The notes under the pieces: model-generated
The model's input: the letters and a program-made list of their open reading frames with translations, nothing else
Database searches by the model: none
Told to the model about the DNA's origin: nothing
Source: Desulfobacterales bacterium
Lineage (GTDB): Bacteria; Desulfobacterota; Desulfobacteria; Desulfobacterales; Desulfobacteraceae
Assembly (NCBI GenBank): GCA_023143455.1
Contig: JAGLHT010000007.1
Span: forward strand, 1-64,000
Reading direction: 5' to 3'
DNA: 64,000 nt
Shown here: in pieces, positions 1-64,000 of the stretch
Position numbering within the stretch: position 1 is the stretch's first letter
Layout of the letters: each line of letters begins with the position of its first letter
Program-made: the position numbers and the translations under genes

Positions 1-125
1 GTAAGTTCAGATGAAAACTCCTCTTTTTCGTCCAATTCCTGGGCAATGGGAGCTATTTCCTTCTGGGCAAACTTTCTTACTTCCTTGCGAATCATTTTTT
101 GTTCTGTTGTAAGATCGAAATCCAC
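1..125 (-). CDS. Acyl-CoA dehydrogenase, N-terminal part (runs off left edge)
   Basis: Read on the minus strand from a GTG at 125, the first 41 codons give an acyl-CoA dehydrogenase amino terminus: VDFDLTTEQKMIRKEVRKFA, then a stretch with KEIAPIAQELDE. The family catalyses FAD-dependent alpha,beta-dehydrogenation of acyl-CoA in beta-oxidation or related acid and aromatic degradation. The start is supported by a strong AGGAGG Shine-Dalgarno about 7 bases upstream. No ATG lies nearby in frame. The FAD-binding core and the catalytic Glu are outside the window, so substrate chain length cannot be judged. A promoter and palindromic operator lie directly upstream (216-273). Confidence 0.85.
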   Translation of the reverse strand, partial: MDFDLTTEQKMIRKEVRKFAQKEIAPIAQELDEKEEFSSEL

Positions 126-215
126 CCTGTGCCTCCTTTGAGTATTTAGTTAATCAATCTGGCAAAAAGCCCTGTATCAAACCTTAAACTCCTTGCCAGC
201 CTTACATTCAAATAA

Positions 216-273
216 ACTGATCGAGCGCTCAGTCTACTTTTTTATAATATATTTTAAAACACTGTTTTGTCAA
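216..273 (-). promoter_or_regulatory. Sigma-70-type promoter with palindromic operator for the acyl-CoA dehydrogenase
   Basis: On the minus strand a perfect -35 TTGACA (273-268) is separated by 18 bases from TATTAT (249-244). Immediately downstream, where transcription would start, is the imperfect palindrome ACTGATCGAGCGCTCAGT (216-233), symmetric at 14 of 18 positions. Palindromes of this kind at the start site are typical of TetR-family repressors that sense acyl-CoA in fatty-acid degradation operons. The repressor identity is inference; no TetR gene is in the window. Confidence 0.55.
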
Positions 274-369
274 ATACTTTTTTAAAAATTAATTAGTTAT
301 AACCATTTTAATATTAAATTCTGGAAAAGCGAGCTTGAGAGCATCTAAAAGATTTTTCTGAGTAGTGGC

Positions 370-534
370 TAACGCCCGAGATGAGCATCGATTTGTGTGA
401 ATATTGGAGTGCGTAGCAACTGCAATATTCATAGAAATCGATGCTCCATTGAGTTGTTAGTACCGCCTTCGGCGGTGCAAACAACTCAATGGTCTACAGC
501 TCGGGCGTTAATACCGCCGAAGGCGGTATTAACG
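370..534. repeat. Branched nested inverted-repeat element (three-way-junction or cruciform type)
   Basis: Four perfect stems fit together. The outer stem TAACGCCCGAG (370-380) pairs with CTCGGGCGTTA (500-510). Arm one is GAGCATCGATTT (383-394) with AAATCGATGCTC (435-446), continued by GAATATTG/CAATATTC (399-406/423-430). Arm two is CATTGAGTTGTT (447-458) with AACAACTCAATG (480-491), tipped by ACCGCC-TTC-GGCGGT (462-476). A further 13-bp hairpin with a GAA loop (506-518/522-534) is an inverted copy of the arm-two tip and competes with the outer stem. The TAAC...GTTA ends and central hairpins recall integron attC sites or a miniature mobile element, but the core-site consensus is only partly met. 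The element forms the 3' end of the neighbouring gene fragment. Confidence 0.75.
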
Positions 535-734
535 AATATTGACATGATTGTACAGCACCCTTTTGAAGGTAAAATCGGATTGCGATAAACATATAGAATT
601 TTTTTGGAACTAACATACCTGAATTTTTGCACAAGTCCAATCTGGCCAACAGACAAACCAGATTCGGGTTCTTTGACTGTGTCTAAAACTGTGTCAATCT
701 TCTGTTTCATTATGTCATCAATTTTGTTCGCCAT
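486..734 (-). pseudogene. MIP18/DUF59-like protein, 3' end replaced by the repeat element
   Basis: The 82-residue reading frame starts at an ATG (734) after AAAGGAG. Its first ~68 residues resemble the small DUF59/MIP18 Fe-S assembly family: a helix, then VKEPESGLSVGQIGLV (the DPE..LGLV-type motif) and a strand region ending GCCTIMS. The last ~15 codons come from the inverted-repeat element at 370-534, so the usual C-terminal helix and strand are missing compared with the roughly 95-100 residues usual in the family. It overlaps the upstream small ORF by 17 bases and is probably translated with it. It could be a truncated but expressed protein; the family assignment itself is moderate. Confidence 0.5.
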
Positions 735-873
735 TACAAAGCTCCTTTAAAGATTGAATGGCAATAGCTACCTTTTCAGCCTGAACAAAAATATACTCAT
801 CAGGAAAAACACAAGGCACCATTGAAGCCAATAATTTTTTTAAATCTGTTTCACCTGTCATTGGATATTCCAT
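718..873 (-). pseudogene. Fragment of an ACT/CASTOR-type (DUF2241-like) protein, 51 aa
   Basis: A 51-codon frame from ATG 873 to TGA 718 encodes MEYPMTGETDLKKLLASM followed by a P...DEYIFVQAEK stretch. This matches the amino-terminal pattern of small ACT-domain proteins of the CASTOR/DUF2241 type, which start with a DL..LL..M.P.L....Y.F pattern and run to about 130 residues. Here the frame stops after another 20 residues inside the start of the next gene, so it is either a remnant or a very short paralogue. Its end overlaps the DUF59-like start by 17 bases, which suggests coupled translation. The assignment rests on the short N-terminal pattern only. Confidence 0.4.
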
Positions 874-922
874 GTTTGACAACTACGGCTAATTTTTTTA
901 TACATTGATAGGTACTTGACTA

Positions 923-3900
923 TTAGTAGTCTTTTTTATTTTCAACTGCAATGATTATATCATCATTAATATTAGAAGTTCTTTTTAATATTATTTCCAA
1001 ATAATCACTGCCAATTTTTTGCCTTAAATTCTCTATGTTTTGAATTAATTCGTTATATGACTCTTTGTTTATCTTGCCTGGTAATACAAGTTTTCTTAAT
1101 GTATATTTTGGCAATGTTTTGTATTTCTTTATGTCTTTTAGCAAAGTGTCAATAAACGATATCAGTATTTGATTCAATTCATCTTTCTTTTGTTTTAGCA
1201 AAGATTTTAAACTGTTTGTTGCTTTTTTTTCCAATGCAATTTCAGAGCTTCCAGATTTATACTGGGGTTTATATCCTTTAATTTTTTCATAAGCCTTCCA
1301 GAATTGTTTACTCAATGGGAGCCTGTTTTCATCATAAGAACATTTTACCAAATCAAATAATTCCTGGAATATTTTTTCTGAAATTTTAATTTTACCAGTT
1401 TCATATTTTGCAATTACGGAAAAAAGAGCCATCCCTTTTTTTCTTAAAACAATTGTATTGTTTTCTTTAAATTTTTTTGCTGTTTTAGTTCGGTTTGGAA
1501 ATTCTTTAATCCTTTCTAAAACTTCGGGGTGTTCTTCTTGTATTTTGTTAAACTCATTTCTCACAACAGTTACTATATTCAAATCATCATCTTCATCAGG
1601 ATTTGAGTTTATCTTTTTAAATAAACCACTTGCTGTTGGTTCTTCGTCAGGATCAAATATTTTTGAATCTTCGCCCAGTGCATTATGAATTAAAAACATT
1701 TTCTGTTCTGCAATTTCTCGTATTTTTATATGACCCGCACCTTGCTCTGTAGGGAAGAGATTATAAATATGAAGCTCATCAAATACTTTTGTGCCAATAC
1801 GATTGATACGCCCCACACGCTGGATTACTCTTGTTGGGTTCCATGGTATATCGTAATTTATTATCAATCCTGCCCTGTTTAAGTTAACTCCTTCTGAAAG
1901 TTTATCACTTGTGACCAAAACATCATAATCAGTGTTTTGATCCTTGTATTGTGCATTAAAATTAGAATCTAATTCAACTGCAAACTTTTTTGTTATGGTG
2001 CCATCACAAAATAAAACTCTACCAAGCAACTCTTTCTGGAAATACTCTTTTAAATGGCGCACTGTATCAGCATACTCAGAAAATACAATAATTTTTCTTT
2101 TTGGATTTTCTCCTTTGCTTAAAACTTCTTTTACTATTTTTAATACTTTATTGCGCTTGGGGTCATTATTAACCAGATTTAGTGTTGTAATCTCATTTTG
2201 AATTTGCTCAAACAGAGCAATATCATTATCTATATCCTGTAAAAATTTATCTTTAAACTTAAATTTGTCAATTTTATAAATTTTTGTATGCTTTGGAGTG
2301 GTTTTTCCTTTGGCATTTTTTTTAAATTCTTCCAATGCCTCTTCAATAGCTTCCAATGTAAAATCAACTGCTTCATCATCATCGTTGTAGATAGAATCTA
2401 TAACTTTACGGTCTAAAATATATTTTCCTGAACTTTCAATAAATGATTTAACCATTTTATGTGTTCGTAAAAACCGTTTTATGCTTTTATCAAATGCACC
2501 AAAAGAACTTTCAAATCGTTTTACCAACAATCTACGCATGAAATCGAATAAATTGCGCTGTTGCAGGAAAGCTCTGTTTGTTTCTTCATCTTTTTTGCTT
2601 TTGGGCTTAGCTTCATATTCAAACGGTCTATAGATAGAGCCTTTAAACAACCCGTCTTCACTGAAATAATCCTGAATTATTCTATCATAAAATTCTGATT
2701 GTTCTTTTGATAATTTATAAAATAATTCTTTCGGGTCTTTCACTTGTGAAAGGGTTTGTATCTCTTTTTTATATTCAAAATCACTTTTCAAGTCTAATCG
2801 GTTTCGCCTGATAATTACAGGTGTAATAACATTTTTTATATCATTTGCCATTAAAGCAACATTGTCTTTTACAAGAGCAATGTCTACAGGTGGTTTCTCA
2901 CCAAACATTTTAGTATAGAGTTTCTCAGCTTTTATTCTTTTTTCCTGATTTGAAGAATTGTAATTTTTTAGAATAAAAGAAAGATTTCTAAATCTATAGT
3001 TATATGAATTAAATCTGCCTTCTAAATCAGGCTCAATGGTAATGGCCGATTGTCCGGGAACAATAAATAATTTAAGAAGTGAAAAGATATCCGCAGGGGA
3101 ATTGTTAAAAGGCGTTGCTGTTAGTAAAATCACTTGCTTCCCTCTACAAATATCTGTCAACGCTTCATAAGCAGAAGTGTCTTGATTCCGAAATTTATGC
3201 ACCTCATCTACAATCACTACTTCATATTCCAAATTATTTTTACTAATTGATTCGGCTACAGCTTCAAGGTTACCGGAACTATCAATATCCCAATTATATA
3301 ATTTAAATTTATTCCAATATTCCCACCAACCTGAATTTTCTTTTTTATCTCCTATTAATCCAGGCGGGCAAAGGATTAAACCTCTTTTTCCTAACTGGTT
3401 TGCTATGAGTGATGCAATGACCGATTTACCCAGACCAACCACATCGGCAATAATAACACCATTATAGGTTGAAATAATATTCAATGCCTGATTTACAGCA
3501 TCTATCTGATAGGTATATTTTTCAAAGCCGTTATCTTCAAGAAGACGCTCTAAATATGAATTGATTTTTTTATTTTCAAGCAGGTTAATATAAGTCTTTA
3601 AGATATAAGCATAAGCTTCAAAAGGAGTTATTAAAGAAGATTGTGTTTTGTTTTTTAAAAATTGGACAATTACCTGCTTGCCGTTGGGGGCTTCTGTTAT
3701 TGGTATGGCAGATTGCCAAAGTTCGTCAAAATAATCTTCTGCTGTTTCAAAACCATAATCTCTAATTTCAACATTGAACTCTTCCTGTTTGCGTAAACCT
3801 GCTTTGGTAAGGTTACTGCTCCCTGTTATGAATTGACCTTTTGTATTAAATAAGTCTTGAAATTGGCTGTCCAACGTAAATATATAAACCTTTGCATGAT

Positions 3901-4297
3901 TAGGATTAAGCGTTTTTTTAATTATCAGCCGCCCATCTTCTAAAAGCTTAATGAAAAATTCTATTTGATTATAAAACTCTTCATTATCCATTTCCGCATT
4001 GTTTAGAGCATAACCAAGGGATTTAATAAATTGTGAGAAGTGCTCTTCCCTGCTTAAATTATCATCTTCATTCTCGACCTCAATAACACCTGACAGATAT
4101 TTATCAACTTGCAGCCCAACCAATATTCTTAAAACTATATTCTCGTTTTTTTGTAGACTTTTATAGATTTCCTGCCAACCGGAAAAATAAAAGAAACCCA
4201 CAAGAAATTTTAATTCTTTACTTGCCTTTATCAGCTTTTGCAAACGTTCCTTTAAGGTTATACTTTCTTGTGAATTAGTTATAAAATTATTATTCAT
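923..4297 (-). CDS. PLD-nuclease / SNF2-type DEAD helicase fusion (defence or restriction protein)
   Basis: A 1124-aa cytoplasmic protein. Residues 1-200 are a phospholipase-D-like nuclease domain with a single HKD half-site: NHAKVYIF (H134, K136) and GSSNLTKAG (159-167). Next is an SF2 helicase of the SNF2/HepA kind: Q-motif region at 261-268, Walker A GLGKS (288-292), DEVH box (364-367), TATPFNNS (393-400), and the C-terminal lobe with SEGVNLNRAG (801-810) and QRVGRINRIG (826-835). The last ~280 residues are helical and Lys/Glu-rich with no motif I recognise. The family is known from restriction-like loci as a DNA translocase with an attached nuclease. It is the last gene of a tight operon, 2 bases after the BRO-N gene, and visibly A+T-richer than the housekeeping genes nearby, suggesting transfer. 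Confidence 0.85.
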   Translation of the reverse strand: MNNNFITNSQESITLKERLQKLIKASKELKFLVGFFYFSGWQEIYKSLQKNENIVLRILVGLQVDKYLSGVIEVENEDDNLSREEHFSQFIKSLGYALNNAEMDNEEFYNQIEFFIKLLEDGRLIIKKTLNPNHAKVYIFTLDSQFQDLFNTKGQFITGSSNLTKAGLRKQEEFNVEIRDYGFETAEDYFDELWQSAIPITEAPNGKQVIVQFLKNKTQSSLITPFEAYAYILKTYINLLENKKINSYLERLLEDNGFEKYTYQIDAVNQALNIISTYNGVIIADVVGLGKSVIASLIANQLGKRGLILCPPGLIGDKKENSGWWEYWNKFKLYNWDIDSSGNLEAVAESISKNNLEYEVVIVDEVHKFRNQDTSAYEALTDICRGKQVILLTATPFNNSPADIFSLLKLFIVPGQSAITIEPDLEGRFNSYNYRFRNLSFILKNYNSSNQEKRIKAEKLYTKMFGEKPPVDIALVKDNVALMANDIKNVITPVIIRRNRLDLKSDFEYKKEIQTLSQVKDPKELFYKLSKEQSEFYDRIIQDYFSEDGLFKGSIYRPFEYEAKPKSKKDEETNRAFLQQRNLFDFMRRLLVKRFESSFGAFDKSIKRFLRTHKMVKSFIESSGKYILDRKVIDSIYNDDDEAVDFTLEAIEEALEEFKKNAKGKTTPKHTKIYKIDKFKFKDKFLQDIDNDIALFEQIQNEITTLNLVNNDPKRNKVLKIVKEVLSKGENPKRKIIVFSEYADTVRHLKEYFQKELLGRVLFCDGTITKKFAVELDSNFNAQYKDQNTDYDVLVTSDKLSEGVNLNRAGLIINYDIPWNPTRVIQRVGRINRIGTKVFDELHIYNLFPTEQGAGHIKIREIAEQKMFLIHNALGEDSKIFDPDEEPTASGLFKKINSNPDEDDDLNIVTVVRNEFNKIQEEHPEVLERIKEFPNRTKTAKKFKENNTIVLRKKGMALFSVIAKYETGKIKISEKIFQELFDLVKCSYDENRLPLSKQFWKAYEKIKGYKPQYKSGSSEIALEKKATNSLKSLLKQKKDELNQILISFIDTLLKDIKKYKTLPKYTLRKLVLPGKINKESYNELIQNIENLRQKIGSDYLEIILKRTSNINDDIIIAVENKKDY

Positions 4298-4299
4298 CT

Positions 4300-5142
4300 T
4301 TATCTCTTTTTTTGTTTTTTCTCCAACTTCTTCTGTGCTTCAGGCTCAGCTAAATAGTTCTCAGAAGATGACACATTTTTCCCGGATTCTATCTCTAATT
4401 TTTTTCGGGCATCACCAGCAATTTTTCCGCCTCTGTTAGCCGCATCCTTATTTTCATCAAATCCTTGTGAATCTTTGTTGCGGGTAATTTCAGTTGTAGC
4501 AGCTTCTCCAAGCATTGAAAATATCAATTCTAAATCTGTATAATGATCCCGTAGATTTTCTCTTTTTAGACCTTTAAATTTTTTATATTCAGATGGTGTC
4601 ATTCCAAATGTGGCTTTGGATATTTCAGCAGTTAAAATAGCATAATCTATTTGTTCTTTAATACCACGGTCTTGCCATTCATCAGTAAGTTCCTCCCTGA
4701 TGGCAATGCCGCGCATGCGCTTTTCAATCCAATCATCAGAATACCCTTTGGCTTTATATAGCGCCCGGGTACGTTTTGTAGCAAGCTCAGGATCTTCAAT
4801 TTCCTGAATACGTTCATATCCCACTTTTGCCAACCATCGCTTAAACGGCTCTGCCTTGGGTGAAGGAATGGATTGGATAAGCCTGAATATTCCTTCTGTA
4901 TTTGCACAATCTGTTTTATACTTTTTCCCATCGCTCGCTTCTAATTTCAGTCCGTGACAATTTGTCACGACCTTACTTCCTTCTGTTTTTAATCTTTGTT
5001 TTAATTTCCTCCAATATGCTCCTGCATCACGGCTATCAGTTAATACTGCACAAACATCTATTACAGAAAACCACCATTCATCATTATAAATAATTTTTCT
5101 AATCTCTTTTTTTTTAAAAACGGCTATTTTTGATTTATCCAT
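4300..5142 (-). CDS. BRO-N / DinD-like antirepressor-type protein
   Basis: A 280-aa protein. The start chosen is ATG 5142 (MDKSKIAVF), about 10 bases after GAGGAA, not the upstream in-frame ATG at 5163. Residues ~5-105 form a BRO-N domain as in phage antirepressors (WWFSVIDVCAVLTDS, an EGIFRLIQSIPSP turn and FKRWLAKVGYERIQEI). The C-terminal half resembles DNA-damage-inducible protein D (MRGIAIREELTDEW, then GGKIAGDARKKLE). It sits inside the operon: its start overlaps the methylase stop by 8 bases and its stop is 2 bases before the helicase start. BRO-N proteins bind DNA and control phage switches; here it may regulate the operon or sense phage or DNA damage. That role is inference. Confidence 0.8.
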   Translation of the reverse strand: MDKSKIAVFKKKEIRKIIYNDEWWFSVIDVCAVLTDSRDAGAYWRKLKQRLKTEGSKVVTNCHGLKLEASDGKKYKTDCANTEGIFRLIQSIPSPKAEPFKRWLAKVGYERIQEIEDPELATKRTRALYKAKGYSDDWIEKRMRGIAIREELTDEWQDRGIKEQIDYAILTAEISKATFGMTPSEYKKFKGLKRENLRDHYTDLELIFSMLGEAATTEITRNKDSQGFDENKDAANRGGKIAGDARKKLEIESGKNVSSSENYLAEPEAQKKLEKKQKKR

Positions 5143-8100
5143 AATTTTCATATTCCTCTGCACTCATTTCAAATTCAGACTCTATTATTTTAACTTCGTC
5201 ATAAGTTAAATTGTATAATTTATAAACCATTAAATCTATTTGATTTTCTTCTGAAGTTGTATCTTCACCTGTTTCTTTTTTGGTTATGATTTTATTTACT
5301 AAAATTTCAAAGGGTTTGATATCTGTTACCTTTTTTATTGGAATACTTAATAATGGCTCTTTATCTATTTGGTAATTATCACCTTGCATTTTCCCTTTAT
5401 ATTTTAACCAAAAAGCACATAACTTTGAATTTAATAATCCTGTAAGAATCTTTTGATTTAACCGATTTGTTTTTATTACATAAAATGTTGCTGACACATA
5501 ACAATTAAAATCTGTATATGTAAACACAGGTTCTCTTGAACACTTTCTTTGAACAATAATTTTTTCACCAATAAAAAATTGTCCATCTCTTGCTCTGTGC
5601 AACCCATATGGTTTATTATCTGAAGTAATAACGTTTTTAAATTTATCTAAATGATTTTTTATATTTGGGTATGGTAATACTTCTTCCAAATTTTTAAATT
5701 TAGAAGAAGTATAAATTAACCATTCTGTATTCTGGGAGTTAGCATAATATCTCTGAAAGTTTTTTGTTGAAAAATACGGCCTAATTAATTTTTTTTCTTT
5801 TTCAGTCAAACCTAAAGAGAGTAACTCCTCGTTTGATAATGCAAAGATTCCATCTCCGATATTGAAATTATTATCCAGAATTGGCATCATTTTTTTGTTC
5901 ACATATTCATGGTGTGAATGAATACCATTTGCTACTTCTTTTTCGTTAAAGGAAAAATTAGATTGGCTTTGTATTTTATTCAAAATAGAACCTATCTCAT
6001 TTTTTAAAAAATGAATAGGTTTATCTATCATTGCATCTCGGTTAATCACTGTTCCAAAATATTCAAATTTTGTGCTCTCTACTTTTTTTAAAAAAAGTTC
6101 CAACTCTGATCGCAAAATGTTTTTATCTAAAATTTTTGAGTATTTAGTTAAATATTCTTTTTTTTCTTTTGTTTTTTGTAAAAACATTACCATTGTTTGA
6201 ATACCTGCACTTTCAAAAATTTTAAAATCTCCAAAATCAATAAACTCCTTGATGTTCGTTTCTTTTAAAACTTTATTTCTGAATTTTGATGCCCCCGCAT
6301 TTGTTATCCAATTGTTTGTTGCAATAAAAGATAATATTCCTTTATTTTTTCTTAAAATATCAATTCCTTTACAGCCAAAAAGATACCAGATATCCATCTT
6401 CCCTTGATAGCATTCTTTGTCTTTATTTCCATCAAATGCTGATTTATCAGTGTATTCCTTAATATACGGTGGATTCCCAATCACAATATCAAACCCATCT
6501 TTTTGTGAAAATACTTCTGCAAAATAGATATCCCATAAAAAGAAATCTTTCGGTTTTTGTCCTTGTGTATAGGCAATTAAATCTTTCTCTACCTGTTCGA
6601 TATCAAAGCCAAGTTTCCTTGTTAATTTTTGTTTTTCTTTGATAATATATTCTTTTCTTTGTTCCTTTTTAGGAATTTGTTTTGCTTTGTTTTCAATTGC
6701 TTTTAAGTGCGGTATGTGTTGGTTTATCTTTTCTTGAAAAATTTTTAAAATAATTTCTTCAATTTTGTTGCGAAGTTGTTTTTTGTTTTCATTATCTGCT
6801 TCATTTTGATATTCGTTTTTCAATTCTTCAAAATCTTTGATAAGTGGCTTATAGGGATCGTCTATATCAAACAAAGAATTTTCAGTTGGTTTTTCTGTTG
6901 TGTTAAAATCAATTCCGGCAAAAGTTGAAATAAGACTATTGCCCTGCATAAGTTTAAAATCAAGATTTGGTAAAGGCTCAATTCCATAATTGTTTTCAGG
7001 TTCATCAATATTAATTTTTTCATCAACAAGTAAAGAGATAAAAAAACGGAGTTTGGCAATTTCCACTGCAATTTGCTGAATATCCACGCCATAGATACAT
7101 TTTTCGATCAGGTAAAGTTTACGTCCATAATCTGCGTTTTTTCCCTTAAATTGTCTGTTAATTTGTTCAATAAATTTTCGTTGTAAAACAGGATCACTTA
7201 TTGATTTTTTAATTCCGTTTATTTGAGACTCTTCCCAAAATGTATTATCAGGATCAAGTTTACCAAGAATAAAAACAAGTTTATTTAGAATAGCCATGGG
7301 AAAAGCGCCAGAACCAACTGCAGGGTCAACAACTCTTAAATCATTTATTAAAATGATTATTTTATGTGTTGTTTCTTGATCAAAAGGGTTTTCCAAACTA
7401 TTTGCAGAGATAAGCGATGTAAGTTTGTTGTCTAAACCTGTAATATTACTACTTAGACTTGTTGTAAAATATTGTTTCAAGCTTTCCGATGTCATATAAT
7501 TGACAATTTCACGGGGAGTGTAAAAACTTCCGGTAGCTTTTCTGGCTGTGGTGGATGTTTCAGGATTATAACTTGCAAGCAGGTTTTCAAAAACACTTCC
7601 AAGCAGTTCCGGGTCAAGTGCAACTTCAATATCATCAGGCTCATTTTCATCAATCGTAAAGTTGTAACTTTTAAGCAAATTGATTAGACCTTGCACTTTA
7701 CAAATTTTATTTTTTTTGCCAAAAAAACTACTTAAATCAACTTGTTGAGTGTCTGAAAAAAACAGGGAATTTGGTATTATCGGCTGCTGTTTCTTTGTTG
7801 CCGTAAATCCATCAATATATTTTCGGTCATCTTTCTTTTTTGTCTTATAATCCAGACACTCAAATAAACCACCATTTAAAAATGGAATTTTGCTGAACAA
7901 TGTTTTAAGTGATTTATTGTCTTGAAATAAATCATGATAACGAAATACATTAGGATTTCCAAAATCCGGGTTGTAACCTTTATGCCCTCTTATTTCACTT
8001 AAGAATCTTCTTTCATTCTGTTTGGTGTTTAATGTGGCAAAAAACATATTTTGCAATATGGCTCTGTAGTAAGTTGGCTTTTCAGGGGAGAAATCTTTTA

Positions 8101-8824
8101 ATATATTATTTATATTGTCTGCATCAAAAAGTTCATCTGGTATGAGATTGCGAACTTTCATAAACCATATAAACATTAGCCTTGTAATGAGCCGAATAAT
8201 TGCAACTTCCCGTCCGTTTGGTTCTTGTTCTGCATCATCAGGAAATTTTACATTATCTATTGCCCAGAAATACCAGTATTGCAGTTTTTCATAGAATTGT
8301 TTTGTAATGGGTTCAACACTAAAGGCTTCTTGAATGCTGTCTAAATCATTAAAATCAGTTTTCGAAATTTGGCTGATAAAAGTCTTATTAGTTAATTCCT
8401 TACTAACAAAATATGTATATCTCTTAAAATCTGTAAACTCTCTTTTTGCCCCAAGAAAGTTAGCCCGAATTAAACTAAAACGAAAATTACCATTATCATC
8501 ATAAAAAATAAAAAATGCAGCGTCCTTATTCTCTTCTTTCAGGATTTTCTTGGCAATTTCAAATTGTCTTTTTTTTCCTGTTTTATTTGTAAGTTTTGCT
8601 AACGTTTTTGCAGTAATAACGAGTAAGTCATCAGAATTTAATAGATCGGCTTTACCAATTTTGACAATACTTTTATAATTATCAGCTATATTTTCATTGT
8701 CTTCAAACAGATACGCATAATCTTCTTCATCAGTTTTGAATGAATTAATTCTTTGTCTGAAAAATTGTTCCAGTTTATCAACTGAAAAATCCGTAATTAA
8801 ATAGTTTAAAATATCTTTTATCAT
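5135..8824 (-). CDS. Eco57I-like N6-adenine DNA methyltransferase (type IIG-like)
   Basis: A 1229-aa protein. The N-terminal ~410 residues follow a layout common in Eco57I-type enzymes, including LTNKTGKKRQFEIAKKIL and FFIFYDDNGNFRFSLIRANF. TGSFYTPREIV (431-441) precedes AdoMet motif I DPAVGSGAF (500-508), and the catalytic motif IV NPPY is at 784-787, as in the gamma-class N6-adenine methylases. The C-terminal ~350 residues look like a TaqI/Eco57I target-recognition region. A nuclease motif at the N-terminus is not clear to me, so cutting may depend on the partner helicase-nuclease. It is first in the three-gene operon. Its Shine-Dalgarno is weak, and the DNA is strongly A+T-rich. Confidence 0.88.
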   Translation of the reverse strand: MIKDILNYLITDFSVDKLEQFFRQRINSFKTDEEDYAYLFEDNENIADNYKSIVKIGKADLLNSDDLLVITAKTLAKLTNKTGKKRQFEIAKKILKEENKDAAFFIFYDDNGNFRFSLIRANFLGAKREFTDFKRYTYFVSKELTNKTFISQISKTDFNDLDSIQEAFSVEPITKQFYEKLQYWYFWAIDNVKFPDDAEQEPNGREVAIIRLITRLMFIWFMKVRNLIPDELFDADNINNILKDFSPEKPTYYRAILQNMFFATLNTKQNERRFLSEIRGHKGYNPDFGNPNVFRYHDLFQDNKSLKTLFSKIPFLNGGLFECLDYKTKKKDDRKYIDGFTATKKQQPIIPNSLFFSDTQQVDLSSFFGKKNKICKVQGLINLLKSYNFTIDENEPDDIEVALDPELLGSVFENLLASYNPETSTTARKATGSFYTPREIVNYMTSESLKQYFTTSLSSNITGLDNKLTSLISANSLENPFDQETTHKIIILINDLRVVDPAVGSGAFPMAILNKLVFILGKLDPDNTFWEESQINGIKKSISDPVLQRKFIEQINRQFKGKNADYGRKLYLIEKCIYGVDIQQIAVEIAKLRFFISLLVDEKINIDEPENNYGIEPLPNLDFKLMQGNSLISTFAGIDFNTTEKPTENSLFDIDDPYKPLIKDFEELKNEYQNEADNENKKQLRNKIEEIILKIFQEKINQHIPHLKAIENKAKQIPKKEQRKEYIIKEKQKLTRKLGFDIEQVEKDLIAYTQGQKPKDFFLWDIYFAEVFSQKDGFDIVIGNPPYIKEYTDKSAFDGNKDKECYQGKMDIWYLFGCKGIDILRKNKGILSFIATNNWITNAGASKFRNKVLKETNIKEFIDFGDFKIFESAGIQTMVMFLQKTKEKKEYLTKYSKILDKNILRSELELFLKKVESTKFEYFGTVINRDAMIDKPIHFLKNEIGSILNKIQSQSNFSFNEKEVANGIHSHHEYVNKKMMPILDNNFNIGDGIFALSNEELLSLGLTEKEKKLIRPYFSTKNFQRYYANSQNTEWLIYTSSKFKNLEEVLPYPNIKNHLDKFKNVITSDNKPYGLHRARDGQFFIGEKIIVQRKCSREPVFTYTDFNCYVSATFYVIKTNRLNQKILTGLLNSKLCAFWLKYKGKMQGDNYQIDKEPLLSIPIKKVTDIKPFEILVNKIITKKETGEDTTSEENQIDLMVYKLYNLTYDEVKIIESEFEMSAEEYENYG

Positions 8825-9545
8825 AAATTATTGCCAATTTCCCAAAACACTACTTTTTTAAATATATTTTAAATCAAACATTTATTTTTTATTAATTTAA
8901 GTTCTTTCCTTATTTATAGTTAGTATAAAATAGGCAAATATTTATAACTTACATTTTCGTATTTTACCAATAATATGTCCTTTTTAAACATAGCACGCTA
9001 TGTTCTACCATCAAGTTATTACACCGATATACATACTATTCAGCTCTACATCTTATCTTCCACAGCTAAAAAAATCATTCTGTAAATTTGTATCAAAGAA
9101 GATAGCGGTTGTAAATAGAACTCAGGTTAAATTTTATACATTAATACCTCTCAAAATAATTAATGACTGTTCTAAGTAAAAGTACATATTTGACAATAAA
9201 ACCTGATTATTTCAACATGTTAAAATATTGAGAGCTCGAATTTTCGCTTTTTGGACTGATAGTCCGTTGTACAAAGTGTGATAATCATGATTAGTTGAGT
9301 AGAGATTCGAACGGGCTTTTTGTAGTGCATCTTTATATGTTTTGTTAAGACTCTTGGTGAAGCCAGGCAAAAATTGGCAATTGTTTGAGACCAAAGGTCG
9401 AGTTTTGCCAATTTTGGCTGGCAAACTTAGAGTTTATCAAAATTTATAAACTAAACGAAAAAAGTCTGTTTGAATCTCGGTCTGATTACATTGATCAATT
9501 TGGTAAATCATTACTCTAAATTTTAAATTATGATCTGTCTCATAT
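8825..9545. other. Gene-free A+T-rich gap with repeats upstream of the methylase operon
   Basis: No convincing gene is present. A short open frame at 9212-9424 (minus) has no recognisable domain and no clear Shine-Dalgarno. Structures seen are a 14-base direct repeat CATATTTGACAATA at 9185-9198 and 9541-9554, an imperfect inverted repeat at 9362-9380/9405-9422, a 7-bp hairpin AGTTTAT/ATAAACT at 9431-9452, and a small GGACT-GAT-AGTCC hairpin. The minus-strand promoter of the methylase operon must lie in the A+T-rich stretch just above 8824, where TTGATT and TATATT-like boxes occur, but I cannot fix it. Confidence 0.5.
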
Positions 9546-9554
9546 TTGACAATA
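9185..9554. repeat. Segment bounded by 14-bp direct repeats, containing an inverted repeat
   Basis: CATATTTGACAATA occurs exactly at 9185-9198 and again at 9541-9554, in the same orientation, enclosing about 340 bases. Inside, GCCAGGCAAAAATTGGCAA (9362-9380) faces TTGCCAATTTTGGCTGGC (9405-9422). The second direct-repeat copy supplies the -35 box of the Nudix promoter, so the repeat may reflect duplication of a promoter or the scar of a small inserted element. No transposase is recognisable in between. Confidence 0.5.
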
Positions 9555-9574
9555 GAATATTTAATCTATATTTT
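9546..9574 (+). promoter_or_regulatory. Sigma-70-type promoter for the Nudix-rhlE operon
   Basis: TTGACA at 9546-9551, a 17-base spacer and TATTTT at 9569-9574 lie 60 bases before the Nudix start. The -35 box is perfect and the -10 box matches at 4 of 6 positions. Placement and spacing fit the plus-strand genes that follow. Confidence 0.55.
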
Positions 9575-9633
9575 AGAGCTAAAGTTTATAAAAATGATAT
9601 TTTTTTAATTGATAAAATTAATTTGGATAATAA

Positions 9634-10242
9634 ATGGAATTAGCACATAATATTTCTTTAGATATAATTAGAAAAGCTGTAACAGAATCAAACCACCCTA
9701 TTTCTCCTGTAAACGGATCTTTTCAAAAGGCAAGTGTACTTGCACTTTTCAGTTATGAAAAAGGGACTGTTTTGCATTTTATTAAAAAAGCTGATGATAC
9801 AAGATACGCATGGAGCGGTCAGATGGCTTTTCCTGGCGGACACACTGACCCTGAAGACAATAATCGACAGGAAACAGCTTTAAGAGAACTTAAAGAGGAG
9901 ATGGGAATAAATAAAAAAAATGTTGAAATCCTTGGATCCATTGGTCATTTTACCACAATACACAACAGAGAGATTAAAGTTTTTATTGGTATATGGAATA
10001 AAAAAGATGAAATTGTATTTGACAGATCTGAAATATCAAGAGTTATACCAATTTCTTTAAATTATCTTGTAAGCCATCATATAAAAAAAGGATTTAATAA
10101 ACAAAAACCTGATAGCTATCATTTGACATATCCTTTTGAGGACGTTGTCATTTGGGGGGCTACTGCTAAGATGATATTTCATTTAATTGAAATCTTATTA
10201 CCTGAAATTAACCAAGTTGTAGAAAGATCACATGAAATTTGA
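9634..10242 (+). CDS. Nudix hydrolase, CoA-pyrophosphatase (NudL/UPF0035) type
   Basis: A 202-aa soluble protein. The Nudix box spans about residues 67-92, with MAFPGGHTDPEDNN followed by TALRELKEEMGI. The PGG..DPED..  TALRE..EE.G form is that of the CoA/acyl-CoA pyrophosphatase branch, which cleaves CoA to phosphopantetheine and 3',5'-ADP. Substrate specificity is inferred from the box alone. The gene ends 11 bases inside rhlE, so the two are probably co-transcribed and translationally coupled from the promoter at 9546-9574. Confidence 0.8.
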   Translation: MELAHNISLDIIRKAVTESNHPISPVNGSFQKASVLALFSYEKGTVLHFIKKADDTRYAWSGQMAFPGGHTDPEDNNRQETALRELKEEMGINKKNVEILGSIGHFTTIHNREIKVFIGIWNKKDEIVFDRSEISRVIPISLNYLVSHHIKKGFNKQKPDSYHLTYPFEDVVIWGATAKMIFHLIEILLPEINQVVERSHEI

Positions 10243-11473
10243 AAAATACCATATATCTGAAAGTATAAAAAAGAATTTGGCAGACCTGGGATTTAAACGT
10301 CCTACTGATATCCAGCACAAAGCCATTCCCTCCATCATGAAGGGTGAGGATGTCATGGCTATTGCCCAGACCGGAACCGGTAAAACAGCCGCCTTTGCCA
10401 TTCCTTTAATTGACAAAATTGAAAGACATAAAAGCTCAAAACGATCCTTGGGTATCAAATGTATTGTCATGGTTCCCACAAGGGAATTGGCACAACAGAT
10501 AGGGGAAGTATTCACCACTCTTGCAAAGCACACTAAAGTGAAAACTTTTGCAATCTACGGCGGTGTAGAACAAGATCAACAGATTAAAAAACTTCAGAAC
10601 GGTATAGATGTGCTGGTGGTTACCCCTGGCAGGATGTTTGATCTGATCCACCAGGGATTTATCAGTTTGAAGAATATTGATACCCTTGTACTAGATGAAG
10701 CTGACCGGATGCTGGATCTCGGATTTATCAAAGATATCCAGGCGATCAAACAAAAGATTAAGCAAAAGCACCAGACCCTTTTCTTTTCTGCCACCATCAA
10801 TAAGGAGATCAAAAAACTTGCTTTTTCCCAGGTAAACTCTTCAGCCATAAGAATCCAGATATCGCCGGATGATCCAGTATCAAAAAATGTATCTCATTTT
10901 GTCATGTTTGTTGAAATGGATGACAAACGGTTTTTTTTAAGAACGTTTATCAATGACAACCCCGATGCCAAAATTCTTATATTTGTCAGAACCCGTGTAA
11001 GGGCAGAACGTGTGGCAAAGGCTCTGGAAAGGGGCAACATCAAAGCTCTGACCATCCACGGAGAAAAAGACCAGCAGGCAAGAACAGATGCCATGAAACA
11101 TTTTAAAAATGATTGGGAAAAAATCCTCATAGCCACGGACGTGAGCGCCCGGGGTATTGATATTCCCGACATTCACTATGTGATCAATTATGATCTCCCT
11201 GAAATAAGTGAAAACTATGTCCATAGGGTGGGACGAACCGGTCGAGGTGTTAAAAAAGGCATTGCAATTTCCTTTTGCAGCGAAGAAGAAAAAAAGCAAC
11301 TGGAAGATATACAAACCTTTTTAAATAAAAAAATCGAAACTATTCCTCTTAGTAAAAAAGAATATACCTTGGTGATTACACCTAAGAATGAACCTGATAG
11401 TGTTTTTGAACTAATTAAGGAACAAGAAGCTTTTGAAAAAAATAAAAAGAAACGTAAAAAAAAGAAAAAATAA
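10232..11473 (+). CDS. rhlE: DEAD-box RNA helicase, RhlE type
   Basis: A 413-aa ATP-dependent RNA helicase of the RhlE subgroup, acting on ribosome assembly or RNA turnover. Motifs in order: Q motif GFKRPTDIQ, Walker A AQTGTGKTAA, PTRELAQQ, TPGR, VLDEADRML (DEAD), SATI (SAT), VFVRTRV-like lobe-two entry, ATDVSARGIDIP and HRVGRTGRG. The C-terminal tail is short and strongly basic (a run of Lys with few Arg), a common RNA-binding extension. The start overlaps the end of the Nudix gene by 11 bases. The G+C level is visibly higher than in the methylase operon. Confidence 0.92.
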   Translation: MKFEKYHISESIKKNLADLGFKRPTDIQHKAIPSIMKGEDVMAIAQTGTGKTAAFAIPLIDKIERHKSSKRSLGIKCIVMVPTRELAQQIGEVFTTLAKHTKVKTFAIYGGVEQDQQIKKLQNGIDVLVVTPGRMFDLIHQGFISLKNIDTLVLDEADRMLDLGFIKDIQAIKQKIKQKHQTLFFSATINKEIKKLAFSQVNSSAIRIQISPDDPVSKNVSHFVMFVEMDDKRFFLRTFINDNPDAKILIFVRTRVRAERVAKALERGNIKALTIHGEKDQQARTDAMKHFKNDWEKILIATDVSARGIDIPDIHYVINYDLPEISENYVHRVGRTGRGVKKGIAISFCSEEEKKQLEDIQTFLNKKIETIPLSKKEYTLVITPKNEPDSVFELIKEQEAFEKNKKKRKKKKK

Positions 11474-11487
11474 TGAGGCTCTTATAA

Positions 11488-11736
11488 TTAAAAACTCTGT
11501 CTCCGCTTAATAAGTTTTATCAGTGTTTTTATAATTACAAATAAAGACAAAAAAGCTACGCAGGAAGGAAGCCATACAAAATCAGTAAAGGCTTGATTTA
11601 CAAGGACGACTTTTATACCGACAACTGAAAAAATAAACGAAAACAAACATAGTACAATAAAAATAAAGCATGACAAATTTGAATCATACCAGGGTATGAT
11701 CGCTTTTCTGAAAAAGGGGCTTTGATCTAATCGCAT
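11488..11736 (-). CDS. Small two-helix membrane protein
   Basis: An 82-aa protein starting at ATG 11736. A hydrophilic start with FFRKAIIPWYDSN is followed by two hydrophobic helices (about residues 22-45 and 52-72) and a basic end IKLIKRRQSF. No domain is recognised. The compact, well-ordered helix-loop-helix layout and a Pro-Trp-Tyr-Asp motif just before the first helix argue for a real inner-membrane protein rather than a chance frame. It stands alone, convergent with rhlE and divergent from nrdD. Confidence 0.55.
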   Translation of the reverse strand: MRLDQSPFFRKAIIPWYDSNLSCFIFIVLCLFSFIFSVVGIKVVLVNQAFTDFVWLPSCVAFLSLFVIIKTLIKLIKRRQSF

Positions 11737-11786
11737 ATTTTTATTCTATTTTTTATCATCACTTTTAAAGGCTTTTAAATTTATAC

Positions 11787-11837
11787 CCACAATATATAGT
11801 TTTTTTTCTTGACAGACCTCAATATATAGCCTATTTT
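11787..11837 (+). promoter_or_regulatory. nrdD promoter with two NrdR-type boxes
   Basis: The 10-mer CAATATATAG occurs twice, at 11790-11799 and 11820-11829, exactly 30 bases apart. This matches the core CWATATATWG of NrdR boxes, which normally come in pairs about three helical turns apart upstream of ribonucleotide reductase genes. A -35 TTGACA (11809-11814) lies between the boxes. With a 17-base spacer the -10 is TATTTT (11832-11837), so box two occupies the spacer, ideal for repression by dATP-loaded NrdR. The nrdR gene itself is not in the window. Confidence 0.75.
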
Positions 11838-11907
11838 ATATTTATCTGCCTTTTATTTTAAATATCAGCAGTGTTTAATCTAAATTAAATCAACGGAGAA
11901 TACAAGT

Positions 11908-14004
11908 ATGTTTGAAAAGATTAAAAAACGTAATGGGAAAGTTGTTGAGTTTGATTCGTCAAAAATCAGTGATGCAATTGCAAAATCTGGAGAAGCTACA
12001 GGTGAATTTGAAAAAAGAGAGGCACAGAAACTCACACTAAAAGTTATTACACTTGCCCGGGACTTACGTTTAGCTCCTATCCCTGAAGTTGAGGAAATAC
12101 AAGACATCGTAGAAAGAGTTCTGCTTGATTCTCCATTTTATAAGACAGCTAAAGCTTATATAATTTACCGAGAGCAACACAACCAGCTCCGGAGAATTAC
12201 GGTTAAAGAAAATGTTAACCTAATGGAAAAATATATAAGCCAAATGGATTGGAAAGTCAAAGAGAACAGCAATATGAGTTATTCTCTGCAAGGACTTAAT
12301 AATTATATTTCTTCAGACATTACCGCAGAATACTGGCTTAACAAAATTTATCCACCTGAAATCAGGGATGCACATTATAACGGTGATCTTCATATACATG
12401 ATTTAAGCCTTTTATCTGTATATTGTGTAGGCTGGGATCTTCAGGATCTTTTAATGCAAGGCTTTAAAGGTGTTGCAGGTAAAGTTGAAAGCGCTCCGCC
12501 TAAGCATTTTAGAAGCGCCCTCGGTCAAATTGTTAATTTCTTTTACACTCTTCAGGGAGAAGCAGCAGGCGCCCAGGCAATGTCCAATTTTGATACACTG
12601 CTTGCACCTTTTTTAAGAAACGACAATTTAGAGTATAAACAGGTAAAACAAGCCCTACAAGAATTTGTTTTTAATATTAATATACCAACACGAGTGGGCT
12701 TTCAGACACCTTTTACCAATATCACCATGGATCTTGTTGTGCCATCCACTTTAAAAAATTCTCCTGTGGTTATTGGCGGGAAATATTTAGAAGATACCTA
12801 TGCAGATTTTCAAAATGAGATGGATATAATAAACGCTGCTTTTGCAGAAGTTATGATGGAAGGTGACGCAAAAGGAAGAGTTTTTACATTCCCTATACCT
12901 ACTTATAATATCACAAAGGACTTTGACTGGGACAATCCAAATCTTGAAAATGTTTGGAAAATGACTGGGAAATACGGAATTCCATATTTTTCTAATTTTG
13001 TTAATTCAGATATGGATCCGGAAGATGCAAGGTCGATGTGTTGTCGCTTAAGGCTTGACAACAGAGAACTTAGAAAAAGAGGTGGTGGGCTTTTTGGCGC
13101 AAATCCATTAACGGGATCCATTGGAGTTGTAACTTTAAATATGCCAAGAATCGGGTTCCTTGCAAAGGATGAAAATGATTTTTTTGAAAGACTTGATGCA
13201 TTAATTAAACTATCAGCTGATTCACTTGTTATCAAAAGAAAGGTTCTTGAAAAATTTACAGAAAACAATCTTTATCCATATTCAAAATTTTATTTAAGAA
13301 AAATAAAAGAAAATGCTGACTGTTATTGGAAAAATCATTTTTCCACTATTGGAATCTTAGGAATGAATGAAGCATGCCAAAATTTTCTGGGAGAAGATAT
13401 TGGTTCAACAAAGGGACATGCCTTTTCTATCAAAGTCATGGATCATATGAGAAAGGAAATAGAAGCAATACAACAGGCGACCAATTCAATATACAACCTT
13501 GAAGCAACACCGGCTGAAGGGACTACATATCGTTTTGCAAAATCAGATAAAGACAGATTTTCTGATATTGTATGTGCAAACGAAGAAGAGTATCTCAAGG
13601 GAAGGGATCCTTTTTACACCAATTCAACACATTTGCCAGTAAATTACACAGATGATCTGTTTGAAGCACTTGAACTCCAGGACGAGCTCCAGACAAAGTA
13701 TACAGGCGGAACAGTGCTCCATCTTTTTGTTGGTGAAGAAGTAAAGGACATTGAAAATGTTAAGAATATTGTGAACAAAGTAGCCAATAAATTCAAACTA
13801 CCATATTTTACAATTACTCCGACTTTCAGTGTATGCCCTTCCCATGGCTATCTGACAGGAGAGCATCAAGAATGTGAACAATGCGGTGCTGAAACAGAAG
13901 TTTATTCAAGAATTGTGGGCTATTTAAGACCTGTAAGCCAATGGAACAATGGAAAACAGACAGAATTCTGCATGAGAAAAACTTATAAGCCAAAAACAGC
14001 ATAA
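11908..14004 (+). CDS. nrdD: Anaerobic ribonucleoside-triphosphate reductase, large subunit
   Basis: A 698-aa class III reductase that makes dNTPs from NTPs without oxygen, using a glycyl radical. Residues ~3-95 are an ATP-cone (dATP/ATP allosteric switch). The catalytic barrel includes SMCCRLRLDNREL. Near the end is a zinc site, CPSHGYLTG...CEQCG, followed by the radical loop RIVGYL with Gly671. Start: ATG 11908 after GGAG. NrdG follows after 6 bases, and the NrdR-box promoter lies upstream. No aerobic reductase is seen, in keeping with a strict anaerobe. Confidence 0.95.
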   Translation: MFEKIKKRNGKVVEFDSSKISDAIAKSGEATGEFEKREAQKLTLKVITLARDLRLAPIPEVEEIQDIVERVLLDSPFYKTAKAYIIYREQHNQLRRITVKENVNLMEKYISQMDWKVKENSNMSYSLQGLNNYISSDITAEYWLNKIYPPEIRDAHYNGDLHIHDLSLLSVYCVGWDLQDLLMQGFKGVAGKVESAPPKHFRSALGQIVNFFYTLQGEAAGAQAMSNFDTLLAPFLRNDNLEYKQVKQALQEFVFNINIPTRVGFQTPFTNITMDLVVPSTLKNSPVVIGGKYLEDTYADFQNEMDIINAAFAEVMMEGDAKGRVFTFPIPTYNITKDFDWDNPNLENVWKMTGKYGIPYFSNFVNSDMDPEDARSMCCRLRLDNRELRKRGGGLFGANPLTGSIGVVTLNMPRIGFLAKDENDFFERLDALIKLSADSLVIKRKVLEKFTENNLYPYSKFYLRKIKENADCYWKNHFSTIGILGMNEACQNFLGEDIGSTKGHAFSIKVMDHMRKEIEAIQQATNSIYNLEATPAEGTTYRFAKSDKDRFSDIVCANEEEYLKGRDPFYTNSTHLPVNYTDDLFEALELQDELQTKYTGGTVLHLFVGEEVKDIENVKNIVNKVANKFKLPYFTITPTFSVCPSHGYLTGEHQECEQCGAETEVYSRIVGYLRPVSQWNNGKQTEFCMRKTYKPKTA

Positions 14005-14010
14005 ATTTAT

Positions 14011-14730
14011 ATGAGGTTAGGAGGCTTACAAAAACATACGCTTATTGACTACCCGGGGCATCTTGCCTGTACTATATTCACTTTTGGATGTAACTTTAGA
14101 TGCCCCTATTGCCATAATCCTGAACTTGTTCTACCCTCTTATTCAGAAAAAACAGAAAGTCATATTAATATAACAGATCTGTACTCTTTTCTTGAAACAA
14201 GAAAAGGCTTGCTTACCGGTGTTGTAATTACCGGAGGCGAGCCTTGTCTTCAACCTGATCTTATAAGCTTTTGTCATGATATTAAAGAAATGGGGTTTAA
14301 GATAAAACTTGATACTAATGGAGCCTTTCCTAAGGTTTTGGAGCATCTCTTTAAAGATCAGCTTATTGACTATATAGCAATGGATATCAAAAGCAATTTG
14401 CTGAACTATTCAACTGCTGCAGGAAAAGATGTAGATCTGAAAGCTGTCAATAAGTCTATCAATCTTATCATGGAACAATATGATGAGATTGGGCTTAACT
14501 ATGAATTTAGAACAACATGTGTAAAGCCCTTAATGAACGAAAAAATCATTAAAGATATAGGTGAAATGATAAAAGGAGCTGAAAAATACATTCTTCAACC
14601 TTGCAACTCAAGCATTGATGTGTTAAACCCTGACTTTTTTCAAAAACAAGATAGCTTTTTTTCAAAAAAAGAGTTATTTTATTTAAAAAGTATAGCTGAA
14701 AAATATGTTGGTAAATGTGAACTAAGATAA
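14011..14730 (+). CDS. nrdG: Anaerobic ribonucleotide reductase-activating protein (radical SAM)
   Basis: A 239-aa radical-SAM activase that installs the glycyl radical on NrdD. The [4Fe-4S] motif CNFRCPYC holds C27, C31 and C34. VVITGGEPCLQPD is the AdoMet-binding GGE region. It begins 6 bases after nrdD within one operon and ends 12 bases before alr. Length and MRLGGLQKHTLIDYPG start are standard for NrdG-type activases (pyruvate-formate-lyase-activase superfamily). Confidence 0.93.
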   Translation: MRLGGLQKHTLIDYPGHLACTIFTFGCNFRCPYCHNPELVLPSYSEKTESHINITDLYSFLETRKGLLTGVVITGGEPCLQPDLISFCHDIKEMGFKIKLDTNGAFPKVLEHLFKDQLIDYIAMDIKSNLLNYSTAAGKDVDLKAVNKSINLIMEQYDEIGLNYEFRTTCVKPLMNEKIIKDIGEMIKGAEKYILQPCNSSIDVLNPDFFQKQDSFFSKKELFYLKSIAEKYVGKCELR

Positions 14731-14742
14731 AAAGAAACTTCA

Positions 14743-15918
14743 ATGAAACAACATCTTGCCTGGACTGAAATAAACTTAGGTGCAATACGACATAATACTC
14801 AAACCTTAAAAAAAACCCTTAGTAAAAATGTAAAACTTATGGCTGTTGTAAAAGCTGATGGCTATGGCCACGGAGCAATAAATGTTGCCAGAGTAGCATT
14901 AAAAAACGGAGCGACCTGGCTTGGCGTTGCAAGACTTTCTGAAGCAATCAAACTTCGAGAGGCAAAAATAAAAGCCCCTATTCTCATTTTTGGTCATGTC
15001 AGGGATTGTGATGTTGAACTAATAGCAAAAAATAACTTAACAATAACTTTAATAAATCAAAAAATGGCTGAAGAAATCGCCTTAGAAGCTTTGCGGCAGG
15101 GAGTTTATATAAAAGCTCATTTAAAAATTGATACAGGTATGGGAAGATTAGGCCTGCTTCCTGACCATCTGAGAGCAAGACCTGCAATAAATAATGATGC
15201 AGCAAAAGAGATCAAAATAATTTCAGAACTTGAAAATGTTAAATTAGAAGGCATTTATACACATTTAGCAGCAGCAGACTCAAAGAATAAAACCTATACA
15301 GAATATCAGCTTGAAAACTTTAACCTTTTACTTGAAGAGCTAGTAAGTAACGGCGTTAGTATAAAGATATGCCACGTAGCAAACAGTGCATGTATTATTG
15401 ATCTGCCCCAAGCATCTTACGATATGGTAAGAGCAGGGATTTCCCTATACGGACTTTATCCTTCCAATGAGGTTTATAAAGAAAATGTTTTACTTAAGCC
15501 TGCCATGTCTTTAAAGTCAGTAATAACATTTCTAAAAGAAATACCCGCAGGTTTTAAAATTAGTTATGGAATGACATATACAACTCAAATAACAACAAAA
15601 ATAGCAATAGTACCTGTTGGATATGCAGATGGATTCCCAAGACTTCTTTCATCCAATGGATTTATGCTTGTAAGGGGCAAAAAAGCTCCAATAGCCGGCA
15701 GGATCTGTATGGATCAAACAATGATTGATGTCGGTCATATCCCTATGGTTCAACCGGGAGATGAAGTTGTCCTCATAGGCAAACAGGGAAGAGAAGAAAT
15801 TACTATTGATGAAGTTGCAAAAAATGCCAAAACAATAAACTATGAAATAGTATCTATGCTTTCAACAAGGCTGCCAAGGGTTTATTCAAATTTGTTATCG
15901 TCATCAGCACCAGGATAG
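14743..15918 (+). CDS. alr: Alanine racemase
   Basis: A 391-aa PLP enzyme converting L- to D-alanine for peptidoglycan. The PLP lysine is K37 in AVVKADGYGHG. The second-domain catalytic tyrosine lies in the FKISYGMTYTT region, and GRICMDQTMIDV is the standard C-terminal block. It follows nrdG by 12 bases and is probably in the same transcript. Its last 37 bases overlap the convergent molybdate-type regulator gene on the other strand. Confidence 0.94.
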   Translation: MKQHLAWTEINLGAIRHNTQTLKKTLSKNVKLMAVVKADGYGHGAINVARVALKNGATWLGVARLSEAIKLREAKIKAPILIFGHVRDCDVELIAKNNLTITLINQKMAEEIALEALRQGVYIKAHLKIDTGMGRLGLLPDHLRARPAINNDAAKEIKIISELENVKLEGIYTHLAAADSKNKTYTEYQLENFNLLLEELVSNGVSIKICHVANSACIIDLPQASYDMVRAGISLYGLYPSNEVYKENVLLKPAMSLKSVITFLKEIPAGFKISYGMTYTTQITTKIAIVPVGYADGFPRLLSSNGFMLVRGKKAPIAGRICMDQTMIDVGHIPMVQPGDEVVLIGKQGREEITIDEVAKNAKTINYEIVSMLSTRLPRVYSNLLSSSAPG

Positions 15919-16820
15919 ATCATGGGATAAACCATATCACCGGATTTTGAAATATCGTATCCCCCAAGGCTTTTAGCAGCTATTTTAAAAAAATCTTCCT
16001 TCATAAGACCCAAAAATAATTGAATCCCTTTATCAAAGAATCTCTCCTTCAGTATAAGCAAATCAAACCTCTCCTTGCACACAGGAACAAAATCAAGATC
16101 AAGTATTTTAGCAACAGATCTTATACCAGGACCTGCGTCAGCTCTGCCTGATAATATTTCAAGTCCTAAATCTATATGCTTGGAAACAATATTTTTATAT
16201 CCTTCTATATTATCACCTTCAATGCCTGCTTTTTTTAATTCTTTATCAAAAAGCTGCCTTGTCCCTGTGCCAAGCCCTCTATTCGCTATCTTAATCCCTT
16301 TTTGAACAAGATCAGAAACAGACTGTATATTTATAGGATTATCTTTCTTAACTAAAATTCCTTGTTCTCTCATGCAGAAATTAACAACAGCAGGTGAAGG
16401 TGTCATATCTTTTGGGATAAATGGGAAATTATATTCTTCATTATCATCAACAAGATGGCTTGCTGCAATATGACAACAATTTTTTCTCAAGGCTCTCAAC
16501 CCACCCATACTGCCAGTGAAACCAAACATTGCCATATGTTCTTCAAAATTTGAATTAAAAAAAGTAATTGTCTTATCTAAGAGGAGATCATTACTTCCGG
16601 CAATCAATATAAGCCCGTGGTATGGTGGCAGAGTCATGTTAAATTCAGGATAATTTATAGTGCCTGCTTCAACCCATTGCTCCACAAGATCCAAAGGAAA
16701 AAGCCATTTTCCCGTGACTTTAGTTGCGGGCAGTCCTTTTTCTGAAATAAGTGAATAAACCATTTTTTCATTGACCTTTAAAAATGCAGCAACTTCTTTT
16801 GTTGAAAATAATTTACTCAT
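15882..16820 (-). CDS. DNA-binding regulator with periplasmic-type molybdate/tungstate-binding domain (COG1910-like)
   Basis: A 312-aa cytoplasmic protein without signal peptide. Residues ~3-55 are an excisionase/MerR-like helix-turn-helix (STKEVAAFLKVNEKMVYSLI, ending WLFPLDLVEQWV). Residues ~70-305 are a type-II periplasmic-binding-protein fold related to molybdate/tungstate binders (LILIAGSNDLLLDKT, GLGTGTRQLFD, GLEILSGRADAGPGIRSVA). Such fusions act as one-component oxyanion-sensing transcription factors. The ligand is inferred; no mod or tup genes are nearby. Start ATG 16820 follows AGGAAA. The aroK-like gene ends 15 bases upstream, and the 3' end overlaps alr by 37 bases. Confidence 0.75.
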   Translation of the reverse strand: MSKLFSTKEVAAFLKVNEKMVYSLISEKGLPATKVTGKWLFPLDLVEQWVEAGTINYPEFNMTLPPYHGLILIAGSNDLLLDKTITFFNSNFEEHMAMFGFTGSMGGLRALRKNCCHIAASHLVDDNEEYNFPFIPKDMTPSPAVVNFCMREQGILVKKDNPINIQSVSDLVQKGIKIANRGLGTGTRQLFDKELKKAGIEGDNIEGYKNIVSKHIDLGLEILSGRADAGPGIRSVAKILDLDFVPVCKERFDLLILKERFFDKGIQLFLGLMKEDFFKIAAKSLGGYDISKSGDMVYPMIYPGADDDNKFE

Positions 16821-16835
16821 TATTTTTCCTTTGGA

Positions 16836-17354
16836 TTATCTAAATTTAGATAAAGACAATTTTTTTATTAATTTTGATACTATTTTATCAGGAATCAAAG
16901 AATCACACTCCATAGTTATATCAGCAAATTTTTCATAAAGAGGCTTTCTTTCATTAAAAAGTTCTTTAATGTCTTGGTCCGGCGCTCTTACAACACCTCT
17001 TGAATCAAGGGATAAAAGCCTTTCTTCAAGATGCTTTAGGCTCAATTGAAGATAAATTATTATGCTTTGTTTACTTAAGTGTTGTATCCCTTTCTCACTG
17101 TACACAGCACTTCCGCCCGGCGCTATAACAAATCCTAAATAATTTGCCGTAACAAGATACTGCTCTTCTATTTTTAAAAACCCATCCATGCCTTTATCTG
17201 CTATGATTTCAGGTAAGGTCTTTTTCTCACTAGTCTGAATAACTATATCTATATCAACAAAATTAAATCCGATTTCCTTGGCAAGAAGCACTCCTATAGT
17301 GCTTTTCCCCGATGCAGGCATGCCGATCAATACAATATTTTTATTCTTATCCAC
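16836..17354 (-). CDS. aroK: Shikimate kinase
   Basis: A 172-aa P-loop kinase phosphorylating shikimate in aromatic amino-acid synthesis. The start chosen is GTG 17354 (VDKNKNIVLIG) after AAAAGGA, rather than an upstream TTG at 17378. The Walker A is GMPASGKST. VDIDIVIQ carries the shikimate-binding Asp, GFLKIEE the conserved Glu region, and APGGSAVYS stands where most family members have a GGG motif. The lid carries SRGVVRAP. It stands apart from other aro genes, and the GGS variant leaves a small chance of a related kinase. Confidence 0.8.
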   Translation of the reverse strand: MDKNKNIVLIGMPASGKSTIGVLLAKEIGFNFVDIDIVIQTSEKKTLPEIIADKGMDGFLKIEEQYLVTANYLGFVIAPGGSAVYSEKGIQHLSKQSIIIYLQLSLKHLEERLLSLDSRGVVRAPDQDIKELFNERKPLYEKFADITMECDSLIPDKIVSKLIKKLSLSKFR

Positions 17355-17417
17355 AAAAATCCTTTTAAATGTTACCAAGCTTTATATTATATTCATGCAA
17401 TCATTGTAAAATCTTTT

Positions 17418-18830
17418 TTATTCTAACCAATGCACAATTGAGTTGGCATAATATCGAAGGATTTTTTCTTCGTGAGGGTTTGCTTTGAAGAAATCTGCAG
17501 AAGTTGTAATTATATTTCTAAGGGATAACATATCCACTGCATCAGCAATTGCATGGGTTCTAGTACTACGGGGTACTTCGAGAACAGGAGCTCCTCGTTC
17601 CTGTAAAGCGTTCAATAACTTTGTAACTTGTTCTTCAATATCAAAAATTGTAAGCTCCTGTTCCATATTCTCAACAAAAACCGTGGCAACTAAAGAAATG
17701 GGAACCACAGGCACAACATCACCAATAAAAGATAACAGTTTGGAGCTGAGTTTTTCAACCTCAACAAATCGCTCTTGCCGTATAAGCTTCTTAAAGTCAA
17801 TATTATGCTTTGTGCAATACTCTTTTACAGAAACAGGGGTACCAAAGTTAACGCAGGCGTAACCATATCTCTTCCATCGACTGAGAACCATTCTTACAAG
17901 GCTATGAAAAATAAAACCCAAAGTGGTTTTAAAAACAAACCATATACTCTTTTTTTCAACACCAGGCTCAAGGGAGCGCAGCAAAGTTCTATCTTCAATA
18001 GTGCGATCATAATTAATACCAACAGGAATAAAAACAATATTACGATCATTTTTAGGATCAAATTTGCGTAGCATATAATCCATAAGCCCCAGCTTAGGTT
18101 TTTGTAATCTACCATCGCGGCTCAAGCCACCTTCTAAAAAGACAGCCTGGCAAACTCCTTCTTTAGTTGCCATATGAATATAGCGCTCCAAAACTCTCCG
18201 ATACAAAGAGTTTTTTGAATTACGCCGCACAAAAAATGCACCCATAAAACGGAATAACATATGCAGAGGCCAGATTTTTGCCCATTCTCCCACAGCATAA
18301 GAAAGAGTTGTCCGTTCAGCTGCAAGAAATGCCACAAGAATATAATCCATGTTGGAACGATGATTCATAACAAAAACCACAGTGGAATCAGGATCAATAA
18401 GATTGTATTGCTCATTTTTTAAAAGGTCTACCCGCACGCGATAAAGAAGCCTGGCAGCCTTTTTCGCTATCCAGTAGCCAATCCTAAAATAAAAATAAGC
18501 ATTAAAAGAAGGCACAATCTCTCTAGCATAAATCATAACTTTTTTCTGAGCCAACTCCACTGGCATATCATGTTTTTTTGCATATTCCTGAATCGTTTTG
18601 ATGACTTCAGGATCATACGCCAAGCGGTCCAAAAGAACTTGCCTTTTGGTCAATTGAAAAGGTCTGATTTCAATATCAAGGCGCGTGCCAATCTCTTTTA
18701 ATACTAAATTTATACGTCTTCTTAGAAACCAACGGCTGCTAGGAATCAAGATTTTATCCAATGCTGCTATTATTGCGAAGGCTATTAATATAATGAAAAC
18801 CCAGAGGGAAATTGTTATCTCGCCTGCCAT
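17418..18830 (-). CDS. PlsB-like glycerol-3-phosphate/lysophospholipid acyltransferase
   Basis: A 470-aa inner-membrane protein with one N-terminal helix (residues 5-25). The PlsC-fold active site NHRSNMD gives the HX4D pair H157/D162. FVRRNSKN and FLEGGLSRDGRLQKPKLG are blocks II and III of the PlsB-type enzymes. It is much shorter than E. coli PlsB (about 800 aa), as is usual in this deltaproteobacterial form. It would transfer acyl groups to glycerol-3-phosphate in phospholipid synthesis. ATG 18830 follows GGAGG. Confidence 0.8.
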   Translation of the reverse strand: MAGEITISLWVFIILIAFAIIAALDKILIPSSRWFLRRRINLVLKEIGTRLDIEIRPFQLTKRQVLLDRLAYDPEVIKTIQEYAKKHDMPVELAQKKVMIYAREIVPSFNAYFYFRIGYWIAKKAARLLYRVRVDLLKNEQYNLIDPDSTVVFVMNHRSNMDYILVAFLAAERTTLSYAVGEWAKIWPLHMLFRFMGAFFVRRNSKNSLYRRVLERYIHMATKEGVCQAVFLEGGLSRDGRLQKPKLGLMDYMLRKFDPKNDRNIVFIPVGINYDRTIEDRTLLRSLEPGVEKKSIWFVFKTTLGFIFHSLVRMVLSRWKRYGYACVNFGTPVSVKEYCTKHNIDFKKLIRQERFVEVEKLSSKLLSFIGDVVPVVPISLVATVFVENMEQELTIFDIEEQVTKLLNALQERGAPVLEVPRSTRTHAIADAVDMLSLRNIITTSADFFKANPHEEKILRYYANSIVHWLE

Positions 18831-18942
18831 TTAATTCCTCCTTCAATGTAGAGGTAAATAGTTGTGCTGAGCAACTTGTCTTAAAATCTATATATCAGAT
18901 ATTATAACTTACAAAAACAAAAAAATAAGTTAAGGTGACTGG

Positions 18943-19563
18943 ATGACAGAAAACACTGAAAAATATTTTTATTCTATCAAGGATAAACGAAAATTTGAAA
19001 TCAAGATAAAACGATCAACATTTATTTGTTCACTTAAATTTGTAGAAACAATAAAACAGGCAAAAGAGTTTATTTCTAAAATATCAAATGAAAACAAAAA
19101 CGCGACTCATAATTGCTGGGCATATATTGTAGGAGATAAAGGTGAAACAAGTCATTGCTCAGACGCAGGAGAGCCTTCCGGCACAGCAGGTCAGCCTATG
19201 CTGAGCACTTTAAAAAGCTGTGAAACAACAAATATTGCAGCAGTGGTAACGAGGCATTTTGGAGGAGTGAAGCTTGGAATAAAAGGCTTGATTAATGCGT
19301 ACAGTGAATCTGTACAAAGAACGCTGAAGCAAAAAAAACTTGTTAAACTTGTTAAAACAGAAATCTTTCGTATTACAACTCCATATTCACTTAGTGACAC
19401 ATTGACACATCAGCTTGAGAAATATGCTGGGACAATTATAAATACTGATTATTCAGAAGCTATTACCTACGATTTTGAAGTAGAACAAAAACAAGCTTCA
19501 GACTTGGAAAAGTATTTACTTGGATTTCAAAATTCAAGTACTTTAAAATATTTAAAATTATAA
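18943..19563 (+). CDS. YigZ/IMPACT-family protein
   Basis: A 206-aa protein with the UPF0029/IMPACT fold in residues ~15-125: ATHNCWAYIVG, SDAGEPSGTAGQPML and TRHFGGVKLG. A C-terminal ferredoxin-like DUF1949 domain follows. The family is conserved and probably binds nucleic acid or a translation partner; the exact role in bacteria is unsettled. ATG 18943 follows AAGGTG. The aminotransferase gene starts 15 bases later, so the two form a pair. Confidence 0.88.
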   Translation: MTENTEKYFYSIKDKRKFEIKIKRSTFICSLKFVETIKQAKEFISKISNENKNATHNCWAYIVGDKGETSHCSDAGEPSGTAGQPMLSTLKSCETTNIAAVVTRHFGGVKLGIKGLINAYSESVQRTLKQKKLVKLVKTEIFRITTPYSLSDTLTHQLEKYAGTIINTDYSEAITYDFEVEQKQASDLEKYLLGFQNSSTLKYLKL

Positions 19564-19578
19564 TCAATAAGGCTATTT

Positions 19579-20694
19579 ATGAAAATAGAAAAATTTAAAC
19601 TTGAACGATTTTTTGCCAAATATGAATTTGCAGCCAAATATCTTTTATGCTGCTCTGACTGTGAAGGTCTTACAAAAAAAGAACTTCTTAATCTTGCCGA
19701 TACAAAAAGCCTTGACCTTTGGGAAAGTTTAACCCTGGGGTATACTGAATCACAAGGGCATCCTGCACTAAGACAGGAAATTTCTCTGCTCTATGAGGAT
19801 ATTTACCCTTCAGAAATTCTGGTTGCAGCTCCTGAAGGGGCAATCTTTATTGCAATGAACACAATTTTAGCCCCAAATGACCATATAATTGTAACATACC
19901 CCGGATACCAATCCTTGTTTGAAATTGCAAACTCAATAGGGTGTAGTGTCTCTAAATGGGAGCCTGATTATGATACAAATGGTTTCAGCTTTGATATAGA
20001 AAAACTTGTACCACTTATACAAAAAAACACAAAAATGATCATCATAAATTTCCCCCACAATCCCACAGGAGTTCCTCTTGATCAGGAACAAATAAAAACA
20101 ATAGTAAAAATAGCAAACAACAACAATATTATTCTCTTTGCAGATGAGATGTATCAATTTTTAGAGCATGATAAAAATGACAGAATAGGATCGATCTGTG
20201 ATTTATACGAAAACGGAATAAGCCTTTGTGGAATGTCAAAAAGCTTTTCTTTAGCAGGTCTCAGAATTGGCTGGCTTGCAACAAAAAACAAAATATTCTA
20301 CAAAAAAGCATGCGAATTTAAAGACTATACAACAATATGCAATAGTGCTCCAAGCGAAATTCTTGCTATCATGGGACTTCGAGCAAAAGATAAAATCATT
20401 AAACAAAATTTAGAATTAATTAAAACCAATCTTGATCTTCTTGATTCTTTTTTTGAAAAATACAAATCCCTATTTGATTGGCACAGACCCATTGCTGGTC
20501 CCATAGCATTTCCAAAGCTCAAGCTTGACAAATCAGTTTCGCTATTCTGTAAAGAATTATTGGAACAAAAAAGTGTTCTTCTTTTACCTTCTGATTTGTA
20601 TGGATACAAAAGCAATCATTTCAGAATCGGATTTGCAAGAAAGAATGTGCCCCAAAGCCTTGATAAATTTGAAGAGTATATCAAAACTCTTTAA
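19579..20694 (+). CDS. PLP-dependent class I/II aminotransferase
   Basis: A 371-aa fold-type I aminotransferase. The PLP lysine is K221 in MSKSFSLAGLRIGW. N161 lies in NFPHNPTG, D189 and Y192 in FADEMYQF, and the family substrate-binding arginine in FRIGFARKN. The beginning is divergent (Cys-rich LLCCSDCEG), and the chain lacks the usual 30-40 N-terminal residues of aspartate aminotransferases. This places it with the short bacterial aminotransferases of uncertain amino-acid specificity. RBS AAGG is 8 bases upstream. A decayed IS3 fragment follows. Confidence 0.85.
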   Translation: MKIEKFKLERFFAKYEFAAKYLLCCSDCEGLTKKELLNLADTKSLDLWESLTLGYTESQGHPALRQEISLLYEDIYPSEILVAAPEGAIFIAMNTILAPNDHIIVTYPGYQSLFEIANSIGCSVSKWEPDYDTNGFSFDIEKLVPLIQKNTKMIIINFPHNPTGVPLDQEQIKTIVKIANNNNIILFADEMYQFLEHDKNDRIGSICDLYENGISLCGMSKSFSLAGLRIGWLATKNKIFYKKACEFKDYTTICNSAPSEILAIMGLRAKDKIIKQNLELIKTNLDLLDSFFEKYKSLFDWHRPIAGPIAFPKLKLDKSVSLFCKELLEQKSVLLLPSDLYGYKSNHFRIGFARKNVPQSLDKFEEYIKTL

Positions 20695-20706
20695 AATAAT
20701 CACAAG

Positions 20707-20826
20707 GATGCTTTTATAAAAGCCTTGAACAAAGCAGTTATACGCCGCAGACCAAAAGAAGGATTGATGGTTCATAGTGATCGTGGTGTGCAATATGCCA
20801 GCAAAAATTTTAAAAATGTAGCTTAA
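20707..20826 (+). pseudogene. IS3-family transposase remnant (3' end of orfB)
   Basis: Forty codons read DAFIKALNKAVIRRRP, then GLMVHSDRGVQYASKNF and a stop at 20826. HSDRGxQYAS is the hallmark of the rve (DDE) integrase core of IS3-family OrfB, around the second catalytic Asp. There is no upstream or downstream transposase sequence, so this is a short relic. The sequence after the stop, AGTTTCCACTTTTTTGGGG, may be part of the element's end. It lies between an intact aminotransferase and a broken hydrolase gene. Confidence 0.75.
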
Positions 20827-20946
20827 CCTAGTTTCCACTTTTTTGGGGTAGGATCATAATTTCTTTAGATCTGCCAATCCATTCTTTTTTAAACCACCAG
20901 ATATCTGAAACAGGCGGATGATTTTTCCTGGACTTACATCTAACCC

Positions 20947-21102
20947 ATGAAAGTAATCATTGCTTCAGACATTTCTGGAAGAGCACCGAGATTAGAATAT
21001 CTTGCAACTGATTTATCTTCAGATTTTAACGGGATAAATATTATTGACCCGTATCCGTATCCATATCCACGGGTGTTTCTGCCTCTTGTTTTGATACTTT
21101 AA
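20947..21102 (+). pseudogene. N-terminal fragment of an alpha/beta-hydrolase-like gene
   Basis: A 51-codon frame starts MKVIIASDISGRAPRLEYLA and reaches [13 protein letters not shown] before reading into the antisense of the chemotaxis gene. The pattern MKVIIASDI.GR...LE.LA...S...NI.DPY is that of the first strand, helix and second strand of small bacterial alpha/beta hydrolases. The catalytic Ser and later parts are missing. The break coincides with the end of the MCP gene at 21041. Together with the IS3 relic just upstream this points to an old rearrangement. Confidence 0.5.
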
Positions 21103-23470
21103 AAACACTGATCATGGATCTAAGACTTGAAGAAAGTTCAGACAGATCTCCTGCGCGCTTGTTCATCTGACTACTTTTTGTATTCATTGTTTCAGCAACT
21201 AAATTAACCTTGGAAATCTCCTCGGAAATTTCGGACGATACTTGAGAGCTCTGGGAAACATTTTCATTAACCCCTGTAATGCCAATAGAAGCCTGCTCCA
21301 TATTTTGTGCAATGTCTGAAGCTGATCCAGATTGTTTTTCAATAGCTGTTGCTATAATAGTAACTATTTTAGTAACATCAGAAATAACCACGGTTATCTT
21401 TTCGACATCTTTAACTGTGTAGCCTGTTGAAGCCTGAATACTTCCAACCTTTTCCTTAATATCTAATACTGCCTTAGCTGTTTGGTTTGCAAGCCCTTTA
21501 ATTTCTTCTGCAACAACGGCAAAGCCTTTCCCTGCCTCACCAGCTCTTGCAGCTTCAATTGTAGCATTTAAAGCTAGAAGATTTATCTGCGCTGCGATAT
21601 CTGTAATAACTTCTGTAACCTTTGATATTTCTTTTGCTGAATCACCTAAAAGTCCAACACCCTCAGATGCTGTGTGAACCTGGTCAGCAGCATTATCAGA
21701 AATTTGCTTTGCTTTTTCACAATTTTCAGCTACTTCATTAAGAGTAGTTTTCATTTTATCTGCTGAATCAGTTACCATACCTAGATTTGTTGCTGCCTGT
21801 TCGCTTGAAGCAGCAACAGAATCCATATTGCTACTCATTTCTTCAGCTGCAGCTGCCACGGCGTTTGACCGGGAAAATAAATCATTAGCACCTTCTGATA
21901 TATGATCTGACACTGATAAAAGTTCACCTGAAGCTGCTGTTACAGTTTCTGAATTTAAGCTGACATCAACAATAATATTGTTCAACTTGCCAACAAATTC
22001 ATTAAACGAATTTGCAAGCTCTCCTATTTCATCTTTTGTTTTGATTTCAATTCTCTTGGTTAAATCGCCATCCCCCTCAAAGATATCTTTTAATGCCCAA
22101 GCCACTTTTTGTATGGGTTTAATAATAATTCGAATAAGTAAAAATGCAATTATTGACCCAAAAATCATAGCACAAATACTGACAAATGTGATCAAGCCCT
22201 GAGATTGACTGATTTGAGATTGCATAACTTTAAGCTGAAGGTTTTTTAATTTCAAACAAAGTGCCTGAATTTTCTGGGCATTTTCTTCCATTAATGCCTT
22301 TGCAATCTTTTGTTGTCCCATTAAACCTGCATAGCTTTTAAACGAAATTAAATAATTTTTTACTGAACTCTGAATTGGATTCAATGTCTTTGTTTTTTCT
22401 TCGTCAGCTATATTCTCTTTTACTTTAGCGATCATCTGATCAATCTCTTGCATATTTTTAAGTATTTTTTTAAAAACTTTATCATCTTCTGTACGAATAA
22501 ATTCTTTTTCAAGAATACGAGTCATTAATAGCATATTATCTGCCATCGCAACCCCTGATGAAAGCTCAATCATTTCGCCGGAAAAAATCTGTACATCCGC
22601 CACATAAAATTCTAATTGCTCTTGCATCTCCTGATTAAGAAGTATCACAGCTTTTTGTAATGCTGCGGCAGCCTTAATCATTGGATATCTTGTATCGTCA
22701 TTTTTATTATAAAAAAACGCCTTGGCTTTTTTAATACAATCATTCTGTGTACTTATTACAGATGCAAACGCATTTTTGGATGTATCTTTTATTAATAAAG
22801 GCTCAAGCTTGTCAGCAACTGCTTTAAGGCCTTTATGTTTACCTGTCCATTCAGCAAAAAAGGAAGCATTTTTTTTAACATCCATTGCAACCAAGGCCAT
22901 TCTATAACCCTTGGCGTGGATAAAATTTTCGTGAATCGCTGTTGCATATTGCACTCTAACTCGCATTTCAGCAATCTTAGGTGTACTATCTTCTTTTAAC
23001 TTATCATATTTTGTTTTTTGTTCATCTCGTATTGATGAGCTTGTTTCTAATGCGAGATTAGCTTTTATGTTCATATCTTTCATTAAAGCATCTTTTTTAT
23101 TGGCAAGTGTTACATAGTTTGAAAAAGCATTATTATATTTATCTAATTTTTTTAATATTTCACTTGTCTGCTTTTTAGTATCTTCTGTTTTTGAGGTAGA
23201 TAAAATCTGTTGCGTTTTGTTCTTTAATTGTGCAAGCTCTTTATTAACGTTATCAACAGCTTTGATATCTTGGGCTAAAATAAACTTTTTCTCATTTTGC
23301 CGTGCTTCCAGAACATGGTTAACAAGAAGTTGAAATTCATTTGCAGAATCTACTTTTTCAACTACTTTTATCAAGCTGAATCGACCAATAAAAGCGATTG
23401 CAATGAGCAATACTAAAATAATTAAAAACCCACCTGTGATTTTTTTCGCCAAACTTAAGTTGTTTAACAT
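21041..23470 (-). CDS. Methyl-accepting chemotaxis protein
   Basis: An 809-aa transducer. TM1 is at 11-29 and TM2 at 426-449, enclosing a ~395-residue all-helical extracytoplasmic region of the helical-bimodular (HBM) kind, with repeated LxxAR(Q/R)NEKxF-like patterns ([13 protein letters not shown]). HAMP spans ~450-500 ([19 protein letters not shown]). The signalling hairpin ~560-760 contains [20 protein letters not shown] and [10 protein letters not shown]. The C-terminus DMDTDTGQ comes from a short GTATCC-type repeat overlapping the hydrolase relic on the other strand, so the last residues may be altered. ATG 23470 follows AGGAGGGC. HBM receptors commonly sense organic acids; the ligand here is unknown. 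Confidence 0.9.
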
Positions 23471-23842
23471 TATAGCCCTCCTGAACTAATAATAAGCACA
23501 CGATTCGCGGTGCTGCTAAATAATATTATTTGCTGTAAGTTGATAGAATTATAATATGTTAAAAAAAATTAATTTGCAAGCATTTACGAATTATTATTTT
23601 TAAATACTTCTAAAAGAAAAATCACTTATTTTACCAAATATTCAAATGCTAACTCCTTGAAGATTTGTCATAAATGTATTGACATTTACTAAGTATGTAT
23701 ATAACTTTGACTAGTCTATAATTAATTGATTATAAGGCTCGATTCACTTTTAAAAGAGTTCTTTGACACTGAATTTGGACATAAAAGGACAGATAAGGAA
23801 CCACATAAGTAATAAAGGTTTGCTTAAGGAGGAAAACAAAAA
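23471..23842. other. Divergent intergenic region between MCP and membrane/VWA pair
   Basis: No gene is seen. For the plus-strand pair a TTGACA at 23679-23684 is followed by TATATAAC-type sequence, and a second TTGACT at 23707-23712 is followed 18 bases later by TATAAG. Either may serve as promoter. A good AAGGAGG Shine-Dalgarno precedes the ATG at 23843. No sigma-54 motif was found here. Confidence 0.35.
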
Positions 23843-24832
23843 ATGTATAAAAAAAGTCAGGTTGGACAAAACGCAAAAATCGATGCAAAAAACAATATCC
23901 CAGCCGTTAATGATCCAAGCCCATCCCAATTTGAACAAGAAATGATGGCAATGGCTCGTCATGAAGCATGGCAGGTAACAGCAAAATATGGTCCCAGAAT
24001 AGAAAGCCTTAACGGACGATACAAGCCGTTGCTAAAGGACTATGAAAGAATCTCCAAAGATTATGATAAGCATTCAGCAAAAATTCAGCGATCTGAGCCC
24101 AGCGTGGAACTTTCAAGGAACAAATATTATGTCTTGATGTTCCTGTTTATAATGAGTGAGATCCCTATGAACTCACTTGCTTTTGCTGTATTTGGTGAAA
24201 GTCAGCTTTTTACCTGGGTCATGGCTCTTGGCGTTGCTGTAGCAATACCATGGATTGCCCATGCCATGGGTATTCTTTTAAAACGTGGTTCAAAACCATG
24301 GTGGAAAAGTGGCCTAGGAGTAGGTGCATTATCTGCTCTCACCATTGGAGGCCTTATTGCCATTGGCTATGTACGAGTTCAATACCTTGGTGATCTCGCA
24401 GAAGCAGATGCCGTTAGCAGTTCTAGCGGGAGTAAATTTATTGGTGCGGCATTTGTTGGTTTAAATTTGGTAATTTTAGCCGCTGCCACGATAAGTTCCT
24501 ATTTTGCTCATGATGAAGACCCATTACTTGAAAATCTTCACCGCAGGACCAACAAAATTAACAAGGCTATGCGGAAAATTGAAGGTAAGCATAATAGACT
24601 CTATTCTGAACAACAACAGGAAGTCAACCGGATCCATCAGGAAGCTCAGGAGCTTGTCTTCTACTACCGAAAAATAAACCAACGGGAACGTCCTGACCAT
24701 ACAAAACCTGAGTCCTTTGACAAAGAACATACAATGAACCTGAATTTTGGCAATAAGGAGACAAATCAGGAAATGCTTAATGCAACCAGAATTCTAAAAT
24801 TAGATGAAACTGGTATAAAACCTGAAAAATAA
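23843..24832 (+). CDS. Four-helix membrane protein of unknown function, partner of the VWA protein
   Basis: I do not recognise the family. The 329-aa protein has a hydrophilic, cytosolic-type start (residues 1-94, helical, KYGPRIESLNGRYKPLLKDY). Four membrane helices follow at about 95-117, 123-146, 157-178 and 199-221, with a short loop rich in Ser/Ala between the last two. It ends in a ~100-residue charged coiled-coil-like tail (HRRTNKINKAMRKIEGKHNR and similar). ATG 23843 has a strong Shine-Dalgarno. It is followed after 34 bases by a secreted VWA-domain protein, so the two are probably made together and may form a membrane complex. That complex is inference. Confidence 0.6.
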   Translation: MYKKSQVGQNAKIDAKNNIPAVNDPSPSQFEQEMMAMARHEAWQVTAKYGPRIESLNGRYKPLLKDYERISKDYDKHSAKIQRSEPSVELSRNKYYVLMFLFIMSEIPMNSLAFAVFGESQLFTWVMALGVAVAIPWIAHAMGILLKRGSKPWWKSGLGVGALSALTIGGLIAIGYVRVQYLGDLAEADAVSSSSGSKFIGAAFVGLNLVILAAATISSYFAHDEDPLLENLHRRTNKINKAMRKIEGKHNRLYSEQQQEVNRIHQEAQELVFYYRKINQRERPDHTKPESFDKEHTMNLNFGNKETNQEMLNATRILKLDETGIKPEK

Positions 24833-24866
24833 GCTCCTTTCATATAATACATGGAGGTACATACCA

Positions 24867-25631
24867 ATGAGATGGCGGAATTTTAAATATTTATGGCTCT
24901 TTTTTTTATGCTTTTTTCTTTTTACCACTATAGCAAGTAATAAAATAAATGCTGCTTCTTTTTTTAAAGATGATAAGGAGTCAAAGATAATAATTGTTTT
25001 TGTCGATATGTCGGGCAGCACAAACAAAGCACGACAGTCTTTATATAAAAATGCCTTTGATATGATTTATAAAACTCTGGATCAGGGTGACCGTATTGTT
25101 GTTGGTACCATCACGAGTCATTCTTATATCGATTTTAAACCCAAAGTTGACGAGGAAATCCCAAAGCAGAGCATTTGGGTAAATCGTCTAAAATATGAAC
25201 AAAACCTGACTAAAGCAAAACAAAAAATCCAGGAAGCGGTTGATCGGCTTTTTAATTACAAATATGGTACTCAACAGACAGAAATTCTCAATTCCTTAAA
25301 TATCGCAGACACAATTTTTCATGGAGAACAAAACAAACAAAAAATCCTTGTACTCCTTTCGGATATGATTCAGGATTCAAAGGAATATAAATTCGATAGG
25401 GTCAGAATCACCAATAAATATATTGCCGATGTAATCAAAATCCGAACCCAACAAAAACTAATCCCAAACCTTTCCAATGTTAAAATTTATGTTGCCGGTG
25501 CCAGTGCACCAAACTCCAAAAAATTCAGGGCTATTGAATTGCTATGGACTCGCTATTTTGAAGCTTGTGGAGCAGCTTTCTCAACTCACCGATACGGACA
25601 CTCACTCTTAGAGTTTGAAAAAGATTCATAA
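24867..25631 (+). CDS. Exported VWA-domain protein
   Basis: A 254-aa protein with a signal peptide (hydrophobic residues ~9-22, likely cleavage after NKINA). A von Willebrand A domain follows: MIDAS DMSGS at D47-S51, LNIADTIF and LLSDMIQD as later metal-site and strand elements, VKIYVAGASAP, and an Arg/Glu-rich end. VWA domains bind protein partners through a divalent metal. No lipobox is seen, so it should be periplasmic. Its gene follows the four-helix membrane protein by 34 bases with RBS GGAGG; I infer a membrane-periplasm complex of unknown purpose. Confidence 0.75.
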   Translation: MRWRNFKYLWLFFLCFFLFTTIASNKINAASFFKDDKESKIIIVFVDMSGSTNKARQSLYKNAFDMIYKTLDQGDRIVVGTITSHSYIDFKPKVDEEIPKQSIWVNRLKYEQNLTKAKQKIQEAVDRLFNYKYGTQQTEILNSLNIADTIFHGEQNKQKILVLLSDMIQDSKEYKFDRVRITNKYIADVIKIRTQQKLIPNLSNVKIYVAGASAPNSKKFRAIELLWTRYFEACGAAFSTHRYGHSLLEFEKDS

Positions 25632-25646
25632 GGGCTGCAATTTAAA

Positions 25647-25837
25647 ATGACAAGTAATATTATTATTTTTCTGATACCCATTACTCTTCTTACTTTAACA
25701 CCTGGCGTGGATACTATGCTGGTTATCCGAAACACTTCCCGGGGTGGGGATGGTGGGATGGATCAACAACAAGCCTGGGTGCAATAACTGGAATTGTAAT
25801 GATGATTTTTGGTGCGGGTTTACTTATTGACAATTAA
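25647..25837 (+). pseudogene. LysE/RhtB-family exporter, degraded
   Basis: The frame begins MTSNIIIFLIPITLLTLTPG and continues VDTMLVIRNTSRGG, the classic first-helix and TPGP/R.... pattern of LysE/RhtB amino-acid exporters. Coding then shifts: W(I)TTSLGAITG-like and FGAGLLID pieces appear in other frames before a stop at 25837. Most of the ~205-residue protein is deleted and at least one frameshift is present. It lies between the VWA gene and the EEP hydrolase gene and has no function now. Confidence 0.75.
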
Positions 25838-25854
25838 AGGAAGAATTCATCACC

Positions 25855-26901
25855 ATGAAAAAATTTATTAAAACCTTTTTCTCAATTATACTTGTCGGTG
25901 TTTTTATTTTTGCATTTTTTCTTGTTTATTCAACTCTATCAGATTACAAGCCAGAACCTGAGATTATCATCTACAAAGGCCAGGTCGAAAACAAAATTCC
26001 TATAAATGAAAAACTTGATTTTATGTTATGGAACATAGGCTATAGCGGATTAAGCAAAGATATGGACTTTTTCTATGATGGTGGAAAAAATGTAAGGCCG
26101 ACAAGAAAGGTTTTAAAAGAAAACTTGTCTAAAATAAAAACTTTTATCAAGGAACAAAACCAGACTGAGTTTTTTCTTTTTCAGGAAGTTGATGTTAACT
26201 CCAAAAGAAGTTATGGCACAAATCAATATAATGAAATAAAAAAGCTTTTTCCTGAGTATCATACAAGCTTTGGAAAAAATTATGATGTGAATTTTATACC
26301 TGTTCCTGTAAAAACCCCCATGGGCAAAGTTGTATCCGGTTTGCAAACACTTTCAGCATATAAACCCGAATTGGTTGTAAGACATTCTTTCCCTGGAAAT
26401 TATTCTTGGCCCCAAGGACTATTTATGCTTGACAGATGCTTTCTTGTAAACAAATACCCTGTAGAAAACAATAAACAACTTATAGTAATAAATACTCATA
26501 ACTCAGCTTATGATGATGGAAATTTAAGAAAAGGCCAAATGGAATATCTCAGAAACTATCTTACCATGGAATATAAAAAGGGCAATTACATTATAGTTGG
26601 AGGTGACTGGAATCAATGCCCTCCTGATTTCAAGCCTGATTTTAAAGACAATATAATGGACAACACTACCCGCATGGATATTAAGAAAGATTTCTTGCCC
26701 AGCTGGAAATGGTTATACCAAAATAAAATTCCAACAAACCGAAGAGTTGACATACCTTATTCTAAAGGCAAGACACTCACTACAGTAATTGATTTTTTCC
26801 TTGTTTCACCAAATATTGAAACAATTGAGCTTAAAGGGATCAATCTGGATTTTGAAAACTCAGATCACAATCCTGTAAAGCTTTCAATAGTTTTAAACTA
26901 A
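25855..26901 (+). CDS. Membrane-anchored endonuclease/exonuclease/phosphatase-family hydrolase
   Basis: A 348-aa protein with an uncleaved N-terminal helix (residues ~5-27) and an EEP-fold domain outside the membrane. Conserved stations: MLWNIGYSG, FLFQEVDVN (metal-binding Glu), VINTHNSAYDDG, VGGDWNQCPPD and SDHNPVKL at the end (catalytic His). The family includes Mg-dependent nucleases, sphingomyelinases and inositol-phosphatases; the substrate here cannot be told. The closing helix-and-strand DHNPV is complete, so the gene is intact. It converges on the PurF-like gene with a 7-base gap. Confidence 0.8.
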   Translation: MKKFIKTFFSIILVGVFIFAFFLVYSTLSDYKPEPEIIIYKGQVENKIPINEKLDFMLWNIGYSGLSKDMDFFYDGGKNVRPTRKVLKENLSKIKTFIKEQNQTEFFLFQEVDVNSKRSYGTNQYNEIKKLFPEYHTSFGKNYDVNFIPVPVKTPMGKVVSGLQTLSAYKPELVVRHSFPGNYSWPQGLFMLDRCFLVNKYPVENNKQLIVINTHNSAYDDGNLRKGQMEYLRNYLTMEYKKGNYIIVGGDWNQCPPDFKPDFKDNIMDNTTRMDIKKDFLPSWKWLYQNKIPTNRRVDIPYSKGKTLTTVIDFFLVSPNIETIELKGINLDFENSDHNPVKLSIVLN

Positions 26902-26908
26902 TTTATTT

Positions 26909-28312
26909 TCAATAATAGCTTGAACCATCCCAGCAGTGGGTGCAGAGCTTTTCCTTGGGCAGTCCTATCGCTGCCACAAGGTCTTCAATTCTTTGAAACT
27001 TTAGAGTTGTAAGGTCAAGATGCTCTCTTATTTTTTCAATCATTTCAAAGTTTTTCAAAGATCCTGATTTTGCGTATTCTTCAAGGTTTTTATCCTCTTT
27101 TCCCTCAATTTTCAAAATCATCTTTCTGCCGATAAGATCAAGGGTTGAACGGGATTGTGAAAAATTTAAAAACTCACATGGATAAATTAAAGTAGGACAT
27201 GCCGGACGCATATGCACCTCTTTTGCACCACATTCATACAAAAGGTGAACATTATCTTTAAGCTGAGTACCCCGAACAATTGAATCTTCACAAAAAAGAA
27301 TTTTTTTATCTTTAATAACCTCTTTTACAGGAATAAGTTTCATCTTTGCGACAATATCCCTTACTTCCTGACTTTGTGGCATGAAACTTCTTGGCCATGT
27401 TGGAGTATATTTAACAAACGGTCTTTTATATCTTGCTCGTTTTGCATTAGCATAACCTATTGCATGACCTATTCCTGAATCCGGGATACCTGCAACAAAA
27501 TCAATTTCAACATCATCGTTTTTCGCAAGAGCTTTCCCACTGTTATAACGAACATCTTCAACATTAATTCCTTCATATGTTGAAGCAGGATAACCATAAT
27601 AAACCCACAAAAATGAACAAACTTGCATTTTATTACCCGGTTTTTTTAATTGTTCACACCCATCAGGGGTTAATAAAACAATTTCCCCGGGACCTGTTTC
27701 CTTTTCAACTTCATACCCCAAATTAGGAAAAGCACAACTTTCAGAGGTTGCTGCAAAACCTTGATCTTTTTTACCAATGACAAGTGGAGTTCTACCAAGC
27801 TTATCCCTTGCTGCATAAATACCCTTGTCTGAAAGCAAAAGCATTGTACAGGAGCCTTTAATGGAGTCCTGAGCATGGGTAATACCTTCCTCAAAACTCG
27901 CTTTTTCGCTGATAAGCATGGCAACAAGTTCTGTTGGATTTATTCCTATATTGCTTATTTCTGAAAAACTCTTTTTTTGTAAAAAGAATTTTTTAGAAAG
28001 CTCTTCAAGATTATTAATTTTAGAAACAGTAGTCAGTCCAAAGGTTCCTAAATGAGAGCTCATGAGGATGGGCTGATTTTCATTATCACTGATAACTCCA
28101 ATCCCAGTTTGTCCATGAAGAAAGGGAAGTTCTGATTCAAATTTAGTCCTGAAGTAAGAACTCTCAAGGGAGTGAATTTTCCTTGTTATCCCATCAGAGT
28201 TTAAAACAGCAAGCCCACCTCTTCTCGTTCCAAGATGGGAAAGATAATCTGTTCCGTAAAACAAATCAGTAACACAGTCATCTTTTACTGCACATCCAAA
28301 TATCCCGCCCAT
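26909..28312 (-). CDS. PurF-like amidophosphoribosyltransferase paralogue without glutaminase nucleophile
   Basis: A 467-aa protein with the PurF layout: N-terminal class-II glutamine amidotransferase domain, then a type-I phosphoribosyltransferase domain with PRPP loop ILFCEDSIVRGTQ (338-350). It ends LCTHCWDGSSYY, like PurF proteins. It begins MGGIFG where active PurF has MCGI; Cys1 of the mature enzyme is replaced by Gly. The HNG oxyanion motif reads SHLGTFG. Glutamine hydrolysis should therefore be lost, leaving ammonia-dependent phosphoribosylamine synthesis or another role. I infer that a normal purF lies elsewhere. Confidence 0.8.
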   Translation of the reverse strand: MGGIFGCAVKDDCVTDLFYGTDYLSHLGTRRGGLAVLNSDGITRKIHSLESSYFRTKFESELPFLHGQTGIGVISDNENQPILMSSHLGTFGLTTVSKINNLEELSKKFFLQKKSFSEISNIGINPTELVAMLISEKASFEEGITHAQDSIKGSCTMLLLSDKGIYAARDKLGRTPLVIGKKDQGFAATSESCAFPNLGYEVEKETGPGEIVLLTPDGCEQLKKPGNKMQVCSFLWVYYGYPASTYEGINVEDVRYNSGKALAKNDDVEIDFVAGIPDSGIGHAIGYANAKRARYKRPFVKYTPTWPRSFMPQSQEVRDIVAKMKLIPVKEVIKDKKILFCEDSIVRGTQLKDNVHLLYECGAKEVHMRPACPTLIYPCEFLNFSQSRSTLDLIGRKMILKIEGKEDKNLEEYAKSGSLKNFEMIEKIREHLDLTTLKFQRIEDLVAAIGLPKEKLCTHCWDGSSYY

Positions 28313-28413
28313 ATAAACTCCTTATATTATAAATAATGTAACATGGTTTACAACTAAGTTACAAAAAATATAATCTAACAAATATTGATATTATTTCAAC
28401 CTTTTTTAAAGTT

Positions 28414-29292
28414 TTAAGTCTTGGACTTTCTTAATGTTAAATAAATATTCCCGCTAAAAATTAACATGGCTCCGACCCAGCCTAAAAATGAAAGCGCGGG
28501 ATCAGAAACAATAAAAGGTCCTAAAATCGCAGCCAGAAGAATTCTGGTGGACGATATTATGCCTCCTTCAATAGCTGTAACATATTTGAACCCAATAGTT
28601 ATCAGATACTGGCCTGCTATACTAAAAAATGTACAAATAAGAAGGTACTTTAGTGTGTTTGCATCAGGAACATACATTTCATTATAAAAAATCGATATTA
28701 TGACTATACTGCCAAGCCCGAATAGAAAAAAAAGTATTGTCTCGGTATCATTCTCTTTGCGGCACAGATTAAGATAAATTATTGCTACAGCAGCACTTAT
28801 TCCTGAAGCAAGTGCCCACAAACTATCAAAATTGAAACTCATTTTGCTGGGCTCAAGAATCAACCAGACTCCTGCAAAAGATGCCAAAACGATAATTATA
28901 GAAATAATATCTCGCTGATCCTTTAAATAAAACCATGAAATTACTGCAATAAAAATAGGATATGTCATATTCAATATATTTGCCTGGGCCACAGAAGTTA
29001 AAGTAGTTCCTTTAAAAAAACAATAAACTGCAACACAATTTGCAAGAGTTCTGCCAATAAGGTATTTATATTTTCTTGGTTTAACTGGTTGCTTTTTTAT
29101 TAACATTACCAACGCTACTGCAAGAAAACCTGCAAAAAATCGGACAAAAACAAAAAAAGACGGGGCAATGGTTAAGCCAGACATTATGGACCATTTAACA
29201 ACACAAGTTGCGAGATAAAAAAAGAATGCCGATCCAAAAATAGCAATACATCCTAATAGTGCTCTAAAATTTATCCTTAAATCTTTATTCAA
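28414..29292 (-). CDS. EamA/DMT-family transporter
   Basis: A 292-aa integral membrane protein with about ten hydrophobic helices in two EamA repeats (about 14-140 and 155-285). It has the family signatures GRTLANCVAVYCFFKGT, ANILNMTYPIFIAVISWF and, in the second repeat, ISSTRILLAAILGPFI. Members export metabolites or amino acids; the substrate is unknown. It lies 100 bases upstream of the PurF-like gene on the same strand and may share its transcript. Confidence 0.85.
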   Translation of the reverse strand: MNKDLRINFRALLGCIAIFGSAFFFYLATCVVKWSIMSGLTIAPSFFVFVRFFAGFLAVALVMLIKKQPVKPRKYKYLIGRTLANCVAVYCFFKGTTLTSVAQANILNMTYPIFIAVISWFYLKDQRDIISIIIVLASFAGVWLILEPSKMSFNFDSLWALASGISAAVAIIYLNLCRKENDTETILFFLFGLGSIVIISIFYNEMYVPDANTLKYLLICTFFSIAGQYLITIGFKYVTAIEGGIISSTRILLAAILGPFIVSDPALSFLGWVGAMLIFSGNIYLTLRKSKT

Positions 29293-29424
29293 TTTTACTT
29301 ACCTTTGTACAATAAGAAAAATAATCGAAATTCTGTATACGCCTTTGATATTAAAAAAGCAAGAACATGGTCTTGACAATTATTTGTTTTTGCTTCATTA
29401 ATTAAAAAAAAAGGAGCAATAAAA

Positions 29425-29814
29425 ATGATTGGAGAAACACAGCATTATCAGGTACGGATTTTTTACGAAGATACTGATCATTCAGGTGTGGTTTACCATG
29501 CAAATTATTTAAAATATTTTGAACGTGCAAGAGAAGATTATCTAGGATATCAACAACTTATTGATCTTGGAAAAGAAGGAATTGGTTTTGCTGTATATAA
29601 AGCAGAATTGAGTTATAATGAAGGGGCTGTTTTTGGGGATGTCCTCCAAATCAGAAGTACAGCTCAATTTGATGGCGATTACAGAATGATTTTCCATCAT
29701 GAAGCGTGGAGGGAAGACAGCAACAAAGCTGCTGTTATAGCTGATATTCAACTTGTCTGCTTAAACAGAACAAAAAAACTTCTAAAAATTAGTGACCTTG
29801 ATATTTTTAAATAG
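29425..29814 (+). CDS. Acyl-CoA thioesterase, YbgC/4-hydroxybenzoyl-CoA type
   Basis: A 129-aa hot-dog-fold thioesterase. The active-site block YEDTDHSGVVYHANYLKYFE carries the conserved Asp of the 4HBT family. The protein is the usual length for YbgC. It hydrolyses short-chain acyl-CoA or aryl-CoA esters. A Tol-Pal link is unlikely as no tol genes are near. RBS AAAGGAGC precedes ATG 29425, and a TTGACA (29373-29378) lies 46 bases upstream. It converges on the large hybrid kinase. Confidence 0.85.
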   Translation: MIGETQHYQVRIFYEDTDHSGVVYHANYLKYFERAREDYLGYQQLIDLGKEGIGFAVYKAELSYNEGAVFGDVLQIRSTAQFDGDYRMIFHHEAWREDSNKAAVIADIQLVCLNRTKKLLKISDLDIFK

Positions 29815-29837
29815 CAAAGCAAATAGATATCAGCGCT

Positions 29838-32800
29838 TTACTTTATAGGCAGTGCTCTTTCAAGTAATTCATTTATGCTGTCCATATATTCTATATTTCG
29901 ACATGGTTTTGACAAATGATCAATATTAGCATCTTTTTGTTTTAATTCCTTTATGGACTCTAAAAATTCTATGTTCCCTGAGATAAAAAGCATTGGAATG
30001 GTTTTATTTGTTTTTCTTATATGATTATATACATCCATTCCACTAATAATTCCCGGAAGGACATAATCAAGGCTTACGAAATCATATGTATTTCTTTCAA
30101 ACAAGTCTATTGCAACCTTTCCGTTATTTGCTGTATCTACTTTGTTATTAAAGGGTTTTTGCGTTAATATTCTGTATTGTATATCTGATATTGCTTGTTC
30201 ATCCTCTACAAGAAGAATATGTTTTTCAAATTGTAATTTCGATTTACAAATTTCTGCTTTTTCTGTCTCTGTTAATTCTTTTTTTATAATAGGCATACTA
30301 ATTGTAAATTTTGTACCTGCGCCAAATTTCGACTCAACAGAAATATTACCCTTGTGCTGCTCAATATATTTTTTTACGTTAGACATGCCATAACCTGTCC
30401 CTCGAATGTTTTTAATATAAGAATCGTCTATATCTTTATTCCCTTTCAGAGTAAAAGAAGGCATATAGATATTTTCCAGATGCTTTTGAGGTATTCCACA
30501 CCCGTTATCTTCGATTTCAAAGTAGATATTATCATCAAGGTAGTATGTACGAAATGTTATTTTAGGATTTTTAACTCTACTTAAAGCATGAATTGAATTT
30601 TGCACAAGGTTTATCAGGGCATGGTCAATCATACCAGAATCAGCAAGCAGTTCTGGCAGACCTTGTTTATATTCCTTTATCAATTCAATTCCCTCAAGAT
30701 CTTTTTTCAACAGGTCTATAACAAGATCAATTTTTTCAGTAATTCTAAAAAACTCCTGTTTAATCTCCTGGCTTTTGGCAAATGCGACCAAGTTTTTTGT
30801 TAAATTTTTACCCCTTATAGTTTGTTCAAATATCAATTCAAATGTTTTTTTGATTCCAGGATCATTACAGTCCATCAAAGAAAGCTCTGCGTTGCCCATT
30901 ATAACACCTAAGATATTATTAAAATCATGGGCCATATTTCCTGCTATCTGTCCAACCAGAGCATGTTTTTCCTGCTCTGATGCATATTTCTGAGCTTTTA
31001 TTTTTTCTTTTTCTGCCTGCCTTCGCTCTGTAATATCCGTACCTATACTCAACACCTCTACATCACCTGTTGACTCATTCTCATAGACCTTGTTTGCCCA
31101 TGCCACCCAAAAGCGTTGCCCATTCTTACATATATTTTCATTGATATTGTACTCGTACTTCTTGGGATTAGTACAAATATCGACCATTAAAGGACGCAAG
31201 TCTCTACCGGTTGACTCTGTCACAGGGACTATTGTGCCAATTACGTGCTTGCCAAGTATTTCATTTCTGGAATACCCGAAAAAATTTACTGCAAATTCAT
31301 TAAAATATGTTATACACCCATCTCTGTTCCAGCGTATAATGGCTGTGTTAGCATTTTCTACCAATAGTCGATAATTTCTTTCACTTTTCTTTAAAGCATC
31401 TTCAGCCACCTTGCGTTCTGTAATATCCATTCCAATACTCAAAACACCTTCAACATTTCCAGACATATCTCGTAAGACATTGTTATTCCAACTTATCAGC
31501 CGTTCCATGCCGCTTTTCAGCACAATGTGGTTTTCATATTGTGCTATTTCTGGCATATTTTTGAGTACTTTAATAAAAACCTTTGGAATGCTTTCCTTAT
31601 CTCTAAGTGGAATGAAAAGGTCAAACCAGTTCCTTCCAATAACATCATCTTTTTTATATCCGGTCAATTCTTCTGCATATTTATTAAAGGCTTTGATAGT
31701 AGCCGAAGAATCCAGAGTCAACACAATTGTATTAGCGGTTTCCAGAAGGTTTTCAGCAAATACTTTTGTAGTAGTCAGCTCTATATTTTTTGCCTGTAAC
31801 TCTTCATTAAGTGCCAAGAGTTCTTCATTGCTTGATTCTAATTCCTCCTTGGCAGCTTCCATTTCCTCGTTAACGCTCTGTAGTTCTTCGTTGGTTGACT
31901 GAACTTCTTCATTGGCAGCCCACAGTTCCTGATTAACCTCATCTTTTTCTTCAATAATTGATTGCAAATGCTCCTTTGTTAACTGAAGTTCCTGTTTGAG
32001 GCGTGATAGTTCGCTATCAGCGTGCTCCCTATGTTCATTAATGCTTGTTTCCAAAACGTGTGGTTGTTCCGACTCTTCGAACAAAATGAGATAATTTATT
32101 TCACTTGTGACTGTATCTGGGATAGGAATAACAGTAATATCAGCAGTTATAGCTTTGCTATTCTGCTTAAACCTGACATTTTTCTTCCTGACCTTTGTTT
32201 TTTTCTTTTTTACTTCTTCCAGGGCAACATAGAGATCAGGCATCAAGCCTTCTCCCACCATTTTAGATAATTTAAGACTTGCCTCACCACTTACAGGCCC
32301 CAGATAAGGAAATATATGTCCGATAAATTGCCGAATATGCATATTATTGTCAATGAGCACACCTGGCGGGGCATAGTTCTCAATAAGAACATCATTAATT
32401 TGCTGATTGGTTTTAGCTAGATTCATTTTCCCTATTGATTTGCCAGGCATGCCCTTAGTTGTATCTGTCAGTTTTGTCAAGTTTAAAAAGGTTTGATAAA
32501 TGGGAAAGTTATAATCTGGCTTAATGCTGGAAAACCTTTTTTTATATAAATTAGCTTTTTGATCCACAACATCAAAAAATTGAGGGAATCTCCCCATTGT
32601 CTCTGATGTTCCAAGGAGCAGAAAACCTGATGGTTTAAGAGAAAAATGAAAAAGAGGGATCGCTGTTTCTTGAAAAGCCACATCAAAATATATAAGCACA
32701 TTCCTGCAACTCACCAGGTCAATATGAGAAAAGGGTGGGTCTTGGGTGATGTTCTGAACAGCAAACACACACATTTCCCGGATATGTTTGGTAACTTTTA

Positions 32801-33419
32801 AACCCTCAGATGTTTTGTCAAAAAATTTTTCCAGCCTTTCTTGGGAAACCTCTTGTGTAATCCTGTCAGGATACAATCCAACACGTGCCTTGAAAATATG
32901 TCTCTCAACAATGTCTGTACCAAAAAACTGTATAGTGGCTTTTGATTTACTTTCTTCAAGATATTCATAAAGGCATATAGCCAGCGAATAAACCTCCTCC
33001 CCTGTGGAACATCCTGGAACCCAGATCCTAATGGGTGTTTTGACAGATCGATCCTTTATAATTTGCGGGTATATATTTTTTTTAAGTACATCAAAAATAT
33101 GGGGGTCTCGGAAAAATTTAGTATAGAAAAGCAATAAATCATCATGGAGCTGTTCAACTTCTGCTGTGTTGGTCATAAGATAGCCAAGATAGCCAACATA
33201 ACTAAAATATTTACACATAGTCATGCGCCTTGACATTCTCCTCAAAATAGTTGTGTGGCGATAATGAGAAAAATCAACCCGGGAAGATTTAAGAAGGAGT
33301 GCAAAAATACCTTCAAGCGCTTTTTGCTCTTCTGGACCTACAGGAAGGAAGCTATCTGTTTCTGAAGAAACCACGCTTGCAGAATGTTTCTTTATCTTTG
33401 ACTCTTTTTTCTTTACCAT
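29838..33419 (-). CDS. CheR-PAS-PAS-histidine kinase-receiver hybrid
   Basis: A 1193-aa cytoplasmic protein. Residues ~32-295 are a CheR methyltransferase with AdoMet motif PGCSTGEEVYS (135-145) and SCRNVLIYF (237-245). A linker follows, then a long coiled coil (~460-555, repeated NEEL/SxNEE units). Two PAS domains lie at ~556-670 and 680-800, each ending in the typical DITER turn. The kinase has H831 in MAHDFNNILG, an N-box and G-box HATPase region, and a C-terminal receiver with D1118. It resembles CheB-CheR fusion kinases without the CheB methylesterase. It probably modulates a chemosensory or stress pathway. No transmembrane segment; start ATG after GAGGAGA. Confidence 0.88.
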   Translation of the reverse strand: MVKKKESKIKKHSASVVSSETDSFLPVGPEEQKALEGIFALLLKSSRVDFSHYRHTTILRRMSRRMTMCKYFSYVGYLGYLMTNTAEVEQLHDDLLLFYTKFFRDPHIFDVLKKNIYPQIIKDRSVKTPIRIWVPGCSTGEEVYSLAICLYEYLEESKSKATIQFFGTDIVERHIFKARVGLYPDRITQEVSQERLEKFFDKTSEGLKVTKHIREMCVFAVQNITQDPPFSHIDLVSCRNVLIYFDVAFQETAIPLFHFSLKPSGFLLLGTSETMGRFPQFFDVVDQKANLYKKRFSSIKPDYNFPIYQTFLNLTKLTDTTKGMPGKSIGKMNLAKTNQQINDVLIENYAPPGVLIDNNMHIRQFIGHIFPYLGPVSGEASLKLSKMVGEGLMPDLYVALEEVKKKKTKVRKKNVRFKQNSKAITADITVIPIPDTVTSEINYLILFEESEQPHVLETSINEHREHADSELSRLKQELQLTKEHLQSIIEEKDEVNQELWAANEEVQSTNEELQSVNEEMEAAKEELESSNEELLALNEELQAKNIELTTTKVFAENLLETANTIVLTLDSSATIKAFNKYAEELTGYKKDDVIGRNWFDLFIPLRDKESIPKVFIKVLKNMPEIAQYENHIVLKSGMERLISWNNNVLRDMSGNVEGVLSIGMDITERKVAEDALKKSERNYRLLVENANTAIIRWNRDGCITYFNEFAVNFFGYSRNEILGKHVIGTIVPVTESTGRDLRPLMVDICTNPKKYEYNINENICKNGQRFWVAWANKVYENESTGDVEVLSIGTDITERRQAEKEKIKAQKYASEQEKHALVGQIAGNMAHDFNNILGVIMGNAELSLMDCNDPGIKKTFELIFEQTIRGKNLTKNLVAFAKSQEIKQEFFRITEKIDLVIDLLKKDLEGIELIKEYKQGLPELLADSGMIDHALINLVQNSIHALSRVKNPKITFRTYYLDDNIYFEIEDNGCGIPQKHLENIYMPSFTLKGNKDIDDSYIKNIRGTGYGMSNVKKYIEQHKGNISVESKFGAGTKFTISMPIIKKELTETEKAEICKSKLQFEKHILLVEDEQAISDIQYRILTQKPFNNKVDTANNGKVAIDLFERNTYDFVSLDYVLPGIISGMDVYNHIRKTNKTIPMLFISGNIEFLESIKELKQKDANIDHLSKPCRNIEYMDSINELLERALPIK

Positions 33420-33575
33420 TCAATTCTCCTCTCATTTCAACGAAACGTTTTGCACATGTAGAAGGACGGCTTAACTATTATTTTAAAAGCCATATCAATG
33501 TTTTTAATAATAGTCAATATAGCTATCCACGTTCCAGCAATTTTCGAGTAAGGGGAAACAAAAGGTTAGTAATGT

Positions 33576-34253
33576 TTAATCATTGCAAAGGGCTTCTGAA
33601 GAAAAGTCTTTGCCATATTTTTCAAGATTTTTAAAATAAAGCGGATATGCTTCCTTTGATGCATTCATGATTCTGTCAAAAGGAAGATCTGCAAAATGCC
33701 CGTGGTCCTTTACATACTCCATGTGCTTGCTGCCTTTAGTGTTGAATTCATGAAAAATTGAATCAGACTCACCGTCGAATTCAAGGGGTTTGATATTGGC
33801 TTTTGTGCACAGGCTCAGGTCAAATGCAGGTGTGGCTTTTACCCATTTTTTATTCAGATACAACTCAACAAATCCATGGTAGACAAACACATCTGTCTCC
33901 ATAAGAGCCATCAGTCTTTTAGAGTTTATATGATTTTTCACATCAGCCAAGCCCAGACGCGCAGGTATTTGCTGACTCCGTGCCAATGCTATCAATACAA
34001 CTGCTTTGGCTACACAATATCCAAATTTTCTTTTTAAAACCGTGCTTGCAATCATGCAAGTACGGGAATCATCCATCGAGTATGGATCATATTTAATGCC
34101 ATCTCTGACAGCATAATAGAGTTTAATCGACTTTTTTACAGGATCAGCTTCATTGTGACATAGCTCTTTGGCAAAAATTTTTATAATACTTGAGTCGCTG
34201 TCAATATAAAAAGTTGGTTCAAGATATTTTTTAAAATGATCCCTTTCAAGCAT
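33576..34253 (-). CDS. Transglutaminase-like cysteine protease-fold protein
   Basis: A 225-aa soluble protein with a transglutaminase core: catalytic C80 in KFGYCVAKA, H126 in YHGFVELYL and D145 in TPAFDLSL, in the family order and spacing. No signal peptide is seen. Members act as transglutaminases, proteases or peptide N-glycanases, so the reaction is uncertain. It lies alone, 156 bases downstream (on the minus strand) of no obvious operon partner. Confidence 0.8.
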   Translation of the reverse strand: MLERDHFKKYLEPTFYIDSDSSIIKIFAKELCHNEADPVKKSIKLYYAVRDGIKYDPYSMDDSRTCMIASTVLKRKFGYCVAKAVVLIALARSQQIPARLGLADVKNHINSKRLMALMETDVFVYHGFVELYLNKKWVKATPAFDLSLCTKANIKPLEFDGESDSIFHEFNTKGSKHMEYVKDHGHFADLPFDRIMNASKEAYPLYFKNLEKYGKDFSSEALCND

Positions 34254-34385
34254 TAGTGATACCCTTTTAAAAATTAATGTACAATTTTAATCTTAACACA
34301 CTCAGGCAATATTAAAGCTTATTTATAAACATTCTGTCAATATAATTATTGTACGCTTAAACCTTTGACTGAGGGAGAATAAAAG

Positions 34386-34423
34386 AAAAGCCCGGAACAT
34401 GATCGCATCATTCCGGGCTTTTT
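34386..34423 (-). terminator. Rho-independent terminator of the ZraP-like gene
   Basis: AAAAGCCCGGAA (34386-34397) and TTCCGGGCTTTT (34411-34422) form a perfect 12-bp stem with a 13-base loop. On the minus strand it is followed by a T-rich CTTTTCTTTT tail, 20 bases after the ZraP-like stop. The A-tract on one side and T-tract on the other make it usable in both directions. Confidence 0.85.
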
Positions 34424-34443
34424 AGGAGAGAATAGGTTAAATG

Positions 34444-34944
34444 CTAATTAACATATTGCCTGTAACCAGATCCGCCCTGGCAAGCATTTTGACCGCCTCT
34501 TTGTGAGTGTCGACCATAGCCTTGTCTGAACCCATTGCCCATTCCAAGCTCAGGAGATATTTTTTTGACACTTAACTGAAAATCAATTTGCTTGTTTCTT
34601 ATTTGTTTATGAAAATCAGTGATTTTCTCAGACAATTTATCAATTTTGTCCCGATCAGGATTTGATGTTTCCATGAGCATTCTCATTTCCTGCTGTTTTT
34701 GAAATTTTGCTGCTCTAAATTCATATGTTTCATCAATAAATTTCTGGCGAAGAGCTGAAAATTCATCCCTTTGCTTCTGGGACAGGTTGTTTAATGCATT
34801 TTGCCCTCCATATCCAGGACATTGTTGATTATAACCCATTCCCTGACCTTTACTCCTGTTTTTACCAGAGCCCTTTGCAAATGCACTTCCTGCAACAAGA
34901 GTAACCATAAGTATTGAGCTGATGATGATAATTGACTTTTTCAT
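34444..34944 (-). CDS. ZraP/Spy-like periplasmic chaperone or metal-binding protein
   Basis: A 166-aa protein with a clear signal peptide (MKKSIIIISSILMVTLVAG, cleavage after SAFA). Residues ~50-135 form the helical LTxxQ-type domain of Spy/CpxP/ZraP (LSQKQRDEFSALRQKFIDE and downstream ITDFHKQIRNKQ). The start and end are Gly/Gln/Cys-rich, and GNACQGGSGYRQ may bind metal. ZraP stabilises envelope proteins and buffers Zn. It diverges from a kinase/enhancer-binding-protein pair as zraP does from zraSR in enterobacteria, and it has its own sigma-54 promoter (35015-35030). Confidence 0.75.
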   Translation of the reverse strand: MKKSIIIISSILMVTLVAGSAFAKGSGKNRSKGQGMGYNQQCPGYGGQNALNNLSQKQRDEFSALRQKFIDETYEFRAAKFQKQQEMRMLMETSNPDRDKIDKLSEKITDFHKQIRNKQIDFQLSVKKISPELGMGNGFRQGYGRHSQRGGQNACQGGSGYRQYVN

Positions 34945-35014
34945 AATAACCTCCGTTTTCTATATTTTTAGTTTATTAACTGATCCTTTTGATCACTTGC
35001 TGGGATCTAAATAG

Positions 35015-35030
35015 AGCAAGTCGTGTGCCA
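35015..35030 (-). promoter_or_regulatory. Sigma-54 promoter of the ZraP-like gene
   Basis: On the minus strand TGGCACACGACTTGCT has GG and GC exactly 10 bases apart and matches the TGGCAC....TTGCT consensus nearly perfectly. It lies about 70 bases upstream of the ZraP-like start, with enhancer-like repeats 90-130 bases further upstream. Confidence 0.85.
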
Positions 35031-35117
35031 AAAAATAAAAAAACTATGTAACATACTGAGTTTATAATATATATTTGTACAATATGAAATATTTGTTTGA
35101 TATTTTATAATCTATAT

Positions 35118-35159
35118 TGTATAGTTTTTATACAGTTCATTGTATCCAGATGTATACAA
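35118..35159. promoter_or_regulatory. Shared enhancer-like repeats between divergent sigma-54 promoters
   Basis: Two TGTAT...ATACA dyads occur: TGTATAGTTTTTATACA (35118-35134) and TTGTATCCAGATGTATACAA (35140-35159), with a further CTGTATAA half-site just after. They lie about 90-140 bases from the minus promoter and 60-100 from the plus promoter, the usual range for enhancer-binding-protein sites. I infer binding of the ZraR-like protein encoded at 37092. Confidence 0.55.
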
Positions 35160-35219
35160 AATACCCTGTATAATGATATTACAAAATGAATACTCTTTAA
35201 TAACAGGGCTCTTAATTCA

Positions 35220-35235
35220 TGGTATTATTTTTGCT
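35220..35235 (+). promoter_or_regulatory. Candidate sigma-54 promoter of the zraS/zraR-like operon
   Basis: TGGTATTATTTTTGCT keeps GG and GC 10 bases apart and the TTTGCT end, with a weaker -24 side (TGGTAT for TGGCAC). It is 47 bases before the kinase start. Together with the minus-strand promoter it gives an autoregulated divergent arrangement. Confidence 0.6.
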
Positions 35236-35281
35236 TCTACTTTTATAGATATAGTAACAACTAAAACAAAGCGTAATAAAA

Positions 35282-37060
35282 ATGAAAAAACAAAAATTTC
35301 CCGATAATTTCAGATTGGTATCACCATTATTAATAGCAGGAGTCTTATTAATTCTGTTACCGATCTTTACCCTTATGATCATTGACAGGCTTGATAGGCA
35401 AAAGGAATTTTTTACTGAAAGACTTTTAGAAAAAGGAGTCTCTTTGATCAGAACGTTTGAGGCAGGGACAAGAGCCGGGATGTTCACCATGCAATGGGGA
35501 GCAAAAAGAATCCAGGCTATGCTCAAAGAAACCTCAATGCAGCCTGAAGTGATATATTTGATGATTACATCTAATGATGGTCAAATTCTGGCACACTCTG
35601 ATGCATACATGGTTGGACAATTTTTTGATGCCATGCCAGAAATTTCAAAGATAAAGAAAGACCCGGCTTTTATCTATCATAGATTAAGAGAGGAGCCAGG
35701 CGGAATAGCATTGTTTGAAGTGGTTAAAAAATTTGCGCCTATTGCGCCTGAATTCAGGCGCAGGCAGGCACGAAAGCATGGAATGTCCTATACCCGGAAA
35801 GGAAAAGCATTGAATCAGCAAGACGCAAAAGACTGGTGTCAACCCTACTTTCAAAGCTTTGACAATAAAATCCCTACACTGGCAGACCATTATATTTTTG
35901 CAGGACTTTCCATGGAAAGGGCAAAGCTTGCCCGGGATAAGTTATTAAAAGAAACAATCTGGAGGGGCATTATCTTTTTCTTGCTTGGGTGTGCTGGTAT
36001 TTTTGCTCTGTTCACTTTTCAGGCTTACAGATCAACCAGAGCATCCCTTGATAGTGTAAAAGCGTTTTCTGATAATGTGATCCAGAATATGCCGGCAGGA
36101 CTTATCACAATAAATTCTGAGCATAAAATCACATCCATGAACAAGGCTGCAAAAAGTATTTTTGGAGAGGACTTAACAACCCCTTATCCCCAAATGATTG
36201 AATTAATAAAAGAAATGGAAACTCATCATAAACCTTTCAATCAGGAGATAGATTTTATAATTAACCCTGATTTGACAATACCTCTTGATCTTACTGCTTC
36301 TTCAATTAAGGATACTGAAAATGAAATTGTTGAATTTTTATTTCTTTTCAGGGACTTAACACAACTAAAAGAGTTAAAAAAACAAGTGGAAAAGAATAAG
36401 CGTCTTGCAGCAATTGGAAAACTTGCAGCAGGTGTTGCCCATGAGATCAGAAATCCCTTAAGCTCCATAAAAGGGTTTGTCACCTATCTTGGGAAAAGGC
36501 ATGAAAATAATACTGCTGATAAAGAGACTACACAAATCATGGTAGGAGAAGTGGAACGAATTAACCGATCCATAACTCAACTTCTTGAATTTGCTAAACC
36601 CATGGCTGTTGATAAAAAAGAAGTGAATATCAATGATATGATTTCCCATTCTTTAAAGCTTGTTCAAAGCGATCTTGATAAAAAGAAAATTAAAACAAAG
36701 GTCGATATTGATACAAACGAAACCAAGCTTTATACGGATAACGATCGGATGAACCAGATTCTTTTAAATCTATATATCAATGCTATCGAAGCTCTGGAAA
36801 CTGAAGGAACTCTGGAAATTCAGATTTCGGATGCAGCAGAAAATGAATTTATTGAAATCCGGATTCAAGATAATGGTGATGGCATAGATGAAGATAGTCT
36901 TGACCAAATTTTTGACCCCTATTTTACCACAAAGTCTACAGGAACAGGACTTGGGCTTTCAATTGTTCACAGAATCATAGAAACCCTGGAAGGAACGATC
37001 CGTGTAGAAAGCACAAAAGGACAAGGCACTTGCTTTATTATAAAATTACCTGCTTCTTAA
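35282..37060 (+). CDS. ZraS-like sensor histidine kinase
   Basis: A 592-aa inner-membrane kinase. TM1 is at 13-35 and TM2 at ~226-247, enclosing a ~190-residue periplasmic sensor region. A PAS-like domain follows at ~260-365. The HisKA has H387 in GVAHEIRNPLSS; the HATPase has NLYINAIEAL and TGLGLSIVHRI. Operon partner of the sigma-54 regulator 31 bases downstream and divergent from a ZraP-like gene, which makes envelope stress or metal sensing likely. The periplasmic part holds TRAGMFTMQWGAKRI, a feature I have no function for. Confidence 0.85.
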   Translation: MKKQKFPDNFRLVSPLLIAGVLLILLPIFTLMIIDRLDRQKEFFTERLLEKGVSLIRTFEAGTRAGMFTMQWGAKRIQAMLKETSMQPEVIYLMITSNDGQILAHSDAYMVGQFFDAMPEISKIKKDPAFIYHRLREEPGGIALFEVVKKFAPIAPEFRRRQARKHGMSYTRKGKALNQQDAKDWCQPYFQSFDNKIPTLADHYIFAGLSMERAKLARDKLLKETIWRGIIFFLLGCAGIFALFTFQAYRSTRASLDSVKAFSDNVIQNMPAGLITINSEHKITSMNKAAKSIFGEDLTTPYPQMIELIKEMETHHKPFNQEIDFIINPDLTIPLDLTASSIKDTENEIVEFLFLFRDLTQLKELKKQVEKNKRLAAIGKLAAGVAHEIRNPLSSIKGFVTYLGKRHENNTADKETTQIMVGEVERINRSITQLLEFAKPMAVDKKEVNINDMISHSLKLVQSDLDKKKIKTKVDIDTNETKLYTDNDRMNQILLNLYINAIEALETEGTLEIQISDAAENEFIEIRIQDNGDGIDEDSLDQIFDPYFTTKSTGTGLGLSIVHRIIETLEGTIRVESTKGQGTCFIIKLPAS

Positions 37061-37091
37061 AAGGATAAAAAATTAAGGATAATAAATAAAG

Positions 37092-38447
37092 ATGAAAAAA
37101 ATACTAGTAGTTGATGATGATTCTGTTCATGGAATGATGCTTAAAACCTTGATAGAAGATTGGGGATATGAAATTCACCTGGCAGATGATGGAACAACAG
37201 GTGTAGATATGGTCAAAGGTCAATCTTTTGATTTAGTTCTTCTGGACATGAAGATGAAAAAGATGTCCGGAATGGAAGCTTTGCAGCACATAAAAAATTA
37301 TAATCCTTCTTTGCCTGTGGTTATTATGACAGCCTATTCGTCAGTTCAGACTGCGGTAAAGACATTGAAAATAGGTGCCTATGACTATTTGACCAAGCCC
37401 CTTGATTTTGACAAGCTGAAACTTACCCTGGAGCGCCTATTTGAAAGAATTTTTTTAAAAAAAGAAAACAAAAATTTAAAGTCCCGGCTCAAAGAAAAAA
37501 CAATTATCCACGACATTATCGGAAAAAGCCCTGCAATACTATCTTTATTGGACACTATCCAGATGGTGGCTCCCACCGATGCCAATGTACTAGTAATAGG
37601 AGAATCCGGAACAGGCAAGGAACTAGTCTCATCTGCCATTCATTTTAATTCTTCAAGAAAAGATCAGCCATTTGTCAGGATCAATTGTGCTGCCATAACA
37701 GAGACCTTGCTCGAATCAGAGCTTTTTGGTCATGAAAAAGGTTCTTTTACTGGTGCTGACAAAAAAAGAAAAGGTAAGTTTTTATTGGCAAATAAAGGCA
37801 GTATCCTTTTAGATGAAATTGGGGAAATGAGCATTACAATGCAGGCAAAGCTGTTGCGGGTAATTCAGGAAAAAGAAATTACGCCTGTGGGAAGTGACGA
37901 GAACATTAAGACAGACGTGAGAATTATTGCCTCAACCAATAAAGATTTAAAAAGTATGTCTGAACAGGGAGGCTTTCGTCAGGATTTATATTTTCGCCTC
38001 AATGTTGTAAGCATTACGATTCCACCTTTGAGAGAAAGAAAAGAGGATATTCCAACTCTTGCCCTGCATTTTCTAAAGTTATTTTTAAAAAAAAACAACC
38101 GAGACATCAAAGGATTTTCTCCGGATGCCATGGATGCCATGATCCACTCTGAATGGGAAGGCAATGTCAGAGAACTGATGAATAGTGTGGAAAGAGGTGT
38201 GGTTCTTGCCAGATCCGATTATATCTGCCCAAAAGACCTTTCATTTGCCCAACCAGAGGATGGTAATAACATAAAAACTGATATGGAGTTTGGGAACACA
38301 AGCCTTTCACAAATAGAAAAAAAAGCCATCCTGTCAACCCTTGAGGCAGCAAAGGGCAATAAAAGTGAAACAGCCAGAAGACTTGGAATCACACGCAAAA
38401 CCTTGTTAAAAAAATTAAAACTCTATGGAGAACAAAAAAAATCATGA
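37092..38447 (+). CDS. ZraR-like sigma-54 response regulator
   Basis: A 451-aa NtrC-type regulator. The receiver has phosphoacceptor D52 in LLDMKMKKMSG. The AAA+ domain has Walker A GESGTGKE (170-177) and a sigma-54-contact loop GSFTGA (217-222), with Ser for the usual Ala. The Walker B region is ILLDEIGEM, and an R-finger region follows. The C-terminal Fis-type helix-turn-helix reads KSETARRLGITRKTLLKKLK. It follows the kinase in one operon and probably drives both divergent promoters at 35015 and 35220. Its last 4 bases overlap the next frame (ATGA). Confidence 0.9.
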   Translation: MKKILVVDDDSVHGMMLKTLIEDWGYEIHLADDGTTGVDMVKGQSFDLVLLDMKMKKMSGMEALQHIKNYNPSLPVVIMTAYSSVQTAVKTLKIGAYDYLTKPLDFDKLKLTLERLFERIFLKKENKNLKSRLKEKTIIHDIIGKSPAILSLLDTIQMVAPTDANVLVIGESGTGKELVSSAIHFNSSRKDQPFVRINCAAITETLLESELFGHEKGSFTGADKKRKGKFLLANKGSILLDEIGEMSITMQAKLLRVIQEKEITPVGSDENIKTDVRIIASTNKDLKSMSEQGGFRQDLYFRLNVVSITIPPLRERKEDIPTLALHFLKLFLKKNNRDIKGFSPDAMDAMIHSEWEGNVRELMNSVERGVVLARSDYICPKDLSFAQPEDGNNIKTDMEFGNTSLSQIEKKAILSTLEAAKGNKSETARRLGITRKTLLKKLKLYGEQKKS

Positions 38448-38683
38448 AAAGATGCCCATGGTCAGGAACTGAACAGATATATATTGACTATCACGATATT
38501 GAATGGGGTGTACCGATATATGATTCAAAAGATTTGTTTGCAAAACTGATTCTGGACGGTTTTCAAGCTGGTCTTTCATGGATTACAATTCTTAAAAAAA
38601 GAGACAATTTTTACAGGGCTTTTAATAATTTCGACCTTGATTCTCTGAATTCAAACAAAGATCATTTGTATTATTTACTCTGA
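38444..38683 (+). pseudogene. DNA-3-methyladenine glycosylase I (tag), truncated
   Basis: Residues 1-66 match the start of Tag: MKRCPWSGTEQIYIDYHDIE, WGVP, LILDGFQAGLSWITILKKR and the FYRAFNNFD helix. Tag removes 3-methyladenine from DNA and needs about 185 residues. The frame stops at 79 residues, after SNKDHLYYLL, and no later Tag sequence is visible downstream. The catalytic and zinc-binding C-terminal half is therefore lost. It overlaps the end of the regulator gene by 4 bases. Confidence 0.8.
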
Positions 38684-38703
38684 TATATTCAAAAGTGATT
38701 ATA

Positions 38704-38734
38704 TGGAAAATTTCCCATCTAGGGAAAACTTCCA
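38704..38734. promoter_or_regulatory. Long palindrome upstream of the glutamate dehydrogenase operon
   Basis: TGGAAAATTTCCC (38704-38716) faces GGGAAAACTTCCA (38722-38734) across 5 bases; 11 of 13 positions pair and the inner TTTCCC-ATCTA-GGGAAA is perfect. It lies 80-110 bases before the sigma-54 promoter at 38813, the normal place for an enhancer. A terminator is possible but there is no T-tract directly after it. Confidence 0.5.
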
Positions 38735-38758
38735 GTCTTTTAATTTATTAATTACAGA

Positions 38759-38774
38759 GTTACAATATAGTAAC
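38759..38774. promoter_or_regulatory. GTTAC/GTAAC dyad near the sigma-54 promoter
   Basis: GTTACAATATAGTAAC is a perfect 5-bp inverted repeat around 6 bases, about 40-55 bases upstream of the -24 element at 38813. It may be a second enhancer or auxiliary-factor site for the enhancer-binding protein encoded at 41806. Confidence 0.4.
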
Positions 38775-38812
38775 CATTTGTAATATAAGGGTTTTTAATA
38801 ATCCTACCCGTC

Positions 38813-38828
38813 TGGCACATCAATTGCT
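38813..38828 (+). promoter_or_regulatory. Sigma-54 promoter of the Cys-rich protein / glutamate dehydrogenase operon
   Basis: TGGCACATCAATTGCT is a full consensus match with GG-N10-GC spacing, 45 bases before the start of the small Cys-rich gene. The same 17 bases (ending TTGCTA) recur at 60471, suggesting control by one regulator. Confidence 0.85.
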
Positions 38829-38872
38829 AATAATAGTCTCCAATATGATAAAAAATCAAAAAAGGAGACACC

Positions 38873-39151
38873 ATGATAGAAAAAATACAAACATCCGGCC
38901 TTTGCATCAATTGTTTAAACGAAGATGAATGCAGTTATCGTTTTAATCACACCAAACCCATTATTTTTTGTGAAGAGTTTACATGCACTGATCCATCAGA
39001 ATCAAAAAACAATATCTATACAGTCATCAAAAGGGTTGATGACCCAATAAACCCAATGCCGAAAGGGATTTGCAGTAATTGTGAAAACCTTGAAACATGT
39101 AAGCTGCAAAAAACAGATGACAATGTAATTCATTGTGAAGAATACAGATAA
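38873..39151 (+). CDS. Small protein with duplicated Cys-rich motif
   Basis: A 92-aa soluble protein made of two copies of a ~28-residue unit. The first reads GLCINCLNEDECSYR then ..FCEEF, the second GICSNCENLETCKLQ then ..HCEEY; both have the pattern CxxC...C...C. Four cysteines per unit suggest a zinc or Fe-S knuckle. The two units are joined by a linker of about 23 residues. I do not know its function. It starts after AAAGGAG, follows the sigma-54 promoter and precedes glutamate dehydrogenase by 18 bases, so it may be a regulator or partner of that enzyme. Confidence 0.7.
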   Translation: MIEKIQTSGLCINCLNEDECSYRFNHTKPIIFCEEFTCTDPSESKNNIYTVIKRVDDPINPMPKGICSNCENLETCKLQKTDDNVIHCEEYR

Positions 39152-39169
39152 CTTAGATAGGAAAAAATT

Positions 39170-40510
39170 ATGAGTGCATATACTAATAATGTTTTGGAAA
39201 TGCTCAAGGGAAAATATTCTTGGGAAAAGGAATATATTCAATCTGTTGCAGAAGTTTTTAAATCCATTACACCGGTTCTGAATTCTAATCCGGAGTATCA
39301 ATACAACCGGATACTTGAGCGACTAATCGAACCGGATCGCTCAATCAGTTTCAGGGTCCCATGGAAAGACGACCAAGGTCGGGTTCAAGTCAACACCGGG
39401 CATCGTGTTGAGTTTAATAATGTTTTGGGTCCCTATAAAGGAGGACTTCGATTCCATGCTTCTGTCACCTTAAGCATTATCAAATGTCTAGGGTTTGAGC
39501 AGATTTTCAAAAACGCATTGACAGGTCTGCTTTTGGGTGGTGGAAAAGGTGGATCTGATTTCAACCCACGGGGCAAGTCAGAAAACGATATAATGAATTT
39601 TTGCCAAAGTTTCATGTTGGAACTATCAAGGCATATTGGTGCGTCCAGTGACGTTCCAGCAGGTGATATAGGAGTAGGAACACGGGAAATAGGCTATCTT
39701 TTTGGCATGTACCGTAGAATGACCAAGTCTTTTACAGGGGTCTTGACAGGGAAAGGCATTTCATGGGGCGGAAGCTATTTAAGACCTGAAGCCACAGGAT
39801 ATGGTGTAGTTTATTTTGCCGAAGAAATGCTGAAAAATGTTGACAACAATATTGATGGTAAGGTTGTGACGGTTTCTGGTTTTGGGAATGTCTCCTGGGG
39901 TGTTGTAAAAAAAGTAAATGAGCTTGGTGGCAAGGTCGTTACTCTTTCGGGGCCGGATGGGTTTGTCCATGACCCTGATGGTGTTACAGGAGAAAAAGTT
40001 GACTATATGCTAAAACTAAGGTTAAGCGGAAATGATGTAGTAAAAGATTATGCTGATCGTTTTAAGGTAAAATTTTATCCGAAAAAACGACCATGGGTAA
40101 TCCCGTGTGACATTGCATTTCCGTGTGCAACACAAAACGAACTTGATCTTGATGATGCAAAAAACTTGGTAAACAATAGTGTCAAATGTCTTGTGGAGGG
40201 CGCAAACCTGCCAGTGACCCTGGAAGGTATGGAATTTTTGGAAGCCGCAGATATAATTTATGCCCCGGCAAAGGCATGCAATGCTGGAGGCGTAGCCTGT
40301 TCCTGCTTTGAAATGGCTCAAAATGCCAATTTTATGAACTGGACAGAAGATGAGGTTGATAAGAAACTCCATCAAGTGATGAAGCATATCCATGATCAAT
40401 GTTATGAAACATCTTGTGAATTTGATAAAAAGGGTAATTATGTGTTCGGGGCGAATGTTGCCGGGTTTCGACGTGTGGCTGATGCAATTCTGGACCAGGG
40501 ATTATCCTGA
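39170..40510 (+). CDS. gdhA: Glutamate dehydrogenase, probable NAD-type, sigma-54-driven
   Basis: A 446-aa hexameric glutamate dehydrogenase interconverting glutamate and 2-oxoglutarate plus ammonia. Substrate-binding YKGGLRFH, catalytic K126 in LLGGGKGGSDF and D166 in VPAGDIGVG are intact. The nucleotide fold reads SGFGNVSWGVV and TLSGPDGFVHDPDG, the form seen in anaerobes' NAD(H) enzymes; the NADP form has ISDSSG instead. The cofactor is thus inferred as NAD. It is in the operon driven by 38813, with a kinase and sigma-54 regulator 108 bases downstream. Confidence 0.88.
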   Translation: MSAYTNNVLEMLKGKYSWEKEYIQSVAEVFKSITPVLNSNPEYQYNRILERLIEPDRSISFRVPWKDDQGRVQVNTGHRVEFNNVLGPYKGGLRFHASVTLSIIKCLGFEQIFKNALTGLLLGGGKGGSDFNPRGKSENDIMNFCQSFMLELSRHIGASSDVPAGDIGVGTREIGYLFGMYRRMTKSFTGVLTGKGISWGGSYLRPEATGYGVVYFAEEMLKNVDNNIDGKVVTVSGFGNVSWGVVKKVNELGGKVVTLSGPDGFVHDPDGVTGEKVDYMLKLRLSGNDVVKDYADRFKVKFYPKKRPWVIPCDIAFPCATQNELDLDDAKNLVNNSVKCLVEGANLPVTLEGMEFLEAADIIYAPAKACNAGGVACSCFEMAQNANFMNWTEDEVDKKLHQVMKHIHDQCYETSCEFDKKGNYVFGANVAGFRRVADAILDQGLS

Positions 40511-40618
40511 TTATTATTGACTTTTATTTAATATGGATTATTTTTTTACTTTACGTTTCATACTGAATTCCTATTATGGAACGTTGAGAACCACATGATA
40601 GGGGGCAAGACGATATAA

Positions 40619-41806
40619 ATGGAGATCAAAGATACTCGAGTTGTGGAACAGCAGCAACAGATTAAGAAGCTGCAAAAACAGAATAAGAAACTGCAACGGT
40701 TTTATGATGAGTATAAAAGGGTTTGCCGAAATGAAGAAGAAAGAATTAAGGAGCTCAACTGTCTATATCAGATTGCCCAGTACGTGGTTATCGAAAATGA
40801 TACAGATGTGGCACTCGATAAAATCGTTCATATTGTTCCCCAAGGATGGCAACATACAAATGAATCATGTGCCCGTATAACCTTTAAGGATAATAAATAT
40901 CATTCATCCGATTTTTTTGAATCTAAAGTGACCCAAAGTGAAAAAATTTCAATTGATAAAAAAATTGTTGGGGCTATAGAAGTTTTTTATCAGCCCGAAT
41001 TGAGTTTAGAAACAAATGATCCTTTTTTAATTGAAGAAAGAGACCTGCTTAAGGGTATCGCAAATATCATTAGTTTTTATCTGAGAAAACAGAAAGATGA
41101 TGAAAACAGAAAGCTAATTCAACAGCAGCTTTTGCACGCCGATCGACTGGCAAGCATTGGTCAACTTGCAGCAGGGGTTGCCCACGAATTGAACGAACCT
41201 TTGGGAAATATACTTGGCCTGGCTCAATTGTCATCAAAACTGTCCAAGCTGCCGAACCAGGCGAAGAAAGACCTCGGAAAAATTGAAGATTGCGCAATCT
41301 ATTCCCGGGAAATAATAAAAAAATTAATGGAATTTTCCCGTCAATCAAATTTATGCAAAGAAAAAATTGATCTCAATGAACTAATTGAAAACAGCATCAC
41401 ATTTTTAGAAGCAAGATGCATCAAAGAAGGAATTGAAATTGTAAAACAATATACTAAACCCATAACCATTATAGCTGATCCCAATCAAATCAAACAGGTC
41501 ATTACGAATTTGACAATCAATGCAACCCAGGCAATGAAAACTGGTGGAAAATTAATATTCAATACAAGAAAAGATAGTAAAAATGCAATTCTTTCTATTG
41601 AAGATACCGGGATCGGGATACCTTGTGAAAATATCAGTAAAACATTTATGCCTTTTTTTACAACAAAAGACGTTGGTGAAGGTACAGGATTAGGCCTTTC
41701 AGTTGTTTATGGAATTATCAAGAACCATAATGGAGACATTAAAGTCAGCAGTGAACCGGGAAAAGGAACTATTTTTGAAGTCTGTTTACCCTTGGAGGGA
41801 AACTAA
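40619..41806 (+). CDS. Cytoplasmic sensor histidine kinase
   Basis: A 395-aa soluble kinase without membrane helices. Residues 1-45 are a coiled coil, ~46-160 a GAF-like sensor region, then HisKA with H189 in GVAHELNEPLG and HATPase blocks NLTINATQAM, EDTGIGIP and TGLGLSVVYGI. It senses a cytoplasmic signal, plausibly nitrogen or redox status given its neighbours. It ends in a TAATG overlap with the sigma-54 regulator. Start ATG 40619, with only a moderate Shine-Dalgarno (GGGGGC). Confidence 0.85.
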   Translation: MEIKDTRVVEQQQQIKKLQKQNKKLQRFYDEYKRVCRNEEERIKELNCLYQIAQYVVIENDTDVALDKIVHIVPQGWQHTNESCARITFKDNKYHSSDFFESKVTQSEKISIDKKIVGAIEVFYQPELSLETNDPFLIEERDLLKGIANIISFYLRKQKDDENRKLIQQQLLHADRLASIGQLAAGVAHELNEPLGNILGLAQLSSKLSKLPNQAKKDLGKIEDCAIYSREIIKKLMEFSRQSNLCKEKIDLNELIENSITFLEARCIKEGIEIVKQYTKPITIIADPNQIKQVITNLTINATQAMKTGGKLIFNTRKDSKNAILSIEDTGIGIPCENISKTFMPFFTTKDVGEGTGLGLSVVYGIIKNHNGDIKVSSEPGKGTIFEVCLPLEGN

Positions 41807-43140
41807 TGCCAAATCAATACAATAAAGAAGTAATTCTCATTGTTGATGATAATATCATTACTTGCGAAGTAATACAAAGAAACCTTGAAATGGCAGGATT
41901 CCATGTGTTCACATCAAATAGTGTGAATGATGCCATAGAAATCCTTTCAAGGCAGGATATTGACCTTTTGATCACTGACTATAAAATGCCGAAACATTCA
42001 GGCCTTGAACTGATAAAATATGTTCGTGACCATTTTCAGGATATCTCTATTATTATGCTGACAGGGTACGGCTCTATTAACAGTGCTGTTTTGGCAATAA
42101 AAGAAGGGGCTGATGAATATATTACAAAGCCGTTCACAGACAAGGAACTACTTGATGGAGTGAAAAAGAGCATCCAGAAGCAAAAAGAAAAAAAAATTGA
42201 TCCTGAAACTTTATATAATGATCCCTGGACCCGGTTTGGCATTTTGGGTCAATCACAAAATATGATAGATGTGTATTCAAAGATTGAAAAAGTCTGCAAA
42301 AACGATGCGATCGTTTTAATAACCGGAGAAAGTGGTACAGGAAAAGAGCTGGTGGCTCGCGCGATTCACTATAATCACAAAACAAGGTCTATCTATCCTT
42401 TTATTCCTGTTAATTGTCCGGGCATACCTGCCAGCCTTTTTGAAACTGAATTGTTCGGTCATGTAAAAGGAGCATTCACAGGTGCTGTTCAAAACAGAAA
42501 AGGATTTTTTCAAGCTGCCGAAAAAGGCTGTCTTTTTTTAGATGAAATCAGTGAATTACCGTTTGAGCTCCAGGCTAAACTACTAAGGGTTTTACAGGAA
42601 AAAGAAATCTCCAAAGTAGGAGAAACTCAAGAAATAAAAATTGATGCCAGAATTATTGCTGCAACCAATAAAGACCTTGCAGACTTGGTTGATAAAAGCT
42701 TGTTTCGCCAGGATTTATTTTTCCGTCTAAATGTTATAAACATTGATATCCCTCCACTTAGAAATCGTGGAAATGATATCATTCTTCTTGCCAAGCATTT
42801 TGCCTTAAAATATGGCAAAGAGCTTGGAAAAAAAGAACCTACCTTTACAGATAAGGCAATCTCTTCTTTAAAAAATTATTCCTGGCCCGGCAATGTCAGG
42901 GAACTTGAAAATCTTATTCATCGAGGCATGGTCATGAATGATAAGGATCATATAGACACAGTTAATTTTCCTGACACCATGAAATTTAATATTCCCTATG
43001 ATAAACGTCTTAATCTCAGCCTTGAAGAAATGTCGAAAAAATATGTCAGAGATGTTGTCGAAATGACAGGTGGGAATAAGGCAAAAGCTCTTGAGATTTT
43101 AAAAATTGACAGAAAAACCCTGTTAAAAAAATTAAAATAG
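41806..43140 (+). CDS. Sigma-54 response regulator, partner of the cytoplasmic kinase
   Basis: A 444-aa NtrC-type regulator. The receiver has D58 in LLITDYKMPK. The AAA+ has GESGTGK (174-180) and a canonical GAFTGA loop (222-227). A Fis-type HTH at the end reads KAKALEILKIDRKTLLKKLK. Stop of the kinase and start overlap as TAATG. As the last gene of the region between the two glutamate dehydrogenases it is the best candidate for activating the promoter at 38813. A strong terminator follows. Confidence 0.9.
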   Translation: MPNQYNKEVILIVDDNIITCEVIQRNLEMAGFHVFTSNSVNDAIEILSRQDIDLLITDYKMPKHSGLELIKYVRDHFQDISIIMLTGYGSINSAVLAIKEGADEYITKPFTDKELLDGVKKSIQKQKEKKIDPETLYNDPWTRFGILGQSQNMIDVYSKIEKVCKNDAIVLITGESGTGKELVARAIHYNHKTRSIYPFIPVNCPGIPASLFETELFGHVKGAFTGAVQNRKGFFQAAEKGCLFLDEISELPFELQAKLLRVLQEKEISKVGETQEIKIDARIIAATNKDLADLVDKSLFRQDLFFRLNVINIDIPPLRNRGNDIILLAKHFALKYGKELGKKEPTFTDKAISSLKNYSWPGNVRELENLIHRGMVMNDKDHIDTVNFPDTMKFNIPYDKRLNLSLEEMSKKYVRDVVEMTGGNKAKALEILKIDRKTLLKKLK

Positions 43141-43172
43141 GATTTCATATAAACTTTATTGCTGACATGAAA

Positions 43173-43206
43173 AAAAGGTCAGTTAAAAAAACTTAACTGA
43201 CCTTTT
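43173..43206. terminator. Bidirectional rho-independent terminator
   Basis: AAAAGGTCAGTTAA and TTAACTGACCTTTT form a 14-bp stem around a short A-rich loop between two convergent genes (regulator at 43140 and glutamate dehydrogenase ending 43238). A/T tracts on both sides allow use from either strand. Confidence 0.85.
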
Positions 43207-43237
43207 AAAGTTTATCGAGTTATTCAATCAAAAAAAA

Positions 43238-44587
43238 TTAAACAATACCCTGATCCATCATTGAATCTGCCACTTTAACAAATCCGGCAATATTGGCACC
43301 ATTGACGTAGTTGCCTGGAGTTCCATATTCTTCTGAAGCAGAAAGACATGCCGCATGAATGCTTTGCATGATACCCTTAAGCTTGGCTTCCACTTCTTCA
43401 CGGGTCCATTTAATTCTCATTGAGTTCTGGGACATTTCAAGTCCGGATACGGCAACACCACCTGCATTGGCTGCTTTGCCCGGTGCATAGAGAATTTTAT
43501 TATCAAGAAAGATTTCAACACCTTCCGGCATGGTCGGCATATTAGCACCTTCGCTGACTACATAGACACCATTATTTATCATATTCTGGGCATCTTTGGC
43601 ATTGATTTCATTCTGGGTTGCGCTTGGAAAAGCACAGTCTGCCTTATGGTTCCACAATGGATTGTGATCCAAAGACCCATTAAATTCAGTATAAACCGCT
43701 TCCGGGTATTTATCAGCATATTCCCTGATTCTACCGCGTTTTCCATTTTTCAGATATATGACATATTGAAGCTTGGCTTCATCAATCCCTTTTTCATCAT
43801 AAATATATCCGGAACTATCAGATATTGTGATAACCTTTGCTCCCAGCTGATTTAATTTTTCAATAGTATACTGAGCCACATTACCAGAAGCAGAAACAAG
43901 GCAAACTTTATCTTTGAGGCTTTCTCTTCTGATAGCCAGCATTTCCTCAGCAAAAAAGACTGTGCCATACCCGGTTGCTTCCGGTCTGATCAGGCTTCCA
44001 CCCCAGTTAAGGCCTTTCCCGGTCAGTACGCCTGAAAATTCATTTTTTAATTTTTTATACATACCAAAAAGGTATCCGATCTCTCTTGCTCCAACACCTA
44101 TATCTCCCGCAGGAATATCCGTATCAGGACCTAAATGACGGAAAAGTTCGCACATGAAACTTTGGCAGAATCTCATGACTTCATTATCTGATTTACCCTT
44201 GGGATCAAAGTCTGCACCACCTTTTCCGGCGCCAAGAGGGAGGGTGGTCAATGCATTTTTAAATGTCTGTTCAAAGGCAAGAAATTTCAAAATGGAAAGG
44301 TTGACGGAAGAATGGAATCGAAGCCCGCCCTTGTATGGTCCGATGGCACTGTTCATCTCTATTCTGAATCCCCGATTGACCTTGATTTGACCGTGATCAT
44401 CCACCCAGGGAACCCTGAATTGAATCACTCGTTCCGGTTCAATCATTCTTCCCAGAATATTGGCATGCCGATATTCTGGGTTTTTATCCAAAACCGGTTT
44501 TACAGACCTAACAACCTCTGTTACTGCTTGATGAAACTCTTTTTCAAAGGGATCTTTTGCAAAGACTCTATCCAAAATGGTGCTCAT
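43238..44587 (-). CDS. gdhA: NADP-type glutamate dehydrogenase
   Basis: A 449-aa second glutamate dehydrogenase. The start is taken at ATG 44587 (MSTILD), 7 bases after AGGAGA, not the ATG 6 bases earlier. YKGGLRFH, LPLGAGKGGADFDPKGKS and IPAGDIGVG hold the active-site residues. The Rossmann region SASGNVAQYTIEKL and ISDSSGYIYDEKG is the form of NADP-specific GdhA, so it should assimilate ammonia. It is convergent with the sigma-54 regulator and has a palindromic region upstream (44658-44695). It belongs to a different subfamily from the enzyme at 39170. Confidence 0.9.
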   Translation of the reverse strand: MSTILDRVFAKDPFEKEFHQAVTEVVRSVKPVLDKNPEYRHANILGRMIEPERVIQFRVPWVDDHGQIKVNRGFRIEMNSAIGPYKGGLRFHSSVNLSILKFLAFEQTFKNALTTLPLGAGKGGADFDPKGKSDNEVMRFCQSFMCELFRHLGPDTDIPAGDIGVGAREIGYLFGMYKKLKNEFSGVLTGKGLNWGGSLIRPEATGYGTVFFAEEMLAIRRESLKDKVCLVSASGNVAQYTIEKLNQLGAKVITISDSSGYIYDEKGIDEAKLQYVIYLKNGKRGRIREYADKYPEAVYTEFNGSLDHNPLWNHKADCAFPSATQNEINAKDAQNMINNGVYVVSEGANMPTMPEGVEIFLDNKILYAPGKAANAGGVAVSGLEMSQNSMRIKWTREEVEAKLKGIMQSIHAACLSASEEYGTPGNYVNGANIAGFVKVADSMMDQGIV

Positions 44588-44657
44588 TCTCATTCTCCTA
44601 TTTTCAGTTAAAATATGTTTTGGATTATTTTAATCCAGTATAAATACCATTGACGCT

Positions 44658-44695
44658 CTGAAACTAAATCATTAATGATTTGAAAAGGGTTTCAG
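44658..44695. promoter_or_regulatory. Nested palindromes upstream of the NADP-type glutamate dehydrogenase
   Basis: AAATCATTAATGATTT (44666-44681) is a perfect 16-bp palindrome. It is flanked by CTGAAAC (44658-44664) and GTTTCAG (44689-44695), a second inverted repeat. The site is ~70-110 bases upstream of the gene start, in the likely promoter. No sigma-54 motif is present. It looks like an operator for a dimeric regulator. Confidence 0.45.
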
Positions 44696-44716
44696 AAATA
44701 TTACAGTTTTTGGCAA

Positions 44717-44755
44717 AGAAGGCTCTGTTGCAGAGGTGCTAATACAGAGCCTTCT
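44717..44755 (-). terminator. Stem-loop after the transhydrogenase operon
   Basis: AGAAGGCTCTGT (44717-44728) pairs perfectly with ACAGAGCCTTCT (44744-44755) around a 15-base loop, about 100 bases after the pntB stop on the minus strand. The following T-tract is short (TTCTTTG), so termination may be partial and read-through into gdhA possible. Confidence 0.5.
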
Positions 44756-44857
44756 GCCTTAGGGATATTTAAAAATTGTCCGATCAAATCAATTATCCCA
44801 ACTATCCCCAGCCGTCATTAGACTTAAGATAGAATGTATATTTTTATCTATTTTAAA

Positions 44858-46261
44858 TCACTTTTGTACCTTTAATGCATCAATCAAGCTATTTGCAGTT
44901 GATGCTGCATCACCTACTAACATTATTGTTTTCGGATTTTCATATAAGGTGTTCTCAACTCCTGAATAACCCGGGTTTGCATCAAAATTGCATACAATTA
45001 CTTTTTTTGCATCATGGGCCATCAATATAGGCATTCCGGAAATAGGAGTGCCCTCAGTATCTATTGCTGACGGATTCACCACGTCACAAGCACCAAAAAT
45101 AAGAACAACGTCTGTTTGTGAAAATTCAGGATTAATTTCATCCATTTCGTAAAGCTTGTCATAATCGACTTCTGCTTCAGCCAGAAGAACATTCATGTGC
45201 CCGGGCATTCTTCCCGCAACCGGGTGAATGGCAAATTTCACTTGTGCACCCATTAATTCAAGTATCGAGGCAAGCTCAATCACCTTGAATTGTGCCTGTG
45301 CCAGAGCCATTCCATACCCGGGAATAATAATGACTTTATTTGCATTGCGGGCAATTTCAACAGCTTTTTCAAAGTTATTTTTTTCAACAGGAACTGCAAC
45401 ACGGACCTGCTTATTTTTAACCGCTGGCTTTGACTGAGGCGCCTCAATAGGAACAAAAACTCTGAAAAGGCTACGGTTCATTGCTTTGCACATAACATAA
45501 GTCAGTATTGATCCTGAAGCTGCCACAGTGGCTCCACAGGAAATCAGCAATTTATTTTCGATAATCATGCCGCAAAATGCAGCAGCCAATCCTGCAGTTG
45601 CATTTAAGAATGAAATCAAAACCGGCATATCAGCCCCGCCAATACGGATAGAAAAAATAATTCCAAAAAGGATTGACATGAAAATGATTAAAATATAGAG
45701 GAATATCTGACTTCCAACAGGCGCAAACAATGCTGCAATAATTAATGCGATAATGACAACAAAATTTATCATGACAAACAAGGTGTGTTTTGGCAATATC
45801 AGTTGAGCCTGTCCAAGCTTATTGGACAGCTTCCCTCCTGCGATCATGCTGCCACTGAAAGTCAAAGCTCCTATAGCAAGACCTAATAGACCGGAAATTT
45901 CATTTATCGTTCCAAGGTGTTGAGTTCCTCGCATTAGTTCTGCAAGGGAAAGAAAAAAAGCTGCTATCCCTCCTGCACCATGCTGAAAAGCAACCATGGC
46001 AGGAATTTGAATCATTGTGACTCTCTTTGCCACCCAATACCCAGCAGCAGAGCCGATCACAAGAGACATTAGCACAATATAAGGATACATGATTCCGTTT
46101 CGATAAAGGACTAAAACTGCTGCACAGGTTAAAGCAAAAGCAGCGACAAGGTTGCCGAGTTTTGCCCTGTGGGGCCAGTGAAACAGCCATATTCCCAATA
46201 TAAGAATGCCTATTACGGAAAAATCCAAAAATAAATTCATGGCAGAGTATGTTTCAGTCAT
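44858..46261 (-). CDS. pntB: NAD(P) transhydrogenase subunit beta
   Basis: A 467-aa subunit with about nine membrane helices (residues ~10-260) and a C-terminal NADP-binding domain III (~290-465). That domain includes VIIPGYGMALAQAQ, HPVAGRMPGHMNVLLAEA, FGACDVVNPSA and FDANPGYSGVEN. Using the proton gradient the enzyme reduces NADP with NADH. The start overlaps the stop of the small subunit (TAATG). Confidence 0.95.
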   Translation of the reverse strand: MTETYSAMNLFLDFSVIGILILGIWLFHWPHRAKLGNLVAAFALTCAAVLVLYRNGIMYPYIVLMSLVIGSAAGYWVAKRVTMIQIPAMVAFQHGAGGIAAFFLSLAELMRGTQHLGTINEISGLLGLAIGALTFSGSMIAGGKLSNKLGQAQLILPKHTLFVMINFVVIIALIIAALFAPVGSQIFLYILIIFMSILFGIIFSIRIGGADMPVLISFLNATAGLAAAFCGMIIENKLLISCGATVAASGSILTYVMCKAMNRSLFRVFVPIEAPQSKPAVKNKQVRVAVPVEKNNFEKAVEIARNANKVIIIPGYGMALAQAQFKVIELASILELMGAQVKFAIHPVAGRMPGHMNVLLAEAEVDYDKLYEMDEINPEFSQTDVVLIFGACDVVNPSAIDTEGTPISGMPILMAHDAKKVIVCNFDANPGYSGVENTLYENPKTIMLVGDAASTANSLIDALKVQK

Positions 46262-46557
46262 TATTCTTGAACTCCCTTTCCTTTTTTCTTAAACAGTTTT
46301 AACATTCTGTCAGTGATTACAAATCCACCCACAAGGTTGAAAGCAGCCATGATAAAAGCGATTGATCCTATTATCTGCTCCGTCCTAGTTGATGCAGCTG
46401 AGAAAAGAATCAAAACTCCTAATATGGTTACAGCAGAGATTGCATTTGTCATGGACATCAATGGTGTATGAAGCAATGTAGGTATTCTGGAAATCAAAAG
46501 ATATCCAACCACAAAGAAAAACAAAAAAACTCCTGCCATTAATAAAAGATTTGCCAT
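46261..46557 (-). CDS. pntA2: NAD(P) transhydrogenase alpha subunit, membrane part
   Basis: A 98-aa protein with three hydrophobic helices, equal to the C-terminal membrane part of E. coli PntA. MTNAISAVTILGVL is the conserved helix-2 block. The split alpha subunit resembles the three-gene form known from Rhodospirillum. RBS GGAG; it lies 18 bases after pntA1. Confidence 0.9.
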   Translation of the reverse strand: MANLLLMAGVFLFFFVVGYLLISRIPTLLHTPLMSMTNAISAVTILGVLILFSAASTRTEQIIGSIAFIMAAFNLVGGFVITDRMLKLFKKKGKGVQE

Positions 46558-46575
46558 TGGTTTACTCCTGATTGT

Positions 46576-47742
46576 TTAATGGTCAGCCAGTCCCATTGCC
46601 TTGAGAGTGCCTTGGTGATAAAGTTTGCCTTTGTGAGTAACAAGAGCATCTTTAATGATTTCATCTGTCATGTCAAAGTCATCTGGTCCGTTTTTAAACA
46701 GATTCTCGACAAAATAATAAAGATTATTGGCATACAGCCATGAAGAATGAATCGGCAATGATCCGGGTATATTTTTAATTCCACAGATGTAGACACCTTT
46801 ATGAATTAATTCTTTTCCAGGATCTGTTATCTCACAATTTCCGCCCTGATCAATCGATACATCAATAATGACAGACCCTGGTTTCATTGTTTCAACCATT
46901 TCTTTTGTGATTAGATGCTGGGCAACTTCTCCCGGGACAAGGGCACTTAAAACAATAATATCAGATTCTGCGACCAAAGGTTTTAGCGCTTGTCTTTCTT
47001 TTTCAAGCCATTCATCTGAAAGTGCTTTGGCATATCCTCCCTCTCCAATGACCATCTCAGGTGGTGCATCAAAACCAACCGCTTTGACTCCTAAGCTCTC
47101 TGCCTCTTTTCTTGCATCAGGACGGATATCAACTACTTTTACAATTCCACCAAGCCTTTTCCCTGTTGCAATTGCCTGAAGCCCCACAACTCCGGCACCT
47201 ACCACCAAAATATTGGCGGGCTTAGTCATCCCAATTGACGTTCCAATCATGGGAATGAATTTTGGAAAATTAGCTGCCGCAATAATGATTGCTTTATAAC
47301 CAGTTATAGCACTCATGGATGTCAATGGGTCCATGCGTTGCGCTCGTGAAATTCTGGGGATACCGTCCATTGTGAATGCTGTGATGTTTCTTGCCTGCAT
47401 TTTTTTTACATCTTCATGATTTGAAGGAGCTGCAGGATGTATAAAAGTAATGAGTGTTTGATTTTCTTTTAACATGTCAATTTCATGCTTGTTGAACTGT
47501 TCATTAAACAGAGGTTCTTTGACCTTTAAAATAACATCTGATTTATTAAAAACCTCGGCTGCATCAAGAGCAATCTCTGCTCCAGCTTTTTGGTATGCAT
47601 CATCATCAGTAAATGCACCTGACCCTGCCTTTGTTTCAACAATGACATCAAATCCAAGTTTTTTAAATTTTTCAACAGTTTCGGGAAGAGCTGCAACTCT
47701 GTTTTCCTTGCACATTATTTCTTTTGGTATTCCGATAAGCAT
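46576..47742 (-). CDS. pntA1: NAD(P) transhydrogenase alpha subunit, NAD-binding part
   Basis: A 388-aa soluble domain-I protein with alanine-dehydrogenase-like fold: start MLIGIPKEIMCKENRVAALP, dinucleotide loop VVGAGVVGLQAIATGKRLG, and RPDARKEAESLG. MVETMKPGSVIIDVSIDQGG is the conserved later block. It binds NAD(H) and hands hydride to PntB. Start ATG 47742 follows AGGAG. Upstream in the operon is a HEAT-like protein gene (54-base gap). Confidence 0.93.
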   Translation of the reverse strand: MLIGIPKEIMCKENRVAALPETVEKFKKLGFDVIVETKAGSGAFTDDDAYQKAGAEIALDAAEVFNKSDVILKVKEPLFNEQFNKHEIDMLKENQTLITFIHPAAPSNHEDVKKMQARNITAFTMDGIPRISRAQRMDPLTSMSAITGYKAIIIAAANFPKFIPMIGTSIGMTKPANILVVGAGVVGLQAIATGKRLGGIVKVVDIRPDARKEAESLGVKAVGFDAPPEMVIGEGGYAKALSDEWLEKERQALKPLVAESDIIVLSALVPGEVAQHLITKEMVETMKPGSVIIDVSIDQGGNCEITDPGKELIHKGVYICGIKNIPGSLPIHSSWLYANNLYYFVENLFKNGPDDFDMTDEIIKDALVTHKGKLYHQGTLKAMGLADH

Positions 47743-47795
47743 GTTTGGCTCCTTATATTATCTTTTGTTATTAATCAATTTTGTTCAAAGGCTAT

Positions 47796-48245
47796 TTAGA
47801 TTGTTACGCCAATTCCCTTGATCTGATCCATTGAGTTTTGCAATGCATCATGAAATTTTGGTGGTTCAGGCGAAGCAAGTAATTCATCCATGGCTTCTAT
47901 GATTTCCTGAACAAATTGTTTCAAAATATCTTTTTCAAGAGCTCGGTTATTAACAATAGTTGTTGTTAGTTTTTCAAGACCATCAGTCGCCAGTATCCTT
48001 ACATCATAATAAAGATCATTGCGTTTTATTAATGAAAGAACTTCTCTTGCCAGATTTGAGCTTGGATTCTCTACAAAAGGTAAAGATTCAATTGCGGCTT
48101 CGCGCAGACGCCAGTTTTGGTTAAACCGGAGCAGGCGGATCAATTCATCTTGGCAGCTGCCAAGCTCCTTACTCTCAGACAATTTTTTTAGTTTCTCCAG
48201 AACCACTCCCCAGTCATTTAAATTTCCAAAAATATTTTTTCCCAT
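47796..48245 (-). CDS. HEAT-repeat-like protein upstream of pntAB
   Basis: A 149-aa helical protein. The start chosen is ATG 48245 (MGKNIFGNLNDW) after a GGGGGG purine run, rather than an upstream in-frame ATG at 48338. Residues ~25-105 show two to three HEAT-like helical pairs (NWRLREAAIESLPFVEN, YYDVRILATDGLEKL). Such repeats are protein-binding scaffolds. Its place 54 bases before pntA1 suggests a link to the transhydrogenase. A TATAAT (48276-48271) lies upstream on the minus strand as a possible -10. Confidence 0.6.
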   Translation of the reverse strand: MGKNIFGNLNDWGVVLEKLKKLSESKELGSCQDELIRLLRFNQNWRLREAAIESLPFVENPSSNLAREVLSLIKRNDLYYDVRILATDGLEKLTTTIVNNRALEKDILKQFVQEIIEAMDELLASPEPPKFHDALQNSMDQIKGIGVTI

Positions 48246-48510
48246 AAACCCCCCGGTTTTCTTAAATATTATTATACTTCTGTTCAACAACACCGATAAA
48301 TGATACGAGCTAAGCTCTCTTATCAAAGGACATTGCAAACTGACATAATCATTAAAATTAAAAAATTAAAGAGCAAGGAGTATGCCATAGGAAAAAAATT
48401 GAGGTAAGTAGCTGTAAATACATAGAATATGTATTGTTGGTGTTTTATAATTAAGAAAAGATCCTGATGCAAAACGCAGCGACCGTTGCACATTGCACCG
48501 AATAATGATT

Positions 48511-49866
48511 TCAGTTCATTTTTAGACGATTCATTATACGCCATAGGGTGGATCGGTCGATTCCTAATAATTTTGATGCCTGGGTTTTATTATTACCAGT
48601 CATATCCAGGACATTAATGATATGTTTTTTGCTCAATTGTTCCAGAGATTTTATATCTTTGGAAAAAGGCTCTATACCTGAAACTAAAGGGGGCATTGTC
48701 AAAACAGGAGGAAGGCTGTTTTTAGTAATTTCATTGCTGACTTCAAAAAGCGTTGCTCTTTCAATTATATTTTCAAGCTCCCTGATATTTCCGGGCCAAT
48801 CATAATTTTCCAACAACCTAAGCACCTCTTGAGAAATACGTTTTATGTTTTTATTATTTTGAGCTGAATATTGCTTTAAAAAATGATGTGCCAGGATTCC
48901 GATATCTCCTTTACGTTTTCTTAAAGGCGGTAAATCAATAATAACAACATTCAGACGGTAATACAGGTCCTTTCTAAAGCTGCCCTGCTCAACCATAGCC
49001 TCAAGGTTTTTATTTGTCGCAGCAAGGATTCTTACCCAAACCTTTTTTCTCTCAAAGGAACCAACCGGCTGTATTTCTCCATTTTCCAATGCCCGCAGGA
49101 ATGTCTGCTGGAGCCCTGTCCCGATATCCCCGATCTCATCAAGAAATATTGTCCCCCCGTTTGCAGCTTCAAAGAGCCCTCTTTTGTCAGATACAGCACC
49201 TGTAAATGCACCTTTTACATGACCAAACAATTCACTTGCCAGCAAGTTTTCATTAAGGGCAGCACAATTGACCGGAAGATAAGGTTTTGAAGCCTTGTCA
49301 CTGTTAAAATGTATTGCTCTGGCAACCAGTTCTTTCCCCGTACCGGTCTCTCCATTGATAAGAACAGTTGCCTTTGAATCCTTGATGTTGTTGATGATTT
49401 TGAAAACAGTCATCATTGCTTCACTGGTTCCAATAATATTTTCAAATGTATATTTTTTCTGAAGTTGATGTTGCAAACGGAGATTGCTTAAAAACAGCTC
49501 TCGCTTTTCCATGGTTTTTTTAACGACGACCCTCAGTTCTTCCATGTCAAAGGGCTTTAAAATATAGTCTTCAGCACCTTTTTTCATGGCTGAAACAGCT
49601 GTGTCAACCGTACCGTAAGCCGTAATAATAATAAACAAGATATTAACATCATGCCTCTTTGTGGCTTTCAGAAGTTCCATTCCATTAATACCGGGAAGTT
49701 TGAAGTCTGATATGACCAAGTCAAATTGGGTGTTTTTGATCTTTTCAAGGGCTTTTTCTCCGGAATCAACTGCTTGTGCATCATAGCCCTCTTTTGAAAT
49801 AACATGCAGTAATCCCTGATTCATTTTTTGATCGTCTTCAACAATTAAAATTTTGTATCCTTTCAT
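48511..49866 (-). CDS. Sigma-54 response regulator (NtrC family)
   Basis: A 451-aa regulator. ATG 49866 (MKGYKILIVEDD) is preferred over an ATG 4 codons earlier since GGGAG stands 6 bases before it. The receiver has the acceptor Asp in LVISDFKLPGING. The AAA+ has GETGTGKE and GAFTGA, and the C-terminal Fis-like HTH reads KTQASKLLGIDRSTLWRIMN. It is paired with the Cache kinase 26 bases upstream and is divergent from the sigma-54-driven DASS operon, which I infer it activates. Confidence 0.9.
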   Translation of the reverse strand: MKGYKILIVEDDQKMNQGLLHVISKEGYDAQAVDSGEKALEKIKNTQFDLVISDFKLPGINGMELLKATKRHDVNILFIIITAYGTVDTAVSAMKKGAEDYILKPFDMEELRVVVKKTMEKRELFLSNLRLQHQLQKKYTFENIIGTSEAMMTVFKIINNIKDSKATVLINGETGTGKELVARAIHFNSDKASKPYLPVNCAALNENLLASELFGHVKGAFTGAVSDKRGLFEAANGGTIFLDEIGDIGTGLQQTFLRALENGEIQPVGSFERKKVWVRILAATNKNLEAMVEQGSFRKDLYYRLNVVIIDLPPLRKRKGDIGILAHHFLKQYSAQNNKNIKRISQEVLRLLENYDWPGNIRELENIIERATLFEVSNEITKNSLPPVLTMPPLVSGIEPFSKDIKSLEQLSKKHIINVLDMTGNNKTQASKLLGIDRSTLWRIMNRLKMN

Positions 49867-49892
49867 AGGATCTCCCATTCTATGATAAAAAA

Positions 49893-51548
49893 CTATTCTA
49901 TAGGTAATTCAACAGTAAATACTGTACCAGGATTGATTGCATTGCCCTCGGTTGAACTGATTACTTTAATATCCCCCCCCAGTTTTCTTGCCATCTCATT
50001 ACTGACAAAAAGACCAAGACCTGTTCCTTCTCCCGGACTTTTAGTTGTGAAAAACGGATTGAATATTTTGATAAGTTCATCCTTGGGAATCCCTGGTCCG
50101 GAATCTGCAATTTCAATTTTTACCTTTTTTAAAACCTGCACGTAACGGGTTTTTAATTTTAATATCCCCCCATCCGGCATGGCTTCAATGGCATTTGTAA
50201 CAAGATTTGTCAATATGGCCTGTATGGTGCTTGCATCACCCTTAATGTCAGGCATATCTTTTTCCAGTTCTTTTTCTATTTTAATTTTTTTAGACGCACA
50301 ATGGAGCCCGGCTATACCCATCAGTTTTGTCAGGGCTTTATTGACATCAGTAGTTTGTGCATCGCTCTGGGAATGGCGGGAAAAATCAAGAAGGTTTCTA
50401 ACAATTTTACTTCCCTGTCTGACTTCATCAACTACTGTGGAAAGTCTTTCCTGGATTATCTCTATTCCGATTCCAGATTCATTTAGTTCTTCTTTGGCAA
50501 TCTGGGTATAGAGTAACGCATTGGCAAGGGGTGTGTTTAATTCATGGGCAAGACCTGAGGTCAGAAGGCCAAGGGATGCAAGTTTTTCTTTTTGAATGAC
50601 TTGAAACTCAAGCTCTTTTTCGTACCGGTATTTAGCTTTCAAAATATTTACTATTATAGTTGAAATAACAAAAGCAAGGACAAATACAATCATTGCTGTC
50701 AGTATGCCATAAACAACAGCCTCCCTTCCCAGAGCCTTGATACGATTTAAAATTTCAGCCATGTCCTGGTCAGCCATAACATACCAAGGAAAAGCATCAA
50801 CTTTCTGATAGGCTTGCAAAACACGCTCCCCTCTATAATCGGTTGTTTCATAAAGCCCCTGTTTCTTTTCATCGATGGCATTTATAGAAATATGATCCAC
50901 AATGGCCTTTGCCCCAAATCTTGATGTAGACAAAAATCTACCCTTTTCGTCTACCAAATAGACCTCTCCGGTAGCTTCTATATTGCTTTTTCTTAGCAGC
51001 GAGCCAACAAGCCTGAAATCAACCAAAGCACATAAGTTCCCATCTAGTTCTTTAGATGCGTTCAATATTGGTGTGCAAATCATAAGTGCCGGAATTTGTT
51101 CTTGCCCAATGGTAAACATAAAGATATCTTTAATATATGTATCCAACGATGACCTTACCGATTCACCAATGGTCTGCACTATTACCGGATCAAATTGTGC
51201 ATCCAGAGTAGAGAAAACAAGCTTCCCTGATTTATCCAGAACAAAAAAAACAAGATAGGGTCTGTAGTGTTCCTTCATTTGTTCAAAATGCATTTTAAGT
51301 ATCGAGGTATTAAATCCAAAAAGATCAATAATATTGGAAAGGTTGTTCATATCATTTGCTCTTTCCATCATAAATCCTTTTATTGCATCAGCATTGCTTT
51401 TTGACAAACCCTTTAAGTAGGATGATGCTTTTTCTTCGATCAGAGTTTCTCCCTGGGATATTACTTTGTATCCAAAAGAAGCCAGGGGCACCAGAGAAAC
51501 AAGCATAAATGCCGCTATCAGGAATATTCTGAGTCTTTCAAAATTCAT
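49893..51548 (-). CDS. Cache-domain sensor histidine kinase
   Basis: A 551-aa inner-membrane kinase. TM1 is at 8-27; a periplasmic dCache sensor ~30-270 includes FFVLDKSGKLVFST and EVYLVDEKGRFLSTS. TM2 is at 278-302. HisKA has H335 in GLAHELNTPLANA; the HATPase has NLVTNAIEAMPDGG and GTGLGLFVSNEM. An 8-C run on the plus strand (49973-49980) makes a G8 tract in the coding strand near the end. dCache domains bind small organic ligands. Forms the kinase half of a pair with the regulator at 48511. Confidence 0.88.
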   Translation of the reverse strand: MNFERLRIFLIAAFMLVSLVPLASFGYKVISQGETLIEEKASSYLKGLSKSNADAIKGFMMERANDMNNLSNIIDLFGFNTSILKMHFEQMKEHYRPYLVFFVLDKSGKLVFSTLDAQFDPVIVQTIGESVRSSLDTYIKDIFMFTIGQEQIPALMICTPILNASKELDGNLCALVDFRLVGSLLRKSNIEATGEVYLVDEKGRFLSTSRFGAKAIVDHISINAIDEKKQGLYETTDYRGERVLQAYQKVDAFPWYVMADQDMAEILNRIKALGREAVVYGILTAMIVFVLAFVISTIIVNILKAKYRYEKELEFQVIQKEKLASLGLLTSGLAHELNTPLANALLYTQIAKEELNESGIGIEIIQERLSTVVDEVRQGSKIVRNLLDFSRHSQSDAQTTDVNKALTKLMGIAGLHCASKKIKIEKELEKDMPDIKGDASTIQAILTNLVTNAIEAMPDGGILKLKTRYVQVLKKVKIEIADSGPGIPKDELIKIFNPFFTTKSPGEGTGLGLFVSNEMARKLGGDIKVISSTEGNAINPGTVFTVELPIE

Positions 51549-52202
51549 TTTTCAACTCTTCTAAAATGATTGAAAACTATAAAAATACACAAAATCTTTA
51601 TTCAGGGAATACAACACATTTTTATATCTTCTACAACTAAAAAAAATAAGCGGTGTCTGGATAAAAAATTGCATGGATAAAAAAGTGTGCCAATATACAA
51701 AGGAAATGTTGCTACTGGACCTACAGAAGTCCTGAAATTCTTTAATGGCGCGAAAATATCCAAAGGGGGGGGGCGTGCTGTTTTTGCACTTCCCAGCCGC
51801 AACAGAAAAGGAATATCAAATATCTTAACTTCGATTAAAGACTATCCAAATCGTTTTCCCATGTTTTGCAAAAGGAAATATGTCAAGCCTGGAAGATGGT
51901 GTATATCATTTTACCATGCCTTTTTGCTGATCATGGGATCAAAAATAAATCACGGCAGAAGACATTGATGCGCCCATGTCCAAGTCAATCCTCACTACCC
52001 TTTTTACAACCTGTAAAATATACTGACATGATCACTTCTGTTTTATGGATAAAAAAACATTCTCTGCTTTTTATTTGATTTACAATTTGAAAAAAAAGCT
52101 GACATGTGTTTGAAACCTTCCTTTTTTCCCCTTCATTTATAACATCAATAATAGTTTAGTATTTCAGGTACTTATTGATTTTTTAACAGTTAAGAATTTA
52201 AG
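51549..52202. other. Long divergent intergenic region with a G9 tract
   Basis: No gene is recognised between the divergent kinases. A plus-strand open frame at 51687-51968 (GTG start) has no domain I know and no Shine-Dalgarno. A run of nine G (51765-51773) stands out in this A+T-rich DNA. TGGATAAAAAATTGCA at 51658-51673 keeps sigma-54 spacing but has a poor -24 side. The region probably holds the minus-strand promoter of the kinase/regulator pair and the enhancer of the 52203 promoter; I cannot place either. Confidence 0.4.
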
Positions 52203-52218
52203 TGGCATCATAGTTGCT
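52203..52218 (+). promoter_or_regulatory. Sigma-54 promoter of the kinase-receiver-DASS operon
   Basis: TGGCATCATAGTTGCT matches the -24/-12 consensus with GG-N10-GC spacing and lies 63 bases before the kinase start at 52282. A TTAACAGTTAA dyad (52183-52193) sits just upstream. Confidence 0.8.
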
Positions 52219-52281
52219 ATTTAGATTCCTGCGAGGCATCTGGATAAATATGCTGAATCAATTTAAAGGTTGAATAGTATT

Positions 52282-53988
52282 ATGGATAAAAAAAAACAAA
52301 AGCATGAAGAAAAAAGAGGGCAGGCCAAACGATCCATTTTAATCAATATGATAATTGTTCCATTTATTCCCTTTATACTGGCCATTGGGGTCAGTTTTTA
52401 TTTTTTCACAACTGCACTTGAGAATAATACTACCAGCAGCTTAAAACGGATCGTGGGAGACCATCGTGATATGATCGAGTCCTTCCTGATGGAACGCAAA
52501 TCCGATCTTGAACTCATTACCAAAATCTACAGTTTTAAAGAAATCAACTCTAATAAAGCCATTGATACCATATTTAAAAATCTAAAAAGTCGGACAGGCG
52601 CTTTTATTGATTTAGGATTGTTTGACTCCCATGGCATCCATTTAAAATACTCCGGTCAATATCAACTGAGGGGAAAAGACTACAAGAATGAATTGTGGTT
52701 CAAAGAAGTCATGCAGAATGGATACTATGTCAGCGATATCTTCCTGGGTTACAGAAACGTTCCCCATTTTGTTATTGCAGTAAGGCAAGGCGGTGCGGAG
52801 AAAACCTGGATACTGCGGGCAACCATTGATACCTTGTTTTTTGACAAGCTGGTATCCCAGGTACGGATAGGAAGGACAGGGGAATCCTATATCCTGAACA
52901 AAAAAGGGGTTGCTCAAACCGGAAGGCGTTCCGGAGGTATCTATATAATGGATAAAGATTCTGAATTTTCTGATTTTCCTTCACTCGGGAACAACATTCA
53001 AACTTTTATTAATTCTGATTCTGAAAGAAACAAATATTTATATGCAACAGCCTGGCTTAAAAACAGGGAGTGGCTTCTGGTGGTCAGGCAAGAAAAAAAA
53101 GATGCATATAAATCTCTTTATTCAGCATTATATATCAGTCTGATTATCATGGTTATTGGCGGAGCAGTTATTATTGTTATGGCGGTCTATATGACTGAAC
53201 GCATTCTTAAAAGGATCCAACAACTGGGACAGGAAAAGGAAAGCCTGGGGAACCAGTTGATCCGCGCCGCCCAACTTGCTGAAATCGGTGAGATGGCTGC
53301 CGGGTTTGCCCATGAAATAAACAACCCCCTTCAGATTATTAAAAGTGAACATGCCCTGATAGAAAGCTTGCTGGAAGATATGTCTGGCAATATCGATGCT
53401 GAAAAAAAAGAAGATGTAGACGAAATTGAGGATTCATTGGATCAGATAAAACTTCAGGTGAATCGATGTTCTGAAATCACCCATGCCATTTTAAAATTCG
53501 GACGGGAAAATGAGATAAAAGAGCAACTTTTGAATCCACGCCATGTCATACCTGAGATTATTCATATGATTGAAAAAAAAGCCATGGTCAACGGTATTGA
53601 AATTATTATTCATATTTCAGAAGATTCTCCTGAATTCAAGGGGGACCCATCCCAATTTCAACAGGTGATGCTCAATCTTTTCAATAATGCAATGGACGCC
53701 CTATCTGAGCAGCATGGATCATCCGGAGGAATACTGAAAATTGAGTCCTATAAAAATAATGAAGGTTTCCTTGTAATAAAAATAACAGACAACGGGGCAG
53801 GTATCAGCCCTGAAAATATTGAAAAAATATTCTCTCCATTTTTTACCACAAAACCTGTGGGTAAAGGAACCGGACTTGGACTTTCTGTTTGTTATGGGAT
53901 CATAGAAAGTTTTGGCGGAACCATGGAAGTAACAAGTGAACAAAATGTCGCCACGACTTTTGTTATCAGTCTGCCGGCAATAAATTAA
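52282..53988 (+). CDS. Cache-domain sensor histidine kinase of the DASS operon
   Basis: A 568-aa membrane kinase. ATG 52282 is preferred to a TTG four codons upstream, since AAAGG is better spaced to it. TM1 is at ~18-42; a periplasmic Cache region ~45-275 includes FIDLGLFDSHGIHLKYSG and ESYILNKKGVAQTG. TM2 is at ~283-307. HisKA reads GFAHEINNPLQI; the HATPase has NLFNNAMDAL and TGLGLSVCYGI. First gene after a sigma-54 promoter, followed after 22 bases by a receiver-only protein. It probably senses the transported anion or a related state. Confidence 0.88.
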   Translation: MDKKKQKHEEKRGQAKRSILINMIIVPFIPFILAIGVSFYFFTTALENNTTSSLKRIVGDHRDMIESFLMERKSDLELITKIYSFKEINSNKAIDTIFKNLKSRTGAFIDLGLFDSHGIHLKYSGQYQLRGKDYKNELWFKEVMQNGYYVSDIFLGYRNVPHFVIAVRQGGAEKTWILRATIDTLFFDKLVSQVRIGRTGESYILNKKGVAQTGRRSGGIYIMDKDSEFSDFPSLGNNIQTFINSDSERNKYLYATAWLKNREWLLVVRQEKKDAYKSLYSALYISLIIMVIGGAVIIVMAVYMTERILKRIQQLGQEKESLGNQLIRAAQLAEIGEMAAGFAHEINNPLQIIKSEHALIESLLEDMSGNIDAEKKEDVDEIEDSLDQIKLQVNRCSEITHAILKFGRENEIKEQLLNPRHVIPEIIHMIEKKAMVNGIEIIIHISEDSPEFKGDPSQFQQVMLNLFNNAMDALSEQHGSSGGILKIESYKNNEGFLVIKITDNGAGISPENIEKIFSPFFTTKPVGKGTGLGLSVCYGIIESFGGTMEVTSEQNVATTFVISLPAIN

Positions 53989-54010
53989 TGAAAATTTAGG
54001 AGGATTAAAC

Positions 54011-54463
54011 ATGGCGAAAATGAGAATTATGCTGGTCGATGATGAAGAAAGGTATCTTCAAACAACCAAAAAACTAATTGAAAAAAAAGGGTTTGAGGTT
54101 TTAACCGCCCAAAGCGGGAAGGATGCCCTTGAAAAACTAAAACTTCAAAATGTCCATGTAGTTATTCTTGATGTCAAGATGCCAGGAATGGATGGTAACG
54201 AAACATTAAAGGCAATCAGGACCCTTTATCCTCTAGTAGAAGTGATTATGCTGACAGGTCATGCTACCTTGAGTTCAGCCATAGATGGTTTAAAATCCGG
54301 TGCCTATGATTTTCTCATGAAGCCGGCCGATATTGAAATAATTATTGAAAAAGCCTTAGAAGCCTTTGAAAAAAGACAACGGCTGGAAGAAAAAATCAGG
54401 ATTGCCCAGGCAAAAAAATATATGAGATCACCTCGTGAAATTCTCAAAGACGATGAAGAATAA
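54011..54463 (+). CDS. Stand-alone receiver domain protein
   Basis: A 150-aa single receiver with acidic pocket VDDEE, acceptor Asp in VVILDVKMPGMDG, and conserved Thr and Lys in MLTGHAT and FLMKPAD. A charged helical tail of ~35 residues follows, without an output domain. It probably receives phosphate from the kinase 22 bases upstream and acts by protein contact or as a phosphate shuttle to the receiver-CBS proteins downstream, which share its VDDEKRF..TTKK.L.KKGF-type start. RBS TAGGAGG. Confidence 0.88.
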   Translation: MAKMRIMLVDDEERYLQTTKKLIEKKGFEVLTAQSGKDALEKLKLQNVHVVILDVKMPGMDGNETLKAIRTLYPLVEVIMLTGHATLSSAIDGLKSGAYDFLMKPADIEIIIEKALEAFEKRQRLEEKIRIAQAKKYMRSPREILKDDEE

Positions 54464-54488
54464 AATTTTGTATATTGGAGATTAATAA

Positions 54489-56336
54489 ATGAAAAAAGAA
54501 AAGCAAGCTACTGGATATGATAAATATATAAACTGGAAAATTTTTATTTTCCCCGTCATATTTTTTATTGGAATCCTGCTTATGCCCACCCCATACGGGA
54601 TGAAGGATGTGGGTACTGAATACAAGGTGGGTCCCAAGGCAGTTGTGAATCATATTACCAATGAGCTGTTTGATATAGACAGCTCAGATGCTGAACAATG
54701 GCAATTGCTCACTGCCAATATCATGGAAAAAAATATACGAATGGGCGCCTTGAACAAAACCCGGTATTTAAAACGGAATCTCAAGTGGTGTAAAAGTAAT
54801 AAGATAGAAGCCAGTCAAAAAAACTTTGATAAAGCTCAGGAATTTATTAAAATAAATATATCCAACGACACTTATCTATCTGCCATGAAGAGTGCGCTGG
54901 AAGTCAGGAAAGAAGGCTTAAAGTATGAAGACTTGACCGGAAAGGACAAAAAAGCCGCTGACAAAGGTGCCTGGCATATAAAAGTTGCCTGTGCCATGGG
55001 GGTGTTTGTTGTACTCTGTTTTTTAACAGAGTGTATCCCCCTTCCGGCAGTTGCCTTTTGCGTCGGCCTGATCCTTGTTTTTACCGGGGTGGTTTCGAGA
55101 AGTGAAGTAGCTATGCTATACTGGAGTGATGCCTGCTGGTTTATCATGGGTAGCCTGATGTTCGCTGCAGCTTTTGTCAAAACAGGGGTGGACAAACGAG
55201 TATGCATGGCAATGTTCAAAAAACTGGCTGTCCCCAATACCAAATGGATCACCCTGGTTTTCTTTTTGATCATAGCACCTCTGGCAGCATTTATATCTGA
55301 CCATGCCCTAGCTGCCATGTTCCTTCCCATTGGCATGCTGCTATACCAGAACAGCCTGACCAATGAAATCCCTGAAGATAAGGAGCTTGCCAAGCTGTTG
55401 ATGATCACTATTGCCATGGCCTGTAATATCGGTGGACCGGGTGCACCTTCCGGCGGGGCAAGGAATGTGATCATGATGACCTATCTCACGGATATGTTCG
55501 GGGTTGATATCGGATACTTCCAGTGGGTGACATATTGTTTCCCCTTTGTAATTATCATGATTCCTGTTACCTGGTTTATCACAAATCTTCGTTTCAGACC
55601 CAAAATTGTCTCCCTGGCACCTGCTATGGATCAGTTAAAGATAGAAATTGACAAAATGGGAGGCTGGAACAAGAAACAGGTATGGGCCATGATCATATTT
55701 GTTATAATGGTATTTGGCTGGTTTACAGAAAAAGTTTTTTTTAATATGGGTATTTATCCCATCCGGCTTGGCATTGGTGTCATTGCCATGGCCGGTGCCA
55801 TCTCCTATATTCTGGTCGGGGTTGTCAACTGGCGGGACTACCAGGACAAGGTGGACTGGGGGGTTGTCTGGTTATATGCCGGTGCCATTATATTCGGAAG
55901 AACTCTGGATTCCACCGGTGCTGCCTATTGGCTGGCACGATCTGTCATCGACTTTTTAGCACAATTTGGCATGGAAGCAGGTCTCCCCTTAATGATCGTC
56001 AGTAACGGAATGACAGCGATTCTAACCAACCTTATGGCAGACGGACCAGCAGCGGCTTCCGTGGGACCCATTACCCTGAACATGGCGGGCATGGTTCACC
56101 CGGGCACCGCCTATCTGCCCTTCATGGCCATGGCAACCGCCATTGCATCCTCATTTGCCTATTGCCTGATAATCGGCACACCGCCCAATGCAATAGTATA
56201 TGCCAGCGGATACCTTGAGCCCAAAGATTATCTCAGGGTCGGTATCCCCATGTTTTTTGTTGCCAATGTTGTGTTGCTTTTTTTGACCGGGGTTTACTGG
56301 TCATTCAGGGGATTTGGCACTATGCCCGGATTTTAA
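54489..56336 (+). CDS. DASS (SLC13-type) anion:Na+ symporter with large extracytoplasmic insert
   Basis: A 615-aa membrane protein. TM1 is at ~18-35; then comes a hydrophilic segment of ~120 residues (40-158), unusual for the family, before the remaining ~11 helices. Two family loops are visible: IGGPGAPSGGARN (~312-324) and LIIGTPPNAIVYASG near the end, the second SNT-like Na+/anion site. DASS members carry sulfate or dicarboxylates; in marine sulfate reducers several are thought to bring in sulfate. Substrate not proven here. It lies in a sigma-54 operon after its kinase and receiver. Confidence 0.88.
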   Translation: MKKEKQATGYDKYINWKIFIFPVIFFIGILLMPTPYGMKDVGTEYKVGPKAVVNHITNELFDIDSSDAEQWQLLTANIMEKNIRMGALNKTRYLKRNLKWCKSNKIEASQKNFDKAQEFIKINISNDTYLSAMKSALEVRKEGLKYEDLTGKDKKAADKGAWHIKVACAMGVFVVLCFLTECIPLPAVAFCVGLILVFTGVVSRSEVAMLYWSDACWFIMGSLMFAAAFVKTGVDKRVCMAMFKKLAVPNTKWITLVFFLIIAPLAAFISDHALAAMFLPIGMLLYQNSLTNEIPEDKELAKLLMITIAMACNIGGPGAPSGGARNVIMMTYLTDMFGVDIGYFQWVTYCFPFVIIMIPVTWFITNLRFRPKIVSLAPAMDQLKIEIDKMGGWNKKQVWAMIIFVIMVFGWFTEKVFFNMGIYPIRLGIGVIAMAGAISYILVGVVNWRDYQDKVDWGVVWLYAGAIIFGRTLDSTGAAYWLARSVIDFLAQFGMEAGLPLMIVSNGMTAILTNLMADGPAAASVGPITLNMAGMVHPGTAYLPFMAMATAIASSFAYCLIIGTPPNAIVYASGYLEPKDYLRVGIPMFFVANVVLLFLTGVYWSFRGFGTMPGF

Positions 56337-56358
56337 CCAATTTTAAAGGGATGCTATT

Positions 56359-56511
56359 ATGAATAATAATCAAGAAATAAAAAAAACAGGATTCAAAAAA
56401 ATATTGTTGAAAGACGGGAAAGTGTTTTTCAGCAAAGAGACTGAACGAAAAGTCTTTTTCTTTATGACCATCATTATGCTTCTAATGGGTGTATTTGTAA
56501 AACTAGTATAA
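56359..56511 (+). CDS. Small single-helix membrane protein
   Basis: A 50-aa protein: a basic hydrophilic half (MNNNQEIKKTGFKKILLKDG and on to KETERK), then one membrane helix (about residues 33-50, VFFFMTIIMLLMGVFV). ATG 56359 follows AAAGGG. It sits 22 bases after the DASS gene and before a Yip1-like membrane protein. It may be an accessory subunit of the transporter. Unknown family. Confidence 0.6.
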   Translation: MNNNQEIKKTGFKKILLKDGKVFFSKETERKVFFFMTIIMLLMGVFVKLV

Positions 56512-56569
56512 TTTATGAAAATGGCAGATGATTGATTCAAACAAAAGAAATTCAAAAGGGAGTACGATT

Positions 56570-57094
56570 ATGTTAGAACCTACTTTAAAAATCTGGCAGT
56601 TTTATTCTTATTCCCTAATCCAGCTTTTGATTGAACCCGGACAATTTTTTAAGGAGCTTACCGAGAAGACAACATTAAAAAGGGCTTTAGGGTTTATGGT
56701 GCTCTGCTGTTGTTTTTTCGCCATGGCAAGTCTTTTAACCGGGGCCTATTCCAGACCTGCCTGGATCATGGCGATCATTTTTTTTGCTAATGCTTCAGGA
56801 ATGATGCTTATTTCATCTTTGCTGGGATATATGGCAATGGTTATGATTCTTGGGAAACGCACCTCTTTTTCCATAATATTCAGCCTGTATGTCTTTTCAT
56901 CTGGAGTGACCCTTTTTATGTCATGGCTACCGTTTTTTCTATGGTTTACTGAACCGTGGAAATGGTGGCTGATATACACAGGGTTTAAAAACACTTGCGG
57001 ACTTACATGGAAACAGGCATTGTTGATTCTGGTGGTCTCAATGACCGTTCAGTTTTTTCTAATATACTCAGCTGTTATAGCATTCGTTAATTAA
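56570..57094 (+). CDS. Yip1-like polytopic membrane protein
   Basis: A 174-aa protein with about five membrane helices. The start chosen is ATG 56570 (MLEPTLKIWQFY) after AAAGGGAG, not an upstream frame start at 56528. LIEPGQFFKEL at the beginning and a long helix array match the general Yip1/DUF1282-type layout (..P..F...L.). Function is unknown. It lies in the DASS operon between two small genes and a receiver-CBS gene. Confidence 0.55.
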   Translation: MLEPTLKIWQFYSYSLIQLLIEPGQFFKELTEKTTLKRALGFMVLCCCFFAMASLLTGAYSRPAWIMAIIFFANASGMMLISSLLGYMAMVMILGKRTSFSIIFSLYVFSSGVTLFMSWLPFFLWFTEPWKWWLIYTGFKNTCGLTWKQALLILVVSMTVQFFLIYSAVIAFVN

Positions 57095-57162
57095 AGGGAT
57101 AAAATATAAATGATCTCACTTAAACATTATGAAAAATATTGATTAATAAGGAGACAATACAA

Positions 57163-58074
57163 ATGACAGAACAAATAAAAGTGTTAATGGTGGATGATGA
57201 AAAAAGGTTCAGGGATACAACAAAAAAAATACTGATGAAAAAAGGATTTGAAACCATCCTGGCTGAAACTGGTGAGGAGGCACTCAAAATGATAGTACAA
57301 AACCCGGATGTGGTTATTCTGGATATAAAAATGCCTGGTATTGACGGACATGAGGCTCTGGCAAGAATTAAAAAGCTTAAGCCGGATCTCCCGGTCATCA
57401 TGCTGACCGGTCACGGGGACAAGCCTTCGGCTAGAGAGGCTCTCGTTGAAGGAGCCTTTGACTATCTGAGCAAACCCTGTGATATTGATCTTCTGGCAGA
57501 AAAAATAAAGGAAGCCTTCCACCGGGCAAATAAACTTTATAAATCGTCTGACCACAAAGAAAGGTATGTTTCATCGGTAATGATCCCGATTACAGAGTAC
57601 TCCACCATCAATGAAAAGAAAACCATACAGGACGCGATTGATGAACTGAAGAAATCTTTTGTTACAAAGATTGCAACGAACCAATTGATGGAAACAGGGC
57701 ACCGGTCGATTCTCGTAAGGGATACCGACAACCAGATAAAAGGGATCTTGACCATCCGGGATCTATTGGAAATGGCCATGCCAGACTATCTTTCAGCCCC
57801 TAAACCTTCTCTGGCAGACAGTATTGAATATTCCCCCATGTTCTGGGATAAAATGTTTAGTACCAGAATACAGGAGATGAAAACTAAATGCATCCGTGAC
57901 GTCATGTCACCTTCTCCTATTCCCATTGACGGCGGATCAAATCTGATGGAGGCTGCATACCTCATGATTTACCGCAACGAGAGGCGCCTTCTTGTCAAAT
58001 TGTTAGACAAAATAGTGGGTGTAATACGGGAGCAGGATCTGTTTTTTGAAATGGAAAAGATTTTAAATTCATAA
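57163..58074 (+). CDS. Receiver-CBS-domain protein 1
   Basis: A 303-aa cytoplasmic protein. ATG 57163 (MTEQIKVLMVDDEK) after AAGGAG is preferred to a TTG 8 codons before. A receiver (1-120) has acceptor Asp in VVILDIKMPGIDG and the SKPCDI lysine. Two CBS motifs follow: ~135-205 (VSSVMIPITEY, IKGILTIRDLLEMAMP) and ~245-300 (CIRDVMSPSP, VGVIREQDLFFEME). CBS pairs bind adenine nucleotides, so this protein may join phosphorylation with energy status. It is the last gene of the DASS operon and a paralogue of the protein encoded at 58399. Confidence 0.88.
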   Translation: MTEQIKVLMVDDEKRFRDTTKKILMKKGFETILAETGEEALKMIVQNPDVVILDIKMPGIDGHEALARIKKLKPDLPVIMLTGHGDKPSAREALVEGAFDYLSKPCDIDLLAEKIKEAFHRANKLYKSSDHKERYVSSVMIPITEYSTINEKKTIQDAIDELKKSFVTKIATNQLMETGHRSILVRDTDNQIKGILTIRDLLEMAMPDYLSAPKPSLADSIEYSPMFWDKMFSTRIQEMKTKCIRDVMSPSPIPIDGGSNLMEAAYLMIYRNERRLLVKLLDKIVGVIREQDLFFEMEKILNS

Positions 58075-58167
58075 TACAGGAGCTTTTTTAAGTTAAATAT
58101 AAATAGTTCGGAGGATGGTAATCATCATATCATCTCTCTGGGCTATTTTTAAAATTTGGAGACTATA

Positions 58168-58833
58168 ATGTATTTCCCAATTGCCGAAATCCATGCCAAC
58201 CCATTGGTTATTTTCTTTACTGCTTTTATTGTTTCTTTTTTCACTTCCATGGGCGGTATTTCCGGCGCGTTTTTGCTGCTGCCATTCCAGATGAGTGTTC
58301 TGGGATATACGTCCCCTTCTGTTTCTGCTACCAATCATGTTTTCAACATCATTGCCATACCAAGCGGGGTCTACCGGTATATCAAAGAAAAAAGAATGTT
58401 ATGGTCTTTGGCCAGAGCTATCATTATCGGCACCTTGCCCGGGGTTTTTATCGGAGCCTGGGTACGCATCGAGTATTTGCCTGATCCAAAGAATTTCAAA
58501 ATGTTTGCCGGAATTGTCCTGCTTTATATCGGTTGGAAACTTTTTAAAGATATTTTGAGCAAAAACAAGACAAAAGATAACAGCCTTAAATTTATTTTTC
58601 ATGACATCTGCTATCTCAAAAAATATGTCCTGATCCCTAATAATACCTATCACTCTGGAGATATCCTGTACAAGCAGCAGCCCTTTTGGTTCCCTCTCCA
58701 TCAAATGTGCAACTTCCAGAAGGTTTGCATATTCACTGATTACGGGCGGTCGTTCAGACATAATTTCCCAGACTTTTTTTTCAGCAATTTCTTTTACCCG
58801 GTCAGAAAACAATCCACTCCAGAAAATGGTTGA
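58168..58833 (+). pseudogene. TSUP (TauE/SafE-like) permease, truncated
   Basis: Residues 1-~133 are a TSUP permease: MYFPIAEIHANPLVIFFTAF, FFTSMGGISGAFLLLPFQMS, ATNHVFNIIAIPSGVYRY, GTLPGVFIGAWVRIEYLPDP and a LLYIGWKLF helix. TSUP proteins move sulfite, sulfate or organosulfonates and usually have ~250-400 residues. After ~58570 the frame only reads the antisense strand of the neighbouring receiver-CBS gene, giving ~88 foreign residues to a stop at 58833. The 3' half is lost through a rearrangement. ATG 58168 follows TTGGAG, so a truncated product can still be made. Confidence 0.75.
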
Positions 58834-59496
58834 AAATTTGGAACTCTCTTCATTGAATGGCTCGCCTACCGATACATATTCAGGTCTTACTGCCCTGATA
58901 ATATCCATTCTTGTGAGAATGCCAACCAGAATACTCCGTTTATCAAAAACCGGCAATAAGCTTGGGCTTTTGTCCATAGCCCAGAGCCAGGCAGAAGCCT
59001 TTTCATTAACACCTATCATTTTCTCCATCGCATCCTTTAAGGTCATATCAACCGAGACTGTCATAAGGTCATTTAATCGAATCATGATGTTTAAAGCCCT
59101 TTTTTCATCCATTTTAAATTCATAATGTTTTGCCGCGTAGGCATCATGTATTCTTGAGGCAAGAGTATCCACATCACAAGGCTTGGAAAGATAGTCAAAA
59201 GCTTCTCTTGCAAGCGCCCGCATCGCAGAACATTTACTACCATGACCGGTGAGCATAATCACTTGGATCTCGGGGGCTGTTTTTTTTATTTTGGTCAGGG
59301 CAATAAGACCATTCATACCTGTCATGTTGATATCCAACACAATTACGTGCTGAGGATTTTCTTTTAAAACCTGTATCGCCATTTCAGCATTGTTAGCAAT
59401 TGTTGTGTCAAATCCCTTTTTAATCAATAATTTTGAAGTGGTTTCACAAAATCGGTCTTCATCATCTACCAGTAAGACTCTTATTCTGTTTTTCAT
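58399..59496 (-). CDS. Receiver-CBS-domain protein 2, with run-on C-terminus
   Basis: A 365-aa protein. The receiver (1-120) has the acceptor Asp in VIVLDINMTGMNG and YLSKPCD. CBS motifs follow at ~130-210 (LMTVSVDMTLKDAM, LVGILTRMDIIRAV) and ~240-295 (VWEIMSERPP, VIGIIRDQDIFFEIA). The paralogue at 57163 ends right after the same FFE motif. Here the frame goes on for ~64 residues (from KFKAVIFCLVF) that are antisense to the TSUP gene, so the natural stop was lost. The core is intact and probably works. ATG 59496 follows AGGAGGG; sigma-54 promoter at 59575-59590. Confidence 0.85.
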   Translation of the reverse strand: MKNRIRVLLVDDEDRFCETTSKLLIKKGFDTTIANNAEMAIQVLKENPQHVIVLDINMTGMNGLIALTKIKKTAPEIQVIMLTGHGSKCSAMRALAREAFDYLSKPCDVDTLASRIHDAYAAKHYEFKMDEKRALNIMIRLNDLMTVSVDMTLKDAMEKMIGVNEKASAWLWAMDKSPSLLPVFDKRSILVGILTRMDIIRAVRPEYVSVGEPFNEESSKFSTIFWSGLFSDRVKEIAEKKVWEIMSERPPVISEYANLLEVAHLMEREPKGLLLVQDISRVIGIIRDQDIFFEIADVMKNKFKAVIFCLVFAQNIFKKFPTDIKQDNSGKHFEILWIRQILDAYPGSDKNPGQGADNDSSGQRP

Positions 59497-59574
59497 ATAC
59501 TTTGCCCTCCTGACTATCAGATTGCTCCAATGGAACCTATTGTATTATTTTACAATACAGCAATAACTTATAAG

Positions 59575-59590
59575 AGCAAATAATATGCCA
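59575..59590 (-). promoter_or_regulatory. Sigma-54 promoter of receiver-CBS gene 2
   Basis: On the minus strand TGGCATATTATTTGCT has GG-N10-GC spacing and a strong -12 (TTTGCT). It lies ~80 bases before the gene start at 59496. Confidence 0.75.
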
Positions 59591-59701
59591 TGAAGCAGAA
59601 AATACTGTTGATCAGAATAATTAGTTGAAAACAGGGACTTATAAATATAATGCCAGGCTGTTTGAACGTCTTTCGAAAAAAATTGTGTCTCCACCTTGTT
59701 T

Positions 59702-59717
59702 ACAGGGTGTAACCTGT
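59702..59717. promoter_or_regulatory. Candidate shared enhancer palindrome
   Basis: ACAGGGTGTAACCTGT has perfect 5-bp arms (ACAGG/CCTGT). It lies ~110 bases upstream of the minus-strand and ~65 bases upstream of the plus-strand sigma-54 promoter, fit for one enhancer serving both. The binding protein is unknown. Confidence 0.45.
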
Positions 59718-59782
59718 TTGTGACAGTATTTTAATGTTATTCGGAATTCGTTCAGCTAATTTGTTAAATTGACCCACGATAT

Positions 59783-59798
59783 TGGCATTATTATTGCA
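59783..59798 (+). promoter_or_regulatory. Sigma-54 promoter of the Cys-motif membrane protein gene
   Basis: TGGCATTATTATTGCA matches the -24/-12 consensus with GG-N10-GC spacing, 57 bases before ATG 59855. Confidence 0.8.
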
Positions 59799-59854
59799 AA
59801 AGTAATTCACATAGAGAGATGTACATTTGAACAATAATTTGGAGTAATAAAAAT

Positions 59855-60292
59855 ATGAAACAGAAAACCCTGAAATATTTTTTAAAACCCTCCAAAGCAA
59901 TCATTTTTTGTGAATTCTTTGGTTTCGGAGTAATCTTATTATTTTTATGGCTGGATGAAATCCTTGATCTTCCTCATTATCTGTTTGAGACTATAGAAAC
60001 ACCTGTAAATACTGCCGAAAGCATTTTTGAGAGCATTATGATTATAATAATCGCTATTTTCTGTATTGGCATGACCTTTCGTCTGTTGTCAAAAATCAAG
60101 GTTTTGGAAGGATTCCTTCCCATCTGTGCGTCCTGTAAAAAAATTAGAGACAGCAATGATCACTGGCACCCTGTTGAAAGCTATATAGCGAATCATTCCA
60201 ATGTATCCTTCAGCCATGGCATCTGCCAAGAGTGCATGGAAAAATTGTATGGCGATCAAGAATGGTATAAAAAAAAAGTTGGTGACAAATAG
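59855..60292 (+). CDS. Membrane protein with C-terminal Cys-rich SHGIC.EC domain
   Basis: A 145-aa protein. Two helices (about 16-36 and 58-78) enclose a short loop, followed by a cytosolic ~60-residue domain GFLPICASCKKIRDSNDHW with VESYIANH and FSHGICQECMEKLYG. This CxxC...H.IC.EC unit is common at the C-terminus of sensor kinases and PAS or receiver proteins in deltaproteobacteria, where its role (perhaps metal binding) is not established. Here it is attached to membrane helices only. Sigma-54 promoter at 59783, divergent from receiver-CBS gene 2. Confidence 0.75.
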   Translation: MKQKTLKYFLKPSKAIIFCEFFGFGVILLFLWLDEILDLPHYLFETIETPVNTAESIFESIMIIIIAIFCIGMTFRLLSKIKVLEGFLPICASCKKIRDSNDHWHPVESYIANHSNVSFSHGICQECMEKLYGDQEWYKKKVGDK

Positions 60293-60470
60293 AAATGTCC
60301 GGTTTTTGGAGTAAATGTTTTGTCCTGTTTCACATGCAGGCATAATCGGTGTCAGTTTTTTTTACAGTTTGCTATAGTATTGCTTAATTTTCTTGGTGAG
60401 CGATTGTTTCTCATACTATATAAAGCCCTGAAAAATTACAGTACAATTCATTTAATGATTTATTGGAAAT

Positions 60471-60486
60471 TGGCACATCAATTGCT
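60471..60486 (+). promoter_or_regulatory. Sigma-54 promoter before the stress protein / GH65 genes
   Basis: TGGCACATCAATTGCT, a full consensus match, is the same 16-mer (17 with the next A) as the promoter at 38813. It lies 64 bases before the first start codon at 60535. Confidence 0.85.
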
Positions 60487-60534
60487 ACTACTCAAGGCAG
60501 TAGGTAAAAGCTCTGTTAAAACGAATATAAGGAG

Positions 60535-60867
60535 ATGTGCAATGGATATGCCTCGGACAAAATAATTGTCAAGGATTATATCAGGGATCTGAAAAAAGAT
60601 AGGCAAGAGAAGATAAAAGAGCTGATAAAAGAGCATTTTTTTGTTGAAAAATTAAGTATGAGCTTTATAATAAAGGTGGGTATTCCATCGGAACAGATTC
60701 TGAAAGCGATTGAAACAGAAGATATCGATTTGGTTGTAATGGCTAACAAAGGCAGGGGAAATATTTCAAGGATTTTGTTTGGAAGTGCTGCTGAAAAGGT
60801 GTTCAGACATTCCCCGGTTCCGGTTTTCAGTGTCAGAGAGCGAAAAAAATTCAAAAGGAGTAATTAA
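60535..60867 (+). pseudogene. Universal stress protein, N-terminus lost
   Basis: The 110-codon frame holds the second half of a UspA-type domain: VGIPSEQILKAIETEDIDLV, VMANKGRGN, ILFGSAAEKVFRHSPVPVFS. The first ~40 residues with strand 1 and the ATP-binding Asp are missing, and the first Gly of the GxxGx9GS loop is Ala. A well-spaced AAGGAG (60529-60534) points to ATG 60542, in another frame, giving only MDMPRTK before a stop. An internal deletion with frameshift is likely. Weak start at 60535 could still give a short protein. Confidence 0.65.
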
Positions 60868-60868
60868 T

Positions 60869-60919
60869 ATGTCTGATAATAAAAAATATTCTGAGGATCT
60901 TTTTTATGGTACCAAGTAA
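60869..60919 (+). CDS. 16-aa leader-like ORF overlapping the GH65 fusion start
   Basis: ATG 60869, preceded by AAAAGGAG with good spacing, encodes MSDNKKYSEDLFYGTK and a stop at 60919. It overlaps the start of the large fusion gene (60906) by 14 bases. It may couple translation of that gene, or be the relic of an earlier reading frame. No function is known. Confidence 0.35.
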   Translation: MSDNKKYSEDLFYGTK

Positions 60920-63900
60920 ACAAATAATTAATCCTGAACTGTATGATGCAGTTCTATTTGATTTGGACGGTGTGGTTACCAGAACAGCTGATACCCACGC
61001 AAGGGCCTGGCAAAAACTTTTTGACGAATATTTGAAAAAAAAAACCGACACTGACAAGTATGTACCCTTTGACCTTAAGGATGACTATATAAAATATGTG
61101 GATGGAAAACCTCGCTATAAAGGGGTTAAAGCCTTTATTGCCTCTCGTGGCATTAATATTCCTTATGGTTCTGTTCATGATGCTCCTGATAAGGAAACCA
61201 TATGCGGGCTGGGCAATAGAAAAAATCAACTCTTTTCGGATTTGCTGAAAAAAGAGGGTGTGAAGGTTTATGAATCCACTATTGACCTGATTAAACAATT
61301 AAGAAAAAATGGATTTAAAACAGCCATTGTAAGTTCAAGCAAAAACTGCCATCAAGTCCTTAAGGCTGCAGGTATTGAAGATTTATTTGATGCCCTGGTT
61401 GATGGTGTTGTATCTGAGAATCTAGGTTTTGCTGGCAAACCTGAACCGGATATCTTTCTGGAAGCAGCCAAAAGACTGGATGCCCATGCAAATAGCTGTG
61501 TGGTGGTGGAGGATGCCCTTTCCGGTGTAGAGGCAGGGAAAAAAGGTGGTTTTGGAATGGTTATAGGTGTTAACCGGAAAGATCAGGCAAAACAGCTTAA
61601 ACAAAAAGGAGCCCACCTTGTAGTTAACGATCTTTGTGAAATTATGGTCGGTGTGGAAAAAGAAACCAGTTGGGGGCAGATATATCTGGGGTTTGACCCT
61701 AAGGATGAAGGACGAAGGGAAACATTGTGCGCCATGGGAAACGGCTATTTTGTTACCAGGGGAACCGCCGCCGAGACAAAAGCTGATGATGTGCATTATC
61801 CAGGCACCTACCTTGCCGGAGGCTATAACCGCCTTAAAACACAAGTTGCCGGCAGAATGGTTGAAAATGAAGATCTGGTTAATATGCCCAACTGGCTCTG
61901 CCTTAATTTCCGCATTCCCGGAGAGGAATGGTTCCAGCTAAAAGATGTAAAGATTCTTTTTTACAAACAACATTTGAATATAAAAAAAGGGATACTTTAC
62001 CGCACCATACGCTTTCGGGATAAAAAAAACAGAGAGACAATAACTTTTCAACACTCCTTTGTCCATGGAGAGCAGATGCACAGGGCTGGGCTGAAACTTA
62101 TTATTACACCCTTGAACTGGGAAGGTAAAATAGAGATCTGTTCTGCTCTGGATGGCAGGGTGACCAACTTGGGAGTTAAGCGCTACCGGGATCTGGGCAA
62201 TCAGCATCTTGATCTGGTTGAGTCTCGACATGTTGATGAAAAAAGTATGGTTTTAAAAATGCGCACCAATCAGTCCTTCATAGATATTGCCATGGGTGCA
62301 AGAACCGAAATCTTTCTCAACAATGAAACGGCTGTAGTTAAATCTGTTACAGCTGATAAACCCAGTGGATATGTTGCAAAGAATTTTATTGTAAATGTGA
62401 GTATGGGAGAGGCTCTTACCGTGGAAAAACTGGTCTGCCTCTATACATCCCGGGATACCGGTATTTCAGAATGCTTATTAGAAGTGGAAAATACTATTGC
62501 AAATGATGTTGTAAGTTTTGGCAGTTTAATAAAATCCCATGTTACAGCCTGGGAACTTTTATGGCGCAAATTTGATGTCAGACTGGAGCTGGACAATAAA
62601 GATATTGAGCAATCCACGCAAAAAATTATTCGATTGTATATTTTCCATTTATTACAAAGCTCTTCTGTACATTCTTTGGATGTTGATGTTGGAATGCCGG
62701 CCCGGGGCTGGCATGGCGAAGGCTACAGAGGACATATATTCTGGGATGAAATGATCATTTTCCCATTTTTGAATTACCGGGCTCCCCAAATTACAAAAAC
62801 CTTACTCATGTATCGTTACCGACGACTTAAAGAGGCCAGGCGAGCAGCCAGAGAGGCAGGCTATAAAGGCGCAATGTATCCATGGCAGAGCGGAAGCAGC
62901 GGCAGAGAGGAGACCCAAGCATTGCATCTGAACCCGGAATCGGGTCGCTGGCTTCCAGACAACACCCATCTACAACGCCATGTAAATAATGCCATAGTTT
63001 ATAATATCTGGCAGTATTTTCAAATTACCCAGGATATAGAGTTTTTATCCTTTTACGGAGGTGAAATAACAATAGAAATCGCCCGATTCTGGGCAAGCAT
63101 TGCAACCCATAACAAGGACCTTGATCGATATGAAATCTTTGGTGTAATGGGGCCTGATGAATATCATGACTCCTACCCCGGAGCAGATAAACCAGGTTTA
63201 AACAACAATGTATATACTAATTTAATGGTAGTGTTTGTCATGAACCAGGCTCTTAATCTGCAACATATTCTTCCTGAACAGGACTGGGACAATTTAAGGA
63301 AAAAGCTCAAGATAGAAGATAAAGAACTGAAAAAATTCCAAAAAATGAGTCAAAGGATGAAACTAGTATTCCATGGAGATGGAATACTCAGTCAATTTGA
63401 AGGATATGGCAACCTAAAGGAGTTTAACTGGGATGGTTATAAAAAAAAATATGGAAATATCCAGCGTCTGGACAGGGTTCTTGAAAAGGAAGGAGATAGC
63501 GCCAATAACTATAAAGTCTGCAAACAGGCGGATGTTTTAATGCTTTTATATCTTTTTAGTGCTGAAACTTTAAGAAAGATGTTTAAACGTCTTAATTATT
63601 CTTTTGATAAAGATTCTATCCTAAAAAACATTAACTATTATCTAAATCGAACCACAAACGGGTCATCCCTGGCATTGGTCATTCACGCCTGGATTGAGGC
63701 ACGGCAAGCAAGAGAACGTTCCTGGGGGTTATTCAGCCAGGCCCTTGAGACTGATATGGTTGATGACCGAACCGGAAGCACCCGGGAAGGTATCCATCTG
63801 GCTGCCATGTCAGGATGTATTGACATTCTTCAACGGGGCTATGCAGGCCTGGAAATACGCAGTGATATACTTATTTTGAATCCCTTACTCCCAAAGTCCA

Positions 63901-64000
63901 TAAACCGCATTAATTTCCACATTCGATACAGGGACCACTGGCTTGATCTGGAAATCACTCAAAAAGAGGTCAGGGTTAAAAGCCTGACCAGCAGGGCAAG
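60906..64000 (+). CDS. Beta-phosphoglucomutase / GH65 glycoside phosphorylase fusion (partial at right edge)
   Basis: At least 1031 codons from ATG 60906 without a stop. Residues ~12-245 are a HAD-type beta-phosphoglucomutase: LFDLDGVVTRTADTH (nucleophile D19, D21), AIVSSSKN, KPEPDIFLEAA and VVEDALSGVEAG. Residues ~255 onward are GH65 (maltose/trehalose/kojibiose phosphorylase family), with YRGHIFWDEM and catalytic acid E752 in GVMGPDEYHD. The C-terminal cap region is reached at the edge. The phosphorylase releases beta-glucose-1-phosphate, which the mutase half turns to glucose-6-phosphate. The disaccharide is not determinable. Likely co-transcribed with the stress-protein remnant. Confidence 0.88.
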   Translation, partial: MVPSKQIINPELYDAVLFDLDGVVTRTADTHARAWQKLFDEYLKKKTDTDKYVPFDLKDDYIKYVDGKPRYKGVKAFIASRGINIPYGSVHDAPDKETICGLGNRKNQLFSDLLKKEGVKVYESTIDLIKQLRKNGFKTAIVSSSKNCHQVLKAAGIEDLFDALVDGVVSENLGFAGKPEPDIFLEAAKRLDAHANSCVVVEDALSGVEAGKKGGFGMVIGVNRKDQAKQLKQKGAHLVVNDLCEIMVGVEKETSWGQIYLGFDPKDEGRRETLCAMGNGYFVTRGTAAETKADDVHYPGTYLAGGYNRLKTQVAGRMVENEDLVNMPNWLCLNFRIPGEEWFQLKDVKILFYKQHLNIKKGILYRTIRFRDKKNRETITFQHSFVHGEQMHRAGLKLIITPLNWEGKIEICSALDGRVTNLGVKRYRDLGNQHLDLVESRHVDEKSMVLKMRTNQSFIDIAMGARTEIFLNNETAVVKSVTADKPSGYVAKNFIVNVSMGEALTVEKLVCLYTSRDTGISECLLEVENTIANDVVSFGSLIKSHVTAWELLWRKFDVRLELDNKDIEQSTQKIIRLYIFHLLQSSSVHSLDVDVGMPARGWHGEGYRGHIFWDEMIIFPFLNYRAPQITKTLLMYRYRRLKEARRAAREAGYKGAMYPWQSGSSGREETQALHLNPESGRWLPDNTHLQRHVNNAIVYNIWQYFQITQDIEFLSFYGGEITIEIARFWASIATHNKDLDRYEIFGVMGPDEYHDSYPGADKPGLNNNVYTNLMVVFVMNQALNLQHILPEQDWDNLRKKLKIEDKELKKFQKMSQRMKLVFHGDGILSQFEGYGNLKEFNWDGYKKKYGNIQRLDRVLEKEGDSANNYKVCKQADVLMLLYLFSAETLRKMFKRLNYSFDKDSILKNINYYLNRTTNGSSLALVIHAWIEARQARERSWGLFSQALETDMVDDRTGSTREGIHLAAMSGCIDILQRGYAGLEIRSDILILNPLLPKSINRINFHIRYRDHWLDLEITQKEVRVKSLTSRA

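Follow-up and report, generated by a model that had tools for sequence, protein, structure and literature searches.

The locus at positions 923 to 8,824 of a 64,000-nucleotide Desulfobacterales sequence (contig JAGLHT010000007.1; this whole stretch is referred to here as the window) raises the question of whether its three tightly packed genes, encoding a DNA methylase, a Bro-N/DinD-like protein and a nuclease-translocase fusion, form a distinct three-gene defense system, as originally predicted, or whether only some of them belong together.

Layout and motifs of the locus

The open reading frames of the window show three uninterrupted genes, all on the minus strand: the methylase gene (5135..8824, 1229 amino acids), the Bro-N/DinD-like gene (4300..5142) and the motor gene (923..4297, 1124 amino acids). 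The first two share 8 bases (5135-5142), and 2 bases separate the Bro-N gene from the motor gene. The Bro-N frame encodes 280 amino acids from its ATG; a GTG start at 5163 would add 7. The three genes, their places, the overlap and the gap are thus as predicted, and Pfam recovered the expected domains: Eco57I, N6_Mtase and TaqI_C in the methylase; Bro-N in the second protein; and PLDc_2, SNF2-rel_dom and Helicase_C, a PLD nuclease on a SNF2 helicase, in the third. The claimed A+T richness is real but only moderate, with 30.6% G+C in the operon versus 36.9% in the remainder of the window (0 of 93 other operon-length segments fell below 34.0%). As the locus lies 922 bases from the contig end, its far flank is barely visible; among the neighbors read there was no drm, pgl, brx or hsdS gene, as had been noted before, and an Rfam search for small RNAs gave no match.

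Open reading frames, PADLOC, Pfam and a structure model together identify the motor protein as an HKD (PLD) nuclease fused to a SNF2 translocase. Its N-terminal nuclease domain (residues 1-210; 3668..4297, PLDc_2) contains the HxK catalytic motif, H134-A-K136 (3890..3898), with HxK present in all 23 sequences covering it, while the companion motif (residues 159-162) is GSSN in 22 of 23 sequences and GSNN in L192. The SNF2-type motor (residues 211-880; 1658..3667) has SNF2/RapA matches and a Walker A motif, DVVGLGKS (residues 285-292; 3422..3445), that is invariant from D285 to K291 in a 15-row alignment. Alignments showed that the HKD and Walker A and B motifs are intact and conserved, and the residues highlighted in the original prediction (H134, K291 and the methylase NPPY motif) are all real and conserved. 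A C-terminal alpha+beta region (residues 881-1124; 926..1657), delimited by modeled secondary structure and confidence, might itself recognize DNA. The best solved-structure profile match of the protein was RapA, and it also matched DrmD, BrxH and the C3a139 'HKD+Snf2' model of PADLOC. Combination of a PLD nuclease with an SF2 motor is a proven ATP-dependent restriction engine in SauUSI (PMC7913695) and in CglI/NgoAVII (PMC4267653, PMC5737866).

The methylase belongs to the gamma class of N6-adenine enzymes. Within its SAM-binding motif I, DPAVGSG (residues 500-506; 7307..7327), D500, P501, G504 and S505 are invariant, and its motif IV, NPPY (residues 784-787; 6464..6475), is invariant in 10/10 aligned sequences. 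Its best PADLOC match was REase_MTase_IIG (E 4e-74, residues 308-1216), and the methylase of locus L048 matched this type IIG model over its full length with 1201 bits. This classification would suit a self-contained type IIG restriction-methylation enzyme, with the motor protein as an independent neighbor. We consider this reading improbable, as the window methylase matches the model only from residue 308 onward, a motor gene nearly always adjoins the methylase, and the E-x-K of a PD-(D/E)XK nuclease is not conserved in the methylase N-terminal region of the ten sequences compared. Given the lack of this motif, the locus has no evident nuclease apart from the HKD domain.

At its C terminus the methylase has a hypervariable target recognition region, a TaqI-like specificity domain (residues 881-1229; 5138..6184), with a mean pairwise identity of 16-24% among ten sequences versus 36-46% for the core. 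Loci L054 and L056 share 90-94% identity in motor and methylase core, but their C-terminal recognition domains are unrelated. Between genomes G227 and G100, a 5630-base stretch that takes in the motor and the methylase core is 92.8% identical; past NPPY the similarity breaks off abruptly, with recognition regions 22-24% identical, and identity returns over the last 138 bases (89.9%). This sharply bounded replacement, seen in one clear genome pair, is the pattern expected when a restriction system switches its specificity.

Recurrence of the two-gene pair

We scored a pair wherever an HKD-SNF2 gene and a gamma-class methylase gene lay on the same strand, at most three genes apart. The pair was present in 23/28 same-phylum loci, 4/4 loci of a second group, 8/9 plasmid loci and 20/24 viral-collection loci, and motor and methylase were directly adjacent in 38 of the 55 paired loci from all four sets. 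Four of the five same-phylum misses have a motor gene cut by a contig end, and the fifth lies less than 800 bases from one. AbiE, OLD and McrBC genes were also observed near these loci.

The DinD-like gene joins the pair in five loci seen (the window, L048, L175, L113 and L082), and these carriers show three gene orders, including motor-DinD-methylase in L048 and L175 and motor-methylase-DinD in L082. It lies within two genes of the motor for 2 of the 28 same-phylum motors and for 0 of 37 in the other three motor-searched sets. On the DinD tree, the five pair-associated carriers require five changes, compared to a shuffled mean of 4.5, and so show no shared descent. In L049, a close relative of the window locus, an AbiE toxin-antitoxin pair occupies the slot of the DinD-like gene. 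The recurring unit is the two-gene HKD-SNF2 and methylase pair, not the three-gene set.

These data bear directly on the possibility of a dedicated three-gene defense system with the Bro-N/DinD-like protein as an indispensable third subunit, such as a regulator or DNA-recognition factor. Tight packing, with its 8-base overlap and 2-base gap, and the recurrence of all three genes in L048, L175 and L082 are consistent with such a system, but we consider it unlikely given the scarcity of the gene beside motors, the five changes on the tree, the AbiE genes in its slot and the shifting of DinD genes among type III restriction-modification (R-M), CRISPR and solo settings. The original claim of a distinct three-gene system is therefore not borne out: a search for the same three-gene order elsewhere found the three genes together in few loci and in differing orders, and it is the pair that recurs.

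A DinD-like accessory gene with a DdrC-like predicted fold

The Bro-N/DinD-like protein matched PADLOC PDC-S13 over its full length (residues 1-278, E 7e-126), the name under which PADLOC also groups E. coli DinD. E. coli DinD was rejected as a close homologue; pairwise similarity to the window protein is insignificant (BLAST E 0.048; hhalign probability 4%), and the two are linked only through a profile, PADLOC model PDLC04920 (E 2e-16). Our literature search found no biochemistry for the subfamily of the window protein, E. coli DinD being the only family member with any, nothing on PDC-S13 and no paper on DinD within restriction operons. Total G+C of the DinD-like gene is 36.8% versus 29.0% and 30.8% for its neighbors, but its third-position G+C (0.267) falls inside the spread shown by segments of equal length from both. 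As third-position G+C is alike, the difference in total G+C is not evidence for a separate origin, and we dropped that explanation.

Relatives of the DinD-like gene sit between Mod and Res of type III R-M operons and in CRISPR operons, where they adjoin cas1, cas4, cas3 or cas12a; others occur in solo settings. Counts of DinD-neighboring genes were Cas1 4, N6_N4_Mtase 4, ResIII 4, Cas3 2 and Cas4 2, and a control set contained fewer genes of cutting systems (Cas5 3, Cas1 1, N6_Mtase 1). Since the control set was drawn from the same loci, which are defense-rich regions, this comparison is conservative. Together with the scattered occurrence beside the pair, these settings indicate that the Bro-N/DinD-like gene is an interchangeable passenger and not a dedicated partner.

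In a structural search with the predicted Bro-N fold, nothing but six chains of Deinococcus DdrC reached E <= 0.001 (probability 1.00, TM scores 0.28-0.42 across the six); the DdrC match had an E value of 4e-7, 14% identity and a TM score of 0.4, and a sequence-profile comparison of the two proteins gave no match. DdrC binds DNA with a preference for single strands, and protects and circularizes DNA (PMC5436757). The modeled fold suggests that this promiscuous accessory possibly binds DNA breaks. We tentatively extend this to the family, which may, though we would not presume it, be a general DdrC-fold accessory of DNA-cutting immunity that binds breaks or single strands, was independently recruited into HKD-SNF2, type III R-M and CRISPR operons, and either keeps the invader from being repaired or shields self DNA. 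A DdrC-like accessory and a SNF2 motor could also act on damaged DNA, which would make the locus an epigenetic or DNA-repair module and not a defense system. This seems extremely improbable considering the patchy distribution of the locus, its presence on plasmids and viral-collection contigs, its swapped recognition domain and the nearby AbiE, OLD and McrBC genes.

Relation to named systems and proposed mode of action

Like the present locus, Type-2 BR systems combine an N6-adenine methylase with an HKD nuclease fused to a SNF2 motor, an arrangement for which R-M logic has been proposed; they have the DUF499 ATPase as their base and nearly always DUF3780 (PMC12839542). DUF499 (PF04465) had no match in the genome, which is 79% complete, and no DUF3780 gene was recognized among the locus neighbors read. 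Published work places the Type-2 BR recognition domain inside the methylase core (PMC12839542), whereas here it is C-terminal (TaqI_C). In Pbe/CxC ABC-ATPase systems an HKD domain is fused to an SF2 helicase, and some of these systems include a DNA methylase (PMC10853773); reading the open reading frames of the operon and its open flank revealed none of their partners (ABC ATPase, DndE-like protein, small disordered protein). DISARM likewise has a SNF2 motor, a PLD nuclease and an adenine methylase (DrmD, DrmC and DrmMI), but its PLD and SNF2 domains, fused here, are in separate genes accompanied by DrmA/DrmB (DUF1998), neither of which is present in the locus, one flank of which is cut by the contig end.

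A reduced BREX-related (Type-2 BR), Pbe or DISARM member, with the ATPase and other subunits lost or moved, would have the HKD-SNF2 architecture of Type-2 BR effectors (PMC12839542) and PbeA (PMC10853773), and the RapA, DrmD, BrxH and C3a139 matches of the motor point the same way. This is nonetheless quite unlikely: DUF499 was not found in the 79%-complete genome, the DrmD model scored 146 bits compared to an NCBIfam cutoff of 610, and dozens of loci regularly show the same pair, which thus represents a stable state, not a single broken copy.

Other restriction enzymes share parts of the design. SauUSI, a type IV enzyme, also has a PLD nuclease domain preceding an SF2 motor in one chain, but it is modification-dependent, recognizing methylated DNA through a domain of its own, and has no methylase partner (PMC7913695). 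CglI/NgoAVII unite methylase, PLD nuclease and ATP-dependent motor within one system, but with the nuclease, which bears a B3 recognition domain, and the motor as separate chains (PMC4267653), whereas here these are fused, and only the methylase carries an evident recognition domain. Type I and type ISP systems resemble the locus in that a methylase with a variable recognition domain steers a translocating nuclease. Their nuclease fold is PD-(D/E)XK, unlike the HKD fold here; the three proteins gave no HsdS or PD-(D/E)XK HsdR Pfam match, and type ISP enzymes carry on one chain the nuclease, motor, methylase and recognition functions that are here spread over two genes. We rejected assignment to DISARM, BREX-related, Pbe, type I or ISP systems, each for want of a defining feature, and to ARMADA because the YprA-family helicase that forms its base (PMC12458937) is not in the locus. 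The system stands near the BREX-related and Pbe HKD-SNF2 effectors, without the ATPases of those systems. To call it undescribed was too strong, as each of the three proteins has a PADLOC model and HKD-SNF2 effectors of a similar kind have been published (PMC12839542, PMC10853773), but in what was searched the pair as such falls under no named system.

A methylase with a sequence recognition domain and a motor and nuclease in the same operon are both present, and we conclude that the locus probably encodes an ATP-dependent R-M-type system of two core proteins and one interchangeable accessory. In our model, the C-terminal recognition domain of the methylase would read a specific sequence, and methylation of adenine at that site would mark self DNA. 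At an unmodified site the methylase, which we assume to associate physically with the motor, would recruit or license the HKD-SNF2 protein; the SNF2 motor would then travel along double-stranded DNA, and a dimer of the HKD nuclease domain would cut it. The Bro-N/DinD-like protein would be dispensable for this basic cycle, most likely binding the ends, nicks or single strands made by the nuclease and altering their repair. The intact, conserved motifs, near-constant pairing and recognition-domain swap lend support to the original proposal that the methylase marks self DNA and the translocase-nuclease cuts.

The two-gene HKD-SNF2 and methylase pair is compact and widespread, and our searches turned up no name for it. 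As a restriction system that translocates, it would be minimal, the methylase providing recognition and the motor protein the cutting, and thus a simple relative for studying the contribution of the additional ATPases in BREX-related, Pbe and DISARM systems. The accessory gene leads to a testable idea, that DNA-cutting immune systems carry a break-binding protein to manage ends; if true, this would tie the DinD and DdrC families of DNA-damage proteins to phage defense.

A three-gene operon in A+T-rich DNA

The three genes of the candidate defence locus, all on the minus strand, proved to be unbroken open reading frames at the positions originally predicted: a methylase (5135-8824; Pfam Eco57I, N6_Mtase and TaqI_C), a middle gene (4300-5142; Pfam Bro-N) and a motor (923-4297; Pfam PLDc_2, SNF2-rel_dom and Helicase_C) in which an HKD nuclease is fused to an SNF2 translocase. 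With its end at 5135, the methylase gene runs 8 bases into the Bro-N gene, which begins at 5142; 2 bases then separate the end of Bro-N (4300) from the start of the motor gene (4297). The predicted A+T richness was also evident, with G+C at 30.6% in the operon versus 36.9% in the remaining window and lower than in every one of 93 other windows of equal length. The right flank reads as housekeeping ORFs (a MutT/Nudix-like gene, a DEAD-box helicase and an anaerobic ribonucleotide reductase pair), while the left flank is only 922 bases long and then reaches the contig end.

About 390 bases beyond the end of the motor gene lies a 165-base nested-hairpin element (370-534; DNA fold -65.9 kcal/mol, z -14.7) that looks like an integron attC site. 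Two copies at 98-100% identity to it occur elsewhere in this genome, at 626-790 and 1465-1635 of contig C17, beside a strong integron integrase gene (C17 1834-2775; TIGR02249, E 1e-138), with a cassette-like gene between. This genome holds three integron-type integrases above the family cut-off, on C17 (locus L217, 1-2790), C44 and C67, and one of them adjoins repeated attC-like elements together with isochorismatase-like and HAD-hydrolase-like genes.

The motor and methylase as a recurrent pair

An HKD-SNF2 protein was found in 25 of 395 same-phylum genomes (search threshold E <= 1e-60), and 23 of 28 same-phylum loci carried a methylase relative within three genes of the motor on the same strand, directly adjacent in 15. 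Among the five loci without one, four motor genes were cut by a contig end and the fifth ended less than 800 bases from one. The pair was also present in 8 of 9 plasmid loci (from Deinococcota, Bacteroidota, Actinomycetota, Cyanobacteriota and archaea), in all four loci of one further group and in 20 of 24 loci from a viral collection; these counts, like the neighbour counts below, come from sampled collections and are not a census. The usual order is motor then methylase, with the methylase first in the window, in L049 (a same-phylum locus), in Thermus, Meiothermus and Nostoc, and on both archaeal plasmids. At one compared locus (L057, 7179-13875) the motor is split into 699 and 431 aa and the methylase into 731 and 384 aa, perhaps through decay, phase variation or assembly error.

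The catalytic parts of both proteins are conserved. All 23 sequences covering the region had HxK, with a companion motif of GSSN in 22 and GSNN in one, and neither the motor's Walker A (DVVGLGK) nor the methylase's NPPY varied in close alignments. The methylase N-terminus showed no conserved E-x-K among the ten methylases compared, which leaves the HKD domain as the one evident nuclease. The predicted motor model (mean pLDDT 81.6) matched SNF2 remodellers and RapA, in agreement with the RapA-like motors described in BREX-related systems (PMC12839542).

Identity among the ten methylases was 16-24% in the C-terminal third versus 36-46% in the core. In a single pair of related genomes (loci L054 and L056) we saw a clear recognition-domain swap: 5630 bases, comprising the entire motor gene and the methylase to just past NPPY, are 92.8% identical, after which identity is lost abruptly and returns only in a 138-base stretch at the 3' end (89.9%). 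Between the proteins, identity is 94% for the motors and 90-93% for the methylase N-terminal part and core, against 22-24% in the recognition region. The two loci amount to a natural specificity-swap experiment, the recognition domain being cleanly exchanged between otherwise near-identical restriction pairs. Restriction systems alter their specificity by such exchanges; as read from sequence, this one puts recognition on the methylase, which the motor and nuclease follow. The swap is our strongest evidence that the pair may work as one restriction-modification system, and we infer a methylase-motor complex.

A middle gene with many partners

The middle gene encodes a 280-residue protein that matches the PADLOC candidate family PDC-S13 over its full length (E 7e-126) and is tied to E. 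coli DinD through a profile only; a passage of PMC4786428 cites 2011 work on E. coli DinD. Scanning one genome per species gave at least 576 relatives, and we read the neighbours at 74 readable loci among the best 80. About half had no close same-strand gene on either side, and among loci with neighbours DNA-cutting immunity genes were prominent. The DinD-like gene lies between type III Mod and Res, in both orders (L137, 7466-13806; L138, 7155-13182), adjoins Res in L144, neighbours Cas3 in L095 and L100 and an HsdR-like gene in L093, and sits directly 3' of cas12a in a CRISPR operon (L110, 5977-12370). Cas1 is near it in four loci, and in an Arcobacter cloacae CRISPR operon cas4 and cas1 flank it (L042, 8482-11255). 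It stands between motor and methylase in the window, L048 and L175, follows the methylase in L082 and adjoins the motor in L113, where the contig is cut.

In a tree of 89 DinD-like sequences, the five pair-associated carriers required five changes, no improvement on the 4.5 for shuffled labels, and the L082 protein clustered with the type III neighbour from L144 (support 97). In L049, whose motor is the nearest to that of the window in the phylum search, the slot between methylase and motor is filled by a DUF6577 and AbiEii toxin-antitoxin pair (9408-11230). The scattered settings, the tree and this slot therefore point to a cargo or accessory gene moving among cutting systems. The original prediction of a dedicated three-gene unit was not supported: the pair recurs, while the middle gene accompanies it in five loci that represent five tree changes. 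E. coli DinD itself (L227, 3761-4585) matches the PADLOC Specificity_I model PDLC03083 at model positions 6-267 of 717, which suggests that DinD-HsdS fusions exist, one of them apparently within this model.

The AlphaFold model of the middle-gene protein (mean pLDDT 87.3) gave six significant PDB matches, all of them DdrC chains from Deinococcus radiodurans (best E 4e-7, probability 1.00), at TM 0.28-0.42, indicating that the domains are differently placed. DdrC is a DNA-binding protein that favours single strands; it shields DNA against nucleases, condenses it and circularises it (PMC5436757). Our simplest guess is that the middle-gene protein may deal with broken DNA produced by its companion nuclease.

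Relation to known systems and a possible mechanism

The systems nearest in kind are Pbe and the Type-2 BREX-related systems, the latter comprising a DUF499 ATPase, DUF3780, a methylase and an HKD-SNF2 protein. DUF499 was not found in this genome, which is 79% complete, and no ABC ATPase, as in Pbe, adjoins the operon on its open flank. The match to the DISARM DrmD model fell far under its cut-off. PADLOC assigns the methylases to type IIG; the longest match of the motor there is to a family whose sole description is 'C3a139, HKD+Snf2'.

To the operon, motifs, partnership and recognition swap observed here, known relatives add the remaining steps of a possible mechanism. The methylase would modify adenines as a mark; at an unmodified site it would engage the motor, which would translocate, and the HKD dimer would cut. 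In the PLD-SF2 enzymes SauUSI (PMC7913695) and CglI/NgoAVII (PMC4267653), cutting requires ATP hydrolysis. From its genes, we call the locus a putative ATP-dependent restriction-modification system, minimal in its components and joined by an interchangeable accessory.
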